Source: an uncultured Halieaceae bacterium (GTDB lineage: Bacteria; Pseudomonadota; Gammaproteobacteria; Pseudomonadales; Halieaceae). From it: a DNA stretch of 64,000 nucleotides. Position 1 is the first letter of the stretch; each line of letters begins with the position of its first letter. Positions 1 to 64,000 of this stretch are shown one piece after another. The notes under the pieces are model-generated. The model ran no database searches. It had not been told where the DNA came from and worked only from the letters and a program-made list of their open reading frames with translations. The stretch spans positions 1 through 64,000 of the forward strand of contig CAJXNM010000002.1 of assembly GCA_913057135.1 (NCBI GenBank), written 5' to 3'. Position numbers and translations under genes: made by a program.

Positions 1-619
1 TGCCATAGCCATTGCTGTTAAGGCCAAACTGGTCGCTGTAACGAACGCCATCCAACGTGGTGGTGTTAAATCGTGGGCTCTTGCCCGTACAGTTGATTGC
101 ACCGCCCTGATTGTTCAAGCGCGGATCAATATCGAAAACGTCTTTGATGTCGCGCTCAAATGCCACGGCTTCTTGGATGTCTGCTAGGTTAAAGTCGGCT
201 GAAGGTCCGGGGGCAATGCTATACATCACCTCTTGACCCAGAACCAACACCTCCTCAATGCTGCTGCCTAGCTGCAACGGCAAAGAATAGGAGTCACCCA
301 GAGCAATAGATTGCACGGTGGTTTGCTTGACGCCATCAACCCGAACTTCGTACGGGCCGCCAGCAGCCAGGTTTCGTATGGCGTAGGAGCCTTGGTTGTT
401 GGAGCGAACGGTGCGAGTGGTGCCTGAACGCAGGTCAACAACCGTAACCTCTGCATTGGCCGCGAGGTTACCCTCGGCATCGTAAACCTTGCCAGCAATG
501 GCAGAGGTCTGTTGGTTGGCTTCCGCCACGTGCGGGACAAAAACACCACCGACCACAGCTGAACTAACAGCGGCGGCAATCGCGGTGCGCGCAAAATACT
601 GTGCAACAGATTTCTTCAT
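1..619 (-). CDS. TonB-dependent receptor, Oar-like, N-terminal part (cut by window edge)
   Basis: Reading leftward from ATG at 619 gives an open frame of 206 codons that runs off the window. It starts with a signal peptide (MKKS, a hydrophobic Ala/Val stretch, cleavage near VAEA). A carboxypeptidase-regulatory-like beta-sandwich follows (SAIAGKVYDAEGN, then TVRSNNQGSYAIRNLAAGGPYEV), and then the start of a plug domain (EEVLVLGQ, IQEAVAFERDIKDVFDIDPRLN). This order is that of Oar/OmpA-like TonB receptors, which are outer-membrane transporters of siderophores, peptides or glycans. An AGGAG lies 9 nt before the ATG. The beta-barrel is outside the window, so the substrate cannot be judged. Confidence 0.85.
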   Translation of the reverse strand, partial: MKKSVAQYFARTAIAAAVSSAVVGGVFVPHVAEANQQTSAIAGKVYDAEGNLAANAEVTVVDLRSGTTRTVRSNNQGSYAIRNLAAGGPYEVRVDGVKQTTVQSIALGDSYSLPLQLGSSIEEVLVLGQEVMYSIAPGPSADFNLADIQEAVAFERDIKDVFDIDPRLNNQGGAINCTGKSPRFNTTTLDGVRYSDQFGLNSNGYG

Positions 620-814
620 AACCAAGGTCTCCTGGGAAATGGACTACCGGAGCGCGCACCCTAGTCTGTGTTTGTTACGAAAATACGACAACCGAGACCC
701 AGTCGCGAAAAATTCACAGACATACGTTGCGTTTGGTAACACATGACCAATAGACAGGCTGACCGGGACACTTCGGATCAGCATAAATCCGGTAATAACC
801 TGCGACCGTAATTC

Positions 815-839
815 CAGATCAACCGATCTGCGGCGCCGC
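815..839. other. two small dyads just before the Cry-DASH start
   Basis: CAGATC-AACC-GATCTG (815-830) is followed directly by the perfect 10-bp palindrome GCGGCGCCGC (830-839), one base before the Cry-DASH ATG. No Shine-Dalgarno sequence is visible there. The pair may form a hairpin that limits ribosome access or may be a protein-binding site; this is inference only. Confidence 0.35.
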
Positions 840-840
840 T

Positions 841-2142
841 ATGCGACATTTACACTGGTTCATAAACGATCTTCGACTTAGCGATAACCCAGCGCTCGCC
901 AGCCATGCAGCTGCGGACTCACTGCTGTGTCTGTACATTCTGCCCAAACCGCGTCCCTGGTTTCAGCAGGTAGGCCTTGGGCCGCAACGGGAGCGATTTC
1001 TGCGAGAGTCCCTGCGCGAACTTCAAGCCGAGCTTCAGGCACACGGGCAAGATTTAATGGTGCTCGAGGGCTCCCCAGAACTGGTCATTCCCGATCTCGT
1101 GGCGCGATTCGGCATCACCGAGCTCAGTACAAGCGCCTGCCACGGTAGCTATGAAGCCGATCAGTTAGCCTTCCTCCGGAAAAAGCTATCGATCCCCATC
1201 GAAGTGCACAGGGGCAATACCCTGTTCAATGAGTCACAGCTACCGTTCACACTTGATGCCCTGCCAAAGGTGTTCTCACCGTTTCGGCGGAAGGTGGAAT
1301 CGATACGGGTAGAGTCGCCGCAGACCCAAGCCCTGCACTTGCCACCACCGCCGGCGGCCCAGTTCGACGCCATCCCCAAGGCATCGGTAGGACCGCACCC
1401 GGGGCTCCCTATTCCCGGGGGCCGCGCTGCGGGCTTACGTCGATTACGTCAATTTGTTTTTGATGAAGAGAGCATTCAACACTACAAAGAGACCCGTAAC
1501 TGTCTGGACGGCATGACGGGGTCATCAACCCTATCACCTTGGCTTGCCAACGGAAACTTGAGCGCACGCGAGGTGGCGCATTCGATTTTTCGTTACGAGC
1601 GTGAGCGCGTCAGTAATGAGTCCACCTACTGGTTATTTTTTGAACTGCTGTGGCGGGAGTTCTTTTACTGGAAAGCACTCGCTGACGGACGCAAGCTATT
1701 CAAGCTAGGTGGTAGCCAAGGCAATTGCCGTAGCTGCAGCTTTGAACCCCGGGCTTTTGCGCGCTGGTGCGCAGGGGATACCGACTACCCGCTGGTCAAT
1801 GCCCTAATGCGGCAACTGGTCGCCACCGGCTGGATGAGTAACCGAGGTCGTCAAATTGCTGCCAGCTGCCTTATCCACGAGTGCAACATCGATTGGCGCT
1901 ATGGTGCCGCTTTCTTTGAACGACACCTTATCGACTATGACGTGGGCAGCAACTATGGCAACTGGCAATACATCGCAGGGGCCGGGGCTGATCCTCGAGG
2001 CGGGCGACGTTTCAACATCGACAAGCAAACCGCCCAATACGATCCCGAAGGTCTTTTTACCCACAAGTGGGGTGGCTTTCGGCCGACACAGCCTAAACAC
2101 GTGGTCGACGCCGCTGACTGGCCGATCTCGGGTGACCGCTAA
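841..2142 (+). CDS. DASH-family cryptochrome / photolyase
   Basis: The 433-residue flavoprotein is of the Cry-DASH class, whose members bind FAD and an antenna cofactor and repair cyclobutane pyrimidine dimers (best in single-stranded DNA) or act in blue-light sensing. The N-terminal Rossmann-like domain starts HWFINDLRLSDNPAL. The FAD/DNA half carries WLANGNLSAREV, ELLWREFFYWKAL, the run around GWMSNRGRQIAASCL, and the DASH-type NWQYIAGAGADPRGGRRFN. The length is normal. The ATG at 841 matches the family N-terminus, although no ribosome-binding site is visible. The next gene (DUF2256) overlaps its stop by one base (TAATG), so the two are probably co-translated. A second photolyase-type gene lies convergently downstream. 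Confidence 0.93.
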   Translation: MRHLHWFINDLRLSDNPALASHAAADSLLCLYILPKPRPWFQQVGLGPQRERFLRESLRELQAELQAHGQDLMVLEGSPELVIPDLVARFGITELSTSACHGSYEADQLAFLRKKLSIPIEVHRGNTLFNESQLPFTLDALPKVFSPFRRKVESIRVESPQTQALHLPPPPAAQFDAIPKASVGPHPGLPIPGGRAAGLRRLRQFVFDEESIQHYKETRNCLDGMTGSSTLSPWLANGNLSAREVAHSIFRYERERVSNESTYWLFFELLWREFFYWKALADGRKLFKLGGSQGNCRSCSFEPRAFARWCAGDTDYPLVNALMRQLVATGWMSNRGRQIAASCLIHECNIDWRYGAAFFERHLIDYDVGSNYGNWQYIAGAGADPRGGRRFNIDKQTAQYDPEGLFTHKWGGFRPTQPKHVVDAADWPISGDR

Positions 2143-2306
2143 TGCCGAGGATGCGCAAAAAAGCCGATTTACCAACAAAAACCTGTCCGGTGTGCCAGCG
2201 CCCATTTAGCTGGCGGGCTCGCTGGAAAAATCAGTGGGACGAGATCGTTTACTGCTCCCGCAAATGCAGCTCCCAGCGTCACAAACGTACAGAGCAGGGC
2301 GTTTAG
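2142..2306 (+). CDS. DUF2256 family small zinc-ribbon-like protein
   Basis: This 54-residue protein starts in the TAATG overlap with the Cry-DASH stop. It carries CPVCQRPFSWRARW, then NQWDEIVYCSRKCSSQR: two CxxC/CxxxC-type pairs that look metal-binding, with conserved Trp and Arg between them, as in the DUF2256 family. DUF2256 genes often sit beside cryptochrome/photolyase genes, as here, but the function is unknown. The end is nine bases from the stop of the convergent photolyase gene. Confidence 0.85.
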   Translation: MPRMRKKADLPTKTCPVCQRPFSWRARWKNQWDEIVYCSRKCSSQRHKRTEQGV

Positions 2307-2315
2307 CCTAGCTCG

Positions 2316-3842
2316 CTAGTCGAGTTTGTCGAGAACCGTCTCGGCCCATCGAACGATGGCAGCACGCTCAGTGGCATCTCGCTTGCGCCAATTAGCCAAA
2401 ATCAGTCCCATACGGGCGTTGCGGCCCAAATACTCTTGATGTCGATCAATGAAGTGCCAATACAAGCTGTTGTAAGGGCAGGCATCTGCCCCGGTGGTTT
2501 TACTGGGGTTGTAGCGGCACTGGGCGCAATGGTTACCCTGCTTTTGAATGTACTTGCCGCTGGCGGCATAGGGCTTTGAGGCCATGGCGCCGTGATCACC
2601 GTGTAACGCCATACCCAAGGTGTTGGGCAGCTCAACCCACTCGTAGGCATCGACATAAACCGCCAGATACCAAGCACAAACCGCCTCGACATCAAGCCCA
2701 GCCAGGAGTGCGAAATTGCCGATAACCATCAGGCGCTGAATATGATGGGCGTAACCCAAATCAAGGGATTGGCTGAGCGCCTGCTGCAGACACCTTAAAT
2801 CCGTATCACCATCCCAGAAAAAATCCGGTAGCGGACGCTTGGCCCCAAACGTATTGCGCTGGGCATACTCGGGCATTAATAGCCAATAGACACCCCGGAC
2901 ATACTCACGCCACCCAAGTACCTGCCGAATGAACCCCTCTGCCGCAGCCAGTGAGCAATGCCCGAGGCGATAGGCTTGCTCAACCTGCTGACATACCGCC
3001 AAGGGCTCCAGCAAACCACAATTCAAATACATGGATACCAGACTGTGGAATAACCACGGGGACTCCTCGGCTAACGCATCCTGGTAACGGCCAAACTGCG
3101 CCAAACCGAATTCGCAAAACCAATCGAACTGTGCCTGAGCCTCTGTGTGGGTAACCGCCAATCGGAATTGATCGAGGTCACCCGGATTATGGGGAAACGC
3201 CGCCCGAACCTGCTCAATGACCTCACGCGTGATGTCATCGGGACTGACATCAGGCCGTCGGGGGATAGGCTCCTGATTGCGCCAACCCATACGATTCTCT
3301 GCATCGTAATTCCACTTGCCGCCACAGGGTTCACCGTCGTCGAGTAGCAGTCCGTACTGTTTACGCATATCGCGATAAAAGTACTCCATACGCAACTGTT
3401 TACGATCTTTCGCCCATGCCTTGAATTGGGCGATGGCACACAGATAACGGTCATCCTCGAGACGGTCAACGGACACACCCAACTGCTGGGGCCATGACCC
3501 AATAATTTGCTCAACACGATACTCCCCCGAAGCACAAACACGCAGCTGAGTCACCTCTGGCAGCGCCGCGAGGGCCTCTGTACAGGCTTGAGTCAGGGAG
3601 GCAACCCCCTCATCGAATTGACGGTAGATAACGGTAAATCCCTGCGCCCTCAACAGTTCGGCGAAATGGCGCATGGCGGAGAACAGCAACACCAGCTTGT
3701 GTCGGTTATGCCGCACGTACTGGGCCTCTTCCGCCACCTCCGCAAGCAACAGCGTATCGACCTGGGGTTTGGCGTTACGTAGTGCTGGATTATTAAGACT
3801 CAGTTGATCCCCAAGCACTAGCACAAGGGTTTTGCTATCCAT
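2316..3842 (-). CDS. iron-sulfur photolyase family protein (FeS-BCP / PhrB-like)
   Basis: The 508-residue protein belongs to the bacterial cryptochrome/photolyase branch that repairs (6-4) photoproducts and holds a 4Fe-4S cluster. It starts KTLVLVLGDQLSLNNPAL, has GGKWNYDAENR in the linker region and GYAHHIQRLMVIGNFALLAG in the FAD domain. Four Cys sit at residues 351, 439, 442 and 455 (DLRC, then NHCAQC and DACPYN). Their spacing of 88, 3 and 13 matches the cluster ligands of Agrobacterium PhrB as I recall them. A GTG nine bases upstream (3851) is in frame, but the ATG at 3842 has AGGGGTG just before it and is preferred. Confidence 0.9.
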   Translation of the reverse strand: MDSKTLVLVLGDQLSLNNPALRNAKPQVDTLLLAEVAEEAQYVRHNRHKLVLLFSAMRHFAELLRAQGFTVIYRQFDEGVASLTQACTEALAALPEVTQLRVCASGEYRVEQIIGSWPQQLGVSVDRLEDDRYLCAIAQFKAWAKDRKQLRMEYFYRDMRKQYGLLLDDGEPCGGKWNYDAENRMGWRNQEPIPRRPDVSPDDITREVIEQVRAAFPHNPGDLDQFRLAVTHTEAQAQFDWFCEFGLAQFGRYQDALAEESPWLFHSLVSMYLNCGLLEPLAVCQQVEQAYRLGHCSLAAAEGFIRQVLGWREYVRGVYWLLMPEYAQRNTFGAKRPLPDFFWDGDTDLRCLQQALSQSLDLGYAHHIQRLMVIGNFALLAGLDVEAVCAWYLAVYVDAYEWVELPNTLGMALHGDHGAMASKPYAASGKYIQKQGNHCAQCRYNPSKTTGADACPYNSLYWHFIDRHQEYLGRNARMGLILANWRKRDATERAAIVRWAETVLDKLD

Positions 3843-3875
3843 GACCAACACCCCTAACGACGACGAAGTGATGCA

Positions 3876-5189
3876 TTAGGCTTCCAACCAGGGCAGTAAC
3901 AGACGGTGCACATTGACCCGTGCTTTTAGTCGAGTCGCCAACATAAAGAGACCCACGATTTTTCGGTGGACGTAAGCGGCGTCGACCGGTGGCGCCTCCC
4001 AAAAGTCGCGGTAATCGGCGAGATCTTCGCCCATCGAAGCCACACGACTGGCAAGGGTGCTTGCGCCAAAATCGTAGGGTTCATCCCGCGTCATCGGCTC
4101 CAACACCATTTGGGCCATATCGAGAATAATGGATCGATAGCGTGAATCCGGGGGACCCAAGTGGTAGCCCGCCGCCTCTGCTGCGGTCGCAATGGCCCCT
4201 CGATCGGCTGCCACAACCGCCCGAAGTAGATCCCGGTAAGCACGGGTGAAGGCCGCTTTAAAACGCCGGGATGCACCGAAATCCAATAACGCCACCTGCC
4301 CGGTCTCGGCGTCGTATCGATAATTGGCAAAGTTGGGATCCGTCTGTACCAGGCGCAGATGAAACATCTCGGTGAGAAATAACTCGAACAACAGTGCCAT
4401 TACCCGGTCACGTTCCTCAGGTACTTCATTGACCACCTGCTCAATGGGCTCACCGGGTACAAAGGTCATACCGAGCACCCGCTGGGTGGTAAGCGATGGG
4501 ATAACGCGAGGCAGTACAAAACGCTCGTCGTCACCCAAGGCGCGCACAAAGGCATTTAAATAGCGCGCCTCCTGTTCATAGTCAGCCTCTTCCCGCAGTT
4601 GCTGTTTCACCTCGATGAGAAGTGGCTTGACGTCCATATGCGATGGCATCAGGCCAGATACTTTCAGCAAGGTCGCGAGATTATCAACATCGGAATCGAT
4701 GCTTTCGCTGATACCTGGATACTGGATTTTTAGTACCGCGTCACGGCCATCTCGGGTTTTTAAGCGATGGACCTGGCCAATAGATGCCGCAGCAAAGGGT
4801 CTACGATCAAAGTCCCGTAACTTGCGCGAAAAGTCTGCACCGAAAGCATCGGTGAGGACCTCGTCGAGCTGCTCTTCAGGCATAGCAAAACCCGATGACC
4901 GAAGAGCCGCCAAAATATCCGCAAGCTCCGGGGGTAAAAAATCGCCCCCATCCATGGAGAGTATCTGGCCAAGCTTCATGGCCGCCCCGCGCATTTCCCG
5001 CAACTGGCGAGTAAGGCGATGGGCATTGGCCGGCGTCAATAACAGATCGCGCGCTTGGGGGCGTTTACCCGCACGCAACTGACGCACACCCTCGGTTACC
5101 ATTGAGCCCGCGACACCTCCCGCCAGTCTGACAAATTTACCCAATCGACGGGTCCGACTGCGCGGTACCGGGTGTTGGTGATCGGTCAT
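3876..5189 (-). CDS. ABC1/UbiB-type atypical kinase (first of a tandem pair)
   Basis: The 437-residue protein belongs to the ABC1/ADCK/UbiB atypical kinase family, whose members support ubiquinone synthesis or lipid and stress functions, probably through ATPase activity. It shows the KxGQ motif (AAMKLGQILS), the Ala-rich loop replacing the glycine loop (AAASIGQVHRL), the ATP lysine (AVLKIQYPG), the catalytic-loop-like QTDPNFANY and the metal-binding LLDFGASRRF. No C-terminal membrane helices like those of UbiB are evident, so it is more like the AarF-related paralogues. It starts inside the end of the upstream kinase gene (4-nt ATGA overlap). Confidence 0.9.
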   Translation of the reverse strand: MTDHQHPVPRSRTRRLGKFVRLAGGVAGSMVTEGVRQLRAGKRPQARDLLLTPANAHRLTRQLREMRGAAMKLGQILSMDGGDFLPPELADILAALRSSGFAMPEEQLDEVLTDAFGADFSRKLRDFDRRPFAAASIGQVHRLKTRDGRDAVLKIQYPGISESIDSDVDNLATLLKVSGLMPSHMDVKPLLIEVKQQLREEADYEQEARYLNAFVRALGDDERFVLPRVIPSLTTQRVLGMTFVPGEPIEQVVNEVPEERDRVMALLFELFLTEMFHLRLVQTDPNFANYRYDAETGQVALLDFGASRRFKAAFTRAYRDLLRAVVAADRGAIATAAEAAGYHLGPPDSRYRSIILDMAQMVLEPMTRDEPYDFGASTLASRVASMGEDLADYRDFWEAPPVDAAYVHRKIVGLFMLATRLKARVNVHRLLLPWLEA

Positions 5190-6592
5190 GGACGAGCCCC
5201 CTGCGTCACCGAGTGGGATGCTTTGCGCCGTTCGATATAGGGGGCCACGATATCCCAGGCGTTAAATTCAGCCTCGAGTACCGCAATAAAGGTAAACACG
5301 CCGGTTAACTTGCGGGCGATGAGTGCAAAATCCCCGGAAGGTAAGTTGAAGTGGCGACTGGTCATCGAGCCCGCCGCTTGACGGCCGGCGCGGCTTAATA
5401 ATTCGGATCGACCCCAACAGTACTGACCGTCAGCGCTCAAGTAGTGCCGAGGCAAGTCATCCGGGTGCCGTAAAGGCTCCAATAAATGCCTTATGAAGGC
5501 GCGAAAGGTTTCCCTCGCGTAATCACTGCTGTCACCTCGCAAACATCCCAGCCGAATTAAGGCGTCCTGTAACGCCTCATCATCACCCGTGTGCCCAGTA
5601 ATAATGGCATCGGCGAGGGCGTTCTGAAGTGTAGGCTCCAATTCGAGTACCGAGCCAAAATCCAGCAAACTGAGTGATTTCCCCTGGTCATCGATCAAGA
5701 AATTGCCGAAGTTGGGATCGACCTGCATGAGGCCGAGATCAAACACTTCCCGGAAAAATAGAATGAGCATGCTGCGCCCAAGATCGTTGCGCAGGGTCTG
5801 AGGCAACGCTTTCACCACAGCCGAGTCCACCTGATGGCCTTCTACCCAATCCATGGTTAACACACCGTCACCACAAAACTCCGGGTAATAGCGGGGAATA
5901 TGGACCGGCACTGGCAGGTTCTGTGCGTGGCTGGCAGCATCGCGCTCGTCAAAGGCGGCGCGCAAGCACTGTGCCATGCTGAATTCACGACGGTAATCGA
6001 TCTCGGCGTGCAGTTGCTTGCGCATAGCCCCCAACCAGCTATCGAACTCTCGGCTAGCGGGTATCCAGCGCGATAAACGCAACATACGCACCACAACATC
6101 AAAATCGTCATCGATGACGGCCGCGACGTCGGGATACTGAAGTTTCACCGCTAGTGGTGCGCCACTGTCAGGGTGATGGCCGCGATGCACCTGAGCGAGG
6201 GATGCCGCTGCCACAGCCCTAGGCTCTAGCGCGAGCCTATTGGCACTTGAGCCTAAGGCGCGCTCGACCAGGGGCGCCATACTTGACCAGGGCAGAGGTT
6301 CGGTTTGTGAGTCGAGCTGATGTAGTGCCTGGGTTAGCGCCGGCGGCAAAAAATGCTCGCCCAATAATGCGAACACCTGCCCGATTTTGACGTAGCTACC
6401 CTTGAGCTGCCCCAGCTTGTGGGCAAATCGATCCGCTTCCTGCTGCAGACGCTCGGCGTCGCCGTCACGCTCACCGCGCAAGCGACGCAAGGCCCCGTCG
6501 AGGGCAAAGGCACCCCCAGCCCGGGCGCCAGCCAATGACAGGCTCAAGCCGCGGCTCAATGCACCGCGGCGAATGGAGTGACGTTTAGACAT
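5186..6592 (-). CDS. ABC1/UbiB-type atypical kinase (second of a tandem pair)
   Basis: The 468-residue protein has the same family features as its neighbour: GSYVKIGQVFAL (KxGQ), AAASLAQVHRG (Ala-rich loop), LAVKLQYPDV (ATP lysine), MQVDPNFGNF (catalytic loop) and LLDFGSVLEL (DFG). It is transcribed first of the pair, and the downstream kinase overlaps it by 4 nt. The two differ widely outside the motifs, so they are old paralogues and not a recent duplication. Acyl-CoA dehydrogenase genes lie upstream on the same strand after a 46-nt gap. The substrate is unknown. Confidence 0.9.
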   Translation of the reverse strand: MSKRHSIRRGALSRGLSLSLAGARAGGAFALDGALRRLRGERDGDAERLQQEADRFAHKLGQLKGSYVKIGQVFALLGEHFLPPALTQALHQLDSQTEPLPWSSMAPLVERALGSSANRLALEPRAVAAASLAQVHRGHHPDSGAPLAVKLQYPDVAAVIDDDFDVVVRMLRLSRWIPASREFDSWLGAMRKQLHAEIDYRREFSMAQCLRAAFDERDAASHAQNLPVPVHIPRYYPEFCGDGVLTMDWVEGHQVDSAVVKALPQTLRNDLGRSMLILFFREVFDLGLMQVDPNFGNFLIDDQGKSLSLLDFGSVLELEPTLQNALADAIITGHTGDDEALQDALIRLGCLRGDSSDYARETFRAFIRHLLEPLRHPDDLPRHYLSADGQYCWGRSELLSRAGRQAAGSMTSRHFNLPSGDFALIARKLTGVFTFIAVLEAEFNAWDIVAPYIERRKASHSVTQGARP

Positions 6593-6638
6593 ACCGCTTG
6601 TACGCGGGTCAGCTACAACTAGACCTAAGTCTGAGCAC

Positions 6639-7802
6639 TCACCCGGAGTTGATCACGGGGTCGAGTAACAGCCGGGCCAGGTGCTTCCTGTGGTGACCTG
6701 CGTCCCCAAACACCTGTCGAGTCCATTGGGCGCGGCGAATAAACAATGTGGAATCGCAGTCCCAGGTAAATCCAAATCCGCCATGGAACTGAACCGAACG
6801 GTCGCCGGCATAACCTATCAGCTCCGTGGCGCTGGCCTTCGCCATACGGCAGGCAATCTCAATATCACTGGGGTCTGCGGCGCGGTCAATCAGGGTCGCG
6901 GCGTGATAAACGAATGATCGAGCGTCCTCAACACCACAGTAAATATCAACGGTTGGATGCTTCAACGCTTGATAGGAGCCAATGAGCTTTCCAAACTGCT
7001 TGCGTGTGGTCATGTAATCGACCAACGCAGTCAAACAGCGATGACTCGTGCCAACCGCCTCTGTGGCACACAGCAACGCGCCGTATAAGCGGTAGCGCTC
7101 AATCCCCTCGGCAACCGTGGCGCCGGTAAGAAGCTGCTCGGGTTTCACCCCCGAGAAATCGATGCTAGCGGATCGTTTGGTCAAATCGATAAGCGCATTT
7201 GGCGTCAACGCTTCCGCCGCCAGCGCACTGCGATCAACTAGCGCCAGTGCAGGCTCGCCCTCGTACTCACAGACAACCACAAAAAACGCCGCCTCCAGCG
7301 CATCACCTACAAAGTGCTTACAGCCGCTAAGTGAACCATTCGCTTGCACCACCACCGAGCGCTGTGGGGCTCCCCAGTCACCGCCGTCGAGAAACGCCAC
7401 CGTTGCCACGCTGCCGCTGGCGATGGCTGTTAATCGATCATCGACAGCTCCGGCGCCAGCATCGACGAGTAGCTGACCCGCCAAAATAGTGCTCATCAAT
7501 GGGGTACCGACAACGCCAAAACCCAAGGCTTCGATGATGGGTACCACTGCACCAAACCCCATCTCAGCACCGCCCACCGCTTCCGGCAGTGCCACACCAG
7601 ACCAGCCCATAGCGACCATCTCGGCCCATACAGCGGGATCAAAGCCACTGGCACTCTCTAGGTGCTCACGCACGCGTTCGATGGGCACTTGATCTCGCAC
7701 AAAGCTGCGGGCCACTTCCATCAGCATCGCCTGCTCATCACTCAGACTCAGCGCTGTTGTCCCCAATACCGATGCCATGTTTACGCTCCCGTTCGATGTC
7801 AT
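6639..7802 (-). CDS. acyl-CoA dehydrogenase, smaller partner of a pair
   Basis: The 387-residue FAD flavoprotein of the acyl-CoA dehydrogenase family has an N-terminal helical domain (LSDEQAMLMEVARSFVRDQVP), a middle domain and the C-terminal HGGFGFTWDCDSTLFIRRAQW signature. It starts in an ATGA overlap with the larger dehydrogenase upstream, which implies coupled translation and probably a complex. A second ATG at 7778 with GGGAG before it is also possible. Such pairs are typical of alpha2-beta2 dehydrogenases acting on bulky or steroid-like acyl-CoAs (ChsE/FadE26-27 type). The substrate here is not known. Confidence 0.88.
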   Translation of the reverse strand: MTSNGSVNMASVLGTTALSLSDEQAMLMEVARSFVRDQVPIERVREHLESASGFDPAVWAEMVAMGWSGVALPEAVGGAEMGFGAVVPIIEALGFGVVGTPLMSTILAGQLLVDAGAGAVDDRLTAIASGSVATVAFLDGGDWGAPQRSVVVQANGSLSGCKHFVGDALEAAFFVVVCEYEGEPALALVDRSALAAEALTPNALIDLTKRSASIDFSGVKPEQLLTGATVAEGIERYRLYGALLCATEAVGTSHRCLTALVDYMTTRKQFGKLIGSYQALKHPTVDIYCGVEDARSFVYHAATLIDRAADPSDIEIACRMAKASATELIGYAGDRSVQFHGGFGFTWDCDSTLFIRRAQWTRQVFGDAGHHRKHLARLLLDPVINSG

Positions 7803-9001
7803 TTGGGCAAGCCCAGCACATGTTCAGCAATGATGTTGGCTTGCACTTGAGTGGTGCCCCCACCAATGGTCGCGCCGAAGTTCGAAAAATAGGCACGCTG
7901 CCAAAAGCCACCTCGGATGGCACCGGGGTCATCGACGTACAACGCACTGTGCCCGCCCTGCATGGCGGCACCGAATAACTTCATGCGTCGCGCATATTCA
8001 GTACCGCGGTATTTCGACGATAGGGCGAGCCCCATGGGGTAATCGGTATTGAGCGCCGGCACGGTCATGCGCTTGCGACCCAAGGCCATGGCCCGGGCTT
8101 CCATGATCAGTTTCACCGTGTCATCTCGAACCAAAGGATCTTGAAACAGGGGCTCGCCGTCCCGCTGAACGCCCTTAAGGTCAGCGATAAGATCATCGAT
8201 TTGGGTCGAGACAATCCAGTGACCGCTCGCTTGACCCGCTGACACGCCACGCTCGTACTCAAGGGTTTTCATGGCTACACGCCAGCCATCGCCTTCCCCT
8301 TCCATCATGGTCCCTGCAGGTACACGTGCATCGGTGAAAAACACCTGGTTAAAACCGTACTCCCCGGTGACTTTGCGAATGGGCTGAGCATCGACCCCAG
8401 CGATTCCCATGGGCGCCAGGAAAAAGGATAAGCCATCGTACTTGCGCTCAAGATTGGGGGTAGTGCGTGCCAATAAGATCATGTGGTCGGCAAAGTTACC
8501 GAGGGTTGTCCAAATCTTGGAGCCATTGACCACGTAATCATCGCCATCACGCACCGCTCGGGTTTGTACACTGCCAAGATCCGAGCCGTAATCGGGCTCA
8601 GAAAAACCCTGACACCAAATCTCTTCAGCACTCAGAATGGGTCGAATGTAGCGCAGTCGCTGCTCGTGGGAGCCAATATCGAGCAGCAGCGGGCCAACCC
8701 AATTAAGGCCAATCGTGTTAAACAAAATCGGCGCGTTGTAGCGGGCTAGGGCCTGGTCAACGACGGCTTGGTACGCCGGATCAGCGCCCTGACCGCCGTA
8801 CTCAGTCGGCCAATGCATGGCAAGAAAGCCCGCCTCAAAAACGGTCCGCTGCCACTGACGCAAAAAATCCAACTGCTGTTCAGTACCCACTTCAAGAAAG
8901 CTAAGGGGCAGCAAAAAATCGGGTTGGGTGGGGACATTTTCTGCCATCCATGCATCGACATCGGCGGCGAAACGTTTCAGTTCTGTGGCGGATTCGGTCA
9001 T
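7799..9001 (-). CDS. acyl-CoA dehydrogenase, larger partner of a pair
   Basis: The 400-residue acyl-CoA dehydrogenase has MHWPTEYGGQGADP, QGFSEPDYGSDLGSVQTRA (FAD/substrate loop), GSKIWTTLGNFADHMI, the ERGVSAGQ region and the C-terminal end GATIGGGTTQVQANIIAEHVLGLPK. The frame is open for another 50 codons upstream to 9151, but that stretch has no family similarity. The ATG at 9001 has GGAG 7 nt before it and gives the usual family length. An inverted repeat lies upstream at 9062-9103. It heads an operon with the smaller dehydrogenase and perhaps the two ABC1 kinases. Confidence 0.9.
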   Translation of the reverse strand: MTESATELKRFAADVDAWMAENVPTQPDFLLPLSFLEVGTEQQLDFLRQWQRTVFEAGFLAMHWPTEYGGQGADPAYQAVVDQALARYNAPILFNTIGLNWVGPLLLDIGSHEQRLRYIRPILSAEEIWCQGFSEPDYGSDLGSVQTRAVRDGDDYVVNGSKIWTTLGNFADHMILLARTTPNLERKYDGLSFFLAPMGIAGVDAQPIRKVTGEYGFNQVFFTDARVPAGTMMEGEGDGWRVAMKTLEYERGVSAGQASGHWIVSTQIDDLIADLKGVQRDGEPLFQDPLVRDDTVKLIMEARAMALGRKRMTVPALNTDYPMGLALSSKYRGTEYARRMKLFGAAMQGGHSALYVDDPGAIRGGFWQRAYFSNFGATIGGGTTQVQANIIAEHVLGLPK

Positions 9002-9061
9002 CGGTAACTCCAAATGCTCATCGCTGGGCAAAGGACAGAGGCCCGCCCCATGAATGAGTAG

Positions 9062-9103
9062 CGATTGAACTTTGAGTAGGTTTGTATACCAAGTGTTCAA
9101 TCG
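9062..9103. promoter_or_regulatory. 9-bp inverted repeat upstream of the acyl-CoA dehydrogenase operon
   Basis: Perfect arms CGATTGAAC (9062-9070) and GTTCAATCG (9095-9103) flank 24 bases that contain GTATAC. Read leftward this holds TATACA, a possible -10 element. It sits 61 bases before the preferred start of the larger dehydrogenase and upstream of the divergent hemH. The arrangement suits a dimeric repressor such as a TetR-type fatty-acid regulator, which is inference. Confidence 0.4.
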
Positions 9104-9244
9104 AGGCAAATCAGTGTCTTCGATCCCATGTATTTGACGAACTTGTGACACAGTTACGGGTATCCAAACCCAGTGCCGGTAAACTGCAATCTAACGCGGC
9201 GATTAAAACGTAAGCCGTTTCAACCACCCTCTTTTGGATAAACA

Positions 9245-10327
9245 ATGAAATATCGCGGCGTTACTGACTACGATCACGGCACTCCACCCAAGGTAGGGGT
9301 TTTGCTGATTAATCTGGGAACCCCAGATGCAGCCACCCCAAAAGCGCTGCGACCTTACCTGAAGCAGTTTCTCAGTGATCCCCGGGTCGTTGAGGTGCCG
9401 AGGCTGCTGTGGTGGTTAATTCTGAACGGTATTATTCTGAACACGCGCCCGAAACGATCCGCCGAGGGTTACGCTGAAGTCTGGACGGATAGAGGCTCTC
9501 CACTGTTATACCATTTAGAGGATCAAGTCGAAGGGGTGAAGCGGCGCCTAATGGCCGAGTACGGCGAACATGTCGTCGTGCGTGGCGCCATGCGCTACGG
9601 CAATCCCAGTATTCCATCGGTGCTTCAAGGGTTATTTGATGCGGGGGTTCAGCGTTTGGTGGTGCTGCCCCTATATCCTCAATACGGTGGCCCTACGACG
9701 GCATCAACATTCGATGCACTGGCCGAGGATTTCCAGCAACGACGGTGGCTGCCCGATCTGCGTTTTGTCAGCAGCTATCATGATGACGAGGGCTACATCG
9801 ACGCCATTGCTGACTCGGTGCGCAAACACTGGGATCAACACGGCCGAGCAGACAAACTGATTCTCAGTTATCACGGCATGCCCAAACGCTACCTGCTAAA
9901 CGGCGATCCTTACCACTGTCAGTGCCACAAAACCACGCGACTGGTTGCCGAGCGACTGAACTTGACACCCGATGAGTTCATGACCACGTTCCAATCACGT
10001 TTTGGCCGCGAAGAGTGGTTGAAGCCCTACACCGACGAAACCCTCAAGCAGCTGCCCGAACAGGGTACCAAATCGGTTCAGGTCATCTGTCCGGGATTCT
10101 CCGCCGACTGTCTAGAGACCATCGAAGAGATCGGCATGGAAAACCGAGAATATTTCATGGAAGCGGGTGGCGAGCGCTATGAGTACATCCCCTGTTTAAA
10201 TGCCGAGGACGGTCATATTGATGTGCTCACAGCTTTAGTACAGCGAGAGCTGCAAGGTTGGCGAATGCCGAAATATGCATCGGAGCAGTGTCGCGATGAA
10301 GCGGTAAAACTTGGCGCTGCCGCCTAG
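9245..10327 (+). CDS. hemH: ferrochelatase
   Basis: The 360-residue enzyme inserts Fe2+ into protoporphyrin IX, the last step of protohaem synthesis. It starts KVGVLLINLGTPDAATPKAL, and contains RGSPLLYH, the LPLYPQYGGPTTAS loop, the catalytic His in ILSYHGMPKRYL (about residue 210) and the CPGFSADCLETIEEIGMENR signature. Two Cys in YHCQCHKTT are like those in other proteobacterial HemH. The length is normal. It stands alone, divergent from the acyl-CoA dehydrogenases and convergent with the ZIP transporter gene (7-nt gap). The Shine-Dalgarno sequence is weak (GGATAAACA before ATG). Confidence 0.96.
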   Translation: MKYRGVTDYDHGTPPKVGVLLINLGTPDAATPKALRPYLKQFLSDPRVVEVPRLLWWLILNGIILNTRPKRSAEGYAEVWTDRGSPLLYHLEDQVEGVKRRLMAEYGEHVVVRGAMRYGNPSIPSVLQGLFDAGVQRLVVLPLYPQYGGPTTASTFDALAEDFQQRRWLPDLRFVSSYHDDEGYIDAIADSVRKHWDQHGRADKLILSYHGMPKRYLLNGDPYHCQCHKTTRLVAERLNLTPDEFMTTFQSRFGREEWLKPYTDETLKQLPEQGTKSVQVICPGFSADCLETIEEIGMENREYFMEAGGERYEYIPCLNAEDGHIDVLTALVQRELQGWRMPKYASEQCRDEAVKLGAAA

Positions 10328-10334
10328 TCACTGG

Positions 10335-11189
10335 CTACACTAAATGACTGTGGCTTGGCTCAAACATGCCGATACCCCAGGCAATGGCGATACCGATCGC
10401 AAATAGCAGGGTCAACTTCAACCGGTCGTGGCTATGAAATTGCACCTCCGGTAGCAGGTCACCTAAGGCGATACAAATAAAGGCGCCCGCTGAAAATGCC
10501 AGCGCCGCAGGCAACAAGGTACCTAGACCCACCCCGGGGTCCACCGCCAACCAAAACAACCATGCGGTGATGGGACACAGGGCTGCGAACGCCACGTTAA
10601 TGTAATGTCGATGCCGTACAGGCTGCCCCGCAGCGGCCATAACGGTTTCAATGGACAGGGCATCCAGTGGCTTATGCAGCAATATGGCCAGGAATACGCC
10701 AATACCCAGTAAGCCCGCGCCAGTTTCGGGGGTTGCGCGCATAACCGCCCCCAAGGCAATACCATCGATCACCGTATGCACACTTAAACCGAATACCAGG
10801 CCGAGCCAGGTGAAAGGTCCACGCGGGGCCTGTGCATGAGCGTGTTCGTGGGCATGCTCGTGGGGATGCTGGTCCGCGCCCGTATGCTCACAGCTACCGT
10901 CGGCGGCGGCAAAATCATGCTGATGAAAATGGAATAAGCGCAAAAGCAACAGCATAAACACCAAGCCAACCACCACCCAACCCATGGTGAAGTCGACATC
11001 CGCCGAGGGCGCCAAGGCGCTGTGAGGGATTAAGTGGAAAAACGCCACACCCAACATTAAACCCGCCACAAAACTCATGGTGAGTTGGGTACGGGTGTGG
11101 GTCATATGCAGCCGGCGCGGCAACCAGCCGCCGACCAGTCCCGCCAAAAACACTGCCAGCCCGTACAGTAATAGCAAGGAGACAGCCAT
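10335..11189 (-). CDS. ZIP-family divalent metal transporter
   Basis: The 284-residue inner-membrane protein of the ZIP family moves Zn2+ or other divalent metals into the cytoplasm. About eight hydrophobic segments are readable. TM2 has FHLIPHSA, the central loop is very His-rich (HQHD, then HPHEHAHEHAHAQ), TM4 has GLSVHTVIDGIALGA and TM5 has LLHKPLDALS, which together form the metal site. The start is taken as ATG at 11189, just 2 nt after the proB stop; a GTG at 11201 inside proB is in frame. Neither has a good ribosome-binding site, so it is probably translated by coupling to proB. Confidence 0.88.
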   Translation of the reverse strand: MAVSLLLLYGLAVFLAGLVGGWLPRRLHMTHTRTQLTMSFVAGLMLGVAFFHLIPHSALAPSADVDFTMGWVVVGLVFMLLLLRLFHFHQHDFAAADGSCEHTGADQHPHEHAHEHAHAQAPRGPFTWLGLVFGLSVHTVIDGIALGAVMRATPETGAGLLGIGVFLAILLHKPLDALSIETVMAAAGQPVRHRHYINVAFAALCPITAWLFWLAVDPGVGLGTLLPAALAFSAGAFICIALGDLLPEVQFHSHDRLKLTLLFAIGIAIAWGIGMFEPSHSHLV

Positions 11190-11191
11190 GA

Positions 11192-13593
<2,402 letters not shown>

Positions 13594-13614
13594 TCAATCT
13601 GCTAAGCGCTTGAT

Positions 13615-13872
13615 TTAAGCGCTAACGACGCGTACGTGCTTGCGCTTGTCGGGGCCGCCAACGTAGAACTCGACCTTGCCCTGCGCCGTGGCAAACAACG
13701 TGTGGTCTTTACCCATGCCGACGTTATCACCTGCATGAAAGCGCGTGCCGCGTTGGCGAACAATAATGCCACCGGCATTGATGGCTTGACCGCCGAATAC
13801 TTTTACACCGAGGCGTTTACTCTCGGAATCGCGACCGTTACGGGTACTGCCGCCTGCTTTTTTGTGTGCCAT
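13615..13872 (-). CDS. rpmA: 50S ribosomal protein L27
   Basis: The 85-residue L27 has the N-terminal [15 protein letters not shown] tail that reaches the peptidyl-transferase centre and the conserved [22 protein letters not shown]. There is no N-terminal extension needing protease cleavage. It follows rplU by 12 nt and is followed by a strong terminator, so rplU-rpmA form a two-gene unit. Confidence 0.97.
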
Positions 13873-13884
13873 TGTGCTCTCCTA

Positions 13885-14196
13885 TCAGCCCGTGATGCCG
13901 GTGATTTTCACTTCGGTGTACCACTGGCGGTGACCGGTTTCGTTACGGTAGTGCTTGCGGCGATTGAACTTGACGATACGGATCTTGTCATGACGACCGT
14001 GAGCAACCACTTCTGCAGTGACTTTGCCGCCCTCGACCACCGGAGCGCCAATCTTTACATCACTGCCGGCACCAACCATCAATACTCGATCGAACTCAAC
14101 CGTCTCGCCGGTGGCCACTTCAAGCTTCTCGAGCTTGAGGGTTTCGCCCTCTTCAACACGGTGCTGCTTACCACCGCTTTCAATCACTGCGTACAT
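13885..14196 (-). CDS. rplU: 50S ribosomal protein L21
   Basis: The 103-residue L21 has the standard [18 protein letters not shown] start and the RNA-binding [23 protein letters not shown] end. The ATG is preceded by GAGAGGAACAAC (GAGG site). It is the first gene after a clear promoter at 14317-14345, giving a leader of about 115 nt. Confidence 0.97.
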
Positions 14197-14316
14197 TGTT
14201 GTTCCTCTCAGTTAGCCTGCTCGCTATGTATGACCGACGACGACCGACGGGGCAGAGCATAGGCACCATGGAAAACGCCGCGGGTCAGAACGGCGCCTAA
14301 TAATTTGAGGGGGCGG

Positions 14317-14345
14317 AGTATAGGGCGCAAATCGGCGCCATACAA
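14317..14345 (-). promoter_or_regulatory. sigma70-type promoter of rplU-rpmA
   Basis: On the minus strand TTGTAT, 17 bases, TATACT, then a GC-rich discriminator CCGCCCCCT. It is divergent from the ispB promoter 40 bp away. The GC-rich start region is like that of the other ribosomal-protein promoters in this window. Confidence 0.7.
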
Positions 14346-14384
14346 GCCTAAAAGCGCCTGTTTGCAACGATTTTGCCCCAAACC

Positions 14385-14414
14385 ATGACACGCATCGCCT
14401 CCCTTGCCTATAAT
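14385..14414 (+). promoter_or_regulatory. sigma70-type promoter of ispB
   Basis: ATGACA (5 of 6 to consensus), 18 bases, TATAAT. The predicted start is near 14421, which rules out the upstream in-frame ATG codons of the longer ispB frame and supports the GTG at 14439. Confidence 0.7.
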
Positions 14415-14438
14415 CCGCGCTGTTTCGGAGAACCCCTT

Positions 14439-15404
14439 GTGATTGAAGACATCCGCCAACACGTTGCGGAGGCGTTCAATCAGGTCAACAACCTGATTGT
14501 GGAACACCTTCGCTCCGATGTGGACATGGTCGAAAGTATCGGCCACTACATAGTCGATGCCGGCGGCAAACGCCTCCGGCCGCTTTTGGTGTTACTGACC
14601 GCCCAAGCCCTTGGCAAGGTTAGTGACGAGCAATGCAAGTTTGCTGCCGTTGTTGAATTTATTCACACCGCCACGCTCCTACACGACGATGTTGTTGATC
14701 TCTCTGCCCTGAGACGCGGGCGCCCCACCGCCAATGCTCAATTTGGTAATGCGCCCAGCGTACTCGTGGGTGATTTCATTTACACCCGGGCGTTCCAGCT
14801 CATGGTGCAACTGGATAATATGGCGCTGCTATCGCACATGGCCGATACCACGAACACCATTGCCGAAGGGGAAGTGCTGCAACTGGTGCGTGCAGGTGAC
14901 GCCGCCAGCACCGAAGCCCAATACCTTGCGGTTATCGAGAGAAAAACAGCGGCCCTGTTCGCTGCCGCGTGCAAAGGCGCGGCCATCCTCGCAGGTGCCC
15001 AAGCCAGACAACAGGAACAGCTCTACCAGTTCGGCATGAACCTGGGCATTGCCTTCCAAATGATTGACGACGTTCTCGACTACACCGGTGATCCCGCGGT
15101 CACCGGAAAACATATTGGCGACGACCTCAATGAAGGCAAGCCGACACTGCCGCTCATACACGTCATGCGCGAGGGCAGTGCTGAGCACAGCGCTTTAGTT
15201 CGCAACGCTCTGGAACATAAATCAAGTGACGCCCTGGCGGATGTGATTACCGCCGTGGCCCAGAGCGGCAGCATTGACTACACTCGACAGCAGGCTGAAG
15301 CCTTCAAACGGGCGGCGCTTAACGCACTGACAACCTTGAAAGAGTCACCCTCAAAAGACGCCCTGAAGCAACTAGCCGAACTGTCAACGCAACGGGCACA
15401 TTAA
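14439..15404 (+). CDS. ispB: octaprenyl-diphosphate synthase type polyprenyl synthase
   Basis: The 321-residue trans-polyprenyl synthase makes the side chain of ubiquinone from isopentenyl diphosphate. The motifs are GGKRLRPLL, the first Asp-rich motif LLHDDVVD, the chain-length region before it, and the second Asp-rich motif QMIDDVLDY. The GTG start at 14439 has GGAG 8 nt before it, lies downstream of the TATAAT promoter, and gives almost exactly the E. coli length. A longer frame to 14373 contains the promoter and is not used. It is divergent from rplU-rpmA, as in many gammaproteobacteria. pgi follows after 22 nt. Confidence 0.95.
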   Translation: MIEDIRQHVAEAFNQVNNLIVEHLRSDVDMVESIGHYIVDAGGKRLRPLLVLLTAQALGKVSDEQCKFAAVVEFIHTATLLHDDVVDLSALRRGRPTANAQFGNAPSVLVGDFIYTRAFQLMVQLDNMALLSHMADTTNTIAEGEVLQLVRAGDAASTEAQYLAVIERKTAALFAAACKGAAILAGAQARQQEQLYQFGMNLGIAFQMIDDVLDYTGDPAVTGKHIGDDLNEGKPTLPLIHVMREGSAEHSALVRNALEHKSSDALADVITAVAQSGSIDYTRQQAEAFKRAALNALTTLKESPSKDALKQLAELSTQRAH

Positions 15405-15426
15405 CGACTACAAGAGCATCCTGACC

Positions 15427-17049
15427 ATGCGAATACCTGCCAGCAAGACGCAACCCGCCCTTGAACGAAGCCGGTTGCGACTGGCAGATGTAGCCATAGC
15501 CGACCTGTTCCGAACCGATACTGACCGACTCAGCTACACCCGCCTTGATGCCGCGGGTCTCACCCTAGATTTCAGCAAGCAACGCATTGACGCCCAAGGA
15601 TTACAGGCACTTTTTGCGCTTGCTGAGGAGTACGAGCTGCAAGACGCCTTCGAGCGCCTGACCTTGGGTGAGGCGGTCAACGTGACCGAACAGCGTCCGG
15701 CCCTGCACACGCTGCTACGGGGTACCCAGCAACAGCACCTCCCAGACCTCTCCCAAGGTGTTGCCAAAACCCTTGCAGCCATGCAGTCATTGGTGAAACA
15801 AGTTCACGATGGCCAACGCTGCGGATTTACAGGGCTTCCCTTCACCGATGTGGTCAATATCGGCATCGGCGGCTCGGATTTGGGGCCACGTATGGTGTGT
15901 CGCGCGCTTAACACCTCGAGTCCGGCATTGCGTGCGCACTTCGTGGCCAATGTTGATCCCCAAGATCTCGATGAAATTCTCGCTGCCCTTAACCCCGCCA
16001 CCACACTATTCATTGTTTGCTCGAAGTCTTTCACCACCGAAGAGACCCTGACCAACGCCTTGCGCGCTCGACAATGGCTGCTTTCCGCGGGGGCGGCGCA
16101 GACAGATATTCAGCAACACGTGGTGGCGGTAACCACCAATCTGGACGCAGCGGCCGAGTTTGGCATTGATCCCACCGAGTGCTATCCCATGTGGGACTGG
16201 GTCGGGGGACGCTACTCCCTTTGGTCAGCAATAGGTTTGGTCATTGCCTTGCACAGGGGTTGGGAGGACTTCCAAGCACTGCTTGACGGCGGTCAAGCTA
16301 TGGATGGCCATACGCTCAGCATGCCGCCTGAGCAGAATTTGCCCATGATGCTAGCACTACTGGAATACTGGAACTGCAACTGCCTGGGTACCGACACCCA
16401 CGCGGTCTTACCCTATTCTCAGCGGTTGTCGGCGCTTCCCGACTTTTTGCAGCAGCTCACCATGGAGAGTAATGGCAAACGGGTGAAACTTACCACAGGC
16501 GCTGTCTGCGACTACCCGACCGCCCCAGTCCTTTGGGGCTCAGCGGGCACTATCGGGCAGCACAGTTACTACCAGCTTTTGCACCAGGGCAATCGGCCAT
16601 TTAGTGCCGATATCATCCTGCCTCTCACCAACGCTGATGTCGACCTCGATGCCCACCGGAAGTTAGCCGCCAACGCTCTGGCCCAAAGTCGCGCGCTAAT
16701 GATAGGCCGCTCAGCGGCCGAAGCGGCGGCGCTGGCGGCATCTCGTGGTCAAGATGAAGCTCTGGCCCCTCATTTCGAAATGCCCGGCAATCACCCCCAT
16801 TCGCTGTTACTGTTCGATGCCGTCACACCCTATCGATTGGGGGCACTGATCGCCGCTTACGAGCACAAAACCTTCTTCTTAAGTCGATTACTCGATGTCA
16901 ACGCCTTTGACCAATGGGGCGTTGAGCTGGGTAAAGTCATCGGCAAGCAGATACTTGCCACCCTCGAATCGGGGGCTGATCTCGATAGCTTGGATCCATC
17001 AACAGCCGCTGCGGCGGTGGCATGGCGAAACGCTAACGGAGGCCACTAA
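15427..17049 (+). CDS. pgi: glucose-6-phosphate isomerase
   Basis: The 540-residue enzyme interconverts glucose-6-phosphate and fructose-6-phosphate. The sugar-phosphate site NIGIGGSDLGP, the SKSFTTEETLTNA loop, the family signature WVGGRYSLWSAIG, TMESNGKRV, and the C-terminal QWGVELGK with the catalytic Lys are all present. The length is normal. The stop overlaps the start of the next gene by one base (TAATG). Its product feeds the phosphomannomutase, GalU and ManC enzymes encoded on the opposite strand nearby. Confidence 0.97.
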   Translation: MRIPASKTQPALERSRLRLADVAIADLFRTDTDRLSYTRLDAAGLTLDFSKQRIDAQGLQALFALAEEYELQDAFERLTLGEAVNVTEQRPALHTLLRGTQQQHLPDLSQGVAKTLAAMQSLVKQVHDGQRCGFTGLPFTDVVNIGIGGSDLGPRMVCRALNTSSPALRAHFVANVDPQDLDEILAALNPATTLFIVCSKSFTTEETLTNALRARQWLLSAGAAQTDIQQHVVAVTTNLDAAAEFGIDPTECYPMWDWVGGRYSLWSAIGLVIALHRGWEDFQALLDGGQAMDGHTLSMPPEQNLPMMLALLEYWNCNCLGTDTHAVLPYSQRLSALPDFLQQLTMESNGKRVKLTTGAVCDYPTAPVLWGSAGTIGQHSYYQLLHQGNRPFSADIILPLTNADVDLDAHRKLAANALAQSRALMIGRSAAEAAALAASRGQDEALAPHFEMPGNHPHSLLLFDAVTPYRLGALIAAYEHKTFFLSRLLDVNAFDQWGVELGKVIGKQILATLESGADLDSLDPSTAAAAVAWRNANGGH

Positions 17050-17828
17050 TGGACTTGGGAATAAAAGGCCGCAAGGCACTGGTTTGTGCCGCATCCAAGG
17101 GACTAGGGCGAGGCTGCGCTGAAGCGCTTGCTGCCGAAGGGGTCGATCTGGTGATCAATGCCCGGGGTGAAGAGGCGCTTAATGATACAGCCGAGGCTAT
17201 CAAACAGCGTTTTGGCGTCAACGTGATCTCAATAGCTGCTGACATTACCATCGAAGATGGCCAGAAAGCCGTACTGGCTGCTGCCGGCAAGGTCGACATA
17301 TTGGTGACTAATGCAGGCGGACCACCGCCGGGCAATTGGCGAGACTGGCAGCGCGAAGACTTTATCGCCGCCATGGATGCAAACGCGCTTGCACCTATTG
17401 CACTCATGACCGCATTAGTGCCCAGCATGTGCGATGCGGGTTGGGGTCGTGTAGTCAACATCACGAGCGTTGCGGTTAAATCACCCATTGCAGTACTTGG
17501 CTTATCGAATACTGCTCGCACCGCCTTAACCGGCTATGTTGCAGGTCTGTCCCGAGACGTAGCGGGAAAAGGTGTGGTCATTAACAATCTGCTGCCAGGG
17601 TTTCACGCAACCGATCGCATAGCTGCACTTGATGGCTTGGAGGCTCAAACCACCAATAGCTCAATAACCGAGGTACGAGAGCGCCGTATGGCTAGCATTC
17701 CCGCGGGTCGCTATGGCAAAGCTGCTGAGTTCGGTCGGGCTTGCGCCTTTTTGTGTTCAGAGCATGTAGGCTTCATCATCGGGCAGAACCTGCTGCTAGA
17801 TGGTGGTTCCTTCAGCGGCACCTTGTAA
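17049..17828 (+). CDS. SDR-family protein lacking the catalytic Tyr-Lys pair
   Basis: The 259-residue short-chain dehydrogenase/reductase homologue resembles FabG. The fold marks are present: a degenerate nucleotide loop (CAASKGLGRGCA), VTNAGGPPPG, VNITS with Ser140, and a C-terminal GQNLLLDGG. At the positions of the usual YxxxK, however, it reads S153-N-T-A-R157, so both catalytic residues are replaced. Such FabG-like proteins are known as a subgroup with altered active sites and unknown substrate. Translation is coupled to pgi by a TAATG overlap. It is convergent with the phosphomannomutase gene (12-nt gap). Confidence 0.85.
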   Translation: MDLGIKGRKALVCAASKGLGRGCAEALAAEGVDLVINARGEEALNDTAEAIKQRFGVNVISIAADITIEDGQKAVLAAAGKVDILVTNAGGPPPGNWRDWQREDFIAAMDANALAPIALMTALVPSMCDAGWGRVVNITSVAVKSPIAVLGLSNTARTALTGYVAGLSRDVAGKGVVINNLLPGFHATDRIAALDGLEAQTTNSSITEVRERRMASIPAGRYGKAAEFGRACAFLCSEHVGFIIGQNLLLDGGSFSGTL

Positions 17829-17840
17829 ATCCGGCAGACC

Positions 17841-19196
17841 TTATGCCTGATCGATCATCGCCAGGAGTTCGGCGGTTTTGCGCTCCATAAGATCACGGTC
17901 ACCCCGGCTCTCAACGTTAAGTCGCACTACCGGCTCGGTGTTTGACATGCGCAAATTAAAGCGCCAGTCATCCAGATCAATGCTCAATCCATCGACATAC
18001 TCGACGCGGCGAGAACCGTGACCGTAGGAAGCTTCTACAGTATTGATCAACGTCTTGGGGTCTGAAATGGTGCGGTTAATTTCCCCAGAGCAGGGGAACG
18101 CCTCGGCTCGCTCGGCGATTAAATCGGCCAGTGACTTACCCTTTTCAGCGATTAAACCCGCCACCAACAACCATGGAATCATGCCGCTGTCGCAGTAGGC
18201 GAAATCACGGAAATAATGGTGGGCACTCATTTCACCACCATAAACCGCATCGACTTCTCTCATACGCTCCTTAATAAACGCATGGCCTGTCTTCGACTGT
18301 ACCGCTTCACCACCGGCGCTCTCGACAATATCCCGGGTATTCCAAACCAGACGGGGGTCGTGTACTACGCGCTGGGGGCCGTCTTTACTCAGGAACGCTT
18401 CCGCAAGCAGTCCAACAATGTAATAGCCTTCAATAAACTCGCCGTGGTGATCAAAGAAAAAGCAGCGATCAAAATCGCCGTCCCAGGCAATACCTAAATC
18501 AGCGCCCCGTGCGCGAACTTCATCGGCAGTGACAGCACGATTTTCAACCAATAATGGGTTCGGTACACCATTGGGGAAATGCCCATCGGGGTCGTGATGC
18601 AGCTTAGTGAACGTGAACGGCAAATGGGACTCAAGGGCATCAATAACCCGTCCCGCGCCGCCATTACCGGCGTTACACACAATGTGCAGTGGTTTTAAGG
18701 CTGCCACGTCGACATAGGTTAATAGGTGCTGAATGTAAGCGTCGAGGGTAGACACCTGTCCGTAAGTTCCCCGCTGTGACGCATCATTGAAGGTATTCTG
18801 TGCGGCCAGGGCCTCAATCTCTTTCAGACCCGAATCACCCGAAATGGGTTTTGATTCGGCGCGGACAAACTTCATGCCGTTGTAGTCTTTAGGATTGTGA
18901 CTGGCGGTCACCGCGATACCACCGTCAACACCTAAATGGGACGTGGCAAAGTAGATTTCTTCGGTACCACAAAGACCGATATCTAAGACATCAACACCTT
19001 GACTGCACAGGCCATCGACTAACGCCGCTTTAATGGCTTCGCTGGTCAGGCGGATATCATGCCCCACCACGACGGTCTTTGGCTTAATCACCGCCGCGTA
19101 GGCCTTGCCAATCCTGCAGGCAATATCTTCATTCAACTGATCGGGGATGCGACCCCGAACGTCATAGGCTTTAAAACAAGTCAGAGCGTCGGTCAT
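17841..19196 (-). CDS. phosphomannomutase / phosphoglucomutase
   Basis: The 451-residue alpha-D-phosphohexomutase (ManB/CpsG/AlgC type) converts mannose-6-P or glucose-6-P to the 1-phosphates. It shows the phosphoserine loop [16 protein letters not shown] (Ser99), the metal-binding [12 protein letters not shown], the substrate-recognition GEMSAHHYF and the C-terminal phosphate-binding [14 protein letters not shown]. It overlaps galU by 4 nt, so glucose-1-P and mannose-1-P would be made next to the enzymes that use them (GalU, ManC). Confidence 0.94.
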
Positions 19197-20029
19197 GCCA
19201 TATCCGTCCGATAAATATTTTCATACACGTGGTTAGTTGCCTCCACAAACCCGGGCACGCTACCGCAGTCAAAGCGTCTGCCCTGGAATTTGTAGGCCAT
19301 GACACAACCGGTCTGCGCCTGGGTCTGCAACGCATCCGTAATTTGCACCTCGCCATTCGCGCCCGGCTCGGTATTTCGGATGATGTCGAAAATATCGGGG
19401 GTTAAAATGTAGCGTCCAATAATGGCTAAATTCGAAGGGGCGGTCTCGGGACTGGGTTTTTCTACCATGCTATCGACCCGATACAGCCCATCACGCATAC
19501 ATTCACCCGCGATAACACCATAAGCAGAAATAGCTTCCATGGGTACTTCTTGAACCGCAACAATTGAGCATCGGAACTGCTTGTACAGCTCTACCATTTG
19601 CGCCAGCACCCCAGGACCATCGGCATTGATACACAAGTCATCGGATAACACGACGCCGAATGCTTCGGGACCAATCAACGGCTCTCCGGTCAGAATGGCG
19701 TGTCCCAGGCCCAGCATTTCTCGCTGCCGCACCATCGTGAAGACACCCTGATCAATGACATCGCGAATACTGGAGAGGAGATTTTCTTTTTTGCTGCCGG
19801 CAATCTGATGCTCAAGCTCGTAGCTAATATCAAAGTGATCGGCAATGGCCCGCTTACCACGACCGGTCACAAAAGCACAATTCGTCATCCCTGCCTGCAT
19901 GGCCTCTTCGACCCCATACTGCACGAGGGGTTTATTAACGACTGGTAGCATTTCTTTAGGCATACTTTTTGTTGCAGGCAAAAAGCGGGTGCCATAACCG
20001 GCAACGGGAAATAAACACTTCTTAATCAT
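19193..20029 (-). CDS. galU: UTP-glucose-1-phosphate uridylyltransferase
   Basis: The 278-residue enzyme makes UDP-glucose from UTP and glucose-1-P for envelope polysaccharides. The nucleotide loop [39 protein letters not shown] and [12 protein letters not shown] are typical, and the length is normal. It lies 26 nt after manC and overlaps the mutase gene, so the three form one sugar-nucleotide operon. Confidence 0.96.
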
Positions 20030-20055
20030 TCTAGGTCCTCTCTAATGGCAGGTGG

Positions 20056-21459
20056 CTAGCGGCCGTAAACATCTTCGAATCGAACGATATCATCTTCACC
20101 TAAATAGGAGCCGGACTGAACCTCAATTAATTCCAACGGAATCTTACCGGGATTCACTAACCGATGTTGTGTTCCGAGGGGAATATAGGTCGACTGATCC
20201 TCGCGCAAAATAAAAACCTCATCGCCATTGGTAATTTCGGCGGTGCCTTGGACAACAATCCAATGCTCTGCGCGATGATGGTGCATTTGCAGTGACAATT
20301 TCTGCCCGGGATTCACCACGATACGTTTTACCTGAAAACGCTCCCCGACGATTAACGACTCGTAAGAGCCCCAAGGGCGAAACACCCGTTGGTGGACCGT
20401 TGCCTCGGGTCGTCCGGCGGCCTGCAGAGCAGAGACAATTTTTTTAACGCCCTGCACCTTATCGCGAGCAGCCACCAGTACCGCATCAGCGGTTTCAACA
20501 ACCACCAAATTATCGACACCGGTAGCGGTGATAAGACGACTCTCACTTCGGAAATAACAGTTGTGCGTATCGTCTACCAGCACATCCCCCTCGGTCACAT
20601 TGCCATCGGCATCTGGGTGTCCCACATCCCACAGTGCTGACCAAGCACCGATATCGCTCCAGCCACAGTCCAAGGCCACCACAGCACCCTTGTCGGTGTG
20701 CTCCATGACCGCATAATCAATACTGTCAGAGGGACAGGACAGAAACGCTTCGGTGTCAGGACGGGTAAAATCGAGATCGATACTGGCCTCGGTCATCGCC
20801 TTTGAACAGGCGGCGTGAATCGCGGGCGCATACTGCTGTAGCGCATCGAGATACCGGTCTGCACGAAATAAAAACATGCCGCTATTCCAGAGATAATTAC
20901 CCGCCCTTATATACGCCTCGGCGGTTTCTGCATCGGGCTTTTCAACAAACTCGGCAATTTCCGAAATATCAGCATCGATAACATTGCCACAGCGAATATA
21001 GCCATAGCCAGTCTCCGCTCGAGCGGGTACCACCCCAAAGGTCACCAAACGCCCAGACTCGGCGGCGACCGCAGCCTTACTGACAGCGGCAGTAAACGCC
21101 TCGGCGTCGGCGATATGATGATCCGCAGGCAACACCAACAACACCGCTTCGGGGTCGATAGCCAGCGCACGATACGCCGCCAAAGCGATAGCCGGTGCAG
21201 TGTTGCGGCCGGCGGGCTCGAGGATAAGCGCCGACGGCTCGATACCAACCCCGCGTAGCTGTTCTGCCACCATAAAGCGATGCTGGTCGTTGCAGACAAC
21301 AATCGGGGCGGCCGATTCGATACCCTGCAGTCGCTGACTGGTCTCTTGCAGCATGCTGCCAGTGCCGCCCAAGGGCAAAAACTGCTTCGGACGACCTTCA
21401 CGAGACACGGGCCACAAGCGGCTGCCAACGCCGCCCGACAAGACAACGGGAATGAGCAT
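20056..21459 (-). CDS. manC: mannose-1-phosphate guanylyltransferase / mannose-6-phosphate isomerase
   Basis: The 467-residue bifunctional type II enzyme (ManC/CpsB/AlgA) provides GDP-mannose. The N-terminal nucleotidyltransferase shows LSGGVGSRLWPVSRE and KQFLPLGG. VEKPDAETAEAYI and YLWNSGMFLF lie in the middle. The C-terminal cupin isomerase domain has RPWGSYE, KRIVVNPGQKLSLQMHHHR, EHWIVVQGTAEI and IPLGTQHRLVNPG. It is the first gene of the manC-galU-mutase operon and is divergent from fabA across a 285-bp gap. Confidence 0.94.
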   Translation of the reverse strand: MLIPVVLSGGVGSRLWPVSREGRPKQFLPLGGTGSMLQETSQRLQGIESAAPIVVCNDQHRFMVAEQLRGVGIEPSALILEPAGRNTAPAIALAAYRALAIDPEAVLLVLPADHHIADAEAFTAAVSKAAVAAESGRLVTFGVVPARAETGYGYIRCGNVIDADISEIAEFVEKPDAETAEAYIRAGNYLWNSGMFLFRADRYLDALQQYAPAIHAACSKAMTEASIDLDFTRPDTEAFLSCPSDSIDYAVMEHTDKGAVVALDCGWSDIGAWSALWDVGHPDADGNVTEGDVLVDDTHNCYFRSESRLITATGVDNLVVVETADAVLVAARDKVQGVKKIVSALQAAGRPEATVHQRVFRPWGSYESLIVGERFQVKRIVVNPGQKLSLQMHHHRAEHWIVVQGTAEITNGDEVFILREDQSTYIPLGTQHRLVNPGKIPLELIEVQSGSYLGEDDIVRFEDVYGR

Positions 21460-21584
21460 AGTTTATTTACCTGAACGATAAGAAGCGTGGCTTCATCCTA
21501 GCCCATAGGAGCGAGCACAACATCCCCAATGAACATCATTGATACAGATTCACTCCAACATTAAAGACACGATTAACACTATGC

Positions 21585-21601
21585 TGGACACAGGGTGTCC
21601 A
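21585..21601. promoter_or_regulatory. 17-bp palindrome in the manC-fabA divergent region
   Basis: TGGACACAGGGTGTCCA is a perfect inverted repeat with 7-bp arms and a 3-base centre, 144 bases before the fabA ATG in the AT-richer half of the intergenic region. Fatty-acid regulators of the TetR type (FabR, DesT) bind palindromes upstream of fabA in other gammaproteobacteria; this sequence is not a clear match to either site. No confident -10/-35 pair was found, though TTGACG at 21613 is a candidate -35. Confidence 0.4.
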
Positions 21602-21744
21602 ATCCTTACAATTGACGATTAGGCCAACAGGATCTAAGCCGCTGCATAATTCATTATCAACTTTACGGTAGCAACGTTTCAGGCCGAGACGAATGCGCTC
21701 AACGACTGCATTTATATTCCGATTACACCCTTTCCGGATACCTT

Positions 21745-22275
21745 ATGACGCCTAATGCACACACACCCAAAGCCGCTTATGACCGAGATGAGCTCGTCGC
21801 TTGCGGCATGGGTGAACTGTTTGGCCCGGGCAACGCCCAGCTACCCATTAATCAGATGCTGATGCTCGATCGCATCACGCACATCAGCTCGGAAGGTGGA
21901 ACACACGGCAAGGGTGAAATCCTTGCGGAGCTCGATATCAACCCTGAGCTTTGGTTCTTCTCTTGCCACTTCCCGGGTGATGCAGTCATGCCCGGATGCC
22001 TAGGCCTTGACGCCATGTGGCAGCTAGTGGGCTTTTTCCTCGGTTGGCGCGGTAATCCGGGCAAGGGACGAGCATTGGGGTCAGGGGAAGTTAAGTTTAC
22101 GGGCCAAATTTTGCCCAACCACAGCAAAGTCAGTTACAGCATACAAATGAAACGGGTCATAGAACGCAAGCTCATCATGGGCATTGCCGATGGCTCAGTG
22201 GCTGTCGATGGCAAAGTGATTTACACCGCCACCGATCTACGGGTCGGTCTGTTTACCTCAACGGATGCATTCTAA
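21745..22275 (+). CDS. fabA: 3-hydroxydecanoyl-ACP dehydratase/isomerase
   Basis: The 176-residue FabA dehydrates 3-hydroxydecanoyl-ACP and isomerises the double bond, starting anaerobic unsaturated fatty-acid synthesis. The catalytic His75 and Asp89 are in [15 protein letters not shown] and [27 protein letters not shown] is conserved. The stop and the fabB start share one base (TAATG), so the two are co-translated. A 17-bp palindrome lies upstream. Confidence 0.97.
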
Positions 22276-23501
22276 TGGCGCAACGGGTTGTTATTACCGG
22301 CTTAGGTGTCGTGTCGTGCCTTGGAAACGACGCCGCTACGGTGACCGAGTCTCTACGAGAGGGTCGCTCGGGCATTAGCACATGCCAACAACACATCGAT
22401 GCGGGTATGCGCTCCCACATTGCGGGACAACCGGATATCGATCTAGCCGCCGAGATCGATCGAAAACAATGGCGCTTTATGGGTGATGCGGCAGGCTACG
22501 CCTACCTCAGTATGGAGCAAGCCATCGCCGATTCCGGGCTCACCCCAGAACAAGTCTCCAATCCTCGCACCGGCATCATCGCAGGTTCAGGTGGCGCATC
22601 TTCAGCCAGCCAAGTGGAAGCCGCCGACATATTGCGTGAGCGCGGCCTTCGGCGAGTTGGTCCTTACCGTGTCACGCAAACCATGGGCAGTACCGTCTCC
22701 GCTTGCCTAGCTACTCCGTTTAAAATCAAGGGTGTGAACTATTCCATCAGTTCCGCTTGCTCAACCAGTGCTCACTGTATTGGCAATGCAGCGGAACAGA
22801 TCATGCTTGGCAAACAAGACGTGGTATTTGCAGGTGGCGGCGAAGAGTTACACTGGACGCTGAGCTGCCTGTTCGATGCCATGGGAGCGCTGTCAACACA
22901 GTACAACGAGACACCCGCCACCGCATCGCGGGCCTACGACGCTAATCGCGATGGCTTCGTGATTGCCGGTGGTGGCGGCATGCTCGTCGTCGAATCCCTC
23001 GACCACGCGCTCGCACGAGGTGCCAAGATTTACGCCGAGCTAGTCGGTTACGGCGCCACATCCGACGGCTATGACATGGTGGCCCCCTCGGGCGAAGGGG
23101 CACAGCGGTGTATGCAGCAGGCGATGACAACCGTGGAGGGAGCTATCGACTACATCAACGCCCACGGCACTAGCACACCGGCAGGAGACCTACAGGAACT
23201 CAACGCTGTGCGAGCGGTTTTCGGTGAAGGTGATGACACACCCTGGATCGGCTCAACCAAGTCGCTCTCGGGTCATTCCCTCGGCGCTGCCGGCGTACAG
23301 GAGGCCATTTACTCGCTGCTGATGATGCAAGAGGGTTTTATTGCGGGCTCCGCTAATATCGAAACCCTAGACCCAGAAGCGCAAGGGATGCGCATCGCAA
23401 CCAGAACTATCCAAGACGCAAAACTTGAGCGCGTCATGTCGAACAGCTTCGGGTTTGGCGGAACCAACGCCACCTTGGTGTTCCAGCGCTTTAACGGCTG
23501 A
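22275..23501 (+). CDS. fabB: 3-oxoacyl-ACP synthase I
   Basis: The 408-residue condensing enzyme elongates the unsaturated acyl-ACP made by FabA. The Cys-His-His triad is visible: Cys162 in [16 protein letters not shown], His297 in [11 protein letters not shown] and His334 in [14 protein letters not shown]. It ends [14 protein letters not shown], typical of KAS I. It is coupled to fabA and convergent with moeA (9-nt gap). Confidence 0.97.
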
Positions 23502-23510
23502 CTTCAGGCC

Positions 23511-24743
23511 TCAAGCGGCCAATGGATACAGTAAAGACGGCATTAACAGTACATCGACCACATCCCCAGCGGACACCGTTTGACCAATGGGGACGACGGC
23601 AAGTCCATCGCATCGATTGACACTGCTTAACACACCCGAACTTTGATCCCCGGCGAGTCGAGCAATCCAGCGCTGACCGGGTTTTGTGGAAGCCACGGTA
23701 TTTTCATGCAGTTCAACCCGCAAGTACTCCTCTCGGGTACCGGGTCTTGGAATGTCGAACTCTGCAATAGCCGCGTAACGGCGAGGCAAAATAGCCTCGG
23801 CCCCTTGAGCGCGCATCAACCAGGGCTTGACCACCAGTGCAAAGGTGGCCCACGCCGAGACAGGATTACCGGGCAATCCGAATACGGGGGTCTGTTTAAT
23901 GGCGCCGAAGGCTAGGGGTTTGCCCGGCTTAATGGCAAGCTTCCATAAATCTAACCGGCCCCGCGCTTGGATTTGTGCTCGCACGTGATCTTCTTCCCCT
24001 ACCGAGACACCGCCGCAAGTGATAAGGCAATCAACCTGACCCGCGAGCCGCTCCAAGGTGGAGCCGATCGCATTGGGGTCATCGGGCAGGCTATCGACCA
24101 ACGCCACGTCCATACCCAATAGCTGAAGTTGGGTTTGCACCTGCACACCATTGCTGTTGTAGATTTGCCCGGGTGCCAAGGCATTGCCTGGTTGAACCAG
24201 TTCATCACCCGTGGTCACAACCCCAACACGCAATGCGCGGTAGACAGACAACTGGGCGCATCCCACCGAGGCCGCAAGACCCACCGCCTGTGGTGTCAGC
24301 ACTTGCCCCGCGGTTAACACCACGGAATTTGCTGCAATGTCACAACCTCGTCGTCGAATGTGAGCACCCACTGTAGGGCAGCCCAGAATTGCAACGCCGT
24401 TACCCTGGGCCAACGCATCTTCCTGCATGACAACCGTATCTGCGCCCGGCGGTAACGGTGCACCGGTAAAAATTCGCGCAGCGCTGCCCGGCGCCAGAGG
24501 TTCCGGCGCAATACCGGCGGGAATACGTTGAGTGACCGGGAGCTCGCCAGGCAAGTCTGCTGCACGCACGGCGTAGCCATCCATGGCGCTATTGTCGAAC
24601 CCAGGTACGTCAACCGACGCCGTAACGGACTGGGCGAGCACGCGATTGCAGCACTGCACCAAGGGAAGCAACACAGTCTCGGGCGGTGAAGGCACCCGGG
24701 TCAGAAGGTATGACAGGGCCTCTGGTAGTGGCGTTAACGCCAT
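23511..24743 (-). CDS. moeA: molybdopterin molybdotransferase
   Basis: The 410-residue MoeA inserts molybdate into adenylated molybdopterin. It shows PGFDNSAMDGYAVRAAD, IFTGAPLPPGADTVVMQED, the GVVTTGDEL and CGGVSVGEED motifs of the MoeA core, and FGLPGNPVSAWATF. The C-terminal domain IV is complete. It follows moaB by 2 nt with AGGAG before its ATG. The partner genes for the earlier steps of molybdenum cofactor synthesis are not in the window. Confidence 0.95.
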   Translation of the reverse strand: MALTPLPEALSYLLTRVPSPPETVLLPLVQCCNRVLAQSVTASVDVPGFDNSAMDGYAVRAADLPGELPVTQRIPAGIAPEPLAPGSAARIFTGAPLPPGADTVVMQEDALAQGNGVAILGCPTVGAHIRRRGCDIAANSVVLTAGQVLTPQAVGLAASVGCAQLSVYRALRVGVVTTGDELVQPGNALAPGQIYNSNGVQVQTQLQLLGMDVALVDSLPDDPNAIGSTLERLAGQVDCLITCGGVSVGEEDHVRAQIQARGRLDLWKLAIKPGKPLAFGAIKQTPVFGLPGNPVSAWATFALVVKPWLMRAQGAEAILPRRYAAIAEFDIPRPGTREEYLRVELHENTVASTKPGQRWIARLAGDQSSGVLSSVNRCDGLAVVPIGQTVSAGDVVDVLLMPSLLYPLAA

Positions 24744-24745
24744 AC

Positions 24746-25267
24746 TTAGCTCTCCTGCTGCCGTACCCGCAACACCCCAACAAAATTACAGGGGCGATGA
24801 CGACTATCGAGCTGCTGCTCGATAATGCCCTGCCAAGCGGTGCGGCAAGCACCCGTTGACCCGGGCATACAAAAAATCACCGTATTATTGGCAAAACCGC
24901 CAAAGGCTCTCGATTGAATGGTTGAGGAGCCAATTTCTGTCAGGGATAGCTGCCGGAAGACTTCGCCGAAACCCTCAATCTGCTTATCAAACAAAGGCAT
25001 AAGCGCCTCGGGCGTTGAATCACGCCCAGAAAATCCGGTACCTCCGGTGGTCAATATGACCTCTATGGCAGGGTCGGCAATCCACTGTGAGACAGACGCC
25101 CTCAGGTCGTAGATATCATCTTTTACGATAGCTCTCGCGACGACGCGATGACCCGCTGACTCGGCAGACTGAGCCAAATAGTCCCCAGAGGTGTCATTGG
25201 TTTCGTCGCGGGTGTCACTGACCGTGAGCACTGCAATATTCAAAGCCACGGGTTCATTAGCGGTCAT
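24746..25267 (-). CDS. moaB: molybdenum cofactor biosynthesis protein MoaB
   Basis: The 173-residue protein is of the MoaB/Mog fold, which adenylates molybdopterin. [19 protein letters not shown] and [17 protein letters not shown] are the diagnostic motifs, followed by [13 protein letters not shown]. The frame is open to 25351, but the ATG at 25267 has AGAGG before it and gives the family length. It overlaps the preceding gene by 11 nt, and moeA follows after 2 nt. Confidence 0.93.
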
Positions 25268-26144
25268 GGCTAACCTCTTTACAGTAGAGTTCAATGTAAC
25301 GACGCACCGCCCGCTCGACAAAGTCTCGCCATGGGCGACGCTGGATGCCAAATTGATGCCTTATTGCTGTGCAATCGAGGGAGCGATTGATGGCGAATCC
25401 CTCGGGCATCGACTCTTCCGCGAGCAATTCGGTGGCGTGGGAAAACACGTCAAATTGGGAGGCGAACGCCACCAGCGCCTCACAAAAAGCGAAATAACCC
25501 GTGTCGCCGGCACTACCGTAGTGATACAGGCCTCTCGCCGGCGCCCCAACACTTATCTGATCGATAATTCCCGCAACAACCCGCGCAACTTCGGCCGTAT
25601 GAACAGGACAGTCCCGACGGGAGTCACTTGCTTTAAGCCTCTCTCCAGCGCACAGTTGATCCAACATGAGCTTGAAGTGGCTGGGTCCACGACCGGAGAA
25701 CAACCACCCCAGCCTCAGCACAAACGCATCTTCCACCGTATCCCGCACGAGCTGTTCGGCTTTCAACAGCAATTGACCTTTGGGCTCTTGACTATCGGGG
25801 GTATCACTCTCTCGGTACGGTCGCTTTAAGGACCCGGCAAATACCTGAGAGCTAGACAGATAAAAATACCGAATGCCAAGCCGTTGTGCTGAACGCGCGA
25901 GCCACTGTGTGCGCTCAAGCTCGGCGGAAGAAACGGATTCGCTGCCGTCCCAGAAGCTGATAATACGGCTGTCCACGATCATGTCGGGCTCAACCGCTCT
26001 GAGCATTTTCTTAACCTGCCGTTCGCGCTTCCAGCGTGTGCCCTCAAGGGGCGTCAGAACCAGTTCATGACGTTGCAGGGGCGGTATAAACGCCCTTAGA
26101 GAATGCCCCACGGGGGTATCGCCCCCTAACAGCAGGAGTTTCAA
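25257..26144 (-). CDS. RmlD-like sugar-nucleotide reductase homologue, altered active site
   Basis: The 295-residue protein is of the extended SDR/RmlD (dTDP-4-dehydrorhamnose reductase-like) fold: LLLGGDTPVGHSLRAF as a degenerate nucleotide loop, FYLSSSQVFAG, RPYRESD, and VLRLGWLFSGRG. The catalytic Tyr of YxxxK is replaced (Gln124, Lys128 kept), so ordinary reductase activity is doubtful. The start is a TTG with GAGGG 6 nt upstream. It lies 18 nt after ssb and overlaps moaB by 11 nt. No rhamnose genes are nearby, so the role is unknown. Confidence 0.75.
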   Translation of the reverse strand: MKLLLLGGDTPVGHSLRAFIPPLQRHELVLTPLEGTRWKRERQVKKMLRAVEPDMIVDSRIISFWDGSESVSSAELERTQWLARSAQRLGIRYFYLSSSQVFAGSLKRPYRESDTPDSQEPKGQLLLKAEQLVRDTVEDAFVLRLGWLFSGRGPSHFKLMLDQLCAGERLKASDSRRDCPVHTAEVARVVAGIIDQISVGAPARGLYHYGSAGDTGYFAFCEALVAFASQFDVFSHATELLAEESMPEGFAINRSLDCTAIRHQFGIQRRPWRDFVERAVRRYIELYCKEVSHDR

Positions 26145-26162
26145 CAGCAGCCCTCGTGGTTA

Positions 26163-26654
26163 TCAGAACGGGATGTCGTCGTCGATAGGATCGAGGTTGG
26201 GCGCGCTTTGACTGAACCCGGATGAGCCTTGAGGCGCAGACGGTTGGCTATCGTACCCATGCGAGGGCTGACCACCCATACCACCCGACATGCCTTGATC
26301 GCCTCCCATGGCGCCTCGGCTATCGAGCATTTGCATTTCATTGCCAACGATTTCGGTGGTGTAACGATCTTGCCCGGATTGATCTTGCCATTTACGAGTA
26401 CGCAGAGAACCCTCGACATAGACTTTCGAGCCTTTGCGGAGATACTCGGCGGCAATTTCAGCCAGTCGATTAAAAAACACAATGCGATGCCACTCGGTAC
26501 GCTCTTGTTGCTGGCCAGTGTTCTTGTCTTTCCAGGTTTCTGAGGTGGCAATGCTGATATTGGTCACCGCGCCCCCTGAGGGCAGGACACGATGTTCGGG
26601 GTCATTCCCCAGATTACCAACCAGAATTACCTTATTAATGCCGCGCGATGCCAT
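26163..26654 (-). CDS. ssb: single-stranded DNA-binding protein
   Basis: The 163-residue SSB coats single-stranded DNA in replication and repair. The OB fold runs over residues 1-110 ([57 protein letters not shown]). A Gly/Gln/Ser-rich linker ends in the partner-binding tip DPIDDDIPF. The ATG at 26654 has GGAG 6 nt upstream; the in-frame ATG at 26684 would add ten residues not found in the family. The order uvrA (divergent), MFS, ssb is conserved with Pseudomonas. No LexA box is evident upstream. Confidence 0.96.
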
Positions 26655-26801
26655 GCTGTTCTCCACTGGTAATAACGACAGCAACAGCCAATGCTGATGC
26701 TGGGTTTGTACTGAGCCCGACGAGGTCAGGAATGATTCTGACTATAACAACGCAGCGGGGCCTGTTGCGACTGCAGAGGCCTATCGCCGATGAAAAAAGC
26801 G

Positions 26802-28040
26802 CTACTGGGATGACTCAGTCTCAGCTGTATCGGCGATGACCATTGGCACAAAGGCGAGTAACAGCACCCAAATCATCGTGAGGCCGGCTACCAGCCCCGA
26901 AATAGCCACCAGTCCACCACTGCCCAGAACAAAGCCGCCAGCACTGCCGCCCACAAAAATGCCTAAAAACTGGCAACTCGAGAATACACCCATAGCGGCA
27001 CCCCTCGAGCGATCGGGAGCGATACGGGTAACCAGCGCCGGCAGCACCGCCTCTAGGGTGTTGATACCCACAAAAAAGCTCACGAGCCCAATACCAATTC
27101 CGTACAAATCAGCCACATTGAGGGCAGCGAGACTGCCCACCAACAATGCCGTCACGGATATCAATAACACGCGCCGGGGATCGTCACCCCCGCGGCCGCG
27201 CCGCATCAACAAAAGCGCAGGCGGCACCGAAATAATAACGGCGCCTAAATACACCGCCCAGTGATGGTCAGCGGGGAATCCCACTGTATTGGCAAGTCGA
27301 TCGGGCACCACCAAAAAGGTCGCCATAATAATGCCGTGAAGTAGAAAAATGCCCGCGTACAGCACCGGTAGACCACCGCCAAAAATATGGTTTGCCTGCC
27401 ACGTAGCACCTGAGGTGCTCGTCGTCACAGCCGGTACTTTGGGCAACACCAGCGCTACCAGCAAAAATCCAATGACGCCCATGCCGGCGGTGGTCATGAA
27501 CACCAACCCAAGACCACCCACCGCCGCCAACAAAGGCCCCAACACCAACGCGATGACAAAGGACAGTCCGACACTGGCTCCAATAATGGCCATGGTCTTG
27601 GTGCGCTGGGAGTCACGGGTGTAATCCGCAGCCATCGCTGTCAGCGCCGCCGCGATGGCACCGCATCCCTGCAAGAAGCGACCGACGATGATGCCGTTTA
27701 GGGTTTCCGCGTAGGCAGCCACGAGACTGCCGGCAATAAACGCACTCAGCCCCAATAAAATGATCGGACGTCGACCTACTCGATCCGACAACCACCCCAA
27801 TGGCAGCTGAAGCGCGGCTTGGGTCAAGCCGTAGGCCCCCAACGCAAGGCCCAGCATGGCTGGTGTGGCACCTGGCATACCGGCGGCGTAAACCCCTAAC
27901 AGGGGCAGCACCATAAACAGGCCGAGCATGCGAAAACTGTACAAACTCGCCAACGCCAAGACGGCGCGACGCTCATCGCTGGTAAAAGGGGTTTTGCTGA
28001 TCACGGTAGGACAACGCTTGCGAAAACCGCAGAATATCAC
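26802..28040 (-). CDS. MFS transporter, YajR-like without the C-terminal domain
   Basis: The 412-residue inner-membrane protein has twelve predicted helices. The N-terminal half reads like E. coli YajR: LYSFRMLGLFMVLPLLGVYA, then GLTQAALQLPLGWLSDRVGRRPII (motif A) and GRFLQGCGAIAAALTAMAADYT. YajR has an extra C-terminal ferredoxin-like domain, which is missing here. The substrate is unknown, probably an effluxed compound. The start could be GTG at 28040 or GTG at 28004; neither has a good ribosome-binding site. It is divergent from uvrA. Confidence 0.85.
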   Translation of the reverse strand: MIFCGFRKRCPTVISKTPFTSDERRAVLALASLYSFRMLGLFMVLPLLGVYAAGMPGATPAMLGLALGAYGLTQAALQLPLGWLSDRVGRRPIILLGLSAFIAGSLVAAYAETLNGIIVGRFLQGCGAIAAALTAMAADYTRDSQRTKTMAIIGASVGLSFVIALVLGPLLAAVGGLGLVFMTTAGMGVIGFLLVALVLPKVPAVTTSTSGATWQANHIFGGGLPVLYAGIFLLHGIIMATFLVVPDRLANTVGFPADHHWAVYLGAVIISVPPALLLMRRGRGGDDPRRVLLISVTALLVGSLAALNVADLYGIGIGLVSFFVGINTLEAVLPALVTRIAPDRSRGAAMGVFSSCQFLGIFVGGSAGGFVLGSGGLVAISGLVAGLTMIWVLLLAFVPMVIADTAETESSQ

Positions 28041-28152
28041 GATTACAACAATGCTCTGAGACTAGAGTAGCAAACTGTGTTGCAGTCGACGCCATCGGAC
28101 CCGCCCTTTACTGCGTATACTGGTGAGTTTTCATCGGTGGCAGACGAGTTTC

Positions 28153-31002
28153 ATGGATACCATTCAGGTACGGGGCGCACGCACTCACAACCTCAAAAAC
28201 ATTGACCTTGATATTCCCCGGGACAAGCTCGTAGTTATCACGGGCCTCTCGGGGTCGGGTAAGTCCTCTCTGGCCTTCGACACCTTATATGCCGAGGGTC
28301 AGCGGCGCTACGTTGAGAGCTTATCGACCTACGCCCGCCAATTCCTGTCCATGATGGAAAAGCCTGACATCGACCATATCGAAGGTCTGTCTCCCGCCAT
28401 CTCCATTGAACAAAAATCCACCTCCCACAACCCGCGCTCAACGGTGGGGACCATTACCGAGATCTACGACTACTTGCGGCTGCTGTTTGCTCGAGTCGGC
28501 GATCCACGCTGCCCGCGCCATAACATATCGCTGCAAGCGCAAACCGTGAGCCAAATGGTCGATGCGGTGCTGGCCATGCCCGAAGGGGCCAAACTCATGC
28601 TGCTGGCGCCGGTGATCAGGGATCGCAAAGGTGAGCATCTACATGTGTTCGAGCAGATGCGTGCGGCGGGTTTTATCCGAGTGCGTGTCGACGGCATCCT
28701 TGTGGATCTCGATGATGTGCCAGAGCTCGATAAGAAGCGGAAACATACCATTGAAGTCGTCGTCGATCGTTTCAAAGTCCGCGACGACTTGGGCTTGCGC
28801 TTAGCCGAGTCCTTCGAAACGGCCCTTGAGTTAACCGATGGTTTGGCCGCCGTTGCGCCTATGGACGGCGATGGGGAGGAGCTGCTGTTCTCGGCGCGCT
28901 ACGCCTGCCCGGAATGCGGTCATGCCATCGATGAACTGGAACCTAGGTTGTTCTCATTCAACAACCCTGCCGGTGCCTGTGCGAGTTGCGATGGCCTGGG
29001 GGTTACGCAATATTTTGATGAGGGTCGTGTCGTTGCCCACCCCGAGGCCAGTTTGGCCGCAGGCGCCATTCGAGGTTGGGATCGACGGAATGTCTATTAC
29101 TTCCATCTACTGACGTCGTTGGCGGACCACTACGGCTTTGACATTGATCAGCCCTTCGAATCCCTGCCGAAAAAATGTCGAGATGTCATTCTGCATGGCA
29201 GTGGCAGCCAAGAAATAGAGTTTGCCTACGTCAACGACCGGGGATCAGTATTCAAGCGCAAACATAAATTTGAAGGTATCTTGCCCAACCTAGAACGTCG
29301 CTACCGGGAGACGGATTCCCAGTCGGTGCGGGATGAGCTGGCTAAATTTGTCTCTGCAGCACCCTGCCACGATTGTGGCGGTACCCGTTTATGTGAAAAC
29401 GCGCGCAGCGTTTATGTTGATGAACGCACACTACCCAGTATTACCCATCTCTCGGTGGGTGACGCCTACGATTACTTCGAAGCGTTAACGCTTGATGGTC
29501 GCAAGGGCGAAATCGCCGATAAAATTCTAAAAGAGTTACGCGCCCGCTACCGTTTTCTCGTCGATGTTGGCCTTAACTACCTGACGCTAGATCGCAGTGC
29601 CGAAACCTTATCCGGTGGCGAGGCGCAGCGGATTCGACTGGCAAGTCAGATAGGTGCGGGCCTGGTAGGGGTTATGTATATCCTCGACGAACCCTCGATC
29701 GGCTTACACCAGCGGGATAACGAACGCCTGCTGCGCACACTGATCCACCTGCGCGATATCGGTAATACGGTGCTCGTGGTCGAGCATGACGAGGACGCTA
29801 TTCGCATGGCCGATCACGTCATTGACATCGGACCGGGTGCTGGCGTTCACGGCGGTACTGTTGTGGCACAGGGGCCCATCCAAACCATTCTTAACAGCGA
29901 GCAGTCCCTGACCGGGGCCTATTTGTCGGGCAAACGACGCATTGAGGTGCCCACCAAACGACGTAACCCTGACACCGCAAAACAACTGGTTGTCACCGGT
30001 TGCTGCGGCAATAATCTGCAAGATGTGACCCTTGAGTTACCCATAGGTCTGCTAACCTGCGTCACCGGCGTCTCGGGGTCGGGTAAATCGACACTCATCA
30101 ACGGCACCCTGTACCCATTGGCGGCTACCGCACTCAATGGCGCCACCACACTCAAAGCGGCGGCCCATAAAAAGGTTGTGGGACTGCAACATTTCGATAA
30201 ATGTATCGACATAGACCAAAGTCCCATCGGTCGGACACCGCGCTCTAATCCGGCAACCTATACCGGCATATTCACCCCCATTAGAGAGTTATTCGCCGGT
30301 ACCCAAGAGGCCCGGTCTCGGGGCTATAAGCCAGGTCGCTTCAGCTTTAACGTGCGTGGCGGGCGCTGTGAGGCCTGCCAGGGTGATGGCGTGACCAAAG
30401 TTGAAATGCATTTTTTACCGGACATCTACGTGCCCTGTGATGTCTGCAAAGGCAAGCGCTACAACCGAGAGACCCTGGAAATCCGCTACAAGGGCAGCAA
30501 CATATCGGAAGTACTCGATATGACGGTTGAAGATGCCCTCAGCTTTTTTGAGGCGGTGCCCGCTATCAATCGCAAATTACAAACGCTGGTGGATGTCGGC
30601 TTGTCCTATGTGCGACTCGGCCAAGCAGCGACGACACTATCGGGGGGAGAAGCTCAGCGGGTTAAACTATCGAGAGAATTATCAAAGCGAGACACCGGTA
30701 ACACGCTCTATATTCTCGATGAACCAACGACCGGTCTGCACTTCGAAGATATCCGACAGCTTCTCGAGGTTTTGCATCGGCTGCGGGACGGCGGAAACAC
30801 CGTTGTCATCATAGAACATAACCTCGACGTCATTAAAACCGCCGACTGGCTCATCGATCTGGGGCCCGAGGGTGGTTCAGGGGGTGGGCAGATCATCGCC
30901 ACCGGTACCCCAGAACAGGTAGCGGCCAACATGAACTCCCATACCGGCCGGTTCCTTGCACCGCTCTTGACCCAGTCAATAATCGACGGGGATCTTACTT
31001 AG
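28153..31002 (+). CDS. uvrA: excinuclease ABC subunit A
   Basis: The 949-residue damage-sensing ATPase belongs to nucleotide excision repair. It has two ABC modules with Walker A ([13 protein letters not shown] near residue 33 and [13 protein letters not shown] near 640), two signature loops ([10 protein letters not shown] and [15 protein letters not shown]) and two zinc modules (CPECGH...CASC and CEACQGDG...CDVC). The ATG at 28153 begins [18 protein letters not shown], the family start; the frame is open ten codons further up. No LexA site was recognised, although a TATACT element lies about 40 nt before the start. Confidence 0.97.
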
Positions 31003-31019
31003 GCAGTTCAGAGCAAGAC

Positions 31020-31050
31020 TGGACATCACCCGCGAACGCTAGCCTATAAT
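31020..31050 (+). promoter_or_regulatory. probable promoter of the DUF2946-TonB copper receptor pair
   Basis: TGGACA (5 of 6), 19 bases, TATAAT. The predicted start falls at or next to the ATG at 31058, so the transcript would be leaderless or nearly so. The 19-base spacing is long, so the -35 assignment is tentative. Confidence 0.5.
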
Positions 31051-31057
31051 GCGCGCC

Positions 31058-31462
31058 ATGAGCTCGCCCCTTATCCAGCGATTACACAAAGCGCCCGCTA
31101 ACCAGAATATTGCTCTGGCACTGGCGGGGCTTACGCTGGTCATGCAATTCATGGTGGCACTGCTGGTGGCGCCGGTTGTGCAGACCATTGAAGGTGACGA
31201 TGGCACGGTCACCGTTGTGCTGTGTAACGTTCAAGGCGAGCGCTACACCACCCTCGATATTCCCGATCTGGCGAGCGACGGCGACGACTGGTGCCCCGCC
31301 CTCGTCTTGGGCCACATCACCGGCACTGCCGCACTCGCCCATGTGGATGTCGATGCTTTCTTGCCGGAAGGTGGCTCAGGCTATGTCATCGGCCCGATTA
31401 CTGAGCCCATTCACCAGACTCGATTCCCGGACTTCACAGGTCGAGCACCACCCCTAAGCTGA
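31058..31462 (+). CDS. DUF2946-like protein next to a TonB copper receptor
   Basis: The 134-residue protein has one strong hydrophobic segment (NIALALAGLTLVMQFMVALLVAPVV), which may be a signal anchor, and two Cys in VVLCNVQG and DDWCPALVLGH. This layout resembles the DUF2946 family, often found beside TonB copper receptors of the OprC/NosA type, as here. I cannot confirm the family without a profile search. The ATG at 31058 is chosen over an ATG at 31049 that overlaps the TATAAT box. Confidence 0.55.
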   Translation: MSSPLIQRLHKAPANQNIALALAGLTLVMQFMVALLVAPVVQTIEGDDGTVTVVLCNVQGERYTTLDIPDLASDGDDWCPALVLGHITGTAALAHVDVDAFLPEGGSGYVIGPITEPIHQTRFPDFTGRAPPLS

Positions 31463-31531
31463 CATTGTATCCTTCCCGGCGTGGCAACGTGCCCGCCCTC
31501 GATCACTGTCTTTTTATTTACGGGGTTCACC

Positions 31532-33583
31532 ATGACATTCTCCTTAAAGCGGCTTACCTGCGCGGTGGCCGCTATTAGCTGTAGTCACCTCAGTGTTGCC
31601 GATCACGATCACCAAGTCATAGAGACCGTCAACGTAATAGGCCAAGCCATACCAACGGCGGTCACACGTACTGATATGAACCAGCTTTCCCCTGGGCTCG
31701 AAACCGGGGATAGCTTGCGCGATTTGCTAGGCGTTTCCGGCTCTCGCATGGGCGGCCACGGTATCGACCCTACCATCCGAGGTCTTAGCCAGACACAACT
31801 CAACGTGCTGCTTGACGGGGCCTATGTTCACGGCGGCTGCCCAAACCGGATGGACCCACCCACCTCCTACGCCTCGGCCATAGGCTTTGAGGAGGTCACC
31901 GTCATTAGAGGTTCCCAAACACTCGCCTATGGTGGTGGTGGTCCGGGGGGAACTGTTCTGTTCTCTCGTGTAACCGAGCCTTTTGCTGACGACGGAGAAA
32001 TTCGCGGTAAACTGTCAGCCGCATGGCGTGGCAATAGCAACACCCGTGATTTAAATGCAGATATCGCCCTAGGCAATCAGCAGATGTACGTAAGGGCCCT
32101 TGTTGGGCAGTCCGATAGCGGCAATTATGAGGACGGCAACGGCGAGATTGTGCGTGCAGCCTACAGAGAGTACGCGGGAACCCTTCTGCTCGGCTATACA
32201 CCCTCAACGGACACCCGTGTAGAACTGAGTTTGGACCGACAGGACACTCTGGATGCACTTTACCCTGGCGCCGGTATGGATAGCCCGGAAGCGATCAACA
32301 CCACTGTTCGCGTGAAAGCAGAGACACGTTGGGGCTCCCTCGATAAGCTGCGTCTTGAGCTCTACTCATCCAATGTCGATCACGTCATGGACAGCTACAG
32401 CTTACGCACGACTTCACCCATGCGAATGCGAGCCCCCTCCACCTCTGACACGGTTGGCGGACGCGCTGTTGTCGAATTCAACAACGATTGGGGAGCATGG
32501 ACCGTGGGCATTGACGGTCAATACAATGACCGCGCCGCGCAACGTTACAATGATGCAATCGATCCTCCAGCATTGAACTCTCTGCTATGGCCAGACGTCA
32601 GTATCGATCAAACCGGTGTATTCGCTGAGCTAGAGCGGCCGCTTAATCCCTCGTGGTCAGTTAAAGGCGGCTTGCGTTATGACTATGTGACCTCTTCAGC
32701 CTCGGAAACGGATGTCAAACCCGCAGGTATGGCATTGAGCCCGATGTCGCTCTACGAGCTGTACTACGGTGATACCGACACCGACCGTACTGACCGCAAT
32801 ATTGGCGGTCTGTTGCGGCTGGAATACACCCCCAACAGCGGGCAACAACGTTGGTATGCCGGGGTATCACGCAGCGTGCGTACGCCCGATGCAACCGAGC
32901 GCTACATTGCCTCTAACGGCATGATGCCAAGCGCACGCTGGGTCGGCGACCCAGGGCTGGCACCGGAGATACACCATCAGTTTGAACTAGGGCTGAGCCA
33001 GCAGTGGCAACGGGTAAATCTTGAAGCGGCTGTCTACCTCAACCGAGTCAATGATTATGTCTTGCGCGATCGCTGGGTAGAGCCCATGAACAATGCCAGT
33101 ATCTACCGAAACATCGATGCCACACTGATGGGTACAGAATTGCGATTACAGGTCGCACTGACCGAGGGGCTCAACGCGGAGTTTGGACTCTCTAGCGTAC
33201 GAGGTACCAACCGAACAGATAACCGAGACCTCGCTCAAATCCCTCCCCTCGAAGGCCTGGCCAGTCTGAACTGGCATAAGGGGGCATGGAGCGCCGGAGC
33301 ACAGCTGCAATGGGCAGCGACACAAACCCGCGTTGACACCCTGTCGTCCAGTGGCATCCCAGGTCAGGGACTCGACGTACGCGAAACACCCGGCTGGGGT
33401 ATCGTCAACCTTAATCTGTCCTACCAGATCTCGTCATCGGTCCTACTGGAATCCGGTATCGATAACGCCCTCGATAAAGCCTATGCTCAGCATCTCAACA
33501 GAGGCAACGCGTTCGACCCGACGCAAATACAGGTCACCGAACCGGGCCGAGCTGCCTGGCTTAGGGTAACTGCAACCTTCTAA
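31532..33583 (+). CDS. TonB-dependent copper receptor (OprC/NosA type)
   Basis: The 683-residue outer-membrane receptor has a signal peptide (MTFSLKRLTCAVAAI...SVA), a plug domain (NVIGQAIPTAVTRTD, SLRDLLGVSGSRMGGHGIDPTIRG), and the copper-receptor signature VHGGCPNRMDPPTSY followed by VTVIRGSQTLAYGGGGPGGTVLF. The 22-strand barrel follows and ends AWLRVTATF with the terminal aromatic. A His-rich start after cleavage (DHDHQ) may bind metal. GGGG before the ATG at 31532 supports this start over the frame opening at 31481. It lies 69 nt after the DUF2946-like gene. The likely substrate is copper, by family. Confidence 0.85.
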   Translation: MTFSLKRLTCAVAAISCSHLSVADHDHQVIETVNVIGQAIPTAVTRTDMNQLSPGLETGDSLRDLLGVSGSRMGGHGIDPTIRGLSQTQLNVLLDGAYVHGGCPNRMDPPTSYASAIGFEEVTVIRGSQTLAYGGGGPGGTVLFSRVTEPFADDGEIRGKLSAAWRGNSNTRDLNADIALGNQQMYVRALVGQSDSGNYEDGNGEIVRAAYREYAGTLLLGYTPSTDTRVELSLDRQDTLDALYPGAGMDSPEAINTTVRVKAETRWGSLDKLRLELYSSNVDHVMDSYSLRTTSPMRMRAPSTSDTVGGRAVVEFNNDWGAWTVGIDGQYNDRAAQRYNDAIDPPALNSLLWPDVSIDQTGVFAELERPLNPSWSVKGGLRYDYVTSSASETDVKPAGMALSPMSLYELYYGDTDTDRTDRNIGGLLRLEYTPNSGQQRWYAGVSRSVRTPDATERYIASNGMMPSARWVGDPGLAPEIHHQFELGLSQQWQRVNLEAAVYLNRVNDYVLRDRWVEPMNNASIYRNIDATLMGTELRLQVALTEGLNAEFGLSSVRGTNRTDNRDLAQIPPLEGLASLNWHKGAWSAGAQLQWAATQTRVDTLSSSGIPGQGLDVRETPGWGIVNLNLSYQISSSVLLESGIDNALDKAYAQHLNRGNAFDPTQIQVTEPGRAAWLRVTATF

Positions 33584-33614
33584 CGACAGGCCCTTCTAAA
33601 AACGGCCGTCGCTC

Positions 33615-33656
33615 CATTGCTCGGGGTGCGCTCAGAACATAGCACCCCGAGCAATG
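33615..33656. repeat. 15-bp perfect inverted repeat between the copper receptor and rplQ
   Basis: The arms CATTGCTCGGGGTGC (33615-33629) and its exact complement (33642-33656) enclose 12 bases. It would form a very stable RNA hairpin on either strand but has no T-run after it. It stands between two convergent genes, 32 nt after the receptor stop. Confidence 0.8.
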
Positions 33657-33700
33657 TCACCTGCAGTAAGAAGACGCCTATCGGCTCTAATGAGACCCCA

Positions 33701-33738
33701 ATAAAAAACCCCGGGTGCCTAGCAACCGGGGTTTTCAT
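33701..33738. terminator. bidirectional terminator between the copper receptor and rplQ
   Basis: The stem AAAACCCCGG (33705-33714) pairs with CCGGGGTTTT (33726-33735). Read leftward it ends in TTTTTT and is a strong terminator for the alpha operon after rplQ. Read rightward it ends in TTTT and can also stop the copper-receptor transcript. Confidence 0.85.
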
Positions 33739-33761
33739 TTGAAACGCGGCGAGACGATAAC

Positions 33762-34163
33762 TTACTCGTCGTCATCACCCTCAATATCATCAATAAACTC
33801 AGGCTCAGGTCGATCTACCAACTCGACATAGGCCATGGGTGCCTTATCTCCAGCGCGGTAACCACACTTCAAAATGCGGATGTAACCACCGGGGCGCTCT
33901 TGATAACGTGGGCCAAGTTCATTGAACAATTTGCCGACCGCTTCCTTGCTGCGGGTGCGATCAAAGGCGAGACGACGATTAGCTACGCTGTCAGTCTTAG
34001 CCAATGTGATGAGCGGCTCCGCATAGCTGCGCAGCTCTTTCGCCTTGGGCAACGTAGTCTTGATCAGTTCGTGCTCAACTAGGGACACCGCCATATTACG
34101 GAACATGGCTTTGCGGTGGGAGCTGTTGCGGTTTAGCTGTCGACCGCTGTGACGATGACGCAT
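33762..34163 (-). CDS. rplQ: 50S ribosomal protein L17
   Basis: The 133-residue L17 is the last gene of the alpha operon. It begins [24 protein letters not shown] and ends in an acidic tail ([14 protein letters not shown]) a little longer than in E. coli. It follows rpoA after 56 nt, and a terminator follows. Confidence 0.97.
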
Positions 34164-34219
34164 TGTTGTATTCCTTTCGTAAGGCTGCCTTCGCGGCAGG
34201 CCGATGGGGTCCTATAAAC

Positions 34220-35224
34220 TTAGACGCTCAGCAGACGCTCGTCATTTCGGAGACTAGCTGGAGGCCAATTCTCGAGGCGCATACCCAAAGACAAGCCACG
34301 AGACGCCAATACGTCTTTGATCTCGGTGAGTGACTTCTTGCCCAAGTTAGGTGTCTTGAGAAGCTCCACTTCGGTGCGCTGTACAAGATCACCGATGTAG
34401 TAAATATTTTCTGCTTTCAGGCAGTTCGCCGAACGCACGGTTAACTCTAGGTCGTCAACGGGTCGTAGCAAAATGGGGTCGACTTCGTCATCCGCTTCTG
34501 CTGTCGCAGTTTGTGCCTCGCTCTCCAGGTCAACAAACACTGAAAGTTGCTGCTGGAGAATGGTCGCCGCACGACGGATGGCTTCCTCGGGGTCGATGGT
34601 GCCATTCGTTTCCAGGTCGATAACGAGTTTGTCGAGGTCGGTACGCTGCTCAACACGGGCTGCATCCACCACATAAGAAACACGACGAATTGGCGAGAAT
34701 GACGCATCTAGCTGTAAACGGCCGATCGAACGGGTTTCTTCTTCGGGATTTTCACGGGCGTCGGCGGGTGAGTAGCCACGGCCACGCTCCGCCACCAGAC
34801 GAATAACCATTTCCCGGTCAGAGGTGATCGTACAAATGACGTGGTTCGGGTTGCAAATTTCCACATCGTGATCGACTTGAATATCACCCGCGGTAACGGT
34901 GCACGGCCCTTTAGCGACCAAAGAGAACTCGGCCTCGTCCTTGCTTGCCATGGTAAGGGCAACACCCTTCAAGTTGAGCAGGATCTCGATGACATCCTCT
35001 TGCACGCCCTCGATCGCCGAGTATTCGTGCAGAACACCGTCAATCTCGGCTTCCGTAATGGCGCAGCCCGGCATAGAAGACAGCAGAATACGACGCAGTG
35101 CGTTGCCAAGGGTGTGACCGAAGCCGCGCTCGAGCGGCTCTAGGGTTACCTGAGCACGCGTCGACGACTTTTCGTCAACCTTGATGACGCGGGGCGTTAA
35201 AAACTCATTAACCGAACTGGACAT
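34220..35224 (-). CDS. rpoA: RNA polymerase alpha subunit
   Basis: The 334-residue alpha subunit has an N-terminal dimerisation domain ([21 protein letters not shown]), a flexible acidic linker ([14 protein letters not shown]) and a C-terminal domain with the DNA- and activator-contact surface ([20 protein letters not shown] and [15 protein letters not shown]). It lies between rpsD and rplQ in the usual alpha-operon order. Confidence 0.98.
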
Positions 35225-35274
35225 AAACCACCTGTAATAAAAGCGAATGTGGGGAACGTATTACTGCCAAAAAA

Positions 35275-35895
35275 TTACTTGGAGTACAGCTCCACGATCA
35301 GGTTTTCGTTGATCTCGTTAGAGAGGTCTTGGCGGTCAGGACGGGCTTTGAACGTCCCCTCCAGTTTGTCGGCATTCACTTCCAACCACTCGGGCTCACC
35401 CCGTTGCTCGGCAAGCGATACCGCGGATTGAATGCGCAGCTGCTTTTTCGCCTTTTCACGCACAGCTACAGTATCGCCGGGCTTTACTTGATAAGAGGGG
35501 ATGTTCACCACAGCACCATTCACCAGGATACCCTTGTGAGATACCAACTGGCGCGCTTCTGCACGGGTTGAGCCGAAACCCATTCGATAAACCACGTTAT
35601 CGAGTCGTCCCTCTAGAAGCAGAAGCAGGTTCTCACCCGTAGCGCCCTTCATGCGCGCCGCTTCCTTGTAGTAGTTACGGAACTGCTTTTCCAACACGCC
35701 ATAAATACGACGCACTTTCTGCTTTTCGCGCAACTGAATACCGTAGTCGGACAGGCGACCGCGACGAGCGCCGTGCTGGCCTGGGGCGGTTTCGGGTTTG
35801 CACTTGGCATCGAGGGCACGTACGCCACTCTTTAATTGCAGATCGGTGCCTTCACGTCGGGAAAGCTTGCACTTCGGTCCAATATATCGAGCCAT
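35275..35895 (-). CDS. rpsD: 30S ribosomal protein S4
   Basis: The 206-residue S4 begins [24 protein letters not shown] and has the S4 RNA-binding domain ([26 protein letters not shown]). There is no zinc-type Cys cluster. S4 is the known translational repressor of the alpha operon in E. coli, acting at the leader before rpsM. Confidence 0.98.
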
Positions 35896-35920
35896 ACTGT
35901 TCTATTCCTCGGCAGCCAGC

Positions 35921-36319
35921 TTAAACGCGGCGCTTCTTGGGCGGACGACATCCGTTATGGGGGATAGGCGTCACGTCGGTGATGTTGTTGACTTTGTAAC
36001 CACAGGCATTAAGAGCGCGAACCGCCGATTCACGACCCGGACCGGGACCCTTCACCTCTACGTCCAGATTCTTCAATCCGTACTCTTTAGCGGCTTCACC
36101 AGCGCGCTCAGCGGCAACCTGAGCCGCAAACGGCGTCGATTTACGCGAACCACGGAACCCCGAACCACCCGCAGTGGCCCAGCTCAGGGTGTTACCCTGT
36201 CGGTCGGTAATGGTCACAATGGTGTTATTGAACGATGCATGGATGTGTGCAACGCCGTCGACAACCTGCTTAGTAATCTTGCGCTTGGTCGTCTTGGTGT
36301 TTTTGGCATTCTTGGCCAT
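35921..36319 (-). CDS. rpsK: 30S ribosomal protein S11
   Basis: The 132-residue S11 contains [19 protein letters not shown] and the conserved end [20 protein letters not shown]...[13 protein letters not shown]. It sits between rpsM and rpsD with a 78-nt gap before it that holds a small GC hairpin (CGGC-CCCGT-GCCG). Confidence 0.98.
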
Positions 36320-36397
36320 GATTTCCCTACTTCTATATCAACACTACAAATTAGGATGTAGCTACACAAGAGACCGGCACGGGGCCGATCCCCACAT

Positions 36398-36754
36398 TTA
36401 CTTACGGATTGGCTTACGCGGTCCTTTGCGAGTACGCGCATTGGTTTTAGTGCGCTGACCACGCAACGGCAAACCCTTACGATGTCGCAGACCCCGATTA
36501 CAACCCAAATCCATCAAACGCTTGATGTTCATCGAGACCTCACGGCGGAGGTCGCCCTCGACGGTCATCTCGCTGATCAAACCACGCAACTGATCGAGCT
36601 CGGCCTCGGACAACTCACCCACCTTAGTAGTGGGCGCAATACCCGTGGCTTCTAGCAATCGCTTGGCCTGAGTGGGACCCACGCCATAGATGTACGTCAG
36701 CGAAATCACTGCATGCTTGTTATCAGGAATGTTGACACCGGCGATACGCGCCAT
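36398..36754 (-). CDS. rpsM: 30S ribosomal protein S13
   Basis: The 118-residue S13 is the first gene of the alpha operon. [19 protein letters not shown] is the family start, at ATG 36754 with GGAGAT upstream; the open frame to 36817 is leader. The basic C-terminal tail ([19 protein letters not shown]) reaches the P-site tRNA. Its own promoter lies at 36841-36869. Confidence 0.97.
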
Positions 36755-36834
36755 CGATTTATCTCCAAACGTTGACTGTAGCAACGGCCCATTGGGCGGC
36801 CACCACAGTAGTCGCAACCCCCTCGGTTAAAGGG
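36755..36834 (-). promoter_or_regulatory. alpha-operon leader, candidate S4 control site
   Basis: These 80 bases lie between the predicted start of transcription and the rpsM ATG. They can form GCCC-AAT-GGGC inside an ACTGT...ACAGT stem. S4 represses rpsM through a pseudoknot leader in E. coli. The sequence here is not alike, so this role rests on position only. Confidence 0.4.
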
Positions 36835-36840
36835 GCGCGA

Positions 36841-36869
36841 ATATTACTGATTTGTGGAACAAAACTCAA
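36841..36869 (-). promoter_or_regulatory. sigma70-type promoter of the alpha operon (rpsM)
   Basis: TTGAGT, 17 bases, TAATAT, then TCGCGCCCCTTT. It starts 6 nt after the rpmJ stop codon. The discriminator and start region match those of the rpsJ and rpsL promoters at 10 of 12 positions. Confidence 0.75.
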
Positions 36870-36874
36870 TGCTT

Positions 36875-36991
36875 TCAGCCTTGGCGTTGCTTATGACGTG
36901 GATCTGAGGAACAGATCACACGTACTACACCATTGCGCCGAACCACTTTGCAGTTCCGACAGATTTTCTTAACGGAAGCTCGTACTTTCAT
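36875..36991 (-). CDS. rpmJ: 50S ribosomal protein L36, zinc-binding form
   Basis: The 38-residue L36 ([20 protein letters not shown], ending DPRHKQRQG) has the zinc ligands Cys11, Cys14, Cys27 and His33. It lies 16 nt after secY and ends the spc operon; the alpha-operon promoter follows directly. Confidence 0.97.
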
Positions 36992-37007
36992 CTTTTGCTC
37001 CTGGAAC

Positions 37008-38333
37008 CTACCGCAGCCGGCCAGCAGGGCCGGAATTGGCCAGGTTGGCCTTCTTCATCACACCTTCATACTGATGTGACATCAAATGACTTTGGACTTG
37101 CGCCATGAAATCCATGACCACAACCACCACGATTAACATTGAGGTGCCACCCAGGTAGAACGGCACGTTGAACATCACCACCAGGAACTGCGGCAACAAA
37201 CACACCAAAGCGATGTAGGCAGAACCAAAAACCGTTAACCGTGTGAGCACGCCGTCGATATAGTTGGCGGTCTGTGGCCCCGGACGAATACCTGGGACAA
37301 ACGCACCGGAACGCTTTAGGTTGTCGGCGACCTCTTGGGGGTTAAACATCAGTGCCGTGTAGAAGAAACAGAAGAACACGATGAACCCGGTGAACAGCAA
37401 AATATTAAGTGGCTGCCCTGGACCAATCGCGACCGCAAGGTCCTGCAACCAATCAGCGCTATCGGCGCTACCAAACCACTGCGCAACCGAGGCTGGGAAC
37501 AGCAAAATGGAGCTGGCAAAGATAGCGGGGATGACACCTGCCATGTTGACCTTTAGTGGCAGGTGAGATGACTGGGACTGGTACATCTGACGCCCCTGCT
37601 GACGCTTTGCGTAATTCACCGTGATGCGCCGCTGGCCGCGCTCGATGAACACCACCAAATAGATAACCACCACCGCGAGGGCAATGATAGCCAGCAAAAT
37701 CAGTATGTTGAGCTCTCCTTGACGCGCCTGCTCCAAAGACTGGCCCAACGCTGCGGGCAACCCCGCCGCGATACCGGCGAAGATCAACAGCGAGATACCG
37801 TTGCCAATACCTCGTTCAGTAATCTGCTCACCCAACCACATCATGAATACGGCACCGGTCACTAGGGACGTCACCGCAATCACAAAAAAGCTGATGCTGC
37901 TATCGAAAGACAAGCCCTGGTTCGCCAGACCCACCGTCATGCCGGATCCTTGGACGAACGCCAATAACACGGTTAAGTACCGGGTGTACTGGGAGATCTT
38001 ACGACGACCCGACTCACCCTCTTTTTTCAACTGCTCTAGCTGAGGCGTAACCGCCGTCATCAACTGCATAATAATAGACGCAGAGATGTAAGGCAGGATG
38101 CCCAACGCCAGAATACTCATACGCTCGAGAGCGCCACCGGAAAATACGTTCGCCAACCCGAGAATGGTGCCCTGGTTCTGATCGAACAAGGCCGCCAGTT
38201 GCTCGGGGTCGATACCGGGTACCGGGATATGAGTACCAATGCGATAAACAATCAGCGCAAGCAAAACAAAACGGAGGCGCCCTAAAAGCTCCCCCATTCC
38301 CGCTGCGTTCATCGAAGGCATGCCGTTTGCCAT
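37008..38333 (-). CDS. secY: preprotein translocase subunit SecY
   Basis: The 441-residue channel protein of the Sec translocon has ten predicted membrane helices. It shows [17 protein letters not shown] after helix 1, the plug region [27 protein letters not shown] (family form) and the cytoplasmic loop with PGIRPGPQT. It follows rplO after 3 nt in the spc operon, as in E. coli. Confidence 0.97.
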
Positions 38334-38336
38334 GGC

Positions 38337-38783
38337 TTAAGCCTCTACGCTCCCGCCTGCAGCTTCGATAGCCTCACGTGCGCCCTTCGTTACCGCCAAA
38401 CCTTTCACGTGAATAGCGCGATCTACCGCGCCCGACAGAAAGACACGAGCTCGCAATACGTCTTCTTTAATCAGGTCTGCAGCCTTAAGCGCAGCCAAAT
38501 CGGCGACATCGCCTTCAACGCGGTTTAGCTCGTGCAGACGAACTTGCGCCGTGGTGCGACCGATACGTGATGTAAAACCATACTTCGGCAAACGCTTCTG
38601 AAGTGGCATCTGACCGCCTTCGAAGCCTGGCTTAACGGTACCGCCCGAGCGTGCTTTCAGACCCTTGTGGCCACGACCTGCGGTCTTACCCAAACCCGAG
38701 CCGATACCACGACCGACACGCTTGGCCGCGCGCTTCTCGCCGTCGGCGGGGCGCAGGTTATTTAAACGCATCTCTTCAGCCAT
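38337..38783 (-). CDS. rplO: 50S ribosomal protein L15
   Basis: The 148-residue L15 has [21 protein letters not shown] and the Gly-rich [21 protein letters not shown]. Three in-frame ATGs exist. The one at 38783 (MAEEMRL), with AAGGTG 6 nt upstream and an 8-nt overlap with rpmD, is preferred; 38771 (MRLNNL) is closer to the E. coli start but has its GAG too near. Confidence 0.93.
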
Positions 38784-38970
38784 TGGCTTCACCTTCTACG
38801 CGAACCATATAGTTCACCTTGTTGATCATTCCACGCACTGACGGGGTATCTTCTACCTCGACCGTGTGTCCAATACGTCGAAGACCCAACCCAGCCACGC
38901 AGGCCTGGTGGTTCTTCAACCGACCGGAGGTACTCTTGACCAGGGTCACTTTGATCATTGACTTGCTCAT
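38776..38970 (-). CDS. rpmD: 50S ribosomal protein L30
   Basis: The 64-residue L30 contains [29 protein letters not shown] in its core. The real start is MSKSMIKV at 38970; the frame is open into rpsE. It overlaps rplO. Confidence 0.95.
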
Positions 38971-38987
38971 CTCAACAGACTCCGACC

Positions 38988-39509
38988 TCAGCTGAGGATC
39001 TCTTCTACGGTTTTGCCACGCTTGGCTGCCACCGCATCCGGCGAGCACATATCACGCAGGCCGTTGTAAGTAGCGCGAACCACGTTCACCGGATTAGTTG
39101 AGCCGTAACACTTGGCCAACACGTTGTGAACACCGGCAATCTCCAACACCGAACGCATAGCACCACCGGCGATAACGCCAGTACCTTCAGAGGCGGGCTG
39201 CATGTAGACCTTGGAGGCACCGTGGGATGCTTTCACGGGATACTGCAGGGTGCCGTCGGTCAGCTCGACCTTGATCATGTTGCGACGCGCCGCTTCCATT
39301 GCCTTCTGAATGGCAACTGGCACTTCACGCGCTTTGCCGCGTCCATAGCCAACGCGGCCGTTGCCATCACCGACAACAGTCAGAGCGGTGAAGCTCATTA
39401 TGCGGCCACCTTTCACGGTCTTAGCGACACGATTAACCTGAACCAGCTTCTCCTGAAGATCGCCTTCAGTACGCTGCTCACCCTGCTTCTTTTGGTCGTT
39501 AAATGCCAT
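38988..39509 (-). CDS. rpsE: 30S ribosomal protein S5
   Basis: The 173-residue S5 has the double-stranded RNA-binding fold: [39 protein letters not shown] and the C-terminal [22 protein letters not shown]. It follows rplR after 5 nt. Confidence 0.97.
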
Positions 39510-39514
39510 AGTGC

Positions 39515-39865
39515 TTAAAACTCCAATCCGCCTTCTCGCGCCGCATCTGCCAGCGCCTTAACGCGGCCGTGGTATTTGAACCCAGACCGGTCGAATGCCA
39601 CTTCGGTGATGCCGGCCGCTTTGGCTCGCTCAGCAATCAATTTACCCACCGATGCAGCCGCGTCGATATTGCCGGTGCTGCCACCGCGCAGATCCTTATC
39701 GAGGGTCGATGCACTCACCAACACTTGACTACCCTCAGGGCTAATAACCTGGGCATAAATATGCCTCGGGGTACGATGTACGGTGAGGCGAGTAGCGCCA
39801 CTTTTGCGCATGCGGATACGCGATTTTCGGGCGCGACGCAGGCGTGATTCTGTTTTCTCGTTCAT
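39515..39865 (-). CDS. rplR: 50S ribosomal protein L18
   Basis: The 116-residue 5S rRNA-binding L18 has [17 protein letters not shown] and the end [22 protein letters not shown]. It begins 9 nt after the rplF stop. The length is normal. Confidence 0.97.
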
Positions 39866-39874
39866 TGCCTTACC

Positions 39875-40402
39875 TCACTTCTTCTTGGCTTCCTTACGTC
39901 GGACATACTCGTCCGCGTAACGAATACCTTTACCTTTGTAGGGCTCTGGGGGTCGGTAGCTGCGAATTTCTGCCGCCGCTTGGCCCACTGCCTGCTTATC
40001 CATGCCACGGATCACGATTTCCGTTTGCGTGGGGGTTTCCGCCGACAGACCCTCGGGCAGATCGTAATCAACGTTGTGGGACAAACCCACAACCAGATTT
40101 ACTGTGTTTCCTGAAGCCTTTGCTCGGTAGCCCACGCCGTTGAGGATCAACTTTTTCTCCCAACCATTGCTCACACCCACAACGAGGTTGTTGAGCAATG
40201 CGCGGGTAGTACCTGCCATTGCGCGATTGGTCTCCCAATCGTAAATGACCTTGGCTTCGCCCTCTGCGACCTCAATGGAAATGCCATCAGTCAGTGACAT
40301 TTCCATCGTGCCCTTACCACCCTTCACAGCAACATGACTGCCGTCGATCTTGATTTCGACGCCCTTAGGCACTGTCACGGGGTTATTTGCGACTCTTGAC
40401 AT
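39875..40402 (-). CDS. rplF: 50S ribosomal protein L6
   Basis: The 175-residue L6 carries two similar domains, SRVANNPVTVPKGVEI at the start and the conserved EPYKGKGIRYADEYVRRKEAKKK at the end. The ATG at 40402 (MSRVANN) is used; the frame is open to 40480 into rpsH. Confidence 0.97.
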   Translation of the reverse strand: MSRVANNPVTVPKGVEIKIDGSHVAVKGGKGTMEMSLTDGISIEVAEGEAKVIYDWETNRAMAGTTRALLNNLVVGVSNGWEKKLILNGVGYRAKASGNTVNLVVGLSHNVDYDLPEGLSAETPTQTEIVIRGMDKQAVGQAAAEIRSYRPPEPYKGKGIRYADEYVRRKEAKKK

Positions 40403-40427
40403 TGTGTGTTCTCTCAGATGCGTCGAA

Positions 40428-40823
40428 TCAGAATACGGTGCAGAGTATTTCGCCGCCGACACCCGCAGCACGGGCAGCACGGTCGGTCATTACACCGCGT
40501 GACGTTGAGACGATGGCTACGCCAAGGCCGCCTCGTACCGATGGCAGCTCACCTTTGCCGGCGTAACGTCGTAAACTGGGGCGGCTGATACGCTCAATTT
40601 CAGCTATAACAGGCTTACCCTCGAAATACTTCAACTCGATTGACAGGCGGGGCTTAACACCGCTGTTATCGACGTCGTAGGACGCAACGTAGCCTTCTTC
40701 CATCAAGACTTTAGCGACCGATGCCTTCAATTTCGAACCAGGCATCTCGACAACTTTCTTACCTGCCATCTGCGCGTTTCGGATACGGGTCAACATATCG
40801 CTGACTGGATCTTGCATACTCAT
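40428..40823 (-). CDS. rpsH: 30S ribosomal protein S8
   Basis: The 131-residue S8 starts [22 protein letters not shown] and ends with the conserved [22 protein letters not shown]. In E. coli S8 represses the spc operon by binding the rplX-rplE junction; that operator was not identified here. Confidence 0.97.
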
Positions 40824-40837
40824 ATTCTTTTACTCCG

Positions 40838-41143
40838 TTACCAGCTGGACTTAACCAGACCTGGTACATCACCGCGCATAGCCGCTTCACGCAGCTTGTT
40901 ACGGCATAAACCAAACTTGCGATAGACACCGTGGGGCCGACCCGTCACCTGGCAGCGACGCTGCTGGCGAACAGGGCTGGCATTACGGGGTAATTTCTGG
41001 AGCGCAATCTGGGCTTCCCAGCGCTCGTCATCACTGATGGACGGGTTACTGATGATGTCCTTCAGCTTGGCACGCTTTGCCGCGTACTTGGCAACAGTGC
41101 GGGCACGCTTTTCTTCGCGCGCAATCATCGACTTCTTAGCCAT
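40838..41143 (-). CDS. rpsN: 30S ribosomal protein S14
   Basis: The 101-residue S14 is of the long, zinc-free type: [20 protein letters not shown] at the start and [24 protein letters not shown] at the end, with no CxxC pairs. Confidence 0.97.
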
Positions 41144-41155
41144 CTCGAATACCCC

Positions 41156-41695
41156 TTAGCCCTTGAACGGGAAGTTAAACGCGCGCAACAGTGCTCGACC
41201 ATGCTCGTCGCTGGAGGCACTGGTGGTTATGGTGATATCCATACCGCGCAGCGTATCGACTTCATCGTAATTAATTTCAGGAAAGATAATTTGCTCAGTA
41301 ACACCCATCGCAAAGTTTCCGCGGCCATCGAACGACTTGGGGCTGATGCCTCGGAAGTCACGGATACGTGGAATCGCAATGCTGATCAAGCGCTCGAGGA
41401 ATTCGTACATACGCTCTTCGCGCAGGGTTACCTTGCAGCCAATCGGCCAGCCATCACGAATCTTGAAGCCCGCGATGGACTTGCGTGACTTTGTGACCAC
41501 AGGCTTCTGACCGGCAATTTTGGTCATATCGGCCAAGGCGTTCTCGAGTACTTTCTTGTCGCCCACTGCCTCACCGACACCCATGTTTAGGGTGATTTTG
41601 GTGATACGTGGTACCTCCATAACGTTCGCTAAACCCAGCTCTTCTTTAAGCTTAGGGGCGATTTCGTTGCGGTACTGTTCCTTCAGGGTTGCCAT
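41156..41695 (-). CDS. rplE: 50S ribosomal protein L5
   Basis: The 179-residue 5S rRNA-binding L5 has [19 protein letters not shown] at the start, [33 protein letters not shown] and [17 protein letters not shown]. The ATG at 41695 is the family start; the frame continues open to 41740. Confidence 0.97.
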
Positions 41696-41729
41696 GTTCG
41701 CTACCTCAATTGCGCTGGGCTGGTGGGCC

Positions 41730-42044
41730 TCAGGCGTCAATCACTTCTCCGCTTGACTTGTAAATACGCACCTTACGATCTCCGTCAACACGGAAACCTA
41801 CGCGATCTGCTTTACTGCTCGTGGGGTTGAAGATCGCCACGTTAGAGACCTGGATAGGGGCCTCTTTCTCGACGATGCCACCCGCTATCCCCATCTGTGG
41901 GTTGGGCTTGGTGTGCTTCTTAATCATGTTCACGCCCGCCACGATGACCTTCCCGCCATCGAGGACCGCTCGCACTGTTCCGCGCTTGCCCTTGTCCTTG
42001 CCGGTCAGGACGATAACTTCGTCGTCTCGCTTGATCTTCGCCAT
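41730..42044 (-). CDS. rplX: 50S ribosomal protein L24
   Basis: The 104-residue L24 has a KOW motif ([21 protein letters not shown]) and the conserved [12 protein letters not shown]...[10 protein letters not shown]. It lies between rplN and rplE. Confidence 0.97.
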
Positions 42045-42068
42045 CTCTATAATCCTCGTTCCTGTCGC

Positions 42069-42437
42069 TCAGATAACTTCAGGCGCCAGGGAAATGATCT
42101 TCATAAACTTCTCACCGCGAAGTTCGCGGGTAACTGGGCCAAAAATACGAGTCCCAATGGGCGCTTCCTGGTTGTTCAGAAGTACCGCTGCATTCTCATC
42201 AAATTTGATCAACGAGCCGTCAGGGCGTCGAACCCCTTTCTTGGTGCGCACGACTACCGCCGTCATCACCTGACCCTTCTTGACCTTGCCTCGCGGAATT
42301 GCTTCCTTAACGGTCACCTTGATCAGATCGCCCACGCGTGCATAGCGACGCTTTGAACCACCGAGCACTTTGATGCACATGACACGACGCGCACCGCTGT
42401 TATCGGCAACTTCCAAATACGACTGGGTCTGAATCAT
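42069..42437 (-). CDS. rplN: 50S ribosomal protein L14
   Basis: The 122-residue L14 begins [21 protein letters not shown] and has [20 protein letters not shown] and FGPVTRELR. It is the first gene of the classical spc group. Here the gap to rpsQ is only 45 nt and shows no promoter, so it is likely read from the S10 promoter. Confidence 0.97.
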
Positions 42438-42453
42438 TTCTCTACTCCAATCC

Positions 42454-42467
42454 GCGGTCTAGACCGC
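42454..42467. other. 14-bp palindrome at the S10-spc boundary
   Basis: GCGGTCTAGACCGC is a perfect palindrome (stem GCGGT, loop CTAG) in the 45-nt rpsQ-rplN gap. It could be an mRNA processing or control hairpin; it has no T-run. Confidence 0.5.
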
Positions 42468-42482
42468 ACTTAACCACCCAGC

Positions 42483-42749
42483 TCAGATCTGGGTAGCCGT
42501 CTCCAGTACTTCCACCAATGTCCAAGTTTTGGTTTTGGACAATGGTCGTGACTCTTTCACCAATACCGTGTCACCGATACCGGCGGTATTGCTTTCGTCG
42601 TGAGCATGGACCTTGGACGAACGAGTAATGTACTTACCGTACACAGGGTGCTTTACCCGACGCTCAACCAACACCGTGATGGTTTTATCCATCTTGTCAC
42701 TGACAACCCGCCCTTGGACGGTGCGCGTGCGCTTTTCAGTCGTTCCCAT
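42483..42749 (-). CDS. rpsQ: 30S ribosomal protein S17
   Basis: The 88-residue S17 has the OB-fold core [33 protein letters not shown] (central part). Its ATG overlaps the rpmC stop (TAATG). It is the last gene of the classical S10 group. Confidence 0.97.
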
Positions 42750-42940
42750 TAGCCTTCTACCTTCTGCTGCAGAACGGTCTTAACCCGTGCAATGTCACGC
42801 TTGGTCTGCTTTAGCAGGTGGCTCTGACCCAGCTGCCCAGTAGACTTTGCCATTCGAAGCTTGAACTGCTCTTCACGTAGCTTAAGCAACTCGGTATTGA
42901 GCTCGTCTGCCGACTTGTCACGCAATTCGCTTGCTTTCAT
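42749..42940 (-). CDS. rpmC: 50S ribosomal protein L29
   Basis: The 63-residue L29 ([20 protein letters not shown], then [16 protein letters not shown]) lies at the exit-tunnel rim. The ATG at 42940 overlaps the rplP stop (TGATG); a GTG one codon earlier is also open. Confidence 0.96.
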
Positions 42941-43353
42941 CACATCACCGACCGTTTAACAAATGCAGTCTGCACGGGCAGCTTTGACGCGGCGAGTTCA
43001 AACGCCTCGCGAGCAAGCTGCTCAGACACACCTTCAACTTCATAGAGCACGCGACCTGGCTGGATCTGTGCCACCCAGTACTCGACGTTACCCTTACCTT
43101 TACCCTGACGTACTTCCAACGGCTTACCGGTGATCGGCTTGTCGGGAAATACGCGGATCCAAATTTTTCCACCACGTTTAATGTGACGGGTCATCGCACG
43201 GCGAGCCGCCTCAATCTGGCGCGCCGTAATGCGACCGCGCCCGGTAGCCTTCAGCGCATACTCGCCAAAACTAACTTTACTTCCGCGCTCTGCCAGACCA
43301 CGGTTTCGGCCCTTCTGCGTCTTGCGGAACTTGGTACGCTTAGGTTGCAGCAT
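42940..43353 (-). CDS. rplP: 50S ribosomal protein L16
   Basis: The 137-residue L16 has [19 protein letters not shown], the A-site loop region [24 protein letters not shown] and [11 protein letters not shown]. It overlaps rpmC by one base and follows rpsC after 22 nt. Confidence 0.97.
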
Positions 43354-43375
43354 GATTCAGTCCTCTCTACCCGAC

Positions 43376-44047
43376 TCAGCCGGCAGCCGCGCGACGCGGC
43401 TCCTGGCCTTCGTCGCCACCGCCAATGACTTCGCCCTTGAAGATCCATACCTTGACGCCAATCACGCCGTAGGTGGTATGGGCCTCGTAGGTTGCGTAAT
43501 CAATGTCGGCACGCAATGTGTGTAGTGGAACTCGCCCTTCGCGGTACCACTCGGTTCGCGCGATTTCAGCACCACCGAGACGACCGCCAACCTGCACCTT
43601 GATACCCTCGGCACCTTGACGCATGGCGTTTTGAACCACGCGCTTCATAGCGCGACGGAACATGACTCGACGCTCGAGCTGTTGGGCAACATTCTGTGCG
43701 ACCAAACGCGCATCGAGATCAGGCTTACGGATCTCTTCGATGTTGATGTGTACTGGCACGCCCATCATCTTGCTTAGCTCTTGGCGAAGCTTTTCAACGT
43801 CTTCACCCTTCTTGCCAATCACAATGCCGGGACGCGCAGTGTGGATGGTAACGCGCGCGGTCTGCGCAGGCCGCTCAATCATGACTCGACTTACCGATGC
43901 CGCGTCGAGCTTTTTGAGCACGTACTCACGAACCTGAAGATCGCTGATCAGATTCTTAGAGTAACTTTTGCTGTTCGCATACCACACCGAGTTGTGATCT
44001 TTGACCACACCAAGGCGAATACCGGTTGGATGTACTTTCTGACCCAT
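43376..44047 (-). CDS. rpsC: 30S ribosomal protein S3
   Basis: The 223-residue S3 has [20 protein letters not shown], a KH domain ([19 protein letters not shown]) and the C-terminal [23 protein letters not shown]. It forms part of the mRNA entry channel. Confidence 0.97.
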
Positions 44048-44059
44048 GCGTCAGTCCCC

Positions 44060-44398
44060 TTAACCTTCGCTGTCCGCAACCTTCACTGTAATGTGACAGG
44101 TACGCTTCAAAATTCGGTCGCCCCGGCCCTTTGCACGAGCGCGCATGCGCTTCATGGTCAGACCTTCGTCGACAAATATGGTAGATACGCGCAGCTCATC
44201 GACGTCTGCACCTTCGTTGTTCTCGGCATTCGCAATCGCTGAATTCAGCAGCTTACGCACCAGATGAGCAGCTTTTTTGGTGCTGAACTCAAGGGTGTTG
44301 AGTGCCTCTTCAACCGGCTTACCACGCACTTGGTCAGCCACCAGCCGAGCCTTCTGCGCCGAAATGCGCGCGCCGCGAAGTTTTGCTGATACTTCCAT
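44060..44398 (-). CDS. rplV: 50S ribosomal protein L22
   Basis: The 112-residue L22 has [26 protein letters not shown] (start region) and the tunnel-lining hairpin near [19 protein letters not shown]. The ATG at 44398 with GGAG 9 nt upstream is used; the six earlier codons start with TTG. Confidence 0.95.
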
Positions 44399-44419
44399 CG
44401 TCTCTATCTCCGCCAACCG

Positions 44420-44695
44420 TTAGCGCTTGGCTTTCTTGTCAACAATGTGACCCTTGAACGTACGGGTCACTGCGAACTCACCGAGCTTGTGGCCAACCAT
44501 GTCCTCGTTAATAAGCACGGGGACATGCTGACGGCCGTTGTGTACTGCAATGGTGAGCCCAACCATATCGGGCGAAATCATAGACCGACGCGACCAAGTC
44601 TTGATCGGACGACGATCATTACTCTCAACCGCCGCCTCTACCTTCTTCAGAAGGTGCAGGTCAATGAAGGGGCCTTTTTTCAATGAACGTGGCAC
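44420..44695 (-). CDS. rpsS: 30S ribosomal protein S19
   Basis: The 91-residue S19 contains [39 protein letters not shown] and the end [20 protein letters not shown]. Confidence 0.97.
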
Positions 44696-44720
44696 AGGTT
44701 AATCCTCTTTCCTTCAACGG

Positions 44721-45548
44721 TTACTTCTTGCCGCGACGACGAACAATAAAGCCGTCGGTGCGCTTATTTTTACGGGTCTTGTAACCCTTGGTCGGCACAC
44801 CCCAGGGTGTAACCGGATGACGACCACCCGATGTGCGACCTTCACCACCACCATGAGGGTGATCGACCGGGTTCATCGCCACACCACGTACCGTGGGACG
44901 AACACCGCGCCAGCGCGCAGCACCAGCTTTACCCAGCTTGCGCAGGCTGTGCTCAGAGTTCGACACCTCTCCGAGGGTCGCGCGACAATCGACGGGTACC
45001 TTTCGGGTCTCACCCGAGCGCAACCGAATCGTGGCGTACTGACCTTCTCGAGCCACCAACTGAACGGAGGCTCCCGCTGAGCGTGCCAACTGAGCACCCT
45101 TACCGGGCTTCAGTTCAATGGCATGAATAACCGCACCGACCGGAATGTTGCGGATAGGCAAGCAATTACCCGCCTTAATAGGGGCGGCAGCGCCTGAGAA
45201 GATGGGATCGCCCACACCGACACCCTTGGGCGCAATGATGTAACGACGCTCACCATCGGCGTAGAGCAGCAGGGCAATGTGCGCCGTACGGTTGGGGTCA
45301 TACTCGATGCGCTCAACCTTCGCCGGAATGCCATCCTTGTTACGCTTAAAATCGATGACCCGATAGTGGTGCTTGTGGCCACCACCGACGTGCCGGGTCG
45401 TGATGCGGCCGGCGTTATTTCGCCCACCGTTCTTGCTGTTCTTCTCGAGCAGGGGTGCGTAGGCGCGACCCTTATACAGCTCGTCATTGACCACGCGTAC
45501 GTGGTGGCGACGACCCGCTGATGTCGGTTTACTCTTTACGACTGCCAT
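44721..45548 (-). CDS. rplB: 50S ribosomal protein L2
   Basis: The 275-residue L2 has [40 protein letters not shown] and the peptidyl-transferase-near loop [21 protein letters not shown] with the conserved His. The basic C-terminus is complete. Confidence 0.98.
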
Positions 45549-45561
45549 GACAAATCGCCCC

Positions 45562-45858
45562 TTAGCTCACTGCCGCAAAATCAATTTCTTGACCTTGCGC
45601 AAGACGTACATATGCTTTTTTCCAAGACGGCTTGGTGGTCCAACCGAAACGGTTACGCTTGGTCTTACCCTTCACACGCAAGGTACGAACGTCATCAACC
45701 TGCACCTTGAACAGCTGCTCAACCGACGTCTTGATCTCTAGTTTCGTCGCGTCCAAAGCAACCTTGAACACGTACTGATTGCTGTTTTCAGCCGCTAACG
45801 CCGCCTTCTCGGACACATGAGGGCCGAGCAAGATCTGGAATACACGCTCCTGATTCAT
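45562..45858 (-). CDS. rplW: 50S ribosomal protein L23
   Basis: The 98-residue L23 has [21 protein letters not shown] (start region) and [30 protein letters not shown] (conserved end). It makes the docking site for trigger factor and SRP at the tunnel exit. It overlaps rplD by 4 nt. Confidence 0.97.
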
Positions 45859-46472
45859 GCCAGAGCCTCCTCAAATTTCTTAACCGCATCGACGGTCACC
45901 ATGACCTTGTCGAAGGCAACCAAACTCACGGGGTCAACGCCATCAACGTCGCGGACGTCAACCTGGTGAAGGTTGCGAGCAGCCAAATACAGGTTCTGAT
46001 CGACCTCATTGGCGATAATCAGTACGTTTTCAACGTTCAACGCCTTGAGCTGCTGCACCAGCAATTTGGTTTTGGGCTGCTCAACATCGAAGCTATCAAC
46101 GACTAACAAGCGGTCTGTGCGCGCAAGCTCAGATAAAATCGAGCGCATTGCCGCCCGATACATCTTTTTGTTGACCTTTTGAGAGTGGTCTTGGGGACCA
46201 GCAGCAAAGGTCACACCACCTGAGCGCCACAGCGGCGAGCGAATCGTACCCGCGCGAGCACGACCAGTGCCCTTCTGTCGCCACGGCTTCTTACCACCAC
46301 CGGCCACTTCCGAGCGGGTTTTCTGGGCGCGAGTGCCCTGGCGACCACCGGCCAAATACGCGGTCACGACCTGGTGCACAAGGGATTCGTTGTACTCCCG
46401 AGCGAACGTCGCCTCAGAGACTGATACGGTTCCCGCATCACCTGCTCCAGGCTTAACTACATTCAATTCCAC
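45855..46472 (-). CDS. rplD: 50S ribosomal protein L4
   Basis: The 205-residue L4 has [30 protein letters not shown] (the tunnel loop) and [20 protein letters not shown]4 is the known repressor of the S10 operon in E. coli through the rpsJ leader. The rpsJ leader here is short, which raises the question of where L4 would act. Confidence 0.97.
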
Positions 46473-46484
46473 GGCTATGCCCCC

Positions 46485-47120
46485 TTAACCCTTCACTGCC
46501 GGACGCACGATAACCTCACCACCGGGGGCGCCTGGAACAGCACCTTTAATCAGCAGCAAGTTGCGATCGGCATCAACGCGCACAACCTCGAGGCCCTGCG
46601 TAGTGACACGCTCAGCACCCATGTGGCCGGCCATCTTTTTACCCTTGAAGACCCGACCAGGGGTTTGGCACTGCCCAATAGAACCGGGGGCGCGGTGCGA
46701 CAGAGAGTTGCCGTGAGTGGCGTCTTGAGTGCGGAAATTCCAGCGCTTGATAGCACCCTGGAAACCTTTACCCTTGGACTGACCAGCGACGTCAACCTTC
46801 TGACCCTGCTCAAATCGCGCCACTGTAAGCTCAGCACCGACATCAAACGTCTCATCGACGCCGTCGAGGCGGAACTCCCAAAGACCCACGCCAGCCTCAA
46901 CCCCAGCCTTGGCAAAATGCCCCGCTTCTGGCTTGCTAACTTTGGAGGCCTTGCGGTTACCCGTAGTGACCTGAATTGCTCGATACCCATCGGTCTCGAG
47001 ATCTTTGATTTGAGTGACTCGGTTTGGAAGCACTTCCACTACGGTCACTGGAATTGATACGCCTTCATCGGTAAAGACACGCGTCATGCCCGATTTACGG
47101 CCGACTACACCAATAGTCAT
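46485..47120 (-). CDS. rplC: 50S ribosomal protein L3
   Basis: The 211-residue L3 begins [20 protein letters not shown] and contains [27 protein letters not shown] (central extension). The ATG at 47120 is the family start; the frame is open back to 47219 through a structured spacer after rpsJ. Confidence 0.97.
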
Positions 47121-47254
47121 GGTTTTAAACCTCACAGTGTACGGGGCTATACCCTCTATGGCCGTCCCCATAGATGGCGGCGACCCGGTGGTCACCACCC
47201 CGATACGGACGTTACACACCCGGCGAACCGGGCAGGTCTTACTAAATTGTCTGC
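47121..47254 (-). promoter_or_regulatory. structured 134-nt spacer between rpsJ and rplC
   Basis: Three hairpins can be drawn in order on the transcript: CCCGG-TTCG-CCGGG (47219-47232), a GGTGGTGACCACC dyad, and CTATGG-GGACGG-CCATAG (47156-47173). No promoter or T-run is seen. The structure and its place before rplC-rplD suggest an mRNA control site, possibly for L4; this is inference. Confidence 0.45.
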
Positions 47255-47566
47255 TTAGCCTAAGCTGATCTGGACTTCTACCCCAGCGGCTAGGTCAAGC
47301 TTCATCAGAGCATCTACCGTTTTTTCAGTAGGCTCGACGATATCGAGGAGTCGCTTGTGCGTGCGAATCTCGTATTGATCTCGGGCGTCTTTGTTGACGT
47401 GGGGCGAGGTCAAAATCGTATACTTCTCTTTCTTAGTGGGCAGCGGTATAGGGCCACGCACTTGTGCGCCGGTCCGACGCGCTGTTTCCACGATTTCCTG
47501 AGTCGACGTATCGATCAGTTTGTGATCGAAGGCTTTCAGGCGAATGCGAATACGCTGGTTTTGCAC
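47255..47566 (-). CDS. rpsJ: 30S ribosomal protein S10 / transcription factor NusE
   Basis: The 103-residue S10 ([19 protein letters not shown], then [36 protein letters not shown]) starts at a GTG at 47566 with GGAG 7 nt upstream. It assembles into the 30S head and also serves as NusE in antitermination. It is the first gene of the S10 operon, about 52 nt after the predicted transcription start, much shorter than the E. coli leader. Confidence 0.97.
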
Positions 47567-47624
47567 GCTACATCTCCAAAATAACCGGCATCCCGCAGGT
47601 GGATCCCGTGAAAAAAGAGCGCGA

Positions 47625-47653
47625 AGTTTATGTGTGAGTGACCATGCTGTCAA
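47625..47653 (-). promoter_or_regulatory. sigma70-type promoter of the S10 operon (rpsJ)
   Basis: TTGACA (perfect), 17 bases, TAAACT, then TCGCGCTCTTTT. It would drive rpsJ through at least rpsQ and probably on to rpmJ. Confidence 0.85.
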
Positions 47654-47707
47654 CACGCTTTTTTGCTGTAACCGTGTAATATCTAGAAATGGCAAAAAGT
47701 TACTTAT

Positions 47708-48715
47708 TTGAGGTCAACGGTTAACTTGCAGCAGCCCTCCTTCAAGCTCCAAATACTCGCGACTATCGGCCTGCTGGTGCTATGGACCAGCGGGGCTCGA
47801 GGGGAGCTCGATCAAAAGCAGGTGCACGCGGAGATGCTGGGTAATGCAAGAGCGGAAGTCGACTTTAGCCAAGGACGCTATGAATCTGCACGGGTGCTGT
47901 GGCAGCAACTGTCCGAGCAAGGCAATGCCCAGGCCATGGTATCCCTTGCTCGCATGTACCAGGAGGGGGCCGGTGTCTCGAGAGATCTTGAGCGCGCTTT
48001 CACATTACTAGAGAGCGCCGCAGCCCAAGGGGAGCCTCGAGCCCTTTACTACCTGAGTCTCGCGTTCGCCACGGGCAGCGGTACTCGACCATCGCAACAA
48101 AAAGCCGATGATTTTTTACGTCGCGCTGCAGTTGCAGGCCTGCCCGAGGCGCAACTCCGTTACGCTCGGCATTCACTGGAGCGAGGTGATGCGGATAGAG
48201 CCTGGCGCTGGTACACCGAAGCGATGCACCATAATGTGGCCGCTGCAGCGAGCGAGCGTCAAGGTATGATCGATAATGGCTATGTCACGACCATAAAGAC
48301 CAGTGTCGATGTTCGCCCTGTGCGCTTGCTATTAGAGGAAATGGATGGCGCCCTGAACGCCAGAGACCTCACCTTTTATTTTATGTCAGTGACACCCGAT
48401 GCGCGTATCGCCGTGCAGCTTCCCAGCGAGTCGACCTCAAGTCCAGTCAACTTAAGGGACTATGGTGAGCTCTGGCAGACCACTTTTGATACCGCCGACC
48501 GATTCAGAGCTCATCGGGTCAACACCCGCGTAGTGAGCCAACCCTACGGCTATCAAGTTGATAGTGAGATTCAGCAGTATCTCGTTGGCTCTGGCTTTGC
48601 CCAGCAGCTGACACTGTTTGAAACACTGAAGGTGGAACATACCGATCGCGGGCTGCGGGTGTCAGGTATCACCCTGATAGCCAAGTTACCGGACTCGCCG
48701 TTATTAGCGCCCTAA
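47708..48715 (+). CDS. Sel1-repeat (TPR-like) secreted or membrane-anchored protein
   Basis: The 335-residue protein has an N-terminal signal or anchor ([19 protein letters not shown]), then three or four Sel1-like helical repeats over about residues 65-185 ([40 protein letters not shown] and similar). The C-terminal 130 residues form a region I do not recognise. Sel1 repeats mediate protein contacts, so the role cannot be told. The start is a TTG, either 47708 or 47726; neither has a well-placed ribosome-binding site. It is the only plus-strand gene between rplK and rplQ, convergent with tuf and divergent from rpsJ. Confidence 0.8.
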
Positions 48716-48748
48716 CCCACAATATAAGCCGGTCTGTAAATAGCAAAC

Positions 48749-48776
48749 ACAAAAAAGCCCGCACAAGGCGGGCTTT
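48749..48776. terminator. bidirectional terminator between the Sel1 gene and tuf
   Basis: The stem GCCCGC (48757-48762), loop ACAAG, GCGGGC (48768-48773) is flanked by AAA/TTT. Read leftward it ends in TTTTTT, a strong terminator for the rpsL-rpsG-fusA-tuf unit. Read rightward it ends TTTAATT and can stop the Sel1 transcript. Confidence 0.88.
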
Positions 48777-48794
48777 AATTAACAAAACGAGTGA

Positions 48795-50018
48795 TTACTC
48801 AATAATTTTAGCGACGACGCCGGCGCCCACGGTTCGGCCGCCTTCACGGATTGCAAAGCGCAGACCATCTTCCATCGCAATCGGCGCAATCAACGTGGCA
48901 ACAATATTGACGTTGTCACCAGGCATCACCATCTCAACACCCTCAGGTAGCTCTACCGCACCGGTTACGTCCGTCGTACGGAAGTAAAACTGCGGACGGT
49001 AGCCCTTGAAGAACGGCGTATGACGACCACCTTCATCTTTCGACAGAACGTATACCTCTGCCTCAAACTTGGTGTGCGGCGTCACTGACCCGGGAATCGC
49101 CAAAACCTGACCACGCTCAACGTCATCACGCTTGGTACCACGCAGCAATACACCGACGTTCTCACCCGCACGACCTTCGTCAAGCAGCTTGCGGAACATC
49201 TCAACACCCGTACACGTCGTCTTCTGGGTATCGCGGATACCGATGATTTCAATTTCATCGCCAACCTTGATAATGCCACGCTCAACACGGCCCGTTACCA
49301 CCGTACCACGACCTGAAATCGAGAATACGTCCTCAACAGGCATCAGGAATGGCTGATCAATCGCACGCTCTGGCTCAGGAATGTAAGAATCCAACGCCTC
49401 GATCAGGTTCTTAACCGCCGTCGTGCCCAGCTCGTTTTCATCTTCGCCGTTCAACGCCATCAGCGCTGAACCGCAAATGATGGGTGTGTCATCGCCAGGG
49501 AACTCGTAGGTATCGAGCAGCTCGCGCAGCTCCATCTCTACCAGCTCTTTCATCTCTTCGAACTCTTCAGTATCAACACCGCCGCAATCTTCTGCCAACA
49601 AGTCAGCCTTGTTCAGGAAAACCACGATGTACGGTACACCTACCTGACGCGACAGCAGGATGTGCTCACGGGTCTGGGGCATAGGACCATCGGTGGCACC
49701 ACACACCAAAATAGCGCCGTCCATCTGGGCCGCACCCGTAATCATGTTCTTAACGTAGTCCGCGTGTCCGGGGCAGTCTACGTGCGCGTAGTGACGATCG
49801 TTCGACTCGTACTCAACGTGCGACGTCGCAATCGTGATACCACGCTCGCGCTCTTCCGGGGCGTTATCGATACCGTCAAACGCTACCGCCGTACCACCAA
49901 ATACTTCTGCAGCCACTCGCGTCAACGCCGCTGTCAGCGTCGTCTTACCGTGGTCTACGTGCCCAATCGTGCCCACGTTGACGTGGGGCTTCGAACGCTC
50001 AAATGATTCCTTCGACAC
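48795..50018 (-). CDS. tuf: elongation factor Tu
   Basis: The 407-residue EF-Tu brings aminoacyl-tRNA to the A site. G motifs [25 protein letters not shown] and NKAD are present, and domains 2 and 3 are intact ([13 protein letters not shown], the end [17 protein letters not shown]). It is about 13 residues longer than E. coli EF-Tu: roughly ten extra follow NKAD ([18 protein letters not shown]) and three lie near [13 protein letters not shown]. The same form occurs, as I recall, in Cellvibrionales. It is the last gene of the str unit. No second tuf copy is in the window. Confidence 0.98.
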
Positions 50019-50045
50019 TGTCAGTCCCTCTTAATGATGTGACGG

Positions 50046-52154
50046 TTAGCCCGTCTGGTTTTTTGAAACAATTGCGTCAGCGACGTTATTCGGCGCTTCG
50101 GCGTACTTTGAAAATTCCATGGTGTAGGTGGCACGACCCTGAGTCGCCGAACGCAGGTCGGTCGCGTAGCCGAACATCTCGGCTAGCGGCACCTCTGCGT
50201 TGATCACTTTCCCAGAAACAATTTCATCCATCCCTAGAATGAGCCCACGGCGACGATTCAGATCGCCCACCACGTCACCCATGTTCTCTTCGGGTGTAAC
50301 CACTTCCACTTTCATCATCGGTTCAAGGAGCACGGCACCACCGTGCTGTGCAAGCTGCTTGGTAGCCAAACTAGCTGCAATCTTGAAAGCCATTTCGTTC
50401 GAATCCACATCATGGAAGGAGCCATCGTAGAGCGTGGCTTTCAAACCCAACAATGGGTAGCCCGCCAAGACACCGTTACGCATTTGCTCTTCGATGCCTT
50501 TCTGAATAGCTGGAATGTACTCTTTGGGTACAACGCCACCCACGATCTCGTTGTGGAACTCGAGGCTATCGGCGTTTTCATCATCGGCGGGCTCGAAACG
50601 CACCCAAACATGTCCGTACTGGCCACGGCCACCGGACTGACGCACGAATTTACCCTCGATCTCGGCAGAGTTACGGATGCGTTCTCGGTAGGCAACTTGC
50701 GGCTTACCGATGTTTGCCTCGACGCTAAACTCCCGGCGCATACGATCGACGATGATATCGAGGTGTAATTCCCCCATACCTGAAATAATGGTTTGTCCGG
50801 TTTCCTCGTCGGTTTTGACCCGGAACGAGGGATCTTCCTGAGCAAGTTTACCCAGGGCTACGCCCATCTTATCTTGATCTGCCTGAGATCGCGGCTCAAC
50901 GGCCACGGAGATCACCGGCTCAGGAAACTCCATGCGCTCGAGGATCACAGGCTGATTGGCGTCACACAAGGTATCCCCTGTGGTCACATCTTTGAGCCCG
51001 ATAGCAGCGGCGATATCGCCCGAGAGCACCTCTTTAATCTCTTCACGACTGTTGGCGTGCATTTGGACCATGCGGCCAACGCGTTCTTTTCGACCTTTCA
51101 CCGAGTTGTAAATCGCCGTGCCGCTCTCGAGCTTGCCTGAGTAGACCCTGAAAAAGGTGAGTGTGCCCACGAAGGGGTCAGTCGCAATCTTAAACGCCAG
51201 GGCGGCAAAGGGTTCATCATCACCCGCGCGCCGCTCGGCAACGGTTTCACCGTCTTCCAAGGTGCCTTCGATTGCTTTCACCTCGGTAGGAGATGGCAAG
51301 TATTCGATGACAGCGTCGAGCACTGCTTGTACACCTTTATTCTTAAAGGCTGAGCCACCCAGTACAGGTACTATTTCGTTGGCAAGGGTCCTTGCTCGCA
51401 ACCCGCGCTTGATATCGTCTTCCGATAGATCGCCCTCTTCGAGGTAGCGATCCATCAGTTCGTCGTTAGCCTCCGCAGCCGCCTCAACCATGGCCTCGCG
51501 CATGGCTTCAACGCTGTCAGTCATATGATCAGGAACATCGCCGTACTCAAAGGTCATGCCTTTGTCAGCTTCGTTCCAATATATGGCTTTGCGCTTAACC
51601 AGATCGACCACACCTTCAAAGTCGTCTTCAGCGCCGATGGTCATCTGGATCGGAACGGCCTGGCATGCAAGTCGCTCACGCAACTGCTCGACCACACGCA
51701 TAAAATCAGCGCCGGCACGATCCATCTTGTTGACGAACACCATGCGTGGCACTTCATATTTGTTGGCCTGACGCCATACGGTTTCGGTCTGAGGTTGCAC
51801 ACCAGAGGAGCCACATAAAACCACAACCGCCCCGTCTAACACGCGCAATGAACGCTCCACCTCAATCGTGAAGTCAACGTGTCCGGGGGTATCGATAATA
51901 TTGACGCGATGCTGCTCGAACTGCTGGTTCATGCCAGCCCAGAAGCAGGTAGTAGCCGCAGAGGTAATGGTGATACCTCGCTCCTGCTCCTGCTCCATCC
52001 AGTCCATGGTGGCGGCACCATCATGGACCTCGCCGATCTTGTGGGATAAGCCCGTGTAAAACAGCACCCGCTCGGTGGTGGTGGTTTTACCCGCGTCGAC
52101 GTGCGCACAAATACCGATATTTCGGTAGCGTTGTATCGGAGTCTTGCGGGCCAC
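50046..52154 (-). CDS. fusA: elongation factor G
   Basis: The 702-residue translocase EF-G has the G domain ([38 protein letters not shown]) and domains II-V, with [14 protein letters not shown] in domain IV and [14 protein letters not shown] in domain V. The length matches the canonical ribosomal EF-G. It lies between rpsG and tuf. Confidence 0.98.
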
Positions 52155-52187
52155 GGGATCTCTCCAGAATGCGTAAAACGCGAATGA

Positions 52188-52658
52188 TCAGAATCTGAAG
52201 TGAGAGAAGGCCTTGTTGGCTTCTGCCATACGATGCACGTCTTCACGCTTCTTCACCGCGTTGCCTTTGCCTTGAGCGGCGTCGGTGATCTCACCAGCCA
52301 GCCGCTGGCGCATAGATTTCTCGCCGCGATTTCGGGCGTAGTCAACCAACCAACGCATAGAGAGCGCAGCGCGTCGAGCAGGGCGGACTTCTACCGGCAC
52401 CTGGTAAGTTGCACCGCCAACGCGGCGTGACTTTACTTCAACCATGGGCGCGATGTTTTCTAACGCCTCGTCAAATACCTCGAGGGGGTCGCGCTTGGTG
52501 CGCTCTTGGACGATATCGAGTGCACCATACACAATGGACTCGGCGACGGATTTTTTGCCGCTGACCATCACGTGGTTCATGAACTTGGCGAGGGTGGTGT
52601 TTCCGAACTTAGGATCGGGCAGGACTTCGCGTTTAGCGACGACGCGTCTACGTGGCAT
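52188..52658 (-). CDS. rpsG: 30S ribosomal protein S7
   Basis: The 156-residue S7 starts [20 protein letters not shown], contains [24 protein letters not shown] and ends AHF-type NKAFSHFRF. In E. coli S7 represses the str operon by binding the rpsL-rpsG gap; a 113-nt gap is also present here. Confidence 0.97.
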
Positions 52659-52771
52659 AACAATTACCTTTTCACTTCAGGTTACCCGGGCACCAAGAAG
52701 GCCCAGCCTTACTGTCAACACATGGCTGACGTTAATGAAGTCGAGCCCCAGCGGGGGATCGACCATGACGA
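52659..52771 (-). promoter_or_regulatory. rpsL-rpsG spacer, candidate S7 control site
   Basis: These 113 bases hold no gene. The E. coli counterpart of similar length is the S7 translational operator. Its sequence was not matched here, so only position supports the role. Confidence 0.35.
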
Positions 52772-53143
52772 TTACTTGGGTCGTTTGGCGCCGTATTTGG
52801 AGCGGCCCTGACGACGGTTGGCAACACCCGACGTATCGAGACTACCGCGCACGGTGTGGTAGCGAACACCGGGCAAATCTTTTACACGACCACCGCGGAT
52901 CAACACTACGCTGTGCTCTTGCAGGTTGTGGCCTTCACCACCAATGTAAGAGGAGACTTCGTAGCCATTGGTCAAACGTACACGACATACCTTGCGGAGT
53001 GCCGAGTTAGGCTTTTTCGGGGTGGTGGTATACACGCGGGTGCAAACACCGCGACGCTGGGGACAAGCTTGCAGCGCGGGTACGCCACTCTTGATCACCT
53101 TGCGCTTGCGCGGCTTACGCACAAGCTGGTTAATGGTTGCCAT
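52772..53143 (-). CDS. rpsL: 30S ribosomal protein S12
   Basis: The 123-residue S12 has [40 protein letters not shown] with the usual Lys of the decoding loop, and [18 protein letters not shown]. The residues commonly changed in streptomycin resistance look wild-type. It is the first gene of the str unit. Confidence 0.98.
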
Positions 53144-53180
53144 TCAAATGCTCCGAATTGTCTGGGGAGTGACCCCAAAT

Positions 53181-53209
53181 AAAAGAGCGCGCATTCTATA
53201 GATGCGCGC
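53181..53209 (-). terminator. probable rpoBC terminator overlapping the rpsL promoter
   Basis: On the transcript GCGCGCAT (53209-53202), loop CTATAGA, ATGCGCGC (53194-53187), then TCTTTTATTT. It lies about 30 nt after the rpoC stop. The right arm contains part of the rpsL -10 box. Confidence 0.6.
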
Positions 53210-53221
53210 ACCCCTAGTCAA
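53193..53221 (-). promoter_or_regulatory. sigma70-type promoter of the str operon (rpsL)
   Basis: TTGACT, 17 bases, TAGAAT, then GCGCGCTCTTTT. Transcription should start near 53186, after the hairpin arm, so the new RNA would not carry the terminator stem. Confidence 0.8.
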
Positions 53222-53239
53222 CGACTTAGCGACTGAACG

Positions 53240-56200
53240 CTATTCGCTCTCGGCTTCCGCCTTTTCCATTTCAACCGCGAAGCTTTCTTGGAACTCTTCG
53301 TCGGACATGGTCAGAGACAGCGCTCCGTCATCGGCACGTTTACGACGCCGCTCATCGTGGTAGGCCAGACCCGTACCCGCAGGAATCAGGCGACCCACAA
53401 TCACGTTTTCTTTGAGACCGCGCAAGTAATCACGCTTACCGGTCACCGCAGCTTCAGTAAGTACACGCGTGGTCTCTTGGAACGAGGCAGCAGAGATGAA
53501 GCTTTCCGTCGCAAGAGAGGCTTTGGTAATCCCCAGCAACTCCCGCTCCGCTGTCGGCGACATCAGGTTCTGGGCCTCGAGTCGATCACACTCCTCAAGG
53601 AATGCGGTGTACTCGACCTGCTCTCCCTTGATAAAGGTCGATTCGCCAGCACCAGTAATAACCACTTTACGCAACATCTGCCGTACGATGATTTCGATGT
53701 GCTTATCGTTGATCTTCACACCCTGGAGTCGATAAACCTCTTGGATCTCGTTAACGATGTACTTCGCCAACTCGGCGATGCCCTTCAACCGTAGGATATC
53801 GTGGGGACTGAGCGGACCTTCGGATACGATTTCGCCCTTCTCGACCTGTTCGCCCTCAAATACCGACAGCTGACGCCACTTAGGAATGAGTTCCTCGTAG
53901 TGATCTGAGCCATCGGGCAGGGTTGAACCATCGGTCGGAGTGATGATCAGACGACGCTTGCCTTTGGTCTCTTTACCAAAGCTCACGGTACCTGAGATTT
54001 CCGCCAAGATAGCGGGCTCTTTAGGCTTGCGCGCTTCGAACAGGTCGGCAACCCGTGGCAAACCACCGGTAATATCGCGCGTCTTAGAACCCTCTTGAGG
54101 AATGCGGGCAATGATATCGCCCACTTCCACGCGGGCACCATCTTCAAGGTTGACCGTTGCCATCGGCGGCAAGAAGTAGTGGGCAGGGACGTTGGTACCC
54201 GCCAAGGTCAGTTCTTCACCGTTCTCATCGATGAGGGTAACCGCAGGCCGCATATCCTTACCCGCAGTAGGCCGCTCACCGCTATCCATCACCGAAATGC
54301 TCGACAGACCTGTAAACTCGTCGGTCTGGCGCTTGATGGTAACGCCCTCTTCCATACCACTGAACTTCACGATACCCGCCACCTCGGTAATGATGGGGTG
54401 GGTGTGTGGGTCCCAGTTGGCGACCACATCGCCGGCGGCACAGGCGTCTTCATCGTGCACTTTAATGACCGCGCCGTAGGGCACCTTGTAACGCTCACGC
54501 TCTCGGCCCACTTTATCAAGCACCGACAACTCACCAGAGCGCGATACCGCAACTAGCGAGCCGTCGAGACGATCGACGGTTTTAATGTTGTGCAGCTTAA
54601 TGACACCGTCGGAGTTAACCTGAATATTGTCTTTCGCTGCCTGACCCGATGCCGCACCACCAATGTGGAAGGTGCGCATGGTGAGCTGAGTGCCCGGCTC
54701 ACCAATGGACTGTGCAGCCACAACACCAATGGCTTCACCGAGGTTAACCTGATGTCCGCGGCCAAGGTCGCGGCCATAGCATGCCGAGCAGATACCGTGG
54801 CGGGTTTTACAGGTAATCGGCGAGCGAACTTCCACTTCATCAATACCCATTTCTTCAAGGCGGTTAGTCCACACCTCGTCAATCATGGTATTGGCTTCAA
54901 GAATCAGCTCGTCGGTGCCTGGCTTGAACAAATCTTTTGCTAGTACCCGGCCCAATACACGATCGGCCAGCGACTCGATGATGTCACCACCGTCAATAAC
55001 CGGCGTCATCAACAGACCTTCATCGGTGCCACAGTCTTGCTCAGTGACCACAACGTCTTGAGCCACATCGACAAGCCGGCGAGTGAGGTAACCCGAGTTA
55101 GCGGTTTTCAATGCGGTATCCGCAAGACCCTTACGAGCACCGTGGGTGGAAATGAAGTACTGCAGTACGTTCAAACCCTCACGGAAGTTGGCCACGATAG
55201 GAGTTTCGATAATGGAGCCATCGGGCTTGGCCATCAAACCACGCATACCTGCGAGCTGACGGATCTGCGCCGGGGAACCACGAGCACCGGAATCGGCGTA
55301 CATATAAACCGAGTTGAAAGAACTCTGCTCTTCCTCCTCACCATCGCGGTTGATGACCGTTTCCTTCGACAGGCTTGCCATCATCGACTTGGCCACTTGC
55401 TCGTTGGTGCGTGACCAAATGTCGATCACTTTGTTGTACTTCTCACCCTGGGTTACCAAACCCGCAGCATATTGCTCTTCGATTTCCTTGACTTCAGCGT
55501 AAGCGCGATCGACGAGCTGCGCTTTCTCGTCCGGAATCTCGAAATCATTAACACCAATCGAAGAACCCGACTTAGTTGAGTACTCATAACCGGTGTACAT
55601 GAGCTGGTCAGCAAAGACAACCGTCGCTTTCAAGCCAACCACGCGATAGCACTGGTTAATGACTTGAGAAATGGCTTTCTTCACCATAGGACGGTTGATC
55701 AAATCGAAAGACAAGCCGGTCGGGACGATGCCCCACAGCAGGGTTCGGCCTACCGTGGTATCGACAATACGCGTGCGCGCAACCCCTTCAGAATCGTAAT
55801 CGGCGACGGTCTCTTCGATGCGCACTTTGATACGCGCCTGCAAATGCACCTGACCGGCGGCATAAGCCCGCTGTACCTCGGTTGCATCAGCGAACACCAT
55901 ACCCTCACCTTGTACATTGACCCGCTCGCGGGTCATGAAATACAAGCCAAGCACCACATCCTGCGAGGGCACAATAATGGGGTCGCCTGACGCAGGAGAG
56001 AGAATGTTGTTGGTTGACATCATCAGCGCACGGGCTTCTAGCTGCGCTTCAAGGGTCAGAGGTACGTGTACTGCCATCTGGTCGCCGTCAAAGTCGGCGT
56101 TGTAGGCGGCACAAACCAGTGGGTGCAATTGAATGGCTTTACCTTCAATAAGCACAGGTTCAAAGGCTTGAATACCCAAACGGTGCAGCGTAGGCGCACG

Positions 56201-57469
56201 GTTGAGCATCACGGGGTGCTCGCGAATCACCTCAGCCAAGATGTCCCATACTTCAGGCGGCTCACGCTCTACCATTTTCTTGGCGGCTTTAATGGTGCTC
56301 GCCAAACCGCGGTGCTCAAGCTTGCCAAAGATGAATGGCTTGAACAGCTCGAGGGCCATTTTCTTGGGCAAACCACACTGATGCAGACGTAAGGTAGGAC
56401 CCGTTACGATCACCGAACGACCCGAGTAATCAACACGCTTACCCAGTAGGTTTTGACGGAAGCGCCCTTGCTTACCCTTGATCATGTCAGCGAGGGACTT
56501 CAGGGGCCGCTTATTCGAACCGGTGATTGCGCGCCCGCGGCGACCGTTGTCGAGCAGGGCGTCGACGGATTCCTGCAACATGCGCTTCTCGTTGCGGACA
56601 ATAATGTCGGGCGCATTCAAATCGAGCAGACGCTTCAGACGGTTGTTGCGGTTAATGACCCGTCGATACAGATCGTTAAGATCGGAGGTCGCAAAACGAC
56701 CGCCATCGAGGGGTACCAATGGACGCAAATCGGGTGGCAGCACTGGCAAAGCATTCAATACCATCCACTCCGGCTTGTTACCCGAGTTGGCAAAGGCCTC
56801 AAGCAGCTTCAGACGCTTGGACAGCTTCTTGATCTTGGTCTCTGAATTGGTCGCCGGAATTTCCTCGCGAAGGCGCTCGACTTCGGAAGCGATGTCGATT
56901 TGCATCATCAGGGCCTGAATGGCTTCAGCACCCATCTTCGCGGTGAACTCGTCACCGAACTCCTCCATGGCCTCGAAGTACTGCTCGTCATTCAGCAATT
57001 GACCTTGGTCGAGGGTAGAAAGCCCGGGGTCCGTCACCACGTAGGATTCGAAGTAGAGAATACGTTCGATATCGCGCAGGGTCATGTCGAGCAGCAAACC
57101 AATACGCGATGGCAGGGATTTTAAGAACCAGATGTGAGCAACAGGGCTCGCCAGTTCGATGTGGCCCATACGCTCACGGCGCACCTTGGCCAAGGCCACC
57201 TCAACGCCACACTTCTCACAAATAACGCCCCTGTGCTTGAGGCGCTTGTACTTACCGCACAAGCACTCATAGTCTTTCACCGGGCCGAAAATCTTGGCAC
57301 AGAACAAGCCGTCGCGCTCGGGCTTGAAGGTCCGGTAGTTGATGGTCTCTGGCTTTTTAACTTCGCCGTAAGACCAAGACCGGATCATCTCTGGGGAGGC
57401 AAGACCGATGCGAATGGCATCGAAATCTTCATTTTTTTCCCTGCTCAGCAGGTTTAACAGATCTTTCAT
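53240..57469 (-). CDS. rpoC: RNA polymerase beta' subunit
   Basis: The 1409-residue catalytic subunit has the N-terminal zinc module ([20 protein letters not shown]), the catalytic [15 protein letters not shown] with three Asp (about residue 460), the second zinc site ([20 protein letters not shown]) and the trigger-loop region [19 protein letters not shown]. The length is near that of E. coli (1407). It follows rpoB after 12 nt. Confidence 0.99.
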
Positions 57470-57481
57470 ATCCTATCCCCC

Positions 57482-60400
57482 TCAGAAGCCTTCAGACTCA
57501 GACTCGAGATCGATATCGATACCGAGCGAGCGGATTTCTTTGATCAACACGTTGAACGACTCGGGCATGCCGGGTTCCATACGGTGATCGCCATCGACGA
57601 TGTTCTTGTACATCTTGGTACGACCTGCCACATCGTCTGACTTCACAGTCAGCATCTCTTGCAGGGTATAGGCAGCCCCGTACGCTTCGAGCGCCCACAC
57701 TTCCATCTCACCGAAGCGCTGACCACCAAACTGAGCCTTACCACCAAGTGGCTGCTGAGTTACCAGACTGTAGGAACCGGTTGAGCGCGCATGCATCTTG
57801 TCGTCAACTAGGTGGTTCAGTTTCAACATGTACATGTAGCCCACAGTTACCGGCCGCAGGAAGGCGTCTCCAGTACGTCCATCAAACAAGGTCAGCTGAC
57901 CGCTGTCGGGAATGTCCGCCATGCGCAGCAGCGCTTTGATGGAGGCTTCCTGCGCACCATCGAATACCGGCGTTGCCATCGGCACGCCCTTGCGTAGGTT
58001 ATTGGCCAATACCAACAGCTCATCATCAGACAAGCTATCGATGTCGGCGTCCCGTCGAGAGTCGCTCGCGTGGGCGTAAATACCTTTTATGAATTCCCGC
58101 AACTGGGAGATTTTGGCCTGCTGCTCGAGCATGTCGTTAATCTTGACACCCAGACCGCGGGCGGCCATGCCCAGGTGAGTCTCAAGAATTTGTCCCACGT
58201 TCATACGTGACGGTACACCCAGCGGGTTCAGTACGATGTCGATGGGCTCACCCTTCTCGTCGAAAGGCATATCTTCAACCGGCATAATGACCGAGATGAC
58301 ACCCTTGTTACCGTGACGTCCCGCCATCTTGTCGCCGGGCTGAATACGTCGCTTAACAGCCAGGTACACTTTCACAATTTTAAGTACGCCAGGGGCTAAA
58401 TCATCGCCACTCTGGAGTTTGTCTTTCTTGATTTCGAAGCGCTCATCCAGCTGCTTGCTTTGCTCTTCGAGCAAGCGCTGTGCGGAGGCGAGCTGCTCGT
58501 TCAAGCCAGCATCGCTGAGCTTCAACTTGAACCAGCTATCCCGATCCAACCCGGCCAGTACCTCATCGGTCAGCTCGGTGCCCTTGGGCAAGCCCGCACC
58601 GCTTAGGGTCTTCTGACCGCGCAACAATTCCGCCAGACGCGCATAGGTCGCCTCCTCGTAAATACGGAACTCTTCACGCAGGTCCTTGCGATAATCCGCA
58701 AGCTGGGACGCCTCAATTTGCTTAGCTCGGGGGTCTTTCTCGAGCCCATCACGGGTAAACACCTGCACGTCGATGACGGTACCCTTGTAACTAGAGGGCA
58801 CACGCAATGAGGTATCTTTAACGTCGGAGGCTTTCTCACCAAAGATGGCGCGAAGCAGTTTCTCTTCCGGCGTCAGCTGAGTCTCACCCTTCGGCGTGAC
58901 CTTACCTACCAGAATGTCGCCGGCGTCGACCTCGGCACCGATGTAGACAATACCCGACTCATCGAGTTTACCCAGCGCACCTTCGCCCACATTGGGAATA
59001 TCCGAGGTGATTTCCTCAGGACCCAGCTTGGTATCGCGAGCGATACAGGTAAGCTCTTGGATATGAATGGTGGTGAAGCGATCTTCTTGTACGACACGCT
59101 CGGACACCAATATCGAATCTTCGAAGTTATAACCATTCCAGGGCATGAACGCGATGCGCATGTTCTGACCCAAGGCCAACTCACCCAAATCGACCGAAGG
59201 ACCGTCGGCGAGAATGTCACCGCGCTCAACCCGATCACCAACCGCAACGATGGGTCGCTGGTTGATGCAGGTATTCTGGTTCGATCGCTTGTACTTGGTG
59301 AGGTTATAAATATCGACCGGCGCTTCATCGGGACCGACCGCATCGGCATCGACACGCACCACAATTCGGCTCGCATCCACCGAATCAATCACGCCCGCTC
59401 GTTTAGCGACCTCACAAACCCCGGAATCCCGAGCTACATAGCGCTCCATGCCCGTACCCACCAGCGGCTTATCAGCGCGCAGGGTCGGAACAGCCTGACG
59501 TTGCATGTTTGAACCCATTAGGGCTCGGTTAGCATCGTCGTGCTCAAGGAATGGGATAAGTGCTGCAGCAATCGACACCACCTGCTTCGGTGATACATCC
59601 ATGTAGTCGACTTCTGAAGCGGGCTTAACCGTAAACTCGTTCATGTTGCGCACGTTGATCAGATCATCAACGAAGCGGTTGTTTTCATCGAGAGTCGCCG
59701 ATGCCTGAGCAATCACGTGCTCGGCTTCATTAATCGCAGATAGGTACTCGATATCGTCGGTGACAACGCCGTCGACAACCTTTCGGTACGGAGACTCAAG
59801 GAACCCGTACTCGTTGGTACGTGCGTAGGTCGCCAATGAGTTGATGAGTCCGATATTCGGCCCTTCAGGGGTCTCAATAGGACAAACCCGGCCATAGTGG
59901 GTTGGGTGCACGTCGCGCACCTCAAATCCGGCACGCTCACGGGTCAGACCGCCGGGGCCAAGGGCGGACACACGGCGTTTGTGGGTAACCTCGGACAGCG
60001 GGTTGTTCTGATCCATAAATTGAGAGAGCTGGCTTGAACCGAAGAACTCTTTCACCGCAGCCGACACGGGCTTGGCGTTAATGAGGTCCTGCGGCATGAG
60101 ACCTTCGCTCTCAGCCATTGATAACCGCTCTTTGACAGCCCGTTCAACACGAACCAAGCCAACGCGGAATTGATTCTCGGCCATTTCACCTACAGAGCGA
60201 ATGCGGCGGTTACCCAAATGATCGATATCGTCGACGACGCCCTTGCCGTTGCGGATAGCGACCAAAGTGCGCAATACGTCAACAATGTCTTCACGGTCGA
60301 GGGTGCCGCTACCTTCAGAGTCTTCACGTCCGAGACGGCGGTTAAACTTCATACGACCCACGGCAGATAGGTCATAGCGATCGGCAGAGAAGAACAGATT

Positions 60401-61573
60401 TTGGAATAGGTTTTCCGCCGACTCTTTTGTTGGCGGCTCACCGGGACGCATCATGCGGTAGATTTCAACCAGCGACTCCAGTTCGTTTCGAGTACTGTCA
60501 CTGGCAAGGGTGTCGGAAATGAAGGGCCCGCAATCGATTTCGTTGGTGTACAGCGTCTCAATGGTCTCGATGTTGTGCTCGCGCAACTTCGCCAACAGCT
60601 CCTCGGTGATCTCGGTGTTACATTCAACCAAGAGCTCGCCGGTATCTGTGTTTACGACGTTCTTCGCTAATCGGCGTCCGAGCAGATACTCTTCGGGCAC
60701 AGCCAAAAATTCAACACCCGCCTCGTCCAACTGCCGGATATGACGCGCTGTGATACGACGGCCTCGCTCAACAATGACCGTGTCACCCGCCAGAATGTCG
60801 AATGCTGCCATATCGCCCTGAAGACGCTTGGGCACCAATGTCATGGTGGCCGAGTGTTCTTCCCCTAGCTGGAAAATAGTGTTCTCGTAGAACATACCCA
60901 GCATTTCTTCAGACTCGTATCCCAGGGCGCGCAGTAACACCGTGGCGGGCAACTTGCGGCGACGGTCGATACGGGCATACACCATATCTTTGGGGTCGAA
61001 CTCGAAATCGAGCCATGAACCACGGTAGGGAATCACGCGAGCGGAGTACAAGAGCTTCCCTGAACTGTGGGTCTTGCCCTTGTCGTGGTCGAAAAACACA
61101 CCCGGCGAACGGTGCAGCTGCGATACGATGACGCGCTCAGTACCGTTGATAATGAAGGTGCCGTTCTCGGTCATGAGCGGAATTTCGCCCATGTAAACAT
61201 CTTGCTCTTTGATGTCCTTGATGGACTTGGCGGAGGATTCCTTGTCGTAAATTATCAAGCGGACTTTGACGCGCAGCGCGCAGGCATAGGTTGTGCCGCG
61301 CAGCACACACTCATCAACATCAAAGACAGGCTTGCCCAGGGTGTAGTCGACATATTCGAGGGACGCATTGCCGCTGTAGCTGACAATAGGGAATACCGAT
61401 TTGAACGCCGCATGCAGACCGTAGTCGCCGCGCTGATCAACGGGTATCCCGTCCTGGGTAAATTTGCGATAGGAGTCCAACTGGATCGCCAGCAGGTACG
61501 GTATATCCATTACCTTTTCCAGCGAACCGAAATCTTTGCGGATGCGTTTCTTCTCAGTGTATGAGTAAGCCAT
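57482..61573 (-). CDS. rpoB: RNA polymerase beta subunit
   Basis: The 1363-residue beta subunit starts [20 protein letters not shown], at ATG 61573 with GGGGAG 5 nt upstream; a TTG one codon earlier is open. The rifampicin-pocket cluster reads [20 protein letters not shown] followed by [10 protein letters not shown]: Asp, His and Ser at the main resistance positions are wild-type. [15 protein letters not shown] and the C-terminal [15 protein letters not shown] are conserved. Confidence 0.99.
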
Positions 61574-61699
61574 CAATACTCCCCAGCATTTTGGTATCGG
61601 GCGTCCCCGACATTAACCGGCGTCAGAACCGGGAAAGGGCCGGAGCGCAATATGCGCCCCAGCCCTGCGAAGCCCAAACCCGTTGGGCCCAAAAGAAGC
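61574..61699 (-). other. rplL-rpoB intercistronic region with hairpins
   Basis: On the transcript GCCCAA-CGGGT-TTGGGC is followed by GGGGCGCA-TAT-TGCGCTCC. In E. coli this gap holds a partial attenuator and an RNase III site that lower rpoBC output. The hairpins here could do the same; no strong T-run follows them. Confidence 0.45.
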
Positions 61700-62083
61700 T
61701 TACTTGATCTCGACAGAACCGCCGGCTTCTTCGATTTGCTTCTTGATGTCTTCCGCTTCGTCTTTAGAGGCACCTTCTTTGACCGGTGACGGTGCGCCAT
61801 CGACCACAGCTTTCGCCTCTTTCAGACCCAGACCGGTGATCGCACGAACAACTTTGATCACGTTGACTTTCTTCTCGCCCGCAGAGGCCAGAATGACGTC
61901 GAATTCAGTCTGTTCAGCAGCGGCTTCACCACCTGCATCACCACCGGCAGCAGCGGGAGCGGCAGCAACGGCTGCAGCAGCGGTTACACCAAACTTCTCT
62001 TCCATAGCCTCAATAAGGCCAACGATGTCCATGACGCTCATCTCTGCGATTGCGTCGAGGATTTCTTCCTTTGAAATTGCCAT
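61700..62083 (-). CDS. rplL: 50S ribosomal protein L7/L12
   Basis: The 127-residue stalk protein has an N-terminal dimer helix ([22 protein letters not shown]), an Ala/Gly hinge ([19 protein letters not shown]) and a C-terminal factor-binding domain ([21 protein letters not shown]). It follows rplJ after 43 nt. Confidence 0.98.
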
Positions 62084-62126
62084 TTCAGTATCTCCTGATG
62101 AAAAAGTGTGGGATCAGCACAGCGCG

Positions 62127-62657
62127 TTACGCCGCCTGCTCCTTTTGGTCGCGAATTGCAGCCAGAGTACGAACCAGCTTGCCGGGAACTTCGTTGATGG
62201 TCTGAACAAGCTTGGTTGCAGGCGCCTTCATGGTGCCCATCAACATCGACAGCGCTTGATCACGCGTCGGCATCTTGGCCAGTACATCCAGTTGGTCAGC
62301 TCCCATCAGCTTGCCGCTGAAGGACAGTGCTTTCACCTCGAACTTGTTGTTCGTCTTGGCGAAATCCTTAAACAATCGTGCTGCTGCACCCGGATCTTCC
62401 ATAGAAAATCCAAACAGAGACGGACCCGTTAATACCTCGTTGAGGCACTCGTATTCCGTTCCCTCGAAGGCGCGTTTAGCCAGCGTATTGCGCACTACAC
62501 GCAATTTGATCTGGTTTTCACGTGCCGTCGCGCGCAGGGCAGTCATGTCAGTCACTGTAACGCCGCGCGCATCGGCGACGACAAGTGACAGAGCACTGGC
62601 AGCGGTCTCGTTGACTTCGGCAACAATTGCCTTTTTTTCCTCGAGTCCAATAGCCAT
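62127..62657 (-). CDS. rplJ: 50S ribosomal protein L10
   Basis: The 176-residue L10 has [37 protein letters not shown] and the C-terminal helix that carries L7/L12 dimers. With L7/L12 it represses its own mRNA through the upstream leader. Confidence 0.97.
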
Positions 62658-62930
62658 TGGTCTACTCCTGGATTGACGTTAATGACCGGTGTTGCCACCG
62701 ATCGCCCTTTTGGTGAACCTACTCACCATCTGCGTAGGTCTGGGGAAGTCAAAACGACTCACCTGCATTAAGAGGCCAAGGCCTCACCTACGGTCTTTGA
62801 CAGTCTTTTAAGGTCCAGCTCGGGCACATCCCACGCTTTTCCAAAGACTTCAAAGTGCGAATCGACCTTGTTACCTGTCGATTCTAGAGGAGCCACTAAC
62901 GCAGCTCCCCGAGCACCCAGAGGGTGCAAA
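62658..62930 (-). ncRNA. L10 leader: autoregulatory mRNA leader of rplJ-rplL
   Basis: The 277-nt rplA-rplJ gap holds structures expected of the L10 leader: a long-range stem between CGTAGGT and ACCTACG (at 62786-62792 and 62733-62739), enclosing GAGGCC-TT-GGCCTC (62772-62785), followed by the hairpin GGTGA-GTAGGT-TCACC. A further hairpin GCACCC-TCT-GGGTGC lies right after rplA (62913-62927). L10-(L12)4 binding to such leaders blocks rplJ translation. Confidence 0.7.
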
Positions 62931-62934
62931 AACC

Positions 62935-63630
62935 TTAAATATCGAGCGCCGTATGATCGATAGTGACACCTGGGCCCATCGTGGTAGACAGGGTCACCTT
63001 ACGGAAATACACACCCTTGGCAGCGGCTGGCTTGGCCTTCTTCAAGTCCCCCAATACCGCCATCAAGTTGCCGCGAATAGCATCGGGAGCGAAATCGACC
63101 TTGCCGATACCACCATGAATGATGCCGTTCTTATCGGTACGGAAGCGCATTTGACCCGCTTTCGCGTTTTTAACAGCCCCTTCAATGTCGGGTGTTACCG
63201 TACCCGTCTTGGGGTTAGGCATAAGGCCACGGGGACCGAGAATTTGGCCCAACTGACCCACAACACGCATCGCATCGGGGGAGGCAACAACCACATCGAA
63301 ATCCATCATGCCGCCTTTCACCTGCTCGGCCAGATCGTCCATACCAACGAAGTCTGCGCCAGCCGCCGTGGCTTTCTCGGCATTTTCACCCTGGGTGAAT
63401 ACCGCCACACGCACCACAGAACCGGTACCGTGGGGTAATGTCGTCGCGCCGCGTACACCTTGATCAGATTTACGGGCGTCAACACCTAAGTTCACCGCAA
63501 CCTCAACGCTCTCGTTAAACTTGGCAGTGCCAAACTCTTTCAACAGCTCGATGGCTTCGTCCAGTGGATAGGCACGGTTTGAATCAACTTTTTCGCGGAA
63601 AGCACGTACACGCTTTGATAGTTTAGCCAC
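62935..63630 (-). CDS. rplA: 50S ribosomal protein L1
   Basis: The 231-residue L1 has [20 protein letters not shown] at the start, [13 protein letters not shown] and [21 protein letters not shown]-type motif ([16 protein letters not shown]). The start is the GTG at 63630 with GGAGG 9 nt upstream; the frame is open to 63678 inside rplK. L1 represses rplK-rplA in E. coli. Confidence 0.96.
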
Positions 63631-63634
63631 TGTC

Positions 63635-64000
63635 TCAACCCTCCACATCGATGCCGGCAGAACGCGCGCTGCCCGCAATAGTACGTACCGCAGCGTCCAT
63701 ATCGGCCGCCGTCAAATCGGGCCACTTCTGCTGTGCAATTTCTTCCAACTGAGCGCGAGTGACTTTTGCCACCTTCTCAGTGTTGGGACGTGCAGAACCG
63801 CTCTTTAAGCCGAGCATCTTCTTCAGCAGAACGGATGCTGGCGGGGTCTTTTTGATGAACGTGAAAGACTTGTCGCTGTAGACGGTAATGACAACAGGAA
63901 TCGGCATGCCCTGCTCGAGGCTCTGGGTCTCGGCGTTAAACGCCTTGCAGAATTCCATGATGTTAACCCCTTTTTGGCCCAGGGCCGGACCAACCGGTGG
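63635..64000 (-). CDS. rplK: 50S ribosomal protein L11 (cut by window edge)
   Basis: The visible 121 codons include [22 protein letters not shown] at the edge (first residues), [24 protein letters not shown] and the rRNA-binding C-terminal domain ([20 protein letters not shown]). About 20 N-terminal residues lie beyond the right end. It is followed by rplA after 4 nt. Confidence 0.96.

Follow-up and report, generated by a model that had tools for sequence, protein, structure and literature searches.

A terminator-like hairpin and the predicted rpsL promoter share bases at the rpoC-rpsL junction of a Halieaceae bacterium

Can the bases that would stop transcripts arriving from rpoBC also be those that start the str operon? 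This question is raised by the junction between rpoC and rpsL in the window, a stretch of 64,000 nucleotides of DNA from an uncultured Halieaceae bacterium (contig CAJXNM010000002.1, positions 1 to 64,000). The minus strand of the window carries rpoB, rpoC, rpsL, rpsG, fusA and tuf (ORF list; the gene names are our reading of the ORF translations). A first-pass annotation of this DNA had proposed that an 8-bp hairpin followed by a T-rich tract just after rpoC, and the -10 box of a near-consensus rpsL promoter, occupy the same bases.

Anatomy of the junction and its chance expectation

The features of the junction are as follows.

53240-57469, minus strand: rpoC, an ORF of 1409 aa; its transcript is the upstream one to be stopped
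52772-53143, minus strand: rpsL, an ORF of 123 aa with which the str operon opens
53144-53239, minus strand: rpoC-rpsL gap, 96 nt
53221-53216, minus strand: -35 box TTGACT (motif scan)
53198-53193, minus strand: -10 box TAGAAT (motif scan); its final two bases belong to the right arm of the hairpin, the other four to the loop
53202-53209, minus strand: left arm of the hairpin, GCGCGCAT, inside the 17-nt spacer (sequence, scan and fold)
between the arms of the 53209-53187 hairpin, minus strand: loop CTATAGA (scan)
53187-53194, minus strand: right arm of the hairpin, ATGCGCGC; 53187-53192 doubles as the GC-rich discriminator GCGCGC
53177-53186, minus strand: T-rich tract TCTTTTATTT, putative terminator U-run and predicted start region of the rpsL mRNA
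53164-53176, minus strand: leader hairpin GGGG-TCACT-CCCC of the rpsL mRNA (fold), with no T-run behind it
53151-53154, minus strand: GGAG, probable ribosome-binding site of rpsL (read from the sequence)

The predicted rpsL promoter is of the sigma70 type and, as the first-pass annotation held, near consensus: 10 of 12 positions match in the motif scan, and the 17-nt spacer falls within the 16-18 nt spacing of such boxes, which is kept in relatives. A GC-rich stretch between the -10 box and the start, a stringent-type feature, is present as GCGCGC. The hairpin at 53209-53187 has eight pairs (six G-C and two A-T) followed by TCTTTTATTT, so that a GC-rich hairpin stands directly before a U-run at 53209-53177, as in an intrinsic (Rho-independent) terminator. 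The scanner lists exactly these bases and no second terminator-like site for the minus strand of the 96-nt gap, and the hairpin is present in the minimum-energy fold of that gap. The first-pass observation is confirmed: the -10 box lies where it had been placed, in the loop and right arm, and in silico (sequence and fold) a candidate terminator of the upstream operon and the predicted promoter of the downstream one share bases. From the position of the -10 box, the rpsL mRNA would start at approximately 53186-53184, the seventh to ninth base after the box. An attenuator or riboswitch of rpsL was considered and rejected: the hairpin precedes the predicted start and lies outside the leader. There were no Rfam matches in 52800-53500 up to an E value of 1. 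By eye, several sister species carry differing hairpin-like repeats at about the position of the rpsL leader hairpin.

When the gap was dinucleotide-shuffled 20,000 times, such a promoter arose 49 times, such a terminator 415 times and both together twice; the overlap as observed arose in none (0/20,000). Taken by itself, folding energy argues less strongly than this shuffle test: the whole gap folds with a z of -2.2 (3 of 200 shuffles equally good) and the 52-nt promoter segment with a z of -1.5 (15 of 200). Because GCGCGC is self-complementary and two such runs pair automatically, the arms of this genome alone are weak proof. Elsewhere in the genome, 67 sites match TANAATGCGCGC with at most one mismatch (35 for a reversed control pattern), and among the 29 of these 67 that were read, a good -35 box together with a strong enclosing hairpin occurs only at rpoC-rpsL. 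A terminator score for the hairpin depends on how the formula sums the tail: against a cut-off of 0 the hairpin scores -19 if only T positions are summed and +1.6 if all are. Applied per gap at the same cut-off to 105 genomes of the order, the score passed four overlapping and three upstream sites; it let through few sites when the cut-off was strict, and was not relied upon.

Two other features of the neighbourhood were seen. A 335-aa ORF at 47708-48715 on the plus strand, resembling a Sel1-repeat protein by eye, separates tuf from the S10 operon and interrupts the str-S10 junction. There are two tuf genes, at 48795-50018 of the window and at 1854-3077 of locus L317, both on the minus strand; their 407-aa translations look identical by eye.

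Pairing around the -10 box across the order

An rpsL match was found in 130 of 145 genomes of the order, and 130 upstream regions from 129 genomes were analysed (G108, whose match starts at a contig end, was left out, and G126 contributes two places). Using tblastn with the last 250 aa of the window's own RpoC as the query, rpoC was recognised directly upstream of rpsL in 106 of the 130 regions. The promoter scores above the cut-off in 105 of these 106, which form the rpoC-adjacent test set (G096, with a weak promoter, was dropped). The comparison set holds 22 of the 24 regions without rpoC (dropped: G120, with 40 nt upstream, and G050, with a weak promoter); here "without rpoC" means no match within the upstream stretch of up to 700 nt, and for G137, with only 198 nt, adjacency is uncertain. 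By DNA similarity, families f21, f20 and f37 include relatives of Pseudomonas, Marinobacter and Halomonas, respectively.

The letters of the arms around the -10 box vary by family and yet pair: examples are GGGCGCG/CGCGCCC, TGTGGATG/CATCCACA, GCGGAGGGCG/CGCCCTCCGC and GGGTGGCGC/GCGCCACCC. The 16 nt before the -10 box were paired with the 12 nt after it, taking one genome per family and permuting the left arms among families. In the rpoC-adjacent set (105 genomes, 39 families) the mean pairing energy is -11.6 kcal/mol, against -8.7 kcal/mol after exchange between families (z -7.7; 0 of 5,000 permutations as good). The result is 0/5,000 both where the distance from the rpoC stop to the -10 box is at most 60 nt (n=42) and where it lies farther away (n=63). 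Among the 22 regions without rpoC the signal is weak (105 of 5,000 permutations). The paired changes in relatives that the first-pass annotation had proposed to look for, keeping both hairpin and -10 box, are therefore there, with the arms complementary across 39 families.

A strong duplex (-10 kcal/mol or below) is formed in 63 of the 105 rpoC-adjacent genomes but in only 3 of the 22 regions with no rpoC match upstream (Fisher p 6e-5, with kinship ignored), and 28 of the 39 rpoC-adjacent families contain at least one genome with such a duplex. With thresholds of 5 pairs and -5 kcal/mol for an enclosing helix, the same contrast is seen, 76/105 against 8/22. In an earlier form of the test, which used whole minimum-energy folds, the family-level Wilcoxon p was 0.004 and 33 of 105 genomes fell in the best 5%. 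The mean pairing profile of the rpoC-adjacent families has three peaks (approximately 40 nt before the -10 box, on the box itself, and approximately 33 nt after its start, where the window has its leader hairpin) separated by troughs near the -35 box and at the T-rich tract; on the -10 box it reaches 8.3 enclosing pairs, compared with about 3.5 in the flanking troughs. Without rpoC the profile is much flatter, with 5.7 on the -10 box and troughs of 4.5 and 3.4.

The -10 hairpin is common in the order, not universal: strong pairing around the -10 box is missing from 42 of the 105 rpoC-adjacent genomes, and families f35, f29, f42 and f37 have little or no pairing there. As some of these genomes have other hairpins, at the -35 box or in the leader, the order uses several solutions. 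Among 80 named loci, rpsL lies within 450 nt of rpoC in 40 and farther away in 4, and was not found by pattern in the stretch examined in 36. By eye, as examples and not as a count, the -10 hairpin is seen in Pseudomonas (L061, L068), Marinobacter (L062, L114), Amphritea (L072, with a 12-pair stem) and a gammaproteobacterium (L077), and it is weak or absent in Vreelandella (L076), Chromohalobacter (L099), Colwellia (L137) and Pseudoalteromonas (L132).

Three further observations concern the surroundings of the promoter. A second hairpin approximately 40 nt before the -10 box frequently extends up to the -35 box or contains it (for example in L153, L156, L192 and L008), and the pairing peak at this distance is clear only where rpoC is adjacent. 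Downstream of the promoter, the rpsL leaders of G015, G020, G022, G128, G100 and G034 (loci L203, L204, L174, L178, L179 and L180) contain strong terminator-like hairpins with U-runs; found in several families, these could serve attenuation of the str operon itself. Lastly, the likely start region (positions 7-9 after the -10 box; 53186-53184 in the window) is almost purely pyrimidine in the 105 rpoC-adjacent genomes, with C at position 8 in 99 of them. This is unusual, as purines are usually preferred as the first transcribed base.

Simple and nested forms within the family and genus

Within the family, rpsL was matched in 81 of 100 genomes, 79 of which were used (G204, a weak match, and G229, a partial one, were left out), and rpoC adjoins rpsL in 39 of the 79. 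The simple form of the hairpin, as in the window, pairs at -10 kcal/mol or below in 18 of the 39 rpoC-adjacent genomes versus 3 of the 40 others; if partners located up to 15 nt upstream of the -35 box are counted as well, the numbers become 30/39 versus 13/40. These family counts are weighted to the window's own genus, which supplies 16 of the 39.

In the genus set (18 genomes searched; 16 used, as two had no rpsL hit) rpoC is adjacent to rpsL in every genome, and in all 16 the -10 box is held in a hairpin: four genomes have the simple form and twelve a nested one. The simple form is found in the window's own genome, G200, G154 and G220, where 15, 1, 81 and 16 of 200 shuffles, respectively, fold as well as the 52-nt segment; only G200 clearly beats its shuffles. 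In the nested form the discriminator pairs with the bases just before the -35 box (outer helix), the -35 box itself (its GAC and the bases that follow) pairs with the spacer's 3' end (inner helix), and the -10 box lies mostly in an internal loop. For each of these twelve folds, only 0-2 of 200 shuffles are equally good.

The two nested helices differ in what they can tell. In the inner helix 70 of 72 cells are paired, with changes on both sides at three of six pairs; slid registers give only 19-42 of 72, and in the four simple-form genomes just 11 of 24 cells are paired at these positions. Every cell of the outer helix is paired (36/36 and 42/42), but this helix carries less weight because it varies little and, being GCGC-like, still pairs fairly well when slid by two (up to 33/42). 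In a tree built from the final 400 nt of rpoC, nested-form genomes fall into three groups and simple-form genomes into two, on an unresolved backbone that gives no direction for the change. In the sister genus g2 the hairpin has just 5 pairs. Comparison with relatives thus gave, beyond paired changes, two things: an association with rpoC (63/105 against 3/22 for strong pairing) and, in sister species, a promoter that is rewired and yet paired.

Proposed arrangement, alternatives and related systems

The T-run requires a different reading from the hairpin. In the family there are 5.8 T per 10 bases after the discriminator with rpoC adjacent and 5.7 without; in the order the values are 4.5 with a strong hairpin, 3.8 without one and 4.5 where no rpoC precedes. 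As T content in the family is equal with and without rpoC, the T-run alone is no evidence for a terminator and was dropped as such; it belongs to the early transcribed region of the promoter and is borrowed. The first-pass interpretation is supported by the pairing kept in relatives, with one rewording: the T-run is not terminator-specific. Since the discriminator and early transcribed bases are present regardless, it is the complementary arm that tends to come and go with rpoC.

We suggest, at a probability of approximately 0.78, the following arrangement. The rpsL promoter would be of the ribosomal-protein type, with near-consensus -35 and -10 boxes, a GC-rich discriminator, and first transcribed bases that are rich in pyrimidines and T. 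Such a promoter would supply the 3' half of a terminator ready made, the discriminator serving as the 3' arm and the early transcribed region as the U-run, and a complementary left arm in the spacer would complete the hairpin. A polymerase arriving from rpoC would produce RNA holding both arms, so that the hairpin could form and the U-run release the RNA; a polymerase starting at the rpsL promoter would produce RNA whose first base lies just past the 3' arm, so that no hairpin could form and this RNA would escape. One set of bases would in this way stop one class of transcripts and start another. Selection would keep the pairing and not a fixed sequence, as suggested by arms that change together across families and by a partner arm upstream of the -35 box in 12 of the 16 genus genomes. 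The anatomy, the chance level, the arm-to-arm covariation and the association with rpoC adjacency were each observed directly. Termination itself, the start site and the insulation of the two operons from each other are predicted from these. While at the terminator, a polymerase would presumably cover the -10 box and start region and exclude initiation meanwhile.

Could the hairpin instead be a processing element, protecting the 3' end of read-through RNA, or a pause site, with rpoC and str partly co-transcribed? Many members of the order have hairpins here without a good U-run, and extra hairpins occur upstream of the -35 box and in the rpsL leader, as this would lead one to expect. However, every one of the 16 genus genomes has five or more T among the ten bases that follow the discriminator, and the gap in the window has no other listed terminator-like site; we consider such a role unlikely. 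Somewhat less probable still is a functional promoter without a functional hairpin: the discriminator would be GC-rich for the sake of control by growth rate or ppGpp, and the spacer, likewise GC-rich, would pair with it by composition. GC-rich discriminators are typical of ppGpp-inhibited promoters according to a passage in PMC9304144, the discriminator and T-rich start are kept with and without rpoC adjacent, GCGCGC pairs with itself, and 15 of 200 shuffles of the window's 52-nt segment fold as well. Composition, however, is retained when left arms are exchanged between families and pairing nonetheless falls (0/5,000), strong pairing is rarer without rpoC upstream, and the nested form of sister species has changes on both sides of its pairs. 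A DNA operator, with a dimeric regulator on half sites flanking the -10 box, would fit the perfect 8-bp inverted repeat around that box but was rejected as highly improbable, because a fixed protein site would keep letters and not pairing, whereas the arm sequences vary between families with complementarity kept and the repeat partner lies beyond the -35 box in 12 of 16 genus genomes.

A promoter and terminator sharing bases, as preferred here, has precedents at other junctions. Passages of PMC7055797 (citing Brandis, Cao and Hughes 2019) describe a terminator-promoter overlap with a fitness effect at Salmonella tufB-secE, and give such shared bases as a proposed reason for the conservation of operon order. 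As at rpoC-rpsL, the terminator of one operon and the promoter of the next share bases there; at tufB-secE, however, the overlap is said to matter for expression and fitness, while the present junction is known from its sequence. The likeness is drawn from a summary passage without anatomy, so that the -10 box in the loop, the covariation and the nested form lie beyond the comparison. A closer match in anatomy is the nusG-rplK junction of E. coli K-12 (NC_000913.3, L316), where the -10 box TACAAT starts in the loop and the discriminator lies in the 3' arm, followed by TTGTTTTT; it differs in being another junction and in its 14-pair stem. The 111-nt stretch there folds with a z of -5.75, and its -35 box is TTGCAC at 17 nt by our reading (the scanner lists TGCACA at 16 nt, 9/12). 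In the nusG-rplK gap of the window's own genome the scanner lists neither a terminator nor a sigma70-like promoter.

The neighbourhood of rpoBC and str is itself old: passages of PMC8046335 count it among a small number of operon orders that have persisted for very long, reconstruct the cluster and describe gene insertions between rpoBC and str. The full-text literature searched, with subscription literature mostly outside its scope, yielded by title or abstract no terminator-promoter overlap at rpoC-rpsL, and the passages found in PMC8765398 and PMC3460626 do not mention this junction. The present case adds another junction with such an overlap, for which anatomy, covariation and nested form have been worked out.

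The overlap might also act as a reloading device, in which the polymerase that releases the rpoBC RNA sits on the rpsL -10 box and start and restarts once sigma rebinds; the position of the hairpin, and not its sequence, would then be what is kept through the rewired pairings. We regard this as a doubtful extension. In vitro, polymerase can restart at nearby promoters after releasing RNA at an intrinsic terminator, in 37% of terminations and in 55% with added sigma70 (passages of PMC6978380). That system uses a separate downstream promoter, whereas here terminator and promoter coincide, as read from sequence. If reloading were true, the synthesis of RNA polymerase and of ribosomal proteins would be coupled by geometry.

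At this one junction the sharing of bases shows up as covariation in much of the order, the regions without rpoC upstream providing a natural control and rewiring being seen inside a single genus. The rule suggested is a simple one: a promoter with a GC-rich discriminator and a T-rich start would need only a complementary upstream arm to terminate incoming transcripts.
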